From a bacterium (GTDB taxonomy: Bacteria > Calescibacteriota > Calescibacteriia > Calescibacteriales > Calescibacteriaceae): a stretch of 43,334 nt of DNA. Where the stretch lies: contig JAUQOU010000014.1 of the NCBI GenBank assembly GCA_030550715.1, positions 1 through 43,334 on the forward strand, in the 5' to 3' direction. The notes under the pieces were generated by a model. It saw only the letters and a list, made by a program, of their open reading frames with translations, was not told the origin of the DNA and made no database searches. Below, piece by piece: positions 1 through 43,334 of this stretch (its first letter is position 1; each line of letters opens with the position of its first letter). A program made the translations under genes and the position numbers.

Positions 1-2
1 GA

Positions 3-476
3 GAGCTTATTCAGAAGATAAAAAGCTATAACCTTGAAAAAGAAGAGTTTTTGAAAATCCTGACAGAAATTCATATATTATCTTATTTGGTAGGGAGAGA
101 AGAGGAGGTGGAAAAGGAGATGGTAGGAGAGGGAGGAGAGATAAACCTGCTTGACATAAAGATTTTCAGAAAGGCATACGAAAAAGTGCTTGAGCAGGGA
201 ATACAGCAAGGTATCCAACAGGGTATCCAACATGGCTTAAAAGAAGGTTTAAAAGAAGCGATAGAACTTGACCTTATTTCAAGGTTTGGTCGGAGGGCAA
301 AGAAATTGATAAAAAAACTCAAAATGATAGATGATATAGAGAAGTTAAGAGAGCTCAAAAGAGAAGTTATCAGAGCAAAGACGCTCAGAGAGTTTGAGAG
401 GAAATTGAATTTTCACAAAGGAGAAGAGAAAACGAAAAACCGCAAAAATAAAACTTCAACCAAAAAATTCATTTGA
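3..476 (+). CDS. C-terminal part of an Rpn/PD-(D/E)XK nuclease-family (transposase-like, YhgA-type) protein, 5' truncated by the window edge
   Basis: Frame stays open upstream of the listed TTG start to position 3 (ELIQKIKSYNLEKEEF-LKILTEIH...). Has the GIQQGIQQGIQHGLKEGLKEAIELDLISRFG tail typical of this family. Confidence 0.6.
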   Translation, partial: ELIQKIKSYNLEKEEFLKILTEIHILSYLVGREEEVEKEMVGEGGEINLLDIKIFRKAYEKVLEQGIQQGIQQGIQHGLKEGLKEAIELDLISRFGRRAKKLIKKLKMIDDIEKLRELKREVIRAKTLREFERKLNFHKGEEKTKNRKNKTSTKKFI

Positions 477-509
477 TATCGTTGTGGAAACGAAATAGTT
501 TTTGGGATA

Positions 510-1142
510 ATGATTCTCAGCGGGAAAAAATATATTTATATAGGTTATATTTCAGATGCCCATGGGAATAAGGGGAAGGTCGTATTGTGTCTCAGAAGAT
601 ACATTTCTCCTCAAAGTATTCCTACAAGAATATTCATAAAAAAAAATTATGGTGATCTCGAGGAGTTCAGAATCAAAGCTCTGAAACGATTCAGAAAAAA
701 CGAGCTTATTCTGAAACTCAACAAAGTAAAAGATAAAAACTCCGCGTTAGAATTAGTTTCTTCTGATGTGTATATTTTTGAAGGCGACCTCCCGAGAAAG
801 GTAAGGGTTGAAATAGGAGTTATACCTCCGTTTATTCCGGAAGCGAAGGATGTTCCCGAAAAACTTGAAGAGATTGGTTTTATAACTAAGCCAAGGGGAT
901 TGCAGGGAGCTGTCGCGGTCGTATCTCCCAAAGATAAAGAAAAAATATGGACGCCAGGTTTGAAGGTATATATAGAAGGAGATAAAGGCAATTTTTATAG
1001 CACAGAGGTGAGAGCGGTAAAAAAACTGAGGCAAATGCAAGATGATATTTACCTTTCTGTCAAATTCATGTTTATCAATGATTTGGATTCTGCGGAGAAG
1101 TTAAGAAAGAGAAAAATTTTTGTTTCCGCACAGCAGAATTAG
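510..1142 (+). CDS. Protein with two tandem RimM N-terminal-domain-like modules, no evident PRC barrel
   Basis: Residues ~8-95 (IGYISDAHGNKGKVVL...ALELVSSDVYI) and ~113-207 (EIGFITKPRGLQGAVAV...SAEKLRKRKIFV) both follow the RimM_N pattern G.I..P/HG..G.V...(D)..A..L.... Confidence 0.6.
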   Translation: MILSGKKYIYIGYISDAHGNKGKVVLCLRRYISPQSIPTRIFIKKNYGDLEEFRIKALKRFRKNELILKLNKVKDKNSALELVSSDVYIFEGDLPRKVRVEIGVIPPFIPEAKDVPEKLEEIGFITKPRGLQGAVAVVSPKDKEKIWTPGLKVYIEGDKGNFYSTEVRAVKKLRQMQDDIYLSVKFMFINDLDSAEKLRKRKIFVSAQQN

Positions 1143-1161
1143 ATTTGTCAATTCTCCTTCA

Positions 1162-2184
1162 TCAGATATGATTTTTTTCTTTCCTTTCCTGTTCTGCCTT
1201 TCTCGTTGACTTTTCGTAATTTTCAAATGCGCCGATTATTCTTGAAACAATCGGATGCCTCACTATATCTTCACCTGTAAGGTACACAAAACTTACCCCC
1301 TCTACATTCCCGAGAATTTTTTCAATATCAGAAAGTCCAGATTTCTGAACATCAATTTGAGTCATATCTGCTGTGAGAACCATTTTTGAACCTATTCCCA
1401 TTCTTGTGAGAGTCATCTTCACCTGTTCATATGTTAAGTTTTGGGCTTCATCTACTATTATGAACGAGTCAGAAATAGTTCTTCCGCGCATAAAAGCTAT
1501 CGGTATCACTTCTATAACTCCTCTTTCTATGAACTTTGCAACTTCCCTGTAATCAAGAATTTCGTATAAGCAATCGTAAATCGGTCTCATGAACGGATCA
1601 ACTTTTTCAAGTATTCCGCCGGGGAGATAGCCGATTTTTTCGCCAGCTTCCACAGCCGGTCTTGTGAGAACTATTTTATTTATCTTGCCAGATTTCAAGT
1701 ATGAGATAGCAACCGCAACTGCAAGAAACGTTTTTCCTGTTCCTGCTGGACCTATGCATATCACAAGATCACTTTCATATATTGACTTGACATATTTTGA
1801 CTGATTTTCTGTCTTCGGTATAATTTTTTTCCCTCTGTATGTTGTTACGATTACTTCTTTGTTTCTGTTTTCTATTTTTGAGTTATCTTCTTGATCCGTG
1901 CGGTTATTTTCTTCTTTCGCTTTCTTTTTGAGCTCATAAACTTTTTCCTCAACATCTTTTTTTGAAATTGCAAAACCTTCTTTTATCTCTCTGTAAAGTT
2001 CTTTTACAACTTCTTCTGCTATCTTCACCTCTTTTTCTTCACCCCTTATGAAAATTTTTGTCCCTCTTGATGATATGCTTACTCCTAACATTCTCGCTAT
2101 GCTTTTGAGATTTTCCTCCAGCTCACCGATAAGTATTTTAGATATTTCTAATTCTTCAAAATCTATCTCTCTGAAATAAGACAT
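1162..2184 (-). CDS. phoH: PhoH-family ATPase
   Basis: Walker A GPAGTGKTFLAVA, LTRPAVEAGEKIGYLPG, Walker B FIIVDEAQNLT, LTADMTQID motifs. Confidence 0.95.
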   Translation of the reverse strand: MSYFREIDFEELEISKILIGELEENLKSIARMLGVSISSRGTKIFIRGEEKEVKIAEEVVKELYREIKEGFAISKKDVEEKVYELKKKAKEENNRTDQEDNSKIENRNKEVIVTTYRGKKIIPKTENQSKYVKSIYESDLVICIGPAGTGKTFLAVAVAISYLKSGKINKIVLTRPAVEAGEKIGYLPGGILEKVDPFMRPIYDCLYEILDYREVAKFIERGVIEVIPIAFMRGRTISDSFIIVDEAQNLTYEQVKMTLTRMGIGSKMVLTADMTQIDVQKSGLSDIEKILGNVEGVSFVYLTGEDIVRHPIVSRIIGAFENYEKSTRKAEQERKEKNHI

Positions 2185-2291
2185 CAGAACAGATATTTAC
2201 CAAAATATAATTTTTCAATACAGATTATGCAAAAAATCCCGAAAAATTAAAATTTCGGCAAAATTGAAATTCCGTCTTAACTTTTTTCGTT

Positions 2292-3269
2292 ATGCTGAAA
2301 ACAGACATAGCTTATGAACCGAGAAGGTTTTTTCTTGGATCAGCTGATAAGGTAAAAAGAGAAGTTATAAGCGGTTATGTAGAATCTTTTGATGGAACCC
2401 ATATATGGTTCAGAAAGACATATCCGGTCAAGAAGAAAATAAAGAGCATTCCTCCGCTTGTTCTCTCAAATGGCATAGGAACAACAATAAGATATTGGAG
2501 GTATGTTGAGGACTACATCTCAAGAATTACAGAAGTTGTCGTATGGGATTACAGGGGGCACGGCAGAAGTATGCAACCGAAAACTGATGACCTTTCTATG
2601 ACAGCTTGCGCAAAAGATATGAAAGCTGTATGCGATGCTGCTGAAATAAGCTCTGCTGTATTTGGAGGTTTTTCAATGGGAGTTCAGGTTATATTAGAAT
2701 TTTTCCGGCTCTATCCCGGTATGGTAAAGGGGCTTATTCCTGCTCTCGGACCTTACGAGCATCCTGCAAAATATTTCCTTGATTTCCCGTTATCTGAACT
2801 AATTCTTAAAATAACCGCAAAGCTTGTCCTCAGGAATCCCAAAAGGGCTCAGAAAATATGGGCATCTTTGATGACCACATCTTTTGCGTTCCGTCTTGGC
2901 AAATCTATTGGAATAATCTCAGAAAGGTTGTTCTTCCTCAATCCACTTCTTGCTCATGTTGATGATTTTACAGAGTACTTTGAGAACCTGCGTAAGATGA
3001 AAATTGAAGTGTTTTTCAAGATGGCTCTTTCCGCACAAGAACATTCTGCCCAAGATGTTCTTGATAAAATAAATGTTCCAACTCTTGCTATAATAGGAGA
3101 AAACGATATATTCACTCCAAAATATGTCATGCTTCGCATGGCTCAGAAAATAAAAAATTCAGAAGTTCTGATCCTCCCGAAGGGTAGTCACGGGGGACTT
3201 GTAGAGTATGCGGAACTCGTCTGCCTCAGAATAGAAAAATTTTTGAAAGATCACTTTGGCTCAGAATGA
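2292..3269 (+). CDS. Alpha/beta hydrolase
   Basis: GFSMG nucleophile elbow, DYRGHGRS, IIGENDIF acid and GSHGG His motifs. Confidence 0.9.
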   Translation: MLKTDIAYEPRRFFLGSADKVKREVISGYVESFDGTHIWFRKTYPVKKKIKSIPPLVLSNGIGTTIRYWRYVEDYISRITEVVVWDYRGHGRSMQPKTDDLSMTACAKDMKAVCDAAEISSAVFGGFSMGVQVILEFFRLYPGMVKGLIPALGPYEHPAKYFLDFPLSELILKITAKLVLRNPKRAQKIWASLMTTSFAFRLGKSIGIISERLFFLNPLLAHVDDFTEYFENLRKMKIEVFFKMALSAQEHSAQDVLDKINVPTLAIIGENDIFTPKYVMLRMAQKIKNSEVLILPKGSHGGLVEYAELVCLRIEKFLKDHFGSE

Positions 3270-3271
3270 AA

Positions 3272-4405
3272 TCAACTTCTCGCAATCATTTTTGAGAACT
3301 CATCAAATATGTATTCAGAATCGCTCGGTCCTGGTCCAGCTTCCGGATGATACTGCACAGAAATAAACTTTAATTTTTCTGACCTGAAACCTTCAAAAGT
3401 TCCATCGTTCAGCGAAATGTGAGTGAGTTTTAGACCTTCCTTAATATCCTCTGGAAATGTGTTGGGGTCAATAGCGAAGTTATGGTTCTGAGAAGTTATC
3501 TCTATGCTTTTTCTTTCGGTGTTCCTTATGGGGTGGTTTATTCCGTGATGACCAAACTTTAATTTATAGGTTTTTGCGGAAAGAGCAAGTCCAAGTAGCT
3601 GATGACCAAGACATATGGCTAATATCGGAACCTTTCCAACAATCTTTCTTATATTCTCCTGAATTGATTTTAAAGGAGCCGGGTCTCCAGGACCGTTAGA
3701 TAAGACCACTCCATCGGGTTTCTTACTCAAAATTTCTTCTGCTGTTGTATAAGCAGGTAGAACTTCTACTTCTCCGAAAATATCTGCAAGGTTTCTCAAA
3801 ATGTTGAATTTCACTCCGAAATCCATCACAACTATTTTCGCTTTCACCTTTTTTCTCTGTGGGTAAGATATTGATTTATGTCTCCATCTCGGCTCGCTCC
3901 AAAAATAAGCTCTCTCACATGTGACATATTTTACAAGGTCTCTCCCTTCTATTCCCGGATATTCTTCAAGAATTTTTTTGAGCGACTGTGTATCTGCTGA
4001 TTCTGTTGTTATCACTGCTTTCATGCTTCCTTTTTCTCTTATTTTTCTTGTGAGATACCTTGTATCTACTCCATCAATAGCTGGTATCCCATTTTCTTCA
4101 AGAAATTCCCTCAGGGTTTTTTTAGACCTCCAGTTTGATGGGTTTTCTTCAAATTCTTTCGCAACAAATCCATCAACAAAAATTCTCCTTGATTCAAAGT
4201 CCTCGTAATTTACTCCGTAGTTTCCTATATGAACATATGTCATAACGACTATTTGATCTTTGTAAGACGGGTCTGTGAGTATTTCCTGGTATCCTGTCAT
4301 TCCGGTGTTGAAGATTATCTCTCCAACTCTTGTTCCTTTGGCTCCAAAAGACCTTCCGATAAGCAGAGTTCCATCTTCAAGGTATAAAACAGCTTTATCT
4401 TTCAT
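3272..4405 (-). CDS. carA: Carbamoyl-phosphate synthase small subunit (glutaminase)
   Basis: LEDGTLLIGRSFGA, GEIIFNTGMTGYQEILTDPSY, SNGPGDPA, AICLGHQLLGLA, QYHPEAGPGP motifs. Confidence 0.97.
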   Translation of the reverse strand: MKDKAVLYLEDGTLLIGRSFGAKGTRVGEIIFNTGMTGYQEILTDPSYKDQIVVMTYVHIGNYGVNYEDFESRRIFVDGFVAKEFEENPSNWRSKKTLREFLEENGIPAIDGVDTRYLTRKIREKGSMKAVITTESADTQSLKKILEEYPGIEGRDLVKYVTCERAYFWSEPRWRHKSISYPQRKKVKAKIVVMDFGVKFNILRNLADIFGEVEVLPAYTTAEEILSKKPDGVVLSNGPGDPAPLKSIQENIRKIVGKVPILAICLGHQLLGLALSAKTYKLKFGHHGINHPIRNTERKSIEITSQNHNFAIDPNTFPEDIKEGLKLTHISLNDGTFEGFRSEKLKFISVQYHPEAGPGPSDSEYIFDEFSKMIARS

Positions 4406-4459
4406 CTATCTTTTATTTATAGTTATTGATTGAAGATGTTTTTTTAATTTTCGGTTTTG

Positions 4460-4948
4460 TTATTTTTTGTCGGGAGAAATGAAAAATTTTATTCCTTCGT
4501 CTTTTATCAATATAGCAAGTGATATTATTGAGAAGATTACTCCTCCTGCAAGAACGAATTTGCCGATTTTGCTACCAAAAAAGTTAAATATAAGGTATAA
4601 AAATCCTTTGTTCTGTAATCCGAGAAAACTCAGGTAGTTTCCCCAGAAGAAAGCTCTATCAAAGGTTAAAATAAAAATAATAATAAAAGCAAGGGAGATG
4701 AAAGACATCATCAGAATCAGATTTTCTCTTTTCGTTTTTTTTCCTATGTAGTAGGCGAGAAAGAAGATTGCAAAATATGAAGCAAAAATAGAAATTACTC
4801 CCCACAGAGGAAATTTTCTTGAATCCACGAAAAACATAAAAGCCCAATCTGGGTTTATAAAGTATGCACCTGCTGAAAGCAGTACAAAGAGCAGAGGAAT
4901 AACAAGTACCGTTTTGTTTTTCGCGCGTGATAGGAAAGCTCCAAGCAA
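4460..4948 (-). CDS. Hypothetical multi-pass membrane protein; true start probably upstream of the listed TTG
   Basis: Four or more hydrophobic segments. Frame stays open upstream (ATFIYDPIILFL) toward an AAAGGAGGTGAT sequence. Confidence 0.6.
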   Translation of the reverse strand: MLGAFLSRAKNKTVLVIPLLFVLLSAGAYFINPDWAFMFFVDSRKFPLWGVISIFASYFAIFFLAYYIGKKTKRENLILMMSFISLAFIIIFILTFDRAFFWGNYLSFLGLQNKGFLYLIFNFFGSKIGKFVLAGGVIFSIISLAILIKDEGIKFFISPDKK

Positions 4949-5088
4949 AAATAAAATTATTGGGTCGTAGATGAATGTGGCTTAAATCACCTCCTTTTCA
5001 CGTGTTTATACATATAAAATTTACGGAAAAATGTTTAAAATTGGAAAAAGATAAATAAATAAAAAGAGCTTGGGAGGTGAAAGAGGTC

Positions 5089-5403
5089 ATGAAAAGGTTG
5101 GCTTTGGCTGGTTTATTGTTAGCTTCGGCTTTGTTCCTCTCTGGCTGTGCTCTGGCTCCACTCCAAATAGGTCTCTTTTATACGGATGTAAAACTTCACA
5201 CAGGCGACCACAATCAAAAGATAGGTCCAAAAGCAGGCGAAAGCTGTGCTTCTAATATTCTTGGTTTAATAACCGTTGGAGACGCATCTGTAAAGGAAGC
5301 AGCAGCAAAAGCCGGAATAAAAGAGATAACAAGCATTGACTATAAAGTGACAAACATACTTCTTCTCTTTGGAACTTACTGCGTTATAGTCACAGGTGAG
5401 TAA
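5089..5403 (+). CDS. TRL-like small lipoprotein
   Basis: Signal peptide with lipobox LSGC; GLFYTDVK...GPKAGESCASNILGLITVGDASVKEAAAKAGI pattern; SD GGGAGGTGA before ATG 5089. Confidence 0.75.
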   Translation: MKRLALAGLLLASALFLSGCALAPLQIGLFYTDVKLHTGDHNQKIGPKAGESCASNILGLITVGDASVKEAAAKAGIKEITSIDYKVTNILLLFGTYCVIVTGE

Positions 5404-5515
5404 GAAAAGAATGAATAGGGGGAAGGGTTTTCGTCTTTTTCCCTCCCTCTTCCTCTCATCTTTATCTTTATAATCTCTTCCACAATAAATTTCAGGACTA
5501 AATTTTTATTTAGTT

Positions 5516-6019
5516 ATGGAATACTGGCTTTCTTTGGGTAGCAATGAGGAACCGAGAATATGGTATTTGAAAAAAGCGGTAGAACTTATCTCAGAGGTCT
5601 GCAAAATAGAGAAAGTTTCTTCTTTATATGAAAGTGAGGCGTGGGGTTTTGAAGGTTATCCTTTCCTTAATGTTTGTCTCAAGGTGGAATCTGATTTGCC
5701 ACCGAGAACTCTCTTTATGTTTTTCAAAAGGATTGAAAAGTTTTTGGGAAGAGAAGAGGGGAGCGGTTACATTTTCAAGTTCAGCAGGTCTTATTCAAGT
5801 CGTCCCATTGATATAGATATAATATTTTGGGAAGGTGGAGTTTGGGAAGAAGAAGAACTCAAAATCCCTCATCCTCTTGCGCATAAAAGAAAGTTTGTTC
5901 TTATACCTATTTTGGAGATAGAAGACCTGATACATCCTCTGCTCAACCGTAGGATTTCAGAAATTCTTGAAGAGTTAGAAGATACAAGCTGGATACAGAA
6001 AATAGGGTGTTTGTTTTGA
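5516..6019 (+). CDS. folK: 2-amino-4-hydroxy-6-hydroxymethyldihydropteridine pyrophosphokinase
   Basis: LSLGSNE, SSLYESEAWG...PFLNVCLKVE, RPIDIDIIFW, IPHPLAHKRKFVLIPILEI motifs. Confidence 0.93.
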   Translation: MEYWLSLGSNEEPRIWYLKKAVELISEVCKIEKVSSLYESEAWGFEGYPFLNVCLKVESDLPPRTLFMFFKRIEKFLGREEGSGYIFKFSRSYSSRPIDIDIIFWEGGVWEEEELKIPHPLAHKRKFVLIPILEIEDLIHPLLNRRISEILEELEDTSWIQKIGCLF

Positions 6020-6059
6020 CAAATTTTTCTAATTTTATCATAGATTAGGTTAAATTTAT

Positions 6060-6809
6060 ATGATGTCTTTGGGTAAGGTAGCCATCATAGCAGATATACA
6101 CTCAAATTTAGAAGCTCTACAGGTAGTTCTGAAAGAGATAGAAAGATTGAATCCCGATAAAGTTATATGTCTTGGAGACATTATTGGTTATGGAGCGAAC
6201 CCTAATGAATGCTGTGAGCTTGTGAAAAAGTACTGTGATGTTGTTTTGCTTGGTAATCACGACGCAGCGGTGGCTGGAATAATAAGAGACGATTACTTTG
6301 TGGAACATGCAAGAGTAGCTGTGGAATGGACAAAAAAAATTTTGAAAGATGAGTATATAGAATGGATAAAATCATTACCTTTGACTTATGAATTAGATGG
6401 TTTTTTCTTCTCACATGGGGCGCCGTATTCTCCGGACTCGTTTATTTATCTTGTAAGCAGTGATGCGGTTTTGTGGTCGCTGAAATTTCTTTCTGCGAGC
6501 GGATTTAAGGCGAGCTTTTCAGGACACGCTCATATCACCTATTCGTTTGGTGTGAAAAAAGGAGAAAGCGGTATTTTATACGGAGAGTTTGAAGAGATAA
6601 ACTTTGACGATTTTGAAGTTGTTGCAATAAACGTGGGTAGTGTGGGACAACCAAGAGACAGGAATCCGAAGTCAGCTTTTGGCTTAATAGAAGAGGGAAA
6701 GATTTACAGGGTTTTTAGGGTAGAGTATGATATAAGCAAGGCGGCACAGAAGATTTTAGACGCAGGTCTGCCATCAATTCTTTCTTCCCGGTTGTTTTTG
6801 GGTAGATGA
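6060..6809 (+). CDS. Metallophosphoesterase (YfcE/MJ0936-type)
   Basis: ADIHSN, GDIIGYGANP, LGNHDAA, FSGHAHI, VGSVGQPRD motifs. Confidence 0.9.
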   Translation: MMSLGKVAIIADIHSNLEALQVVLKEIERLNPDKVICLGDIIGYGANPNECCELVKKYCDVVLLGNHDAAVAGIIRDDYFVEHARVAVEWTKKILKDEYIEWIKSLPLTYELDGFFFSHGAPYSPDSFIYLVSSDAVLWSLKFLSASGFKASFSGHAHITYSFGVKKGESGILYGEFEEINFDDFEVVAINVGSVGQPRDRNPKSAFGLIEEGKIYRVFRVEYDISKAAQKILDAGLPSILSSRLFLGR

Positions 6810-7165
6810 TGAATTGTTTTTCCATTTTATATAACCTTTTTTGTCTTTATTTAGGTCGGTAAAAAGATCATAAATTTTTATCCCTAACACAAGAGAAAAA
6901 ATGCATAAATGAAAATGCAATACATTTGTAAAATCATAAAGTAGTCGGACCTCACTTTTCCAGAAATCTGAAATACTCAAAAGAAAACCCTTATCTATCA
7001 AGGGATTCAGAAAGGCAAAATAAAAATTATCAGAGAGAAAAGAATATCAATCACATTTTCCGCTTGAAAATCGCAAAACAGTATTATCTCAAATCTCCCT
7101 GATTTTTCTATGCTCTCTCAAAGCCGAGAAATTTAAAATAAACGATGAAAGGAGGTGGAAAAACT

Positions 7166-7438
7166 ATGAACAAGGCACAACTTATAGATGAAATAGCAAA
7201 AAAAACAAAACAATCAAAGGCACAGGTAAAACTAATACTGGACTCCTTTCTATCAACGGTTGAGGCGGTCCTGAAAAAAGGAGATAAACTCGCACTGCCG
7301 GGGTTCGGAACCTGGTATGTTGCGAAAAGGAAAGCAAGAAAGGGCAGAAATCCAAAAACCGGGGAGACCATCAACATACCCGGTGGCAAAGTTCCAAGGT
7401 TTAAACCCGGAAACAAACTCAAAGCTGCAGTGAAGTAG
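7166..7438 (+). CDS. HU/IHF-family DNA-binding protein
   Basis: MNKAQLIDEIAKKT...GFGTWYVAKRKARKGRNPKTGE...GKVPRFKPGNKLK; SD AAAGGAGGT upstream of ATG 7166. Confidence 0.96.
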   Translation: MNKAQLIDEIAKKTKQSKAQVKLILDSFLSTVEAVLKKGDKLALPGFGTWYVAKRKARKGRNPKTGETINIPGGKVPRFKPGNKLKAAVK

Positions 7439-7472
7439 TTTTTTCTCTAAAATTACAAAGAATTAAATAATA

Positions 7473-7508
7473 GGGGGCGGATTTTTCCATCCGCTCCCTT
7501 TCTTTTTT
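7473..7508 (+). terminator. Rho-independent terminator after HU gene
   Basis: GGGGGCGGAT-TTTTCC-ATCCGCTCCC stem-loop (one G-U) followed by a T-rich run. Confidence 0.8.
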
Positions 7509-7608
7509 CTTCTCCCCGAATTTCTCAAAAAATCTTTTCAGAAAATCTGAGAAAATTTTTTTATCTTTCTCCTTAACTTTTTCTCTTTTTTTCCGAAAAT
7601 AGAAAAAT

Positions 7609-8088
7609 ATGCAGTTCAATTCCAAAATTTTCGGTCAGATTGAGATAAATCCAGATGAGGTCTTTTTCTTCCCGAGTGGTTTAATAGGTTTCCCTGAAGA
7701 GAAAAAATTCTTCTTGCTGAAAGTTGTGAGTGATAATTTGTCTTTCCCGCTTGAAATCCTTCACTCTTTTGAAAATCCGAACCTTGCTTTTTTTGTTACT
7801 GACCCATCTTTTATAGTCCATAACTATTCTATTCTCTCTTCTCCCGAGGAAGTAAAAGATATAGAGGTTCAAGATGTTGCAGATGTTGCTGTTAGAGTTA
7901 TTTTGAGATGTGAGAATGGGAAGTTTTTTGCAAACCTTCTTGCACCAATAATCATAAACGCAAGGAACAAAAAAGGAAAGCATCTTATACTTGAAGGTCC
8001 CGAAGAACTTTTAGATGTCGAACTTTTGCTCAAGAGAGATGAAAGTTCACCTAAAAAATCGCAGGAACATATATATCATAATAAGTGA
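7609..8088 (+). CDS. fliW: Flagellar assembly factor FliW
   Basis: FFFPSGLIGFPEEKKFFLL...LEILHSFENPNLAFFVTDP...NLLAPIIINARNKKGKHLIL matches FliW pattern. Confidence 0.88.
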   Translation: MQFNSKIFGQIEINPDEVFFFPSGLIGFPEEKKFFLLKVVSDNLSFPLEILHSFENPNLAFFVTDPSFIVHNYSILSSPEEVKDIEVQDVADVAVRVILRCENGKFFANLLAPIIINARNKKGKHLILEGPEELLDVELLLKRDESSPKKSQEHIYHNK

Positions 8089-8105
8089 AGGAGGTTGAGA
8101 AAAGT

Positions 8106-9836
8106 ATGGCTAAATCATCAAAAGGAAACACAATAAGTGTTTGTATTATAGCAAGGAATGAGGAGAAAAACATTCCGAATGTTCTTTCGTGTGCTAAAAA
8201 ATTTGCAGATGAGATAATAGTTGTTGATACTGGTAGCAGTGATAGAACACCCGAGATAGCTCGTGAGTTTGGAGCGAAGGTTTATTTTTTCCAGTGGTGT
8301 GATGACTTTTCTGCTGCAAGGAACGAATCTTTGAAACACGCGACTTGTGATTGGATAATGTGGCTTGATGCAGATGATGTTATAGACGATTTCAACATAG
8401 AGAAAATAATAGAGCTGAAAAAGAACCTGCCACCAACAAAAGATTCCGCTTACTACTTCCTCATAGAAAGCAAAATTATAGAAAGCAAAGATTCTCCGAG
8501 CAGAAATGACTCGTGGTATTGGTATCAGTTGAGATTATTCCCACGACACGAAGAAATAAAATTTGAAGGAAGAATTCACGAGCAGGTTATCTTCTCAATA
8601 GAAAAGCTCAAGATAAAACAAAAATACACAACAATAAAAATAACTCATACGGGTTATCACGATCCAGAAAGATTGCAACAAAAGATGCAGAGAAATATCC
8701 GACTTCTTGAGGAAGAAGAAAAGACAAATCCTTCTTTTTGGATAAAAAGATACCTTGCTTTTTCATACGCAAAGATGGGGAGAACAGAAGATGCTTTGAG
8801 GAAACTTGATGAAGCTCTATCACTTATTCCTCAGAACGCTTATATGTGGCTCTATGACCTTCACATGTTAGGTGTTGAAATAAGGAGATTTATTGGTGAT
8901 TGGGATAAAGTTCTTTATCATCTTGAAGAGGCGGAGAAAGTGAGACCGGACGAGGGGGCTTTGAATTTAGCAAAATCGGAGGTCTTTTTCGTCAAAGGTG
9001 AATTTGAAAAGGCACTTGATGAGCTTGAAAAGGCAAGGAAAAAAGGTTTTCTCGTATCTCTTATTCCGATATCTCCCGATTCCTTGAAGAGAAAATATTT
9101 TATGGGTAAAGCAAGGGTTCTTTATCATCTCAAAAGATATAACGAATCTTTAAAAAGCTTTGAACAGCTTGCGAATATGTCTCCCGAATATATAATTGAG
9201 GTTCCGCAAGCTCTCGATGAGTTTGTAGATTGTGCGGGAAAATGTGAAAAGTGGGAGCTTATTTATGAGACGCTCAAAAAAATTGAAGATAAACTTGAAC
9301 CACATCATATCTCAAACCTCGCCTTCGCTTCCGAAAGATTAGGAAAAATAGAAGATGCAAAAAAATACTACGAGAAAGCATATAGTATGATGAAGGACGA
9401 AAATCCTGATATTTTGTTCAACTATGCCCATTTTGAATTTATGTACGGAAACGATTTTTCAAAGACCATCGACCTTTTCAAAAGATACCTTGAAGTTATA
9501 CAACCTACCAGAGAAAATTCGTTGTATATCTTAACTGCTCTCACTGCTCTTGCGAATATATTTTTGAAACTCGGGGAGATAAAATTTTCTGTTGAACTTC
9601 TATCTACCGCATGTGAGATTTCCGGTGTAAAGGTTGTTGCCGATTCTTTTTCCGACTTATCTTATGCTTGGATTAAAATATCAGAGAAATTCTCAAACAA
9701 GTTTTTAAAGACCGTTGCTTTGCAGAATGCGACACTACTTCTTAATCTATCGCCAGAAAAAGAAAACGATAAAAAAGTTTATGATAAAATAGTTTCAGAA
9801 ATAGAAAAAATAACTTCTCAGGTGATTCCGCAGTGA
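8106..9836 (+). CDS. GT2-family glycosyltransferase with C-terminal TPR repeats
   Basis: ISVCIIARNEEKNIPNVL...EIIVVDTGSSDRTPEIA...WIMWLDADDVID, then TPR-like helices; SD GAAGGAGGTT before ATG 8106. Confidence 0.88.
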   Translation: MAKSSKGNTISVCIIARNEEKNIPNVLSCAKKFADEIIVVDTGSSDRTPEIAREFGAKVYFFQWCDDFSAARNESLKHATCDWIMWLDADDVIDDFNIEKIIELKKNLPPTKDSAYYFLIESKIIESKDSPSRNDSWYWYQLRLFPRHEEIKFEGRIHEQVIFSIEKLKIKQKYTTIKITHTGYHDPERLQQKMQRNIRLLEEEEKTNPSFWIKRYLAFSYAKMGRTEDALRKLDEALSLIPQNAYMWLYDLHMLGVEIRRFIGDWDKVLYHLEEAEKVRPDEGALNLAKSEVFFVKGEFEKALDELEKARKKGFLVSLIPISPDSLKRKYFMGKARVLYHLKRYNESLKSFEQLANMSPEYIIEVPQALDEFVDCAGKCEKWELIYETLKKIEDKLEPHHISNLAFASERLGKIEDAKKYYEKAYSMMKDENPDILFNYAHFEFMYGNDFSKTIDLFKRYLEVIQPTRENSLYILTALTALANIFLKLGEIKFSVELLSTACEISGVKVVADSFSDLSYAWIKISEKFSNKFLKTVALQNATLLLNLSPEKENDKKVYDKIVSEIEKITSQVIPQ

Positions 9837-10939
9837 AGGTTTCAAAAACAATATCTTTTTTTATACTGAACGAAGTCCGTAAAAATGTATCAGATATTCA
9901 ATCTGTTTCCAAAAGAATATCGTCAGGGAGAATAAATAAGGGTGACTCTCCTACCTCTACTGCTCTTGCAAACTCGGTTTCTCTGCGTGTTCAGACGCTT
10001 GATTTTATATCACAGCACATTACTGAAAATGTTTCAGTCCTTCAAAAATATGAGGAACTTTTGAATCAGGTCTCAAATTATGTCCAGAAACTCAAAATGA
10101 TTTCTGATAGAGCGAGCTTATCTTCAGATAATCAGGAGTTTCAGGAGCTCGAAAAAGCATATAAAGAAAATCTCTCATCTCTTGATCAGCTCGTGAAGAC
10201 AACAACTATTTTTTCAAAAGTTCTTGGGAGAGGTGGATTTTCTAACTCTGTTATTTCTGTTGAGGTTGTCAGTGGCGATTTCGCCTTCAAAAAAACAGAT
10301 TTCAACCTATCGGGGCTTAACTTCTTACGCTTTGGGATAAAACAGTATCAGAGTTTTCACATCCAATTTGATAGAGTTGGAGATAACTTTCAAGCTACTT
10401 TACTTTTAGATGGCTCTCCCGTTTTTACAGAAAATAAGGAGATTATCGGGAAACCATCAGATATGCCATTTATAGTTGATTTTGAAGAACTAGGAGTGAG
10501 TATAAGAGTTCAAGGTAAAGGAGATTTTTCTGTTAAGGTTGAAGGGAAGGCAGATCCGCAACTTATAGTTTTCGGAGATGGTCAAAACGATGAAGAAAGA
10601 TTTTTCATACCTTCTCTTGAACCTGGTCAGCTTGGAATACCTTCTGACTTTGAGGAAGGTGCCGATATGGTATCTCAAAAGCTTGAAGTTGTCTTCAAAA
10701 ACTTATCTGATATAAGGGGATTTATTGGGCAGAAGATCGCAAAGCTCTCTCAAAGAAATGATTTAGGAGATATAATAAAGTCAAAACTCAAAATTCTTCA
10801 GGGGAATTACGAAGATACAGATATGACTTCTGATGCTGTGATTTTGAACTTGAAACAGGTTATTTTGAACTCAGATATTTCTTCGCTTCGGAGAGCTATT
10901 TCTTTTATGAATCTTGTACTTGATATGTTGAGAAGGTGA
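9833..10939 (+). CDS. Flagellin / FlgL-like protein
   Basis: N-terminal coiled SKRISSGRINKGDSPTSTALANSVSLRVQTL...NVSVLQKYEELLNQVSNYVQKLKMISDRAS and C-terminal helix typical of flagellin D0/D1; GTG start overlaps upstream stop (GTGA). Confidence 0.75.
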   Translation: MKVSKTISFFILNEVRKNVSDIQSVSKRISSGRINKGDSPTSTALANSVSLRVQTLDFISQHITENVSVLQKYEELLNQVSNYVQKLKMISDRASLSSDNQEFQELEKAYKENLSSLDQLVKTTTIFSKVLGRGGFSNSVISVEVVSGDFAFKKTDFNLSGLNFLRFGIKQYQSFHIQFDRVGDNFQATLLLDGSPVFTENKEIIGKPSDMPFIVDFEELGVSIRVQGKGDFSVKVEGKADPQLIVFGDGQNDEERFFIPSLEPGQLGIPSDFEEGADMVSQKLEVVFKNLSDIRGFIGQKIAKLSQRNDLGDIIKSKLKILQGNYEDTDMTSDAVILNLKQVILNSDISSLRRAISFMNLVLDMLRR

Positions 10940-10996
10940 TTTTTTCAACTTCTGGGAGAAAAATTTTTTACTTCCATAAGCGGTTTTGATTTCTTT

Positions 10997-12859
10997 TTGA
11001 ATAAACTCATTTTTATCTTATTTTCAGAAATATTTAATGAAATGTTTTTTACATTAAAGCTCGGACAGTTTTTGTTGTTTTCCGCACTTTTGAATTCTCT
11101 TTTTGGGCTACTGATTTCTTTCAAAGCAAAGGATAAAAAATTACTTTCGGGTTTGAATAAACTTTCTCTTCTTCTTATATTTATGGCTTGTTTTGTCCTT
11201 GTCGTATCTCTTGTGAATGGACATTACTTTGTAAAATTCGTTTCATCTCACTCAAATTCTCATCTTCCGCTTATTTATAAGATAACCGCTTTGTGGGGTG
11301 GGCAAGAGGGTTCTATTCTCTTCTGGTCATTTTTACTATCTTTACAGCTTTCTATATGCGATATGAAAACCAATCTCTCTTATACTATTGGCTTTTTTAC
11401 TCTGAGTTTTTTTCTTCTTCTCGCAAATTTCATCTCTCCTGCTTTTTCATTTCTTTATCCTCCTCCGGAAGACGGGAGGGAGCTAAATCCTCTTTTACAG
11501 CATTTCGGTATGGTTTTGCATCCCGTTTTTCTTTATATGGGACTTACAGGTACGGTCTTGCCATTTTCTCTTTATATCGGAAAGATTTTCGATCCGGGTC
11601 AGAATATAAATTACAGAAAGTGGGCGGTTTTCAACTGGGCTTGGCTGACCGCTGGTATAATAATAGGTGGTTGGTGGGCTTATTCTGAACTCGGCTGGGG
11701 AGGATATTGGGCTTGGGACCCAGTTGAGAATGCTTCTTTTATACCATGGCTTACTCTCACCGCATTCTTGCACATCTCTATGATGGAAGATAAATTCAGG
11801 GTTCTGCGTGGTTTCAGCTTGATTCTCATCTCTATCACCTTCATTATGGCTATGACAGGAACCTTTCTTGTTCGCTCAGGTGTTTTCATATCTGTTCATT
11901 CTTTTTTACAAAACCCCGAGCTTGGTGTCTCTTTCCTTATATTCATCTCTGTTTTAGTTGTTATTATTTCTTATATTTTCTTTGCAAATTCAGATAAATT
12001 GAGAAAGCAATTTTCTTTGAAGTTCTTCTCTCGGGAGTTTTTCATTATTTTGGGGTCAGTGATTTTGATTTCTATGTGGGTTGGCGTCTTTGTGGGAACT
12101 ATTTTTCCTGTGATTTACGAATCAATTACGGGAGACAAGATAAGTTTTGGAAAGCCATTTTTCAACAAAATCTTTGCTCCTCTCTCTCTTTTTCTTATAA
12201 TAGTTATGGGATTTGGTCAGTATTTGTCATGGGGAGACAGCAGGTATAAGCTGAAATTTTTTATAGCTCCTTTTTTTCTCTCTTTTGTAGTAGGAGCTAT
12301 CGCGTATTTTAAATTCGGCTTTGGTATAGCGATAGGATTACTTTCAATATCGTTTGGTGTCTTCGTTATTTTCTTTGAATGGATAAAAGATGGGGTGAGG
12401 ATGGGACGACTCTTCCCTCTTCTTGCTCATCTTGGCTTTTTTATAATGAGCTTGGGCATCCTTTTTTCACAAGTCCTATACAAAGAAGGAGAATTTGCTC
12501 TTTTGCCAGAAGATGAGATAACTTTTTACGAATACAAGATAAAGCTTCTTGGTCTTGAAAGTGTAAGAGGCCCTAACTGGGAAGCAATAAGAGCAAATTT
12601 TGAGGTTTCTGACAACTCCCGTAAGTTCAAGATAAGCTCAGAAAAAAGAATGTATCTTACATGGGATGAGCCGACGACAGAGGCAGGAATAAAATGGGGA
12701 ATACTCAAAGATTTCTACATCGTCTTTGTCAAGGTTGAAAACAACAAGGTCTTCGTGAAAATATGGGATAATCCTCTTACTTCTTTTATATGGATTGGTG
12801 CCTTTATAATGTTTGTTGCAGGTATTGGAAAATTTTTGAAGAAAACTTTCTTTGATTGA
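10997..12859 (+). CDS. ccmF: Cytochrome c-type biogenesis protein CcmF (heme lyase component)
   Basis: WGGQEGSILFWSF, ELNPLLQHFGMVLHPVFLYMGL, GWGGYWAWDPVENASFIPWL, TFLVRSGVFISVHSF motifs; multi-TM. Start ambiguous (TTG 10997 or ATG 11040). Confidence 0.93.
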   Translation: MNKLIFILFSEIFNEMFFTLKLGQFLLFSALLNSLFGLLISFKAKDKKLLSGLNKLSLLLIFMACFVLVVSLVNGHYFVKFVSSHSNSHLPLIYKITALWGGQEGSILFWSFLLSLQLSICDMKTNLSYTIGFFTLSFFLLLANFISPAFSFLYPPPEDGRELNPLLQHFGMVLHPVFLYMGLTGTVLPFSLYIGKIFDPGQNINYRKWAVFNWAWLTAGIIIGGWWAYSELGWGGYWAWDPVENASFIPWLTLTAFLHISMMEDKFRVLRGFSLILISITFIMAMTGTFLVRSGVFISVHSFLQNPELGVSFLIFISVLVVIISYIFFANSDKLRKQFSLKFFSREFFIILGSVILISMWVGVFVGTIFPVIYESITGDKISFGKPFFNKIFAPLSLFLIIVMGFGQYLSWGDSRYKLKFFIAPFFLSFVVGAIAYFKFGFGIAIGLLSISFGVFVIFFEWIKDGVRMGRLFPLLAHLGFFIMSLGILFSQVLYKEGEFALLPEDEITFYEYKIKLLGLESVRGPNWEAIRANFEVSDNSRKFKISSEKRMYLTWDEPTTEAGIKWGILKDFYIVFVKVENNKVFVKIWDNPLTSFIWIGAFIMFVAGIGKFLKKTFFD

Positions 12860-12898
12860 ACTTCTCAATTTCTTCCGAAAATTTTAAATTATTGATTG

Positions 12899-14050
12899 AT
12901 GAACAAGGAAGCGAAGAAGGGCGAAATTTATTATCTGCTTCTTATTGATATTGAAGGTTTTACTTCTTTTTCTTCTTCTGCAAAGCCAGAGGTTGTCTCA
13001 AAAACAGTTGCAGATTTTGAAGATAAAGTTAAGGAACTCTGCGAAAAATTTTCAGGAGAGGTCGTGAAATTTTTGGGTGATGGCGCTATAATTGTTTTCA
13101 GGTCATCAGAAGATGCTCTTGAAGTGGGAAAGAGAATAACCTCTTTTAGTTTTGGCGGTCTGAAAATCCGCGCTTTTTTACATGTTGGTGATGTGATACT
13201 TTCAGAAGATAGAAAAGATGTTTTCGGGTTCCATGTGAATTTTGCTTTCAGAATGCTTGACACCATAAAAGGAGGATTTTTAGGCATTTCAGAGCCGGTC
13301 TTTCACATCATAACTCGGGGAAAAGAGAATTTCAAAGCAACACCGCTTTTGAGCGTCAAGGGAGTTGAACACCCTGTAAAAATATTCGTAAATGGCAAAA
13401 GTTCTATTTCAGAAACAGAAGATGTGAAACTTCACTTTGTTTCTGCCCCTTTATGGCGAAGAGCTCTGGCGTTCTATCTTGATATACTTATCTTCGCAAG
13501 TAGCTTCGGAATACTCTCAGGATTACTCATAGGCAAATTCATTCCCGACCTTACATATAAACTCAGTAGTAAAAGCTTAGAAAAATTGGAACAAGGAAAT
13601 GAGTCCGCTTATAGGCAACAAGACGAAGAAGAAAGAATTCTTGGAATAAAAACGCCGATTGTTGAGCTTGAGGGTAAAAAGGGCAGAGTAAAGCTTGGCA
13701 CAGCTGTGGGACAAGTTGAAGCCGAGCCTGGCAAAATAAAATTCCTCATAGGTGGAAAGGAAATTTCAATATCTTATGTGCATCTTGGCGGAATTCAACT
13801 CATTTTCTTTTCTCTTTATCTTGGTCTCTTTTGGTTTTTCTGGAAGGGCAAAACACCAGGGGGTTGGCTCCTTGGTATAAAAGTTCAGAGAGCAGACGGT
13901 TCCCCACTTGACCTTGGGACTTCTCTCCTTCGCTCATTTTTGACGACAATATTTTTCATATTTTTGGGTTTAGGAGCGATAATACCTTTTTTAATAAGAG
14001 GAAAAACCGGTCAAGATATTTTAGCAAGGACACGAGTTATTATGGATTGA
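12899..14050 (+). CDS. Class III nucleotide cyclase domain fused to a C-terminal RDD membrane domain
   Basis: LLIDIEGFTSFS, SGEVVKFLGDGAIIVF, GFHVNFAFRML cyclase motifs; RRALAFYLDILI...GKTPGGWLLGIKVQRADG RDD motifs. Confidence 0.82.
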   Translation: MNKEAKKGEIYYLLLIDIEGFTSFSSSAKPEVVSKTVADFEDKVKELCEKFSGEVVKFLGDGAIIVFRSSEDALEVGKRITSFSFGGLKIRAFLHVGDVILSEDRKDVFGFHVNFAFRMLDTIKGGFLGISEPVFHIITRGKENFKATPLLSVKGVEHPVKIFVNGKSSISETEDVKLHFVSAPLWRRALAFYLDILIFASSFGILSGLLIGKFIPDLTYKLSSKSLEKLEQGNESAYRQQDEEERILGIKTPIVELEGKKGRVKLGTAVGQVEAEPGKIKFLIGGKEISISYVHLGGIQLIFFSLYLGLFWFFWKGKTPGGWLLGIKVQRADGSPLDLGTSLLRSFLTTIFFIFLGLGAIIPFLIRGKTGQDILARTRVIMD

Positions 14051-14135
14051 GAGAGAAAAAATAAAATCCGGGAAAGTGGTTCAGTAAGTTTCAGAAATTA
14101 CACAAAATTGTGAGTTTCTATTTCACTATTTAGGT

Positions 14136-14924
14136 ATGGTTTTTCGTGAAGATGCTTTCTCCGGAAAGGTTGTTCTTGTGACTGGTGGAGGAACAGGTAT
14201 AGGAAAGGCGATAGCTACTGAATTTGCGAGGTGTGGTGCAGATGTAATCATAGCTTCAAGAAAAATTGATAACCTGTCAAAAACAGCAAAAGAGATAGAA
14301 TCCAAAACAGGCAGAAAAATCAGCTTTTATCAAGTCAATGTAAGACAGGAGGAATCTGTCAAAGCTCTCTTTGATTCAATATCAAAAGATAAGGGGAGAT
14401 TAGATATTCTGGTGAATAACGCCGGTGCGAATTTTCTTTCTCAATCTGAAGAGCTAACTTTGAAAGGATGGAATGCGATAATTGAGACGATACTCACGGG
14501 AACTTTTTTATGCTCAAAATACGCATGCCATATTATGAGAGAAAACAAAGACGGAGGGGTGATAATAAATATCGGAGCAACTACGGGGATTTTCGGCTCT
14601 CCATTTGCTCTTCCTTCTGCTACCGGAAAAGCTGGACTTGAAGGTCTGACAAAAACATTAGCAGCCGAATGGGGAAGGTATAAGATAAGAGTTAATCTGG
14701 TTGCTCCGGGGGTTGTGTGGACTGAGGGTTTTGTCAAAAATGTTGGAGTTACAGAGGATTTGAAGGAGAAGATAAGAAGAGATACACCGGGGGGAATTTT
14801 GGCTGAACCAGAAGATATAGCTTGGGCAGTTTTGTTTCTTGCATCTCCTGCTGCGAGAGCAATAAATGGTGTGACTTTGATAGTAGACGGAGGGCACTAC
14901 TTTGCCAAAGGATTTTCGCTCTGA
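14136..14924 (+). CDS. SDR-family oxidoreductase, 2,4-dienoyl-CoA reductase-like
   Basis: TGGGTGIGKAIA, NNAGANFL, S-x-x-x-K (SATGK) at the YxxxK position, NLVAPGVVWTEG. Confidence 0.85.
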   Translation: MVFREDAFSGKVVLVTGGGTGIGKAIATEFARCGADVIIASRKIDNLSKTAKEIESKTGRKISFYQVNVRQEESVKALFDSISKDKGRLDILVNNAGANFLSQSEELTLKGWNAIIETILTGTFLCSKYACHIMRENKDGGVIINIGATTGIFGSPFALPSATGKAGLEGLTKTLAAEWGRYKIRVNLVAPGVVWTEGFVKNVGVTEDLKEKIRRDTPGGILAEPEDIAWAVLFLASPAARAINGVTLIVDGGHYFAKGFSL

Positions 14925-14979
14925 TATGATTTTGTGAAAGATACTGATTGCTTTTTGTGGTGATTATAATATTTTTATT

Positions 14980-15352
14980 GGGGGTGAAAATGGGCTTTGA
15001 CGGTACCGAAAAGGAGGGCAGGGCTTCCCCGAAGTGCCCTGAAAAGGGGTGCGGGTCTTCTCCCGCCTTAAAGGGGAGAAAAAGGTTGCCGTTCCAGCTG
15101 CTAATGTTCTCCCCGCATAAATGGGGAGACGTTCTCGGATTCCTTTGCTCCTCGGGAACCGAGGGCGTGAACGAGAGGAGCTCTTCAAGATACCTCGTCC
15201 GCGGGTATCTTGAGAAATCAAAACGCGGACCCGGAGGTAAAATCCCTTGCGGAGGAGGGATTTATCTCCTAAACTATATCCTCCGCTACGCGGGGTAAAA
15301 CCCCTGCTTCTCCCGGTGCCGGACGGGGGTTCAAATCCCCCCACCTCCACCA
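14980..15352 (+). ncRNA. ssrA: tmRNA (one-piece), inferred tag AVPAANVLPA*
   Basis: 5' GGGGGTGAAAATGGGCTTTGACGG pairs with 3' CACCTCC(A)CCA; T-arm GGGGGTTCAAATCCCCC; stop codon in P5-like hairpin loop CTCCCC-GCATAAAT-GGGGAG; several GC-rich pseudoknot-like segments. Confidence 0.93.
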
Positions 15353-15373
15353 AAGACCAAAACTATCAGCCAG

Positions 15374-15838
15374 ATGAAAATTTTCCCCTGCGCGCTAATC
15401 CATTTTTTTCTTATCTCCTTATTCTTTTTTTCATCATCTCTTGCTGATGAGAGCAAAAACGAAACCTTTTCGGGTAGTACAACCTACTACTTTGATAATT
15501 ACTCTCTTCCTCCTGAACTCAAAAAGAGGGCTGAATACCTTTTTGAGATTTTGAGGTGTCCAACCTGCCAGAATATACCGATAAAAGAATCCTACTCTCA
15601 GGTTGCGGAAGTTATGAAAAGGGTCATAATTGAGAAACTAAAAGAAGGTTGGACAGATGACCAGATAATAAATTTTTTCGTCCAGAGATACGGTGATGAA
15701 GTCCTTTTAAAACCTAAGTTTGATTTTTTCTATCTTATTCCTTTTGCGGTTCTTGGTGTGGGGATTTTAACTGTTTTTCTTCTTTTTCTTCGCCCTTTGA
15801 ATAAAGAAAAGAAAGGCAACAAAAAAGGGAATGAGTGA
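15374..15838 (+). CDS. ccmH: Cytochrome c-type biogenesis protein CcmH
   Basis: Signal peptide, ILRCPTCQNIPIKES...MKRVIIEKLKEGWTDDQIINFFVQRYGDEVLLKPKFD, C-terminal TM. Confidence 0.92.
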   Translation: MKIFPCALIHFFLISLFFFSSSLADESKNETFSGSTTYYFDNYSLPPELKKRAEYLFEILRCPTCQNIPIKESYSQVAEVMKRVIIEKLKEGWTDDQIINFFVQRYGDEVLLKPKFDFFYLIPFAVLGVGILTVFLLFLRPLNKEKKGNKKGNE

Positions 15839-18109
15839 ATATGCATTTATATCAAATGTTTTGCAACTTAATACCGTTCCTGCTCCACCACCTAACCTTT
15901 TTAAGGTTGTGTCAACTATGAATTCTGATTCAAAATACTTGCTGGTGTTTCCCGCCTCATCCATAGCGTAAGCTGAAAATGAGTATCTCCCATCGGGAAG
16001 ATTTGAAAATGAAATTAGCAAATTCCCTCCGTTTCTTATTATGTTCTGAATTTGACTTTCTCTGCTGAATGTCCAGAAAATCTTTATTTTTTCGGGAGGT
16101 GAAGAATCGTCTTCCGCTTGCAAAAGTATCTTCCCGCTTGGTTCAAATGTTACTCTCTGCGGAAATTCAGCAATTTTAATTTTCGGTGGATCCAGGTCAA
16201 CCTGAAATTCTTCTTCAAAGATTTCACTTGTGTTATCTGCTGGGTCTCTTACCCTAAAACAAAGATGGTATTTTTTACCGTTCTCTACTCCGTATATTCT
16301 TCCTTCTCCAAATGGCTCATTTATCTCAATAGATATTGTCTTCCCCCACTGCGAAAAACATGTCTTTCTCATCTCAGATACTATTTCTTCTACGAAATAC
16401 TCAAGGTATCCGAACGAGAAAAAGTTATCTTTCATCTGAACTACTACTTTTAAATTTTCATATCTTGTCTTTGGTGGGGGGGAGAAAACCTTGACTATTT
16501 TTGGCGGTGTCTTATCTATTATTATTTCTTCTTCTTTTATGTCTGTTGAGTTTCCTCTAAGGTCGTTTATCCATATATAAGCTTTGTAGATTCCTTCGCT
16601 CACATCTTGAATTATCTCTGCCTCTTTTTTGAATTTCTTCTCTATTTTCAGAACCTCTTTTCCGTTCTGCTTCAGGACTATGTTTGCAGTAAGATAGTTA
16701 TCTGTGGATAAAAACTCCTCTACTGACCTATCTTGTGATAGATCTTCTGCTTTTATGTTTACTTTTAGGTTTTTCCAGTATTTTTTCACTTCTACTTGTG
16801 AGTCGGGGGGTTCTCTATCTACTAAAAATCTTGTTTTCAGAGATGTCTCGTTTATGTTCCCGTATATATTTTTCCCTATGACTTGAATTTCGTGCTTGCC
16901 TTGAACAAGGTTAGTTATTGATATACTGAAAGTTCCTTTTTCGTTCTTTTTTATCCACGAACTCCACACTCCGTTATCTACTCTGAAAGATATTTCATTT
17001 GTCTCGCTGTCGTTAGCCGATATTTCAAGCTCAACTCTCTCTGAATTTATTATTTTTGCGGGTGTTTTCAAGAAATATAGTGAAGGTGATTTTACATCTG
17101 CCGGCTTTTCATCAAATTCAAGTGATATGCTGTCTTCTCCTTCTGTATTTCCAGATGTAATCAATTTTGACTGATATGCTTTTACTATTTTTACCGAAAA
17201 AAAGCTCAGAATTGGAAAAGAAATGGGTTTATAATCTATGTTTCCTAAATAAAGATATATGATATATGAAGTAAGTTTTTTGATTCTTCCGTAGAATTCG
17301 TCTCTGCTTACCTTTGCAAGTCCGCTTATATCTTCATAGTTTATTTCATTTTCTACTTTTGTATCACATACGCCGAAGTTTATCACCATTGTTCCCCTAT
17401 ATAAACTCATTTCTCCTTCTATTTTTCTCACATCGGGTAGCCAGCTCAGAATATCTACGGTTATAGGAACCTGAAATCTTGTCCAGATATTAAATGTTTT
17501 TCCCATAGCTATGCCTATTTGAACCTGCATTTCTGCCTTTGCGAGATAATCAAAAGAGCATTTCTCATCTCTTCCTTTCTCTGGGATGATGCTTAATAAC
17601 CAGAGTTTCACATCAACATATGCCTTTTCGGGTTTCTGCTTCAGAATTGTGAAACCTTCGGGAAAGAACTCTTTTATGATGTATGGGGGTATTTCTGTTC
17701 TGAAAATTCCTCCGTATTTTTGCAGTATCTCTTTTATATGATTTAGAGTCAGTGTCGCTCTCACATGAGAAGAAAATGTTTGTGGTTCTACATAAAGCGG
17801 AGAGTCGCAGTTTGTTTTGAGCATGCAGAAAGTCCATGAACACTTTGAAGAACAAGAGTAAGGGTCTCCGGAAGACCCGGTATATTTCACTTCTAAATAA
17901 GGGTCGTCTGGGGTTAGTTGTAGAGGAGGAACTTGAATGAAATATTTATCTTCATTACCTGCGAAATCGTTTATTCCCTGAAACTCTAAAAACAAAATAT
18001 CACTTTTTGAACTCCGATAACTTAAAGCTATGATTATGAATGTTAAAATAAGGCAAGAGACCGCTTTTCTTGTTGCTTGCACAAATTTAATTTTAATGAT
18101 GATATACAT
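15767..18109 (-). CDS. Large secreted/surface protein with Ig-like (OmpL47/Y_Y_Y-type) repeats and C-terminal Cys-TM-polyLys tail
   Basis: N-terminal hydrophobic signal, repeated FRVDNGVWSSW...GKHEIQVIGKNIYGN / DGRYSFSAYAMDEAGNTSKYFESEFIVD modules, tail VLSCKTFDINAYSLIPFFVAFLFFIQRAKKKKKNS. Confidence 0.75.
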   Translation of the reverse strand: MYIIIKIKFVQATRKAVSCLILTFIIIALSYRSSKSDILFLEFQGINDFAGNEDKYFIQVPPLQLTPDDPYLEVKYTGSSGDPYSCSSKCSWTFCMLKTNCDSPLYVEPQTFSSHVRATLTLNHIKEILQKYGGIFRTEIPPYIIKEFFPEGFTILKQKPEKAYVDVKLWLLSIIPEKGRDEKCSFDYLAKAEMQVQIGIAMGKTFNIWTRFQVPITVDILSWLPDVRKIEGEMSLYRGTMVINFGVCDTKVENEINYEDISGLAKVSRDEFYGRIKKLTSYIIYLYLGNIDYKPISFPILSFFSVKIVKAYQSKLITSGNTEGEDSISLEFDEKPADVKSPSLYFLKTPAKIINSERVELEISANDSETNEISFRVDNGVWSSWIKKNEKGTFSISITNLVQGKHEIQVIGKNIYGNINETSLKTRFLVDREPPDSQVEVKKYWKNLKVNIKAEDLSQDRSVEEFLSTDNYLTANIVLKQNGKEVLKIEKKFKKEAEIIQDVSEGIYKAYIWINDLRGNSTDIKEEEIIIDKTPPKIVKVFSPPPKTRYENLKVVVQMKDNFFSFGYLEYFVEEIVSEMRKTCFSQWGKTISIEINEPFGEGRIYGVENGKKYHLCFRVRDPADNTSEIFEEEFQVDLDPPKIKIAEFPQRVTFEPSGKILLQAEDDSSPPEKIKIFWTFSRESQIQNIIRNGGNLLISFSNLPDGRYSFSAYAMDEAGNTSKYFESEFIVDTTLKRLGGGAGTVLSCKTFDINAYSLIPFFVAFLFFIQRAKKKKKNS

Positions 18110-18276
18110 TTCAGGTAAAGAATTTTGCTCGCTTTTCCTGAATTATTCACTATTGATTCTTTCCATTACTAATCTTTCATATATATGGAACATTTACCTT
18201 ATATTGCGTCTGCCTACTTTATTTTTTGGGTTGCGGTGATAACTCTTACGATTTATATTTTAAAGGAGTAACTCTG

Positions 18277-19146
18277 ATGAGAATTCTTTTTATAACAGGA
18301 ATTTCCGGGTCGGGAAAAACAACGGTGCTAAAATCACTTGAAGACATTGGATACTATCCCGTTGATAATATACCTGTTGAGATGATTTATGATTTTTTGA
18401 ACCTTGCGGCAAAAGCGAACATAAGTAAAGTCGCCCTGAGCCTGTTTTTCAAAGATAAAGAGGTCGTGAGAAAATTTCTGGACCTGCGAGAAAAACTCAA
18501 GTCAGACATGAAAGATTCGGAAATTTATCTTGTTTTTTTAGACGCTTCCGACGACGCTATACTGAGAAGATATAAAGAAACAAGAAGAAAGCATCCTTTA
18601 TCAGACATCACTACTTCAACCTCGGATGCGATAAGGAAAGAAAGAGAGATTTTGCAAGATATTCAGGAAGTCGCTGATATAAAGATAGATTCAACAAATA
18701 TGAATATACACGAGCTCAGGGAAAAAGTAAAGAGCATTTTCGGAGATGAAAAATCTGATGATTTTTTTGTGCAGATTTACTCCTTCGGATTCAGATATGG
18801 TATCCCGCAAGAATCAGACATGGTTTTTGATGTGAGATTTATAAGAAATCCGAATTTTGACCCGGAACTCAAAAGGTTTGACGGGACGAAAAAAGAAGTA
18901 CAGGATTATATTTTCCAGGATGAGAACGCAAGAAAATACCTTGAGATGATGAAAGATATGTTGAAATTTCTTATTGAAAGGTTCAAGAAGGAAGGGAAAC
19001 ACTTTGCTACAATATCTGTGGGCTGTACTGGTGGAAGACATAGGTCAGTAGCTTTTGCAGAAAAACTCAAAGAATTTATAGAAAAAGAGAGCAAGGTGAA
19101 AGTTATAGTCACACACAGAGATAAAGATAAAGATCCTGTGATTTGA
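18277..19146 (+). CDS. rapZ: RapZ/YvcJ-family nucleotide-binding protein (RNase adapter)
   Basis: ITGISGSGKTTVLKSLEDIGYYPVDNIP, YSFGFRYGIPQESDMVFDVRF, ISVGCTGGRHRSVAFAEKL; SD AAAGGAG before ATG 18277. Confidence 0.95.
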   Translation: MRILFITGISGSGKTTVLKSLEDIGYYPVDNIPVEMIYDFLNLAAKANISKVALSLFFKDKEVVRKFLDLREKLKSDMKDSEIYLVFLDASDDAILRRYKETRRKHPLSDITTSTSDAIRKEREILQDIQEVADIKIDSTNMNIHELREKVKSIFGDEKSDDFFVQIYSFGFRYGIPQESDMVFDVRFIRNPNFDPELKRFDGTKKEVQDYIFQDENARKYLEMMKDMLKFLIERFKKEGKHFATISVGCTGGRHRSVAFAEKLKEFIEKESKVKVIVTHRDKDKDPVI

Positions 19147-19255
19147 CCTGACTTTTCGGTGAGCTCTTTTCAAACAAAATATTTTGCAAAATTCTTGAGT
19201 TTTTCTTTCTTTTCTTTTTCTTATTCATTATCTAAAAATAAAGGAGGTTATTCAT

Positions 19256-20782
19256 ATGATAGGGGCTGAAGAGGTATCTCAGGTAATTAAAGAGAGAATA
19301 AAGAGCGCTGATTTTGAAGCGAAGTTTGATGAAATAGGTATAGTGACCTATGTTGGAGATTATATAGCTCGCGCTTATGGACTGTGGGAGGCGATGGCTG
19401 GTGAGGTCGTTGAGTTTTCATCAGGACAAAAAGGAATAATTCTGAACCTTGAAGAAGAGTCAGTAGGAATCGCAATAATGGGTTCAACAGAAGGAATAAA
19501 AGAAGGAGATATAGTAAAAAGAACTGGAAAACTCTTTCATGTTCCTGTCGGAAAAGCGGTTTTAGGAAGGGTTATAAACGCTATTGGAGAGCCATTGGAT
19601 GGTCTTGGACCGATTTCATACGAGGAAACGAGATTTGTTGAGTTGAAAGCGCCGGGAGTTATAATGCGTCAGCCGGTCAGGGAACCACTGCAAACAGGAA
19701 TAAAAGCAATAGATGCGATGATTCCAATAGGAAGAGGGCAAAGAGAGCTGATAATAGGTGATAGACAAACCGGTAAAACAACTATTGCCATTGATACGAT
19801 AATAAACCAGAAAAACGCTAATCCGCCGGTTTATTGCATTTATGTCGCCATAGGTCAAAAACTTCAAGCAATAGCGCAGGTTATAGATACTTTAAGGAGA
19901 TATGGAGCGATGGATTACACAGTTGTTGTTTCCGCTTCTGCATCAGAACCTCCGACTTTGCAATACATAGCACCTTATGTCGGCTGCACAATAGGGGAGT
20001 ATTTCAGAGATAGGGGCATGCATGCTCTTGTGGTCTACGATGACCTTTCAAAGCATGCTCAAGCATATAGAGCCCTTGCTCTCTTGCTCAGAAGACCGCC
20101 GGGAAGAGAAGCATATCCAGGAGATGTCTTTTATCTTCACTCCCGACTTTTGGAGAGGGCGGCGAAGCTCAAAGATGAACTCGGCGGTGGCTCTCTGACC
20201 GCCCTACCCATAATAGAAACACAAGCGGGAGATGTTTCAGCATATATACCCACAAATGTTATATCTATTACAGATGGACAGATTTACCTTGAGCCGGAAC
20301 TTTTTTACGCCGGAATCCGTCCCGCCATAAATGTTGGAATCTCTGTCTCCCGTGTCGGAGGAAACGCTCAGATAAAAGCGATGAAAAAAGTTGCGGGTAT
20401 GCTCCGACTTGAACTCGCTCAGTACAGAGAACTTGAAACATTCGCACAGTTCGGCTCAGACCTTGACGCTGCAACCCTGAAACAAATTGAAAGAGGAAGA
20501 CGACTCACAGAAATACTAAAACAAAACCCAAGAGAAGTCCTTGATGTAGAAAAACAGGTAGTTATAATATACGCTGGAACTCGTGGTTATCTTGATAAAT
20601 ACCCAGTTCAGCTATGCCGAAAATACGAAGAAGAACTCTATAAATTCCTCGATTCAAAATATCCAGATATACTCAAAGATATAAGGGAAAGGAAAGATTT
20701 AACTCCTGATATAGAGGAGAGGTTGAAAAAAGCCCTTGAAGATTTCGACTCTTATTTTTCATCTCTTGTGAGGCAACTTTAA
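19256..20782 (+). CDS. atpA: F1Fo ATP synthase subunit alpha
   Basis: Full-length alpha subunit: [68 protein letters not shown]. Confidence 0.98.
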
Positions 20783-20952
20783 TATTTGCTTGTGCTAACT
20801 TTTCTGAACTCCGCGTTTTTTATAACCACCAAAACAATTCTCAAGATAGTTTTTAGAACTGGGCAGAAGATAAATTTTACTCACCGAAATTTTTTGTGCA
20901 ACAATTAAAAAGATCTGTAAAGTTTGGAAAAAAAAGACAAAAAATCAAATTT

Positions 20953-21001
20953 TTGACGTGAAAAATCTTTTTATCGTTATCTTCCCCTTATCTGACAAGG
21001 G
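20953..21001 (+). promoter_or_regulatory. Candidate promoter (TTGACG-N18-TTATCT) with an inverted repeat CCCTT-ATCTGAC-AAGGG at the predicted +1
   Basis: -35-like 20953-20958, -10-like 20977-20982, inverted repeat 20985-21001; upstream of the 21091 ORF. Confidence 0.4.
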
Positions 21002-21090
21002 AAAGAAAAATGTTCATTTTGCTTGACTTTTCCAAAAAGAGTGATTATTATTTTGGTATGGAAAAATATCTAACAAGGAGGTATATAGTT

Positions 21091-24000
21091 ATGGGTAAAA
21101 AACTTCTGTGGGGTTTGGTTGGTGTCTTTGGCTTTATACTTTTTATCACAGTAGGTCAGTCGGAAGCAAAGAGAATATATGAAATGCACCACGCGATAAC
21201 AAGAGATACAGGCAACCCATATACTGTTGGTCCGAAAGACCCGATAAGGTGGGGAGGGCTTCCGCAGGTTGCACCCGGTTTTATAACTCGTGAAGCACTT
21301 GAAAAACACAATGTTGTGGTAAGAATAACGAATTCCGGAATGCAAGAGATAGCAAATTTCATTTCAGACATTTTGCAATCCGACCCTTCTGTTGCTAATC
21401 TTATAGACCTTCTTGCAAGACAGTTCCTTGATAGATGCACAGATACCAAAGTTGTAGGGGATCTATGGGATTCTCTTTTTGATTTCCAGCAGTGGCTAAC
21501 AAATAACTACCCGAACGACCCAACATATAGCTACTATTTCAGAAACGCTACTATGGCTTGTGGAATAACTACTACATCATCGCTCTGGCAGTATGGAGAA
21601 GGTTTAACACATTGCTTCGGAAACGGAATCTTCTTTGAATATATTGCAGGATACAACCCGACAGGAACATGGGATTCGGGAACAAATATGTGTAAGAACG
21701 ACGGAAAAGGACTTTTCTCTATGTGTCTGCCTATTCCTTTGCTGAACGATGAAGGAGCACCGCTGTGCGTCAACGCGGTGATCTTCGGACAAGAAAGAAA
21801 TAAGGTTGTTGGAACTCTTGCTAACCCAATCCAATACTATTCAGGTGGTTTCAGCTGGCCACCTTTTGGAAAATGTGGAAGAGAACTCCCCGGAATTTGT
21901 CCAACTTCGCAGGGATGGGATAACTATTACTTTATAGATAGAGTTACAGGCAACAGGTTGATTCTTGATTACAATAGAAATAATATAAGAGTTACTCTTC
22001 AAGGTAATATAGGAACAGATTTGCCTGCTACCGCGACGTGTGAAGGAGACCTTACAGAACACACAACAGATGACCGACTTGATATAGGAATAGAAATAGG
22101 AAACTTCGAGATATCCTTGACTTTTGTTTCTCCTTTTGTCGATTCGCAGACAAGGTATGTAGATTGCAATTGGGTGGGTTCGTGTCAGTTCAAAGCAGGG
22201 GTCACCACGTTTCCGAATGACCTCTCATACTGTTTCAAGAACGCTGCTGCGGTGAATGACGATCATATATGCGACCCACAATTTGATAGAGGTATAACTC
22301 AATACCAATACAAGCCCGAAAGAGTTATCGCAAACTACATAAACGGAAGAGCATTTGTGAGAATACCACTTTTAGCCCTGCGACTTGGTATCCAAATAAA
22401 AGGTAATTTCAGAGATTGGACATCTTACAAAGATTGGGAGCACATGGTAAGAGGTCTTGGAATAAACCTCAAGTTCCTTGATGTTGTGGCTGGGGTAGCG
22501 TATGACTTTGTTCCTATGGCAAGTAGTGCTACCACACCTGCTTGCTGGGCTACTTCTTGGAACCAGGTTGGTTCTGTTCAGTACTGCCCGGAGTACAGAG
22601 TATCACAGAAGTTTGCAAAAACTCTGCTCTGGCTTGACGCTGTTTTGAGAATGCTAGCGGTAGATAACTTCAACGTAAGTTGTATTCCAAGCCACACTGT
22701 AAGCCAGTACAATACTTGTGTTGCCTATTTCTTATTCCCCGGTCAGGTCTTTGATTTAAAAAGCATAATAGATAGCATAAACCCGATATCACATCCGTTG
22801 GAGGAGGTAGTTTATGTTGGTCCTACAGCTTATTACGAATTGAAGTCAAACAAAATATTTATAGATTTTGGTTTCACGAATGATTTTTGGGCAGATAGTG
22901 CGGGAATCTTGCTTGCTATGAATGTAGGGGTAGATATAAGGTATGTTCTTTGGAGTTCTTCTGCGACAAGTATAACATTCGTCAAGAGAGATTACTCTGT
23001 GTTTAACGATTATGTTTCTACATGTGTTCAGTTTGCTTCTTTCGTTACTGCTGCAACAAGTCCAATCGTACCAATAGCAGAGTGCCAGCCGCAGACAGGT
23101 TGTCCATCATCAGTAAGAACAGTTGATGCGTGTCCTATAGTCAACGGTGGAAACGCTAACTTTGTATTCAAGACCGAAGCTTTACCACAAGCTCCTTCAT
23201 CTCCAACGCTTGCCGAAGGTAGATATGGATACTCTCTGACAAACTACTATATTGGTATAGGAATTCACCACAACCTTATTTCAAGGATACTTTACGAAGC
23301 GATAGGAGATGGACTTGCTTGTATATGGGTAGATAAGTACACTCCAATGCTCGGAGGATTTGCTGGTGGCTTCCTCAAAACTGACTCGTTCGGATTCTTT
23401 ATGCCCATGCTCAAAGATAAATACCCAGGAAAAGAGATGGCAATAGAGATTATACCAAACTACAAAGACCCAGGGAACCCATCAGGAAACTCTGGTGGAG
23501 CTGCTTCTTACAATAGACCTCTTTCTGTTGTAGCATACGCAAAAACAGGCGGTCCAACTTTCAGACCTGTCCTTTCTGTCTACGCACAGGGTTCAACAAG
23601 AGTTGATTTCTGGGCTGAATTCTTGAGAAATGCAACTTATGGTAGCAGTTTTACGATGTTCGTTCAGCCCACAACATGGTTTGATACCGCTGACCTTATG
23701 ATAGATATTCCTTATGTTGACCTATCGTTCAATGTCATAACAACAGGAAATATTACGGACCCGATGGCTTCCCAGACATGGATGAGAATATTTGGTCTTA
23801 CAGTAGGTATTCAACTTTCTGTTGATATAGACATAGTTCCTTGTGTCTCACCTGATTGTGCGAGAACTGTGGAGTTCCCGGGATTAGATTCAACTGACTT
23901 TACAAAACCTCTCACATCTTATTACAGGGATTACTATGGTAACCCGGTCCCTGATCCATCTAAGGGTGGGAACTACTTTCCAAACGGCGGTACATTTGCA

Positions 24001-25116
24001 CGTGTGATAGACCTGACGCTGTATGTTGACCCAGATGTGAGATACTTTATCGCATATAACACGAACGCTTTGGGGTTGAGTGGTTCTGATTGGGCTGAAA
24101 TACTTGGCAATATCTTACCCGTCATACTGAACGCTGTTGCAGGAGCTAAGCTGAGATTGGCATTTGACCCAGCAGCTCTTATACAGATACCTATTGCGTT
24201 TAACTTCCCGTGGGTGGGTCCTGAATTTGGTACTACTCTTGCCTACGACCAACCGTTTGCTGGTAATCCAAAAGATAACATAGGGGACTACTTTGAGATT
24301 TTCATTCACTGGCAGGGAAGAACAGGGTTAGGAAGGTTAATAAAACTTCTGAAATCTTTTGGAGTTGATATTGTGAATATAATAGGAGGGGTAGCAGGAC
24401 TCTCTGCTCCGCCAGCTGCAATTAATGTTCACCTCGCGAACGCGAATGGAAACGGAAACGGATTCAAGGTTACACCTCCTGAAACTCTGATAACCTACAC
24501 ATCTGACCCGCATGCACTTTACACAAAAATTGGCTTTTCTGCGTTCTCTCCTCAATCTTCAAGGTTCAAGTATTCTTGGCGACTTGATGGTGGTACATGG
24601 AACTTGTGGCAAGAAGAGAACTCGGTTGTTCTCACGCACCTTCTTGAAGGTTGGCACACCTTTGAGGTCAGAGCAAGAGATGAGAATAAGCTGATTGACC
24701 CAACACCTGCACGCTTTGTTTTCAGAGTGGATACACTCGGTCCAGATATAAGGATCTCTGGTCCAGAGCTTGTGAGAGGTGAGAGAGCGAGGTTCTTTGT
24801 TGATGTGAAAGATGCACAGGCAAAGAAATCAGAAACGCTTGTTGCATGGAGAGTAGATAACGGAGAATTCGGAGAGTGGGTGCCAGCGTCTGAGTTAAGC
24901 TATGTTGACCTTGACTCTCTATCAAAAGGTGAGCACATTCTTGAAATCAAGGCAAAAGACGATGTAGGAAATATATCAACATACTCTCACAGGTTCTTTG
25001 TGACAGAGAAAGTTGGAGTATTAGGATGTTCTGCATCTGCTGGATTTTCGGGATTTGGAGTTTTACTCTTTGCTCTTTCATTACTCTTCACTGTGATAAG
25101 AAGGAGGGTTGAGTAA
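21091..25116 (+). CDS. Very large secreted Cys-containing surface protein with C-terminal Ig-like modules and MYXO-CTERM-like tail
   Basis: SD AAGGAGG then ATG 21091; signal peptide MGKKLLWGLVGVFGFILFITVGQSEA; C-terminal WRLDGGTWNLW / WRVDNGEFGEW modules; tail VLGCSASAGFSGFGVLLFALSLLFTVIRRRVE. Confidence 0.8.
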   Translation: MGKKLLWGLVGVFGFILFITVGQSEAKRIYEMHHAITRDTGNPYTVGPKDPIRWGGLPQVAPGFITREALEKHNVVVRITNSGMQEIANFISDILQSDPSVANLIDLLARQFLDRCTDTKVVGDLWDSLFDFQQWLTNNYPNDPTYSYYFRNATMACGITTTSSLWQYGEGLTHCFGNGIFFEYIAGYNPTGTWDSGTNMCKNDGKGLFSMCLPIPLLNDEGAPLCVNAVIFGQERNKVVGTLANPIQYYSGGFSWPPFGKCGRELPGICPTSQGWDNYYFIDRVTGNRLILDYNRNNIRVTLQGNIGTDLPATATCEGDLTEHTTDDRLDIGIEIGNFEISLTFVSPFVDSQTRYVDCNWVGSCQFKAGVTTFPNDLSYCFKNAAAVNDDHICDPQFDRGITQYQYKPERVIANYINGRAFVRIPLLALRLGIQIKGNFRDWTSYKDWEHMVRGLGINLKFLDVVAGVAYDFVPMASSATTPACWATSWNQVGSVQYCPEYRVSQKFAKTLLWLDAVLRMLAVDNFNVSCIPSHTVSQYNTCVAYFLFPGQVFDLKSIIDSINPISHPLEEVVYVGPTAYYELKSNKIFIDFGFTNDFWADSAGILLAMNVGVDIRYVLWSSSATSITFVKRDYSVFNDYVSTCVQFASFVTAATSPIVPIAECQPQTGCPSSVRTVDACPIVNGGNANFVFKTEALPQAPSSPTLAEGRYGYSLTNYYIGIGIHHNLISRILYEAIGDGLACIWVDKYTPMLGGFAGGFLKTDSFGFFMPMLKDKYPGKEMAIEIIPNYKDPGNPSGNSGGAASYNRPLSVVAYAKTGGPTFRPVLSVYAQGSTRVDFWAEFLRNATYGSSFTMFVQPTTWFDTADLMIDIPYVDLSFNVITTGNITDPMASQTWMRIFGLTVGIQLSVDIDIVPCVSPDCARTVEFPGLDSTDFTKPLTSYYRDYYGNPVPDPSKGGNYFPNGGTFARVIDLTLYVDPDVRYFIAYNTNALGLSGSDWAEILGNILPVILNAVAGAKLRLAFDPAALIQIPIAFNFPWVGPEFGTTLAYDQPFAGNPKDNIGDYFEIFIHWQGRTGLGRLIKLLKSFGVDIVNIIGGVAGLSAPPAAINVHLANANGNGNGFKVTPPETLITYTSDPHALYTKIGFSAFSPQSSRFKYSWRLDGGTWNLWQEENSVVLTHLLEGWHTFEVRARDENKLIDPTPARFVFRVDTLGPDIRISGPELVRGERARFFVDVKDAQAKKSETLVAWRVDNGEFGEWVPASELSYVDLDSLSKGEHILEIKAKDDVGNISTYSHRFFVTEKVGVLGCSASAGFSGFGVLLFALSLLFTVIRRRVE

Positions 25117-25135
25117 TCAGGGTTCGCAGATAGGG

Positions 25136-25168
25136 AAAAGGGCGGGAGAAGTTACCCGCCCTTTTTTC
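25136..25168 (+). terminator. Rho-independent terminator after the giant surface-protein gene
   Basis: AAAAGGGCGGG-AGAAGTTA-CCCGCCCTTTT stem-loop with T-tract. Confidence 0.88.
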
Positions 25169-25227
25169 TTTTAATTTTTTTCTCTGTTTCTTTTCCTTTT
25201 TAGGTTTGAACCTTAAATTTATTTATT

Positions 25228-25599
25228 ATGGTCAGGTTTTCGCAATCTTTCACCTTAATAGAGATAATGGTTGTAGTACTTATCATAGGTCTGCTGGCTG
25301 GACTTGTAGGTATAAATGTAATAAGATATTTTGATAGAGCAAGGGAAAGAACCGCTCGGGCTCAGCTTACGATGATAGAGCAAGCACTTGAACTTTATAA
25401 GATTGAAAACGGTAGGTACCCTACTACCGATGAGGGGCTATCAGCGCTTGCAAGGGGTGGATATATAAAAGGGAAGCAGATACCAAAAGACCCATGGGGT
25501 TCTGACTATTATTATATTTCAGATGGCTCAACATTTACCCTTAAATCTCCGGGACCAGATAAGGTTATCGGAACGCAGGATGATATTTCAGTGGAATGA
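25228..25599 (+). CDS. gspG: Type II secretion major pseudopilin GspG
   Basis: FTLIEIMVVVLIIGLLAGLV prepilin helix; YKIENGRYPTTDEGLSAL; KDPWGSDYYY; GPDKVIGTQDDI. Confidence 0.93.
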   Translation: MVRFSQSFTLIEIMVVVLIIGLLAGLVGINVIRYFDRARERTARAQLTMIEQALELYKIENGRYPTTDEGLSALARGGYIKGKQIPKDPWGSDYYYISDGSTFTLKSPGPDKVIGTQDDISVE

Positions 25600-26201
25600 G
25601 GGATTTGAGCTTAAAAAGAAACTCAAACAAGAAATCCTTTACTCTTATTGAGATTTCTGTCGTATTAGCCATTATAGCTTTGTTTTTGGCTCTCGCTTTT
25701 CCGAGGATACCTGTCTTTAAAGAGGAAGCTGTGAAAACCGAAGCGAGAAAACTTGTTGCTTTCTTCTCCAAAATCATAGAGAAAGTTTCAAGAGATAAAA
25801 AGAGTTTGAAGCTGGTCATAAAGAAGAAGGAGAAAAAAATAGAGGTTTTAGACTGTGTCCCTGTCAATATGACCCGGGAAGAAAAAGAAAGATATGAAAA
25901 GATTAACGAGCAGATAAAAGGTCTTTTTGGTAGGTCAAATCTTCCTTTTCTTCCCATTATATCCCCACAAGTTCCGTGTGAATGGAAAAAACAAGAGGAA
26001 ATAAGATTATCTTCTGATATAACTTCACTTTTTGTTGATGCTGAGGAGACATTTGGCAGAGAGGTTGAGGTACTTTTACAGTCGTCAAGGGTTCCGCTTA
26101 TTGAGATAGAGCTTGAGAAAAAAATCTGGGTGAATATAAATCCTTATACTTTCAGGGTATCTGTTGATGGAGAGCCAATTCATTTTGCAAGGAAAAGATG
26201 A
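25596..26201 (+). CDS. Type II secretion pseudopilin, GspH-like
   Basis: KKSFTLIEISVVLAIIALFLALAFPRI prepilin N-terminus; overlaps gspG stop by 4 nt. Confidence 0.8.
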   Translation: MRDLSLKRNSNKKSFTLIEISVVLAIIALFLALAFPRIPVFKEEAVKTEARKLVAFFSKIIEKVSRDKKSLKLVIKKKEKKIEVLDCVPVNMTREEKERYEKINEQIKGLFGRSNLPFLPIISPQVPCEWKKQEEIRLSSDITSLFVDAEETFGREVEVLLQSSRVPLIEIELEKKIWVNINPYTFRVSVDGEPIHFARKR

Positions 26202-26273
26202 ACGATCAAATTTTTTCCCTTTATTGTTTTGTTTTTTCTGTATTATTTGATATTTTCTTCAATCTTTTAATGT

Positions 26274-27998
26274 ATGAAGGTTTCAATAGGTTCGGACCAC
26301 GCTGGTTATTTTCTGAAAGAGAAAATAAAAGAGTTTCTGAGGAGTAAGGGGATAGATTTTGAGGATAAGGGTGTATATTCTGCTGATGGTAAGGTAGATT
26401 ATCCAGATTTTGCTCGTGCTGTTGCGGAAGAGGTTTCTTCTCATAGAGCAGATTTAGGAATTCTGATATGTGGGACGGGGATAGGGATGAGCATTACTGC
26501 TAATAAGTTTCCGGGGGTTAGGGCTGCGCTTGTGTTCAACGAGTTTTCCGCTCGCATGGCGAAAGCTCACAATGACGCAAACATAATCGTTTTCCCAGGA
26601 AGAATTATCTCCCCAGATTACGCCATAGAACTTATGAAGGTCTTTTTAGAAAGCTCATTTGAAGGAGGAAGACATTTGTCAAGAATAGAGAAGATAAAAG
26701 ATATAGAGGAAGAACTTAAGTTTTCTCTCTCTCATATTTTTGGAATGATAAGAAAATTTGATCCGGATGTTTTTTACGCTATACGGAATGAGATAGAAAA
26801 ACAAGAAAATACGCTGAATCTGATAGCTTCTGAGAACCTGACGAGTTTGAGGGTTCTTCTTTCGCTTTTTAATCCTATGAATAACAAATACGCCGAGGGT
26901 TATCCATCAAAACGTTATTACGGTGGTTGTGAGTTTGTAGATATTGTTGAGGAGATAGCTCGCGAGAGGGTGAAAAAGATTTTTTCAGCAGAACACGCAA
27001 ATGTTCAACCACACTCAGGGACTCAGGCGAATCAGGCGGTTTTCCTCGGTTTCCTCGAGCCGGGAGATAAAATTATGAGTTTGGAATTATCTTCTGGTGG
27101 GCATTTATCTCATGGCGCAAAGGTCAATTTTTCCGGGAAAATATACCAACCTGTTTTTTATACTGTTGATGAAAGAACTCATCTTTTAGACCTTGATAAG
27201 ATAAGGGAAATAGCAAGGAAGGAGAGACCGAAGATAATAATCGCTGGGGCTTCTTCTTATCCAAGAGCGATAGATTTCAAAGCTTTTTCTGAAATCGCAA
27301 AGGAAGTTTCGGCTTATCTTCTTGCAGATATAGCTCATCCTGCTGGTTTGGTTGCTGCGGGGGTTTTTCCTTCTCCTGTGCCATACGCAGATTTTGTGAC
27401 CTTTACAACCCATAAAACACTGAGGGGTCCTCGTGGTGCAGTTATTCTTACAAAATCTGATTACGCAAAAAAGATTGACTCTTCTGTTTTTCCGGGGACT
27501 CAAGGGGGACCGTTTATGCATGTTATAGCTGCAAAAGCGGTCTGCTTCAAAGAGGCGATGGAACCTGATTTCAAGCTCTATGCGGAGCAGGTCGTGAAAA
27601 ACGCAAGAGCTCTCGCAGATGAATTTCAAAAACTCGGATATAATGTCATAACAGGAGGAACTGATTCTCATATCGTTCTTATAGATGTATCTCCAAAGGG
27701 AGTCAGCGGTGGAGATGTTGAAAGAGAACTGTATAAAGCTGGAATAATTCTTAATAAAAATGTTATACCTTTTGATAAAAGACCTCCGATGAATCCATCT
27801 GGAATAAGATTGGGAACATCTGCTCTTACTACGCGTGGAATGAAGGAAGAAGAGATGAGAATTATAGCTCGTATGATAGATAGAGTGATATCGGCAAATT
27901 TTGACGAGAAAGTTGTCTCAGTGGTCAGAGGTGAAGTCAGTGAAATGTGCGCCAGGTTCCCGTTCTACAGAGACCTTCTTATGCTTCTTGGAAAATGA
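26274..27998 (+). CDS. Fusion of ribose-5-phosphate isomerase B and serine hydroxymethyltransferase
   Basis: Residues ~1-147 RpiB (GSDHAGYFLKE, ILICGTGIGMSITANK, HNDANIIVFPGR); residues ~155-574 GlyA (NLIASEN, NKYAEGYPSKRYYGG, VQPHSGTQANQAVF, ADIAHPAGL, TTHKTLRGPRG). One uninterrupted frame. Confidence 0.95.
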   Translation: MKVSIGSDHAGYFLKEKIKEFLRSKGIDFEDKGVYSADGKVDYPDFARAVAEEVSSHRADLGILICGTGIGMSITANKFPGVRAALVFNEFSARMAKAHNDANIIVFPGRIISPDYAIELMKVFLESSFEGGRHLSRIEKIKDIEEELKFSLSHIFGMIRKFDPDVFYAIRNEIEKQENTLNLIASENLTSLRVLLSLFNPMNNKYAEGYPSKRYYGGCEFVDIVEEIARERVKKIFSAEHANVQPHSGTQANQAVFLGFLEPGDKIMSLELSSGGHLSHGAKVNFSGKIYQPVFYTVDERTHLLDLDKIREIARKERPKIIIAGASSYPRAIDFKAFSEIAKEVSAYLLADIAHPAGLVAAGVFPSPVPYADFVTFTTHKTLRGPRGAVILTKSDYAKKIDSSVFPGTQGGPFMHVIAAKAVCFKEAMEPDFKLYAEQVVKNARALADEFQKLGYNVITGGTDSHIVLIDVSPKGVSGGDVERELYKAGIILNKNVIPFDKRPPMNPSGIRLGTSALTTRGMKEEEMRIIARMIDRVISANFDEKVVSVVRGEVSEMCARFPFYRDLLMLLGK

Positions 27999-28062
27999 AA
28001 ACACTCTATATTTACCGAAAAATTTTATTTCTCTGGGGAAAGTTATTATAATTTTTTCTGCT

Positions 28063-28935
28063 ATGGTTCAGAGGTTGAAAACATTTTTTCTTTTATCGCT
28101 TTTGACTTTTTTCTTGCTTTTTATGGGTAATCTTGTAGGAGGTAAGGTTGGGCTTACGATTGCTCTGGTTATGGCTGGTCTTATGAACTTTATAGCATAC
28201 TTTTTTTCAGATAAGATAGTTCTTGCTATGTATGGAGCGAGGGAGCTTCCTCCCGAGGAGGCACCGGCTGTTCATAGAATTATTGAAGAGCTTTCTGCAA
28301 GCGCGGGTATCCCGAAGCCCAAAGTTTATCTTGTCCCATCTCCTTCTCCAAACGCTTTTGCTACCGGTAGGTCTCCTTCTCACTCAGCAGTTGCTGTGAC
28401 AGAAGGTATACTGAGGGTCCTAAATGAAAGAGAGCTGAGAGGAGTTTTAGCTCACGAGTTATCTCATATTTTGAACAGGGATACGCTCGTTCAGGTTGTA
28501 GCAGCAACTATTGCGGGTGCGATAATGTATCTTGCAGATATGTTGAGATGGGGGCTTTTCTTATTCGGGGGAAGCAGAGATAACGATAGAGATTCTGGCA
28601 TAGGTGGTATTATAGGTCTTATTGTTCTTGCTGTTTTAGCTCCGATAGCTGCATTTTTGGTTCAGATGGCTATATCTCGGTCGCGTGAGTATCTTGCAGA
28701 TGAAACCGGTGCGAAGCTGTGTGGAGATCCGCTATCTCTTGCATCTGCTCTGAAAAAAATCGCAGGTTTGAGCCAAAAGATTCCTCTTCCTGCTAATCCT
28801 GCTACATCTCACCTTTTTATAGTAAATCCACTTTCTGGTTCTTCAATACTTTCTCTATTTTCAACTCATCCACCGATAGAAAAGAGAATAGAGCGACTTT
28901 ACAAGATGGCTGGAGTTCCTTTTGATTTAGCATAA
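28063..28935 (+). CDS. htpX: HtpX-family zinc metalloprotease
   Basis: LAHELSHILNRDT (HExxH), SRSREYLADETGAKL, FSTHPPIEKRIERL; ATG at 28063 preferred over the upstream overlapping start. Confidence 0.93.
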   Translation: MVQRLKTFFLLSLLTFFLLFMGNLVGGKVGLTIALVMAGLMNFIAYFFSDKIVLAMYGARELPPEEAPAVHRIIEELSASAGIPKPKVYLVPSPSPNAFATGRSPSHSAVAVTEGILRVLNERELRGVLAHELSHILNRDTLVQVVAATIAGAIMYLADMLRWGLFLFGGSRDNDRDSGIGGIIGLIVLAVLAPIAAFLVQMAISRSREYLADETGAKLCGDPLSLASALKKIAGLSQKIPLPANPATSHLFIVNPLSGSSILSLFSTHPPIEKRIERLYKMAGVPFDLA

Positions 28936-28943
28936 AATTTGGT

Positions 28944-29711
28944 TCATTTTTTCTTTTTTTCAAGGAATTCTTTCATTTTGTTTTTTGCATAGGGTGAAGA
29001 TATACACGATGCACAGAAAAGAGCTTCTGTTCTCAGATTTTCTTCAAGCTCTCCTGCGTTTGATAGGTTGCAGAGCTCAATTATATATCTCAGAGCGGTA
29101 GGATTTTTATCTTTGAACTTGAATATAATTTCTTTTGCTTTTTTTAAGAGTTCTTGACTGTTTTGAGCTATATCGTCTATTGCTCCTATTTCAAGTGCTT
29201 CTTCTGCTGAAATAATTTTTCCTTCCATTATTAACTTTTTTGCTTTTTGTGGGGAGATGAGACGTGAGAGGCGTTGAGTTCCGCCATATCCTGGCACAAT
29301 TCCAAGATTTATCTCAGGCAATCCTAACTTTGAGTTTTTGGTTGCTACTCTGAATGTGCACGCCAGAGCGAGTTCGAAACCTCCACCAAGAGCATAACCA
29401 TCTATTGCTGCAACTGTGATATACTTTAATTTTTCAAGCTTTGAAAGAGTTCTCTGACCATTTCTCAAATATTCATAAGCTTGATGGAAGTTTTCAAGAG
29501 AATAAAGTTCGTTTATATCTGCTCCTGCTGAAAAAGCTCTTCCTTCTCCTCTTATAATTACTCCAAAGTATTTTCCGTACCATATTTTATCTATAATTTG
29601 GTCAAGTTCTTGCAAGATCTGGCGTGAGAGTGCGTTAAGTGTTTCGGGAGAGTTTAAAGTTATTATCAAAATTCCTTCTTCTTCATCTGTTTTGACTTTT
29701 CTGGTATTCAT
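28944..29711 (-). CDS. Enoyl-CoA hydratase/isomerase family protein
   Basis: RGEGRAFSAGADINEL, AAIDGYALGGGFELALACTFRVA, KLGLPEINLGIVPGYGGTQRLSRL. Confidence 0.95.
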   Translation of the reverse strand: MNTRKVKTDEEEGILIITLNSPETLNALSRQILQELDQIIDKIWYGKYFGVIIRGEGRAFSAGADINELYSLENFHQAYEYLRNGQRTLSKLEKLKYITVAAIDGYALGGGFELALACTFRVATKNSKLGLPEINLGIVPGYGGTQRLSRLISPQKAKKLIMEGKIISAEEALEIGAIDDIAQNSQELLKKAKEIIFKFKDKNPTALRYIIELCNLSNAGELEENLRTEALFCASCISSPYAKNKMKEFLEKKKK

Positions 29712-29724
29712 TTATGTCGTTCCC

Positions 29725-30930
29725 TTACTCTTCTTTTCCTTCTTTTTCGTCTTCAACCTGAACTTTTATGACCATTTTTCCGAAGTGTTTGTTCTCATAC
29801 ATAAGCTGATGAGCAAGGGGAGTTTCCTCAAACTCAAAGACGCGTGAGACGATGGGTTTTATTTTTTTCTGTATTATCAGTTCGTTAGCTATATATGCGT
29901 CGTATGCGTTTGCAAAGTGAGAACCGATTATTCTTTTTTGTCTCATCCAAAGGTATCTCACATCAAAAACGAGGTTGTATCCCGTTGTAGCACCACAGAT
30001 TACAATTTTTCCAAATCTATCTGCAACATACACGCTTGTAGCAAAGGTTTCATACCCGACATGTTCAAAGACAATGTCTGGGTCTTTGCCTCCCGTTAGC
30101 TTTCTTATCTCATCTCTGAACCTTTTCATCTCTTTGAAGGTTTTTTCATCTATCTTACCGTTTTTTGGTGTTATATCAAATTCTGTTCTATTGATGAAGA
30201 GTTCTGCTCCGAGTTCACGGAGTATCTGAGCTTTTTCTGGTGATGATACAACGCATACTGGAATTGCTCCGACAAGCAAACATATTTGAGTTGCAAATAT
30301 ACCAAGCCCTCCCGCCGCTCCCCATATGAGTACAACATCGCCGGGTTTTATCTCTGCCTGTCTTATGAGCATTCTCCACGCTGTAAAATATGTAAGACCA
30401 TAGCTTGCTGCTTCTACCCATGAAAGATGTTTTGGTTTTGGGAGAACCTGCTGAGCTTGAACGAGGCAGAACTGAGCGAATGCTCCCCAGTTTGTCTCAT
30501 AAGCCCAAATCCTCTGATTTCTGCAAGCCATAGGGTCAAGCCCGTTGCATTCCGGACACTGTCCGCATGATTGATTGCAGTGCAAAACCACTTTATCTCC
30601 CACTTTGCAGTTTGTAACTCCTGGACCAACTTTCCAGACAATTCCCGAAGCATCTGACCCGGCTATATGAAAATCATATCCTGTGTATTTCATAACATTA
30701 ACTGGTTTTCCAAGCGATGCCCAGACACCGTTGAAATTCACTCCCGCAGCTTTTACAAGAACGAGAACTTCTCCCGGTCCTGGCTCAGGGACATCTATTT
30801 CTTCAACTTTCATTGCTTTGATTGGTTCTCCTAATCTATCTGGTCTTATAACTATTGCCTTCATTTTTTTTACTGGGGTTCCGGGTTCCACATCGACCTT
30901 TCCTAAGGGAAGGATATCAACTTTCTGCAT
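29725..30930 (-). CDS. Zinc-type MDR oxidoreductase, crotonyl-CoA carboxylase/reductase-like
   Basis: GVNFNGVWASLGKP, YDFHIAGSDASGIVWKVG, QRIWAYETNWGAFAQFCLVQAQQVLPKPKHLSW, WMRQKRIIGSHFAN; SD AAGGAGG upstream of ATG ending at 30930. Confidence 0.85.
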   Translation of the reverse strand: MQKVDILPLGKVDVEPGTPVKKMKAIVIRPDRLGEPIKAMKVEEIDVPEPGPGEVLVLVKAAGVNFNGVWASLGKPVNVMKYTGYDFHIAGSDASGIVWKVGPGVTNCKVGDKVVLHCNQSCGQCPECNGLDPMACRNQRIWAYETNWGAFAQFCLVQAQQVLPKPKHLSWVEAASYGLTYFTAWRMLIRQAEIKPGDVVLIWGAAGGLGIFATQICLLVGAIPVCVVSSPEKAQILRELGAELFINRTEFDITPKNGKIDEKTFKEMKRFRDEIRKLTGGKDPDIVFEHVGYETFATSVYVADRFGKIVICGATTGYNLVFDVRYLWMRQKRIIGSHFANAYDAYIANELIIQKKIKPIVSRVFEFEETPLAHQLMYENKHFGKMVIKVQVEDEKEGKEE

Positions 30931-31140
30931 TTTCTTTTCCTCCTTTTTTACAAACTCTTGCTTTAATTTGTTATCTTTTTGGATTTTGAACTTCAAATTT
31001 TTTATGTTTTTTTTATTTTTTATTTTGCTTTTTCAGGAATTTTCTTTGTGTTTTAATGAGGGGAAAAGATTTTTTCGGGCTAATTTTTTGTAAGTTGAGA
31101 AAGGTTTAGGAATTTTTGTTAAATTGATTTTTAAGTAGGG

Positions 31141-31217
31141 GCAGGCGTAGCTCAATCGGTCAGAGCACCAGCCTTCCAAGCTGGGGGTTGCGGGTTCGAG
31201 TCCCGTCGCCTGCTCCA
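31141..31217 (+). tRNA. tRNA-Gly (TCC), CCA encoded
   Basis: Acceptor GCAGGCG/CGCCTGC; anticodon stem CCAGC-CTTCCAA-GCTGG; T-loop GGTTCGAGTCC; discriminator T + CCA. Confidence 0.95.
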
Positions 31218-31225
31218 TTAAATTT

Positions 31226-31298
31226 GCCCATGTAGCTCAGGGGTTAGAGCGCCTCCTTGGTAAGGAGGAGGTCAGGGGTTCAAGTCCCCTCATGGGCT
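31226..31298 (+). tRNA. tRNA-Thr (GGT), CCA not encoded
   Basis: Acceptor GCCCATG/CATGGGC; anticodon stem CCTCC-TTGGTAA-GGAGG; T-arm GGGGTTCAAGTCCCC. Confidence 0.95.
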
Positions 31299-31319
31299 CA
31301 TAGCAAACTCTCAAAAAAA

Positions 31320-32369
31320 ATGCCAATAGGAAAATTTCTCAGAAAAATTTTCGGTTATGGTGGAGATCTTGCTATAGACCTTGGAACTGCAAACACTGTT
31401 GTTTGGCATTCAAAAAAAGGTCTTATAATAAATGAACCTTCTGTGGTTGCTGTTATGGAGTTGAAAGGTGGTGTGAGAAAAGTCATAGCTGTTGGAAATG
31501 AGGCGAAAAGGATGCTCGGTAGAACCCCAGAAGATATAAAAGCTATAAGACCTTTGCGAGATGGAGTTATAGCCGACTTTGAGGTAGCTGAAGCAATGCT
31601 TTCTTACTTTATAAGAAAGGCGCTTGAAGGCGGAAGCAGATTTTTCAAGCCAAGAGTTGTCATAGGAGTACCATCTATAATAACTCCTGTTGAAAAAAGA
31701 GCTGTGATAGAAGCGGCAGAACTCGCAGGAGCATCGGAGGTTTACCTTGTATATGAACCTATGGCAGCTGCGATTGGTGCGGGTCTTCCAATAGACCAAC
31801 CTGGAGGAAATATGATAGTAGATATTGGTGGTGGAACCACTGAGGTTGCGGTTATATCAATGGCTGGTATTGTTTGTTCAACATCACTGAAAATAGCAGG
31901 TGATGAATTTGATGAGGCAATAGTGCAGTATCTGAGAAGAAAATTTGGTATTCTTGTTGGAGAAAGAACTGCTGAACTTATAAAGATGACAATAGGAGCT
32001 GCTATGGAAATTGAGCCAGATAAAGAAATTGAGCTATATGGAAGAGATGTATCTAACGGCATTCCGAAAAAGATTGTTATCTCACAGAGAGATATTGTTG
32101 AAGCATGCAAAGATCAGGTTTCTGCAATAGTTTCTGCGGTAAAAAGTACTCTTGAGAAGACACCGCCAGAGCTTTCGGGAGATATATATGAAAGAGGGAT
32201 TTGTCTTACAGGAGGTGGCTCTCTTCTTGCTGGACTTGATAAACTTGTTGAGAAGGAGACAGGCATAAAGACATTTGTTGCGAAGGAGCCGCTCTTCACA
32301 GTAGTTAAAGGTTGCGCAAAAGTTCTTGAAGATATAGAACTGCTCGCACGAGTTAATGTCGCTCAATGA
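31320..32369 (+). CDS. mreB: Rod shape-determining protein MreB
   Basis: DLAIDLGTANTVVW, INEPSVVAV, GVPSIITPVEKRAV, MIVDIGGGTTEVAVIS, GICLTGGGSLLAGLD; ATG 31320. Confidence 0.97.
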   Translation: MPIGKFLRKIFGYGGDLAIDLGTANTVVWHSKKGLIINEPSVVAVMELKGGVRKVIAVGNEAKRMLGRTPEDIKAIRPLRDGVIADFEVAEAMLSYFIRKALEGGSRFFKPRVVIGVPSIITPVEKRAVIEAAELAGASEVYLVYEPMAAAIGAGLPIDQPGGNMIVDIGGGTTEVAVISMAGIVCSTSLKIAGDEFDEAIVQYLRRKFGILVGERTAELIKMTIGAAMEIEPDKEIELYGRDVSNGIPKKIVISQRDIVEACKDQVSAIVSAVKSTLEKTPPELSGDIYERGICLTGGGSLLAGLDKLVEKETGIKTFVAKEPLFTVVKGCAKVLEDIELLARVNVAQ

Positions 32370-33088
32370 ACATAGCAAAAATTCTTTTAGCAATTTTTAT
32401 CATTTCTCTGCTTTTTGTTCTGGAAAGGTTCAATATCTACATCAAAATTCCCGGTTTTTATGGTCTTTATAATCTTTATCTCTCACCGCAAGATATATGC
32501 GGTTTGAATTTTGTTGATGAGGTGAGGAGATCAAGAGAATCTATTGAAAAGTCGGTTTCTTTATCGTGTGATTTTCGGGAATCTGAATTTTTTTCTTCCG
32601 TTTCAAATTGTACCCTTTGGGATAAAAATTTGCGCCTTAAAATTATTGTGTCCAGAGTTTTTCCTGTTTCTCCTGATAAATTTCCCGAGGAATTCATCAT
32701 TTTATCTGGTAAGAATGACGGTGTCAAAAGATACTCTCTTGTTATGAAAGATGGTTTTCTCTTTGGAAGAGTTGTAGATGTTTTTGATAGAGAAAGCAGG
32801 GTTATATCTATTTTTTCTCCGCAGTTTTTTGTTGATTCGGTTTTTTTAAGTTCAGGAGTAAGAGCTATTTTGCGGGGGAATGAAAACGGTTTTATGAATG
32901 TTTTTGCTTCTTTGGGACCGATAGAGTATGCCGACGGAGATGTTGCTTTGACTTCTGGAAGCAAATTCAGTTTGCCGGAAGGTATAAAAATTGGGAGATT
33001 GTATGGAGAGAGAATCAGAGTTTTTGCAAGTGTTGAAAATCTTGTTTATGTCTCTGTTGTCGTTCCTATTTCAGATGAAGAAGATTAG
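32366..33088 (+). CDS. mreC: MreC-like rod-shape protein (short)
   Basis: Follows mreB with 4-nt overlap; N-terminal TM; GRVVDVFDRESRVISIFSPQFFVDSVFLSSGVRAILRG...GIKIGRL resembles the MreC beta domain. Confidence 0.7.
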   Translation: MNIAKILLAIFIISLLFVLERFNIYIKIPGFYGLYNLYLSPQDICGLNFVDEVRRSRESIEKSVSLSCDFRESEFFSSVSNCTLWDKNLRLKIIVSRVFPVSPDKFPEEFIILSGKNDGVKRYSLVMKDGFLFGRVVDVFDRESRVISIFSPQFFVDSVFLSSGVRAILRGNENGFMNVFASLGPIEYADGDVALTSGSKFSLPEGIKIGRLYGERIRVFASVENLVYVSVVVPISDEED

Positions 33089-33103
33089 ATTTTGCTTTTG
33101 ATT

Positions 33104-33583
33104 ATGAGAGGGATAAGGAGCGATATAAGCAGGGAGAGATTAATTTTCATAAGTTTTTTTCTTGTTCTTCTGCTTTTTCCTTATTTGTATTTCGGTTATT
33201 TGGCTTTTTTCCCTGACATTTTTTGTGTTCTTGTGGTCTACTGGGTGATTTCAGATGAGCAGAAGTCCTTCGGTGCTATACTTATTTCCGGGTTTTTAGC
33301 TGTTTTAAGGGTTTTTTTTGGTGGAAGCCCTTTTGCCGGAGCAATTTATGTTCTTTTCGGATTAGTTTCAACTTTTTTCCCTAGTTCTTTTGCTGGCAAC
33401 ATATTCTCTGTGATTTTGTGGACACCAGTTATAACTTTTTTCACCTCGCTTGTTGTATCTTTTGATTTTTCTCAATTTTTTTACAGTATTTTTCTTATTC
33501 TTTTGAAATTGCTTTCAACGACTATTTTTGCTGTTATTATCTTCCCGTTTTTATTTAGGGAAAGACGAAAGATTCTCATCTGA
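33104..33583 (+). CDS. mreD: MreD-like membrane protein
   Basis: Position after mreB-mreC; ~160 aa multi-TM protein. Confidence 0.6.
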   Translation: MRGIRSDISRERLIFISFFLVLLLFPYLYFGYLAFFPDIFCVLVVYWVISDEQKSFGAILISGFLAVLRVFFGGSPFAGAIYVLFGLVSTFFPSSFAGNIFSVILWTPVITFFTSLVVSFDFSQFFYSIFLILLKLLSTTIFAVIIFPFLFRERRKILI

Positions 33584-33588
33584 ATTTT

Positions 33589-34272
33589 TCAGTTTATATT
33601 TTCAAGAGCTTTTTTGATGATTTTTTGACTTCTTTTTTCTATTTCTTTTGGATTTTCAAGTATGTATGAGATTGATGCTGCCACTCTTGCACCAGCTTTT
33701 ACCACTTTATCTATGTTATTGTAGTTTATCCCTCCTATTGCGACAACGGGAAGCTCAGAAATTTTTACGGCTCTTTTTAAGTTTTCAATTCCTGTTGCAG
33801 GATATGGATTCTCTTTTGTTTTTGTTTTGAATATAGGACCAAAACTTATATAGTTCAGGAGATGCTTTTTCTTCATGGCTTCTTTTACTTGGCTTATGTT
33901 GTGAGTTGAAAATCCGATTACGAAATCTTTGAATTTTTCTTTTATTTTTTCAGGTGGTATATCTTCTTGCCCGATATGGATTTTATTTTCTCCGATTATA
34001 TATGCAAGGTCTGCTCTGTCGTTTATGAAAAAAAATATTCCTTCTTTTTCGCATTCGTATTTCATCTCTTCTGCCTGTTTGAGTTGTATGAACATATCTA
34101 ATTTTTTTGCTCTGTACTGCAATATTTTAGCTCCTCCATCTTTGCATCTTCTGACTATTTCTTTTATTTTTGATATATCTTTTTTGTTTGCTGATTGGGG
34201 TAAGAACTTATCATCTGTGACGACATAAAGGACAAATTTTTCTTGCTCTATAAGTTTTTTTAAGTCGAACAT
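33589..34272 (-). CDS. thiE: Thiamine-phosphate synthase
   Basis: GGAKILQYRAKKLD, FINDRADLAYIIGENKIHIGQEDIP, IGFSTHNISQV, YISFGPIFKTKTK, VVAIGGINYNNI. Confidence 0.95.
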   Translation of the reverse strand: MFDLKKLIEQEKFVLYVVTDDKFLPQSANKKDISKIKEIVRRCKDGGAKILQYRAKKLDMFIQLKQAEEMKYECEKEGIFFFINDRADLAYIIGENKIHIGQEDIPPEKIKEKFKDFVIGFSTHNISQVKEAMKKKHLLNYISFGPIFKTKTKENPYPATGIENLKRAVKISELPVVAIGGINYNNIDKVVKAGARVAASISYILENPKEIEKRSQKIIKKALENIN

Positions 34273-34364
34273 AGAATGACAAAAATTTAAGAACTTCTCA
34301 CTTAGATCGGTAAGATAGAAAATAAGTTTTTTGTGAAAGATATGATTAATTTTTTTGACTATTT

Positions 34365-34769
34365 ATGGAGAGAATTATTTTGGTTTTGCCTTCAGTATCA
34401 GTTGGATTAAGCGGGATTTTTGTCCTGCTCGGAGTATGGGCGATAAAGAAAAAAAAAGAGATCAAACTTCACAGGTTTTTTATGACCTCAGCTTTTATCT
34501 TATCTTTTATCTTCATTTCTTCTTACATATTAAAACACTTTATGTTTGGGACAAAAAGATATGAAGGGGATTTCAGAAATTTATATATTGTTATTCTTTC
34601 TCTTCACACTTTTTTGGCAACGCTGAATTTACCGTTTTCTATATATACGATTTTTTTGGCTATTCGCAAAAATTTTTCACGGCATAAAAAAATAGCTAAA
34701 ATCACCGCACCTTTATGGATCATTACCGCAATAACTGGCTGGATAGTGTTTCTATTTCTCTATCTTTGA
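34365..34769 (+). CDS. DUF420-family membrane protein
   Basis: KKKEIKLHRFFMTSAFILSFIFISSYILKH...LYIVILSLHTFLATLNLP...RHKKIAKITAPLWIITAITGWIVF. Confidence 0.8.
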   Translation: MERIILVLPSVSVGLSGIFVLLGVWAIKKKKEIKLHRFFMTSAFILSFIFISSYILKHFMFGTKRYEGDFRNLYIVILSLHTFLATLNLPFSIYTIFLAIRKNFSRHKKIAKITAPLWIITAITGWIVFLFLYL

Positions 34770-34771
34770 AA

Positions 34772-36037
34772 TTACAATTTTTCTAATCTCCGTGAAATTA
34801 TTTCGGCTATTGATGTTATGGGATCTGGAAATTTGCATATTTCAGGTTGATACGAAAACTCGAACCTTCTCATCTCATCTATTTTTATTCCTTTTTTTAT
34901 GCAGATGTAAAATATGTCAAGAAAGTGTCTGACCTCCGACCTGATATTAGATATAGCTTGAGCTTCAATTATATTCCCATCATTATCTACTTTCAGAAAA
35001 ACTTTCATTCTATCTTCTGAAAAAGGCATGACTTTTATATCAAGTGTGAAAGAGAAGGTATTTTGATCTTTACCGCTTTCTTTTTCTTGTATTTGTCCGA
35101 CTTTTCCTATTTCAAATCCGAAAGCTTTGATTATGCATGGTGAGATGATTTTTTGATATTTTTCTTTGGGTTCGTTCCCGTTTATGATTGCGAGGAGATT
35201 TTTCGCAGCTACTCTTGCTTGTTCTGCTGCTCGTGGTGCGACCTGAGGAATATTTTTATCTTCGACACAGTCGCCTGCTGAAAATACATCTTGATAAACT
35301 CCTTCCCCGTCTTCGTGTTTTAACCTCATAAAATCATCTACATATATTTTGTGTGGGGTGATGGTGTTTGGCTTGAATCCGACACAGAAAAGAACAAGAT
35401 CAGAGTCAAGCCCATCCGGGTCATCAACCTTCGTTCCGAAGTTGAAGCTTACTTTTTTGTTCGTTTCTGTTATTTTTTGATATAGAAAGTCAGACAGAGC
35501 AGGTGAAAGGAAATTTGGGAGAATTTTTTGTCCCATTTCAAAAACTTCAACATAAGTGTGTTTTGAGATAGCGCTTGCCATTTCAAGTCCGAGTATTCCA
35601 GAACCAACGACTGCAACCTTTCTGCTTTTTTCTAACCTTCTTTTTATTTCCAGAACATCTTCGTATTTTGTGGACTTTATGGACTTTTGAGATTTTGGTA
35701 AGGGCGTTTCTCCTCCGGTGGCGACGAAGATGAAATCAAATTTTTCTTTTTCTGTTTTACCATCTTTTTTTAAGTAGAGAACTGTTTTTGAAATTGGGTC
35801 AAGTTCAACTGCTTTGCCTTCAACTCTTATATCTTTAAAGGGTAGCGGTTCTAATAGTTTTTCTGGTTCTATTTTTCCTTCCACTGCTTCGGGGATTGAG
35901 CAAGGATGAAATATTTTCGGTCCTCTTTCTTCAAAAGCGACTATTTCAAGGTCGTTTTTCTTTTTATATCTTTTGAGTTCCGAAATGAATGTTATTCCTG
36001 CTGTGCCAAGTCCTACAACTCCTATTTTCACTCTCAT
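34772..36037 (-). CDS. FAD-dependent pyridine nucleotide-disulfide oxidoreductase (CoA-disulfide reductase/NADH oxidase-like)
   Basis: VVGLGTAGITFISEL, FHPCSIPEAVEG (candidate redox Cys), VAVVGSGILGLEMASA, DVFSAGDCVE. Confidence 0.85.
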   Translation of the reverse strand: MRVKIGVVGLGTAGITFISELKRYKKKNDLEIVAFEERGPKIFHPCSIPEAVEGKIEPEKLLEPLPFKDIRVEGKAVELDPISKTVLYLKKDGKTEKEKFDFIFVATGGETPLPKSQKSIKSTKYEDVLEIKRRLEKSRKVAVVGSGILGLEMASAISKHTYVEVFEMGQKILPNFLSPALSDFLYQKITETNKKVSFNFGTKVDDPDGLDSDLVLFCVGFKPNTITPHKIYVDDFMRLKHEDGEGVYQDVFSAGDCVEDKNIPQVAPRAAEQARVAAKNLLAIINGNEPKEKYQKIISPCIIKAFGFEIGKVGQIQEKESGKDQNTFSFTLDIKVMPFSEDRMKVFLKVDNDGNIIEAQAISNIRSEVRHFLDIFYICIKKGIKIDEMRRFEFSYQPEICKFPDPITSIAEIISRRLEKL

Positions 36038-36191
36038 AAGAGAAAAATTTATGGTTTTTTTTCTTCTTTTTGCGATACTTTCAAACTCCGAAAGATTTTT
36101 CAGAAAAAAATGAAAAAGTAGATTTTATAATAAATTTTTCTGTTTAGAAGAAAAAATGCTGTAAAAATTTTTAGGAAAAAATTTTGTATTT

Positions 36192-36220
36192 TTGATAAAA
36201 AACTTTATTGCTTGTATAAG
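36192..36220 (+). promoter_or_regulatory. Candidate sigma70-type promoter of the oxidase cluster
   Basis: TTGATA-N17-TATAAG, 35 nt upstream of the cytochrome c ATG. Confidence 0.5.
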
Positions 36221-36254
36221 GTAATAGAAATTTGATTTTTGGGGTAGAGAGGAG

Positions 36255-37334
36255 ATGAGATGGTTTTTATTTGGATTGATTATATCAGGTATTGCAATTG
36301 GAGTCCCTATCGCATACTCTAAATTTTCAAAACCAAAATACATCTTATCTTCATTACCATATTCTTATCAGGAGATAGAGAGGAAGTACAGAGAAGAAGT
36401 TATATCTCAGATAAATGAAAAGCTGGAAGGTAAAGGTGTTAGCAGTGAGGTAAAAGACATTTTGGAGAAACTTAAAAATAATCTCGGAAGGGAGGAGAAC
36501 AATAAGCTTGTTGAGAGATTAAACTCGCTTCTTCAAGATGATGAGATAAAATCAATATCTTCAAAACTCGTTATAAGGTGGGAACCAGATGAGAGGAAAG
36601 TTAAAATAGGAAAAGAAATTTTTGAAAATCTTTGTATGACTTGCCACGGAAGAGCAGGAGATTCCTTCAATATAACTCCTGAGGGATTGAAAACAGACAT
36701 AGGATACCCTATTTATGCAAGAGATTTTACAGGTAAGTATCATAGGGAAGGAAAAGTAGTTTTCAAGTTCGCTTCTGATTACTTCGGAGAATTTGCCTCA
36801 GATGAAGACCTCAAAAAGATAATAAAGGAAGGACTTGCTGGAACTCCTATGCCCGGCTTCACTTACCTTTCAGATGAAGAGATAAACTCTCTTTTAGAAT
36901 ATATCAAGTCGCTTAATCCAAGATGGAAGTTCGCTTCTCCACAACCTAAAAACTACCCCGTTCCGCCAACTGACTTGCTTTCCGAGGAAAGAATAGAGAG
37001 AGGGAGAAGACAGTTTATGACTGTATGTATTGCTTGCCACAGAAACATAGAATCGGGAGAAGAACCGTTGGAACAACCACTCGCATGGTATAAGTTTGAC
37101 AAAAAAGGAAATATAATAACTCAGGATGGTTCTCCTTCTTTTCAGATGATCAAAGCAAGATGGTTTGGAAAAGAACCTTTGAGAAGAGGAAAACCAGAAT
37201 ATATATTCGCCACTATACGAGATGGGATAGCGGGAACAACTATGACTCCTTGGAGACATCTTGGAGATGAAACGATTTGGGATCTTGTGTCTTATATCCT
37301 TTACATTGAGAAAAAAGGCGCAGCGAGTAAATAA
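36255..37334 (+). CDS. Membrane-anchored diheme cytochrome c
   Basis: N-terminal TM; two CxxCH motifs (CMTCH, CIACH). Confidence 0.92.
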   Translation: MRWFLFGLIISGIAIGVPIAYSKFSKPKYILSSLPYSYQEIERKYREEVISQINEKLEGKGVSSEVKDILEKLKNNLGREENNKLVERLNSLLQDDEIKSISSKLVIRWEPDERKVKIGKEIFENLCMTCHGRAGDSFNITPEGLKTDIGYPIYARDFTGKYHREGKVVFKFASDYFGEFASDEDLKKIIKEGLAGTPMPGFTYLSDEEINSLLEYIKSLNPRWKFASPQPKNYPVPPTDLLSEERIERGRRQFMTVCIACHRNIESGEEPLEQPLAWYKFDKKGNIITQDGSPSFQMIKARWFGKEPLRRGKPEYIFATIRDGIAGTTMTPWRHLGDETIWDLVSYILYIEKKGAASK

Positions 37335-37351
37335 AGGAAGGAGGAAAAACT

Positions 37352-38098
37352 ATGCTTCCACAAGATATATCACAGCATGGATATCTCGTTGACAGGGTGA
37401 TAAAGCTTTCTATATGGGGAATAGTGGTAGTAGGTATAGTTTCTTTCTTTATCATGTTTTATATTCTTTATAAGTTCAGAAGGACGAAAAATCCCTTCCC
37501 TCTTTCAGATGTTCCATCAGGGTTGAAAAAGGTTATATTTATAGATTATGTTATGATAATTTTTGACCTGATACTTCTTTTTATGAGCACATGGGCTTGG
37601 TTCTTCTTTTTCGTCAGACCGGTTGAGAAGATAAAAAAAGAGGTTCAAGAAAAAGGAGAGAAGTTTGTTGAGGTCAGAGTGATAGGCAGGCAGTTTTTCT
37701 GGACAGTTGAGTATCCAGGGAGAGATGGAGTTTTCGGAACCCAAGATGATTTCAAACTCGGGAATCTTTTAGTTGTTCCGGAGGGCTATAATGTTTTTGT
37801 GAAGCTGACAAGCGGAGATGTTCTGCACTCATTTTTTATTCCTAATGCGAGGATAAAGTACGATGTTATTCCGGGAAGGGAGACGCATCTTTGGTTCAAA
37901 CCAGCCAAAGTCGGCAAGTATGAGATAGCATGTGCTGAGCTCTGCGGAGCTATGCATTACAGAATGAAGGGCTATCTTGTTGTCCTGAAAGAGCAAGATT
38001 ATAAGATGTGGTTAGATTCCGCTCCTTTTTCTGAAATTTCTTTTGATTATCTTGACGATGATAAAATTAAATTTGTGAAAGGGGGTGAGGTAAGATGA
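37352..38098 (+). CDS. coxB: Cytochrome c oxidase subunit II (CuA)
   Basis: DVLHSFFIPNARIKYDVIPGR and CAELCGAMHYRM CuA ligands; SD GGAAGGAGG. Confidence 0.96.
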   Translation: MLPQDISQHGYLVDRVIKLSIWGIVVVGIVSFFIMFYILYKFRRTKNPFPLSDVPSGLKKVIFIDYVMIIFDLILLFMSTWAWFFFFVRPVEKIKKEVQEKGEKFVEVRVIGRQFFWTVEYPGRDGVFGTQDDFKLGNLLVVPEGYNVFVKLTSGDVLHSFFIPNARIKYDVIPGRETHLWFKPAKVGKYEIACAELCGAMHYRMKGYLVVLKEQDYKMWLDSAPFSEISFDYLDDDKIKFVKGGEVR

Positions 38099-39807
38099 GC
38101 GAAGCGGTAGCATCGGCAGGGGTAATTCATCACGAAGAAACTTTTTTGAGAAAATACCTATTTTCAACAGATCACAAGACCATAGGTAAGCAGTATCTTA
38201 TCACGGGAATTGCTATGGCAATTTTGGGAGGTACTCTTGCGATTTTGTTCCGTATAAATCTCGCTCACCCGGGATTTTTGACGAATGAGCAGTACAATAC
38301 TTTTGTGACATATCATGGAGCTATAATGTTTTTCTGGGTTGCTATGCCTATTTTACTCGGAGGATTTGGCAATATTCTCATCCCGCTTATGATAGGTGCA
38401 AGAGATATGGCTTTCCCCACTCTCAACATGTTTTCTTATTGGGTGTTTTTTGTCTCTTCTGTGATTTTAATTATTTCTTTTTTTGTTCCTGGTGGAGCTT
38501 TTTCTGGTGGGTGGACAGTTTATCCTCCGCTGAGTGCTGACCCTGGAAGATACCTTGGAGCGAATTTGGGAACAGTTTTATTCTTGTTAGCTCTTGCGCT
38601 TGAGTTTGCATCTATGCTTATGGGTGGAGTGAATTTCATAACAACAGTTTTGACGATGAGAGCGAAGGGGCTTACGCTTATGCGACTTCCTATTTTTGTG
38701 TGGATGGAGATTGTAGCTTCTTTGCTATTTCTGTTCTCAGTGGCACCTCTTATTGCAGGAGCTATAATGCTTTTGCTTGATATTATTCTTGGGACTCACT
38801 TTTTCAGGGTTGAAGCGGGGAAAGTAGGGGACCCGGTTTTGTGGCAACATCTTTTTTGGTTTTTCGGACATCCTGAGGTTTATGTTATTTTGTTCCCGGC
38901 TCTTGGGATTTTGTTTGAGGTGATAACAACTTATTCAAGAAGACCTGTTTTCAGTTATAAATTGGTTGTGTACGCGACAATAGCTGCGGGAATTTTGAGT
39001 TTTCTTGTTTGGGCTCATCATCAGTTTGTAGCCGGAATAAATCCACTATCTGCTATTGCTTTTTCTATAACCACAATACTGATTTCTATTCCGTTTTCAA
39101 TGACTCTTGTTGTTATGGGGCTTACATTTGCAGGTGGTTCAATTCGTTTCACTCCTGCCATGCTATTTGCTATATTTGCTTTTTTGATGTTCATAATAGG
39201 GGGGCTGTCGGGACTACCGCTTGGGGCAGTTGGTAGTGATATATATTTTCACGATACTTACTTTGTTGTTGCCCATTTTCACTACACTGTCTTTACGATT
39301 GCTGTCCTTAGCACAATAGCAGGTATATATCACTGGTTTCCGAAGATGTTCGGGAGAAAGATAAACGAGACATTCGGAAAAATTCACGCGTGGCTTACCT
39401 TTATTTTCTACAATGGCTTTGCTTTTCCTGGATTTTTCTTGGGTTTAGCAGGGCATCCGAGGAGATACTACTCTGCGCTTGAATTCGGATATCTACAAAA
39501 ATATCAATGGGTTCATGAGCTTATGACTGTTTCTGCGGTTCTGCTTCTTACGACGCAGGTTGTATTTCTTTTTGTTTTCTTCTACAGTATTTTTGCTGGA
39601 GCTGAGGAGAAGTCGCCGAATCCTTGGAAATCAACGACTTTGGAGTGGCTTGCTCCATCTCCTCCGCCGCATCTCAACTGGGGTTCGTTCGCACCAGTCG
39701 TTGAGAGGGGTCCGTATGAGTACGCCAAAAACGGAAAAGATATAGATTACTTACCTCAGGGGAAACTTGTGAAATTGAAGCAACCTGTTAGTGGTCATGA
39801 GCATTGA
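38095..39807 (+). CDS. coxA: Cytochrome c oxidase subunit I
   Basis: YHGAIMFFW, FGHPEVYVILFPALGI, WAHHQF, GGSIRFTPAML, HDTYFVVAHFHYT; ATGA overlap with coxB. Confidence 0.97.
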   Translation: MSEAVASAGVIHHEETFLRKYLFSTDHKTIGKQYLITGIAMAILGGTLAILFRINLAHPGFLTNEQYNTFVTYHGAIMFFWVAMPILLGGFGNILIPLMIGARDMAFPTLNMFSYWVFFVSSVILIISFFVPGGAFSGGWTVYPPLSADPGRYLGANLGTVLFLLALALEFASMLMGGVNFITTVLTMRAKGLTLMRLPIFVWMEIVASLLFLFSVAPLIAGAIMLLLDIILGTHFFRVEAGKVGDPVLWQHLFWFFGHPEVYVILFPALGILFEVITTYSRRPVFSYKLVVYATIAAGILSFLVWAHHQFVAGINPLSAIAFSITTILISIPFSMTLVVMGLTFAGGSIRFTPAMLFAIFAFLMFIIGGLSGLPLGAVGSDIYFHDTYFVVAHFHYTVFTIAVLSTIAGIYHWFPKMFGRKINETFGKIHAWLTFIFYNGFAFPGFFLGLAGHPRRYYSALEFGYLQKYQWVHELMTVSAVLLLTTQVVFLFVFFYSIFAGAEEKSPNPWKSTTLEWLAPSPPPHLNWGSFAPVVERGPYEYAKNGKDIDYLPQGKLVKLKQPVSGHEH

Positions 39808-39830
39808 ACTTAAAAGGAGGTTTTTTATCT

Positions 39831-40421
39831 ATGAGCGAGCAATTGAGGGTTTTAGATGAGTTAGAAAAAGAGGAATACGAATCGGTTCCTGTTCCTTTTC
39901 AGAAACTCGGCTTTTGGGTTTTTCTTGGGGGCGAGATAATAATTTTGGGTGGGATAGTTGCTTCTGCTATTTTGTTTCGCTTGAGCTATCCCGGGTGGTT
40001 CAAGAGTTCGGAACACACAAATGTAGTTATTGCTTCAATAAACACGATGGTTCTTCTTACAGGGAGTTTGACAGCTGTTCTGGCTCACAAATTTGCTACG
40101 ATAAGACAATGGGGTAAGGTTCAGTTATTTTTGGGTCTGACAGCTCTGTGCGGGTTTACATTCATTGGTATAAAATTTATTGAGTATTCTCGTGAGATTC
40201 ATCACGGATTTTTGCCAAGTTCTGGAATTTTTTGGATGTTTTACTATGGTATAACTGGATTGCACGGACTACACGTTCTTGCTGGCTCTCTCATAATTTT
40301 AGGTGTTATGTTGTTTTTGAGGAAGAAAAAGCTGGTTGAAGCTGTGGAAAATGCAGGTCTCTACTGGCACTTTGTAGATATAGTTTGGCTTTATATATTT
40401 CCGCTTTTTTACCTTACATAA
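39831..40421 (+). CDS. coxC: Cytochrome c oxidase subunit III
   Basis: LGFWVFLGGEIIILGGI...FYGITGLHGLHVLAGSLII...GLYWHFVDIVWLYIFPLFYL; SD AAAAGGAGG before ATG 39831. Confidence 0.95.
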   Translation: MSEQLRVLDELEKEEYESVPVPFQKLGFWVFLGGEIIILGGIVASAILFRLSYPGWFKSSEHTNVVIASINTMVLLTGSLTAVLAHKFATIRQWGKVQLFLGLTALCGFTFIGIKFIEYSREIHHGFLPSSGIFWMFYYGITGLHGLHVLAGSLIILGVMLFLRKKKLVEAVENAGLYWHFVDIVWLYIFPLFYLT

Positions 40422-40442
40422 CTTGAAGGAGGTTATAAGGAT

Positions 40443-40757
40443 ATGAAAGTTGGAGAGAGGCATGAGATAGAGGTTAGGAATCATGAACATCATCATCCGC
40501 CGTATGTCACTATTTACTTTATTCTTGTTTTTTTGACTTTTGCATCTATTTTAATATCTCAGATAGTTCATCGTCAGAAGGCACCTGCTTATGTTTTTAC
40601 AATAAGCACTGTGAAGGCGTTGCTCATAGCCTTATTTTATATGCATCTCAAATACGAGGGTAGATGGGTTCTTGCTTTTGCTATCATACCGCTTATAATA
40701 TTTGCACTTGTTCTTTTTGCTCTTATGCCAGATGTAGTGCCATATCAGAAAATGTAA
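40443..40757 (+). CDS. Cytochrome oxidase subunit IV-like (CyoD/CoxD type)
   Basis: Three TM helices, YVTIYFILVFLTFASILIS...KALLIALFYMHLKYEGRW; SD GAAGGAGG. Confidence 0.88.
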   Translation: MKVGERHEIEVRNHEHHHPPYVTIYFILVFLTFASILISQIVHRQKAPAYVFTISTVKALLIALFYMHLKYEGRWVLAFAIIPLIIFALVLFALMPDVVPYQKM

Positions 40758-40830
40758 TTTTTTTCCCAACCGTTTTTTGTGTCAAAAACACAAATCTATG
40801 TATCGCATTTATCTTTTTTTTGATTTCTGA

Positions 40831-41901
40831 ATGAAGTCCAAAAATAAAAGAAAAATCTCAAAAATCAAAGGAAAAATAAAAAGCGGTCTGACTTATTTGT
40901 CTGCTGGGGTAAATTTAGACAGAGCAAGTGAGATAAAACAGAGAATAAAAGAAATAGCAATTGGAACTCTTTCTGATAGGGTCTTACAGGGTGTCGGCCC
41001 TTTTTCTGCTGTCCTGAAAGTAGGATCTGGTCAGGTTATGTTAGCTACATGTGATGGTGTTGGGACCAAAACTCTTCTTTCTTTGAAATATGGTAAGGTG
41101 AGAGAGCTCGGGTATGACCTTGTTGCGATGAATGTGAATGATGTTCTGGCGATGCATGGTAAACCTGAGTTCTTCCTTGATTATATAGGACTGAACTCCA
41201 TTGATGACTTTGATATTTTAGAATTTATAGAGGGAGTGGCAGAGGCGTGCAAAGTTTCAGCTTGTTCTCTTGTAGGTGGAGAGACCGCTCAAATGACGGG
41301 TTTTTATTCAAAGGGAGCAGTTGAACTTGTTGGTTTCTGCATAGGATTTGTAAATCCTGAGAATCTCCCCAAGATAGAAGATGTCAAAAAAGGAGATGTT
41401 ATTTTTGCATTTCCTTCAGCTGGCATCCACTCAAACGGTTTTTCGCTTATAAGAAAACTTGTTGAAAAAGGGCTCTTGAAGATGAACTCAAATTTCAGAG
41501 GTAAAAAACTATATGAAATTATTTTGAGACCAACAAGAATTTATGTGAGAGATTTTTTTTCTCTCGTGGAAAAAGTGGGATATCCAAAAGTTTCAGCACA
41601 TATAACAGGAGGAGGTATTCCTGAAAATCTCGGAAGAGTTATTCCTGATGGACTTTCTGCTTTCATCATTGAAAAAAAACTTCATGAAATCCAGGAAAAT
41701 TTTACAGATGGAATATTTGATTTGATTTCAAAGTTTGTAGAGAGAAATGAGATGAGAAGGGTTTTCAATTTGGGTATAGGATTTGCTATGGTTTTCAGTT
41801 CTGAGATTTCTGATAAGATAAAGAGTTATTGCTCTGATTTGGGAGCTTTTGAAGTCGGATATATAGATGATTTTGCAGGAAGTAAAGTTTTGTTCATTTG
41901 A
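40831..41901 (+). CDS. purM: Phosphoribosylformylglycinamidine cyclo-ligase
   Basis: YLSAGVNLDRA, TCDGVGTKTLLSL, DLVAMNVNDVLAMHGKPEFFLDYI, LVGGETAQM, PSAGIHSNGFSLIRKL, HITGGGIPENLGRV. Confidence 0.96.
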   Translation: MKSKNKRKISKIKGKIKSGLTYLSAGVNLDRASEIKQRIKEIAIGTLSDRVLQGVGPFSAVLKVGSGQVMLATCDGVGTKTLLSLKYGKVRELGYDLVAMNVNDVLAMHGKPEFFLDYIGLNSIDDFDILEFIEGVAEACKVSACSLVGGETAQMTGFYSKGAVELVGFCIGFVNPENLPKIEDVKKGDVIFAFPSAGIHSNGFSLIRKLVEKGLLKMNSNFRGKKLYEIILRPTRIYVRDFFSLVEKVGYPKVSAHITGGGIPENLGRVIPDGLSAFIIEKKLHEIQENFTDGIFDLISKFVERNEMRRVFNLGIGFAMVFSSEISDKIKSYCSDLGAFEVGYIDDFAGSKVLFI

Positions 41902-41932
41902 ACGATTTGAGCATATAAGAAAGATTTCACAA

Positions 41933-43235
41933 TTAATTAAATACTTTGAGCATTTCCTGAGATAGTCCTACTTTTTGAGATAGGTTTTCAAGTGTTTTTT
42001 GATATTTTTCAAGTTTATCTTTATGTATTACAAGTTCAAGGTTCATTGCTTTTATGATTTTAATTCCGTTGATGCATGAGATAATTTTTTCTATTTCTGT
42101 TTTTGCTTTTTCAAACGACTCTTCTGCGATTTTTTCTGCTTCTTCAAACTCATTTTCATTGAGTTTTATTCTCGAGAGTGTTATTTTGAACTCTGTTTGA
42201 TTTTGAACATTTTCATATTTTTCCTTTGCTTGTTTGAGGAGTTCTTTTGCGGGTGCGAATTTTCCTTCAAGAACCAGAGATAGCGCGATAAGTGTTTCAT
42301 ATTCTGCTTTTTTATAGTTTGAGTCGGTTTTCTTGTATAGTTCTTCAATTATTTTTCTTCCTTCTTCTGTTTCTCCGATGAATATTTTCATTTTTGCAAG
42401 CATATACTTTGTTTCTCTTGTTCCATATTCATCGCCTATTTTTTCAAATATGTCTATGCTTTTTTTGAGGTTTTCCATTGCCTTTTCAATGTTTCCTCTT
42501 TCAAAGAGTATTTGTGAGATATTAGCGAGAGCAAGGGCTTCTCCTCTTACATCCATTATTGATTTTGCTATTTCAAGGTATTCTTTGAATAGGAGGAGGG
42601 CGGTATCGTGGTTGCCAAGCATGTAGTGAACTGCTCCGTAGTTTATTGTTGCGATTCCTCTTTTTCTTATGTCGCTGAGTTTCAGCGTCGTATCGTATAA
42701 TTCACCAAAAAATTTTTTAGCTTTTTCATAATCTTGAACGAGGAAGTATGCTCTTCCTATTGCGTTGAGAGCTTCTGCGTATATATCCTGATTTTCGGTT
42801 TTTATCTCGTTATCTATTGAATTTAATAGCTCATTTACGTATTTTATGGCTTCTTCTGGCAGGGATTTATCAACAAAAAGATGACAGAGCAGTGCAAGAG
42901 TTTTTATATACTCTGATTTTTTTCTGTTTTTGAAAATTTGAAGTACTTCAAGGTATATTTTTTCTGCGAGTTCAAAGTTTCCTTTTATCTGGAGGCAGTC
43001 GGCTATCCATCTTTTAGCTATTGCGAGTTTTATTTCATCTTGTGAGAAGTTCCGTGATTTTTCAAAAATTTCTATGGCTCTATCAATTTCTCCTGTTCTG
43101 TAAAGGATTTCTCCGTATTCTATGAGGAAGTCATACACTTCTGATATTTCGTCGATTTTGAGATGAGCTTTTTGGAGTAGGTTCAACGCCTTTTCAAAAT
43201 ACTCTTTTGCGTTCTTTATGTTGTGTTTTATCTTT
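41933..43235 (-). CDS. TPR-repeat protein; N-terminus missing/chimeric (listed ORF extends to 43318 through a 99-bp repeat of another gene)
   Basis: Multiple ~34-40 aa TPR helices (EYFEKALNLLQKA, RAIEIFEKSRNFS, AEKIYLEVLQIF, AKKFFGELYDTTL, ALLLFKEYLEIAKS). First residues of the listed ORF are an out-of-frame reading of the 29501-29599 repeat. Confidence 0.8.
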
Positions 43236-43334
43236 AATAAAGTTCGTTTATATCTGCTCCTGCTGAAAAAGCTCTTCCTTCTCCTCTTATAATTACTCCA
43301 AAGTATTTTCCGTACCATATTTTATCTATAATTT
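43236..43334 (+). repeat. 99-bp exact direct copy of 29501-29599 (inside the enoyl-CoA hydratase gene) at the window terminus
   Basis: Base-for-base identity AATAAAGTTCGTTTATATCTGCTCC...TTTTATCTATAATTT in both places. Confidence 0.98.

Follow-up and report, generated by a model that had tools for sequence, protein, structure and literature searches.

The window, the whole stretch of 43,334 nucleotides analysed here (contig C45 of genome G000), contains on its forward strand an open reading frame that translates into 574 amino acids plus a stop codon, with zero internal stops. The features of this gene are as follows.

26274..27998, forward strand: rpiB-glyA fusion gene, 574 aa, ATG start, TGA stop included; kept in the relatives' loci L002-L005
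26274..26711, forward strand: RpiB (ribose-5-phosphate isomerase B) domain, residues 1-146 (Pfam LacAB_rpiB, NCBIfam TIGR01120 rpiB)
26469-26471, forward strand: presumed catalytic Cys66 of the RpiB domain
26712..26750, forward strand: connector, about residues 147-159 (alignment, dN/dS), with a 6-residue insert in L004
26751..27995, forward strand: SHMT (GlyA) domain, residues 160-574 (Pfam SHMT, NCBIfam PRK00011, structure 1kkj and relatives)
27414-27416, forward strand: presumed PLP lysine K381 of the SHMT domain

A clear Shine-Dalgarno-like site is absent 5' of the fusion start (window 26244-26274, +), and likewise in the family relatives that were read. Elsewhere in the window, a 1368-aa protein without an NCBIfam match (21010-25116, +) ends in GCSASAGFSGFGVLLFALSLLFTVIRRRVE, a C-terminus with a Cys, a hydrophobic stretch and an Arg cluster that resembles a sorting tag. 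ORFs at 15767-18109 (-) and 5077-5403 (+) give weak, below-cut-off matches to the Leptospira surface families OmpL47 and Lsa14, and a crotonyl-CoA carboxylase/reductase (28944-30996, -; TIGR01751, above cut-off) adjoins an enoyl-CoA hydratase-like ORF.

The original prediction of a complete RpiB and a complete SHMT in one ORF is borne out by the translation, Pfam and NCBIfam. Pfam LacAB_rpiB (PF02502) spans residues 3-141 with an E-value of 3e-54 (183 bits, cut-off 24.7), and NCBIfam TIGR01120 rpiB scores 172 bits, above its cut-off of 138.65. Pfam SHMT (PF00464) spans residues 160-535 (E 8e-155), NCBIfam PRK00011 matches over its full length (profile positions 1-404 of 404; 604 bits, cut-off 335), and the SHMT half matches structure 1kkj and its relatives with an E-value of about 1e-143. 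Both halves are folded in the AlphaFold model (mean pLDDT 90.6, pTM 0.78), with a short break at 150-151.

The RpiB half retains D8/H9, C66, T68, H99, R133 and R137, which we take, by E. coli RpiB, to be the catalytic cysteine and the phosphate/anion residues. In the SHMT half, aligned with 1kkj, E208, Y216, D352, H355, K381 and R512 are invariant in alignments A1 and A2; K381 is presumably the PLP lysine and the others active-site residues. With both domains in a single uninterrupted frame and these residues present, the sequence agrees with the covalent RpiB-GlyA enzyme that had been proposed. The SHMT segment NLIASENLTSLRVLLSLFNPMNNKYAEGYP (window 26817-26906, +) departs from the usual ELIASENFxSxAVLEAxGSxLTNKYAEGYP pattern and is similar across all five family members.

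The charged linker of the original prediction, RIEKIKDIEEELK, corresponds to residues 137-149 (nt 26682-26720), most of which belong to the C-terminal helix of RpiB; this helix covers residues 133-149 in the AlphaFold model, and the RpiB HMM match runs to 147. The NCBIfam rpiB match extends to residue 145-147 and the NCBIfam SHMT match begins at 163, and the true connector comprises about 13 residues, approximately 147-159 (nt 26712-26750). Its length changes by whole codons within the family, so that the frame is kept, and its dN/dS is about 0.5-1.2; the domains, where the ratio could be measured, give 0.04-0.11. The connector is thus free to vary in sequence and unconstrained apart from its frame. 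We considered an internal start yielding free SHMT and rejected it, since the junction showed no start codon with a Shine-Dalgarno-like site that is conserved among the family members; an ATG at residue 158 occurs in L001 and L002 only, a TTG at 148 in L003-L005, and weak internal initiation may occur.

The fusion is uninterrupted in all five genomes examined from the window's family (G000-G004, with L002-L005 in relatives G001-G004), at 71-96% identity, and the family forms one clade in the SHMT tree with a support of 100. A stop or frameshift missed between the domains had been a concern; none is present, and the frame is likewise open in G001-G004. Although the window's genome is fragmented (70 contigs), an assembly error or missed stop uniting two separate genes has next to no probability: the five genomes share one open frame at that range of identities, with connector length changes in whole codons, and this shared fusion rules an artefact out. 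Measured against L002, RpiB has a dN/dS of 0.077 and SHMT one of 0.035, and both halves are under purifying selection; against L003-L005 dS of RpiB is saturated and the computed ratio of 0.000 is meaningless. In each of the five genomes, the fusion is the sole LacAB_rpiB match and the sole SHMT match, and RpiA was not found in any of them. Both activities in the family therefore probably depend on the fusion protein, as far as gene content tells. The genomes are 82-87% complete, and a separate rpiA, rpiB or glyA could have escaped any single one, but its absence from all five on that account is unlikely.

To place the fusion among bacteria, we used a sample of 386 genomes, five of them from the window's family. 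Uninterrupted full-length fusions occur in about nine of the 381 genomes outside the family (G024, G046, G053, G102, G142, G240, G268, G279 and G368), where divergent fusions may have been lost at the 1e-160 threshold and those of G102 and G279 are taken from the match table alone. Four of the seven genomes in the phylum of G240 have a full-length stop-free match; G368 has a C-terminal stop only, G392 is flagged in the match table with one TAG and G395 is interrupted by a contig end. Of 145 Verrucomicrobiota genomes, about 111 show a stop-free match across both domains, a count made by hand that takes in G472, whose match begins at query residue 40. Further examples are found in Akkermansia sp. 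(L035), Kiritimatiellae (L032) and Lentisphaerota (L034, L045); L034 and L045 start near RpiB, and the same two-domain architecture thus exists outside the family. In many other sampled genomes the two genes follow one another in frame with a stop between them, or are neighbours in different frames. These separate pairs share gene order, close spacing and sometimes the frame with the window's gene, but have a stop codon between rpiB and glyA; adjacency, which the original prediction ascribed to some bacteria, is common.

Reading of the ORFs showed that the long-linker fusions suggested by the open-frame column in G005 and G037 are separate genes, whereas the stop flagged in L123 (one TAG) is the normal C-terminal one and that fusion is intact. 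A 1140-aa ORF of G052 (L163:1725-5147) carries transaldolase and phosphoglucose isomerase domains in frame with LacAB_rpiB; judged by its domains, it is another kind of RpiB fusion, one that stays within the pentose phosphate pathway.

The RpiB-SHMT architecture is already known. Minf_1669 of Methylacidiphilum infernorum V4, published in 2008, combines a phosphatase, RpiB and SHMT in one protein, and its authors suggested that the serine and pentose phosphate pathways are linked (PMC2474590). The view that a covalent fusion is unusual is not supported, given this report and the many lineages with fusions. By its published description, Minf_1669 resembles the window's protein in carrying RpiB and SHMT in one chain, but it has an additional low-molecular-weight phosphatase domain and a verrucomicrobial host, whereas the window's protein consists of RpiB and SHMT alone and Pfam detects no LMW phosphatase domain in it. 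The three-domain LMWPc-RpiB-SHMT arrangement is present in L083, L132 and L136. Fusions from Verrucomicrobiota, Kiritimatiellota and Lentisphaerota (L083, L132, L136, L032 and L034) share the RpiB-SHMT order, short connector and complete domains of the window's protein. Those included in alignment A2 are 47-53% identical to it over the fusion, and several of the group have the extra phosphatase domain. They hold a separate position in the SHMT tree and are therefore probably an independent fusion. Searches of the open-licence literature turned up no two-domain rpiB-glyA fusion, that of the window's family included.

On the SHMT tree, which has 90 rows, nine changes of the fused label are required, compared with 19 on average for shuffled labels, and at least five of the nine are forced by starred (well-supported) branches; the count is rough, as the tree was searched quickly, leaves many forks open and uses rows chosen by similarity to the fusion, and gains and losses are in general indistinguishable on it. 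The clearest recent cases of a change of state are L006 and L008, each fused and beside an unfused in-frame tandem sister of its own family (L112 and L111, respectively). The tree and these pairs indicate that rpiB-glyA fusions arose several times independently in bacteria.

Very probably, then, the window's gene encodes a bifunctional enzyme born of gene fusion, most likely when the stop codon separating rpiB from glyA was lost, two genes that commonly adjoin and would be an ancient pair. The N-terminal half would interconvert ribulose-5-phosphate and ribose-5-phosphate (R5P), and the C-terminal half would convert serine and THF to glycine and methylene-THF. De novo purine synthesis draws on PRPP (made from R5P), on glycine and on one-carbon units. 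In E. coli, glyA belongs to the PurR purine regulon (PMC12651746). Since the two reactions have no common intermediate, channelling between the halves is not expected, and the likely benefit is a fixed co-supply for purine synthesis, with the fusion giving a fixed 1:1 production of two activities that would supply purine precursors. This is our preferred reading, which we consider about evenly poised between right and wrong. Obligate co-expression, raised in the original prediction, is plausible and adopted here. The co-supply benefit, the oligomeric state, both activities and the absence of channelling are what we infer. A purM-like gene lies inside the window, yet about 13 kb from the fusion and not adjoining it.

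The main rival to fixed co-supply is a near-neutral fusion, where the stop was lost tolerably because the RpiB C-terminus and the SHMT N-terminus accept a join, and the still bifunctional protein persists by descent without benefit. Several independent origins, a connector unconstrained and variable in length, the lack of a common intermediate and deep persistence once fixed (5/5 in the family, about 111/145 in Verrucomicrobiota) all fit this explanation, which we regard as a real, if somewhat doubtful, possibility; recurrence, long retention and the third domain (LMWPc) added in Verrucomicrobiota hint at selective value but are not decisive. Since most bacteria in which the two genes adjoin keep them unfused, any benefit is modest or condition-dependent, and the fusion may be near-neutral. 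Altered assembly or allosteric cross-talk, with RpiB and SHMT dimers forced into one complex and the ligand of one site altering the activity of the other, is unlikely: the parent enzymes are both oligomers and a stretch of no more than about 13 residues connects them, but the free sequence of this connector and a length differing by 6 residues within the family argue against a precise inter-domain interface. A further proposal, that RpiB and SHMT are coupled via a shared oligomer into a regulated unit supplying purine precursors and that this coupling explains the repeated independent origin, is very unlikely.

The case shows that the route from gene adjacency to gene fusion is repeatable: close relatives (L006/L112, L008/L111) allow fused, in-frame tandem and separate versions of this gene pair to be set side by side. 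It is also relevant to annotation and to metabolic models that a single gene seems to carry two central activities in the window's family.
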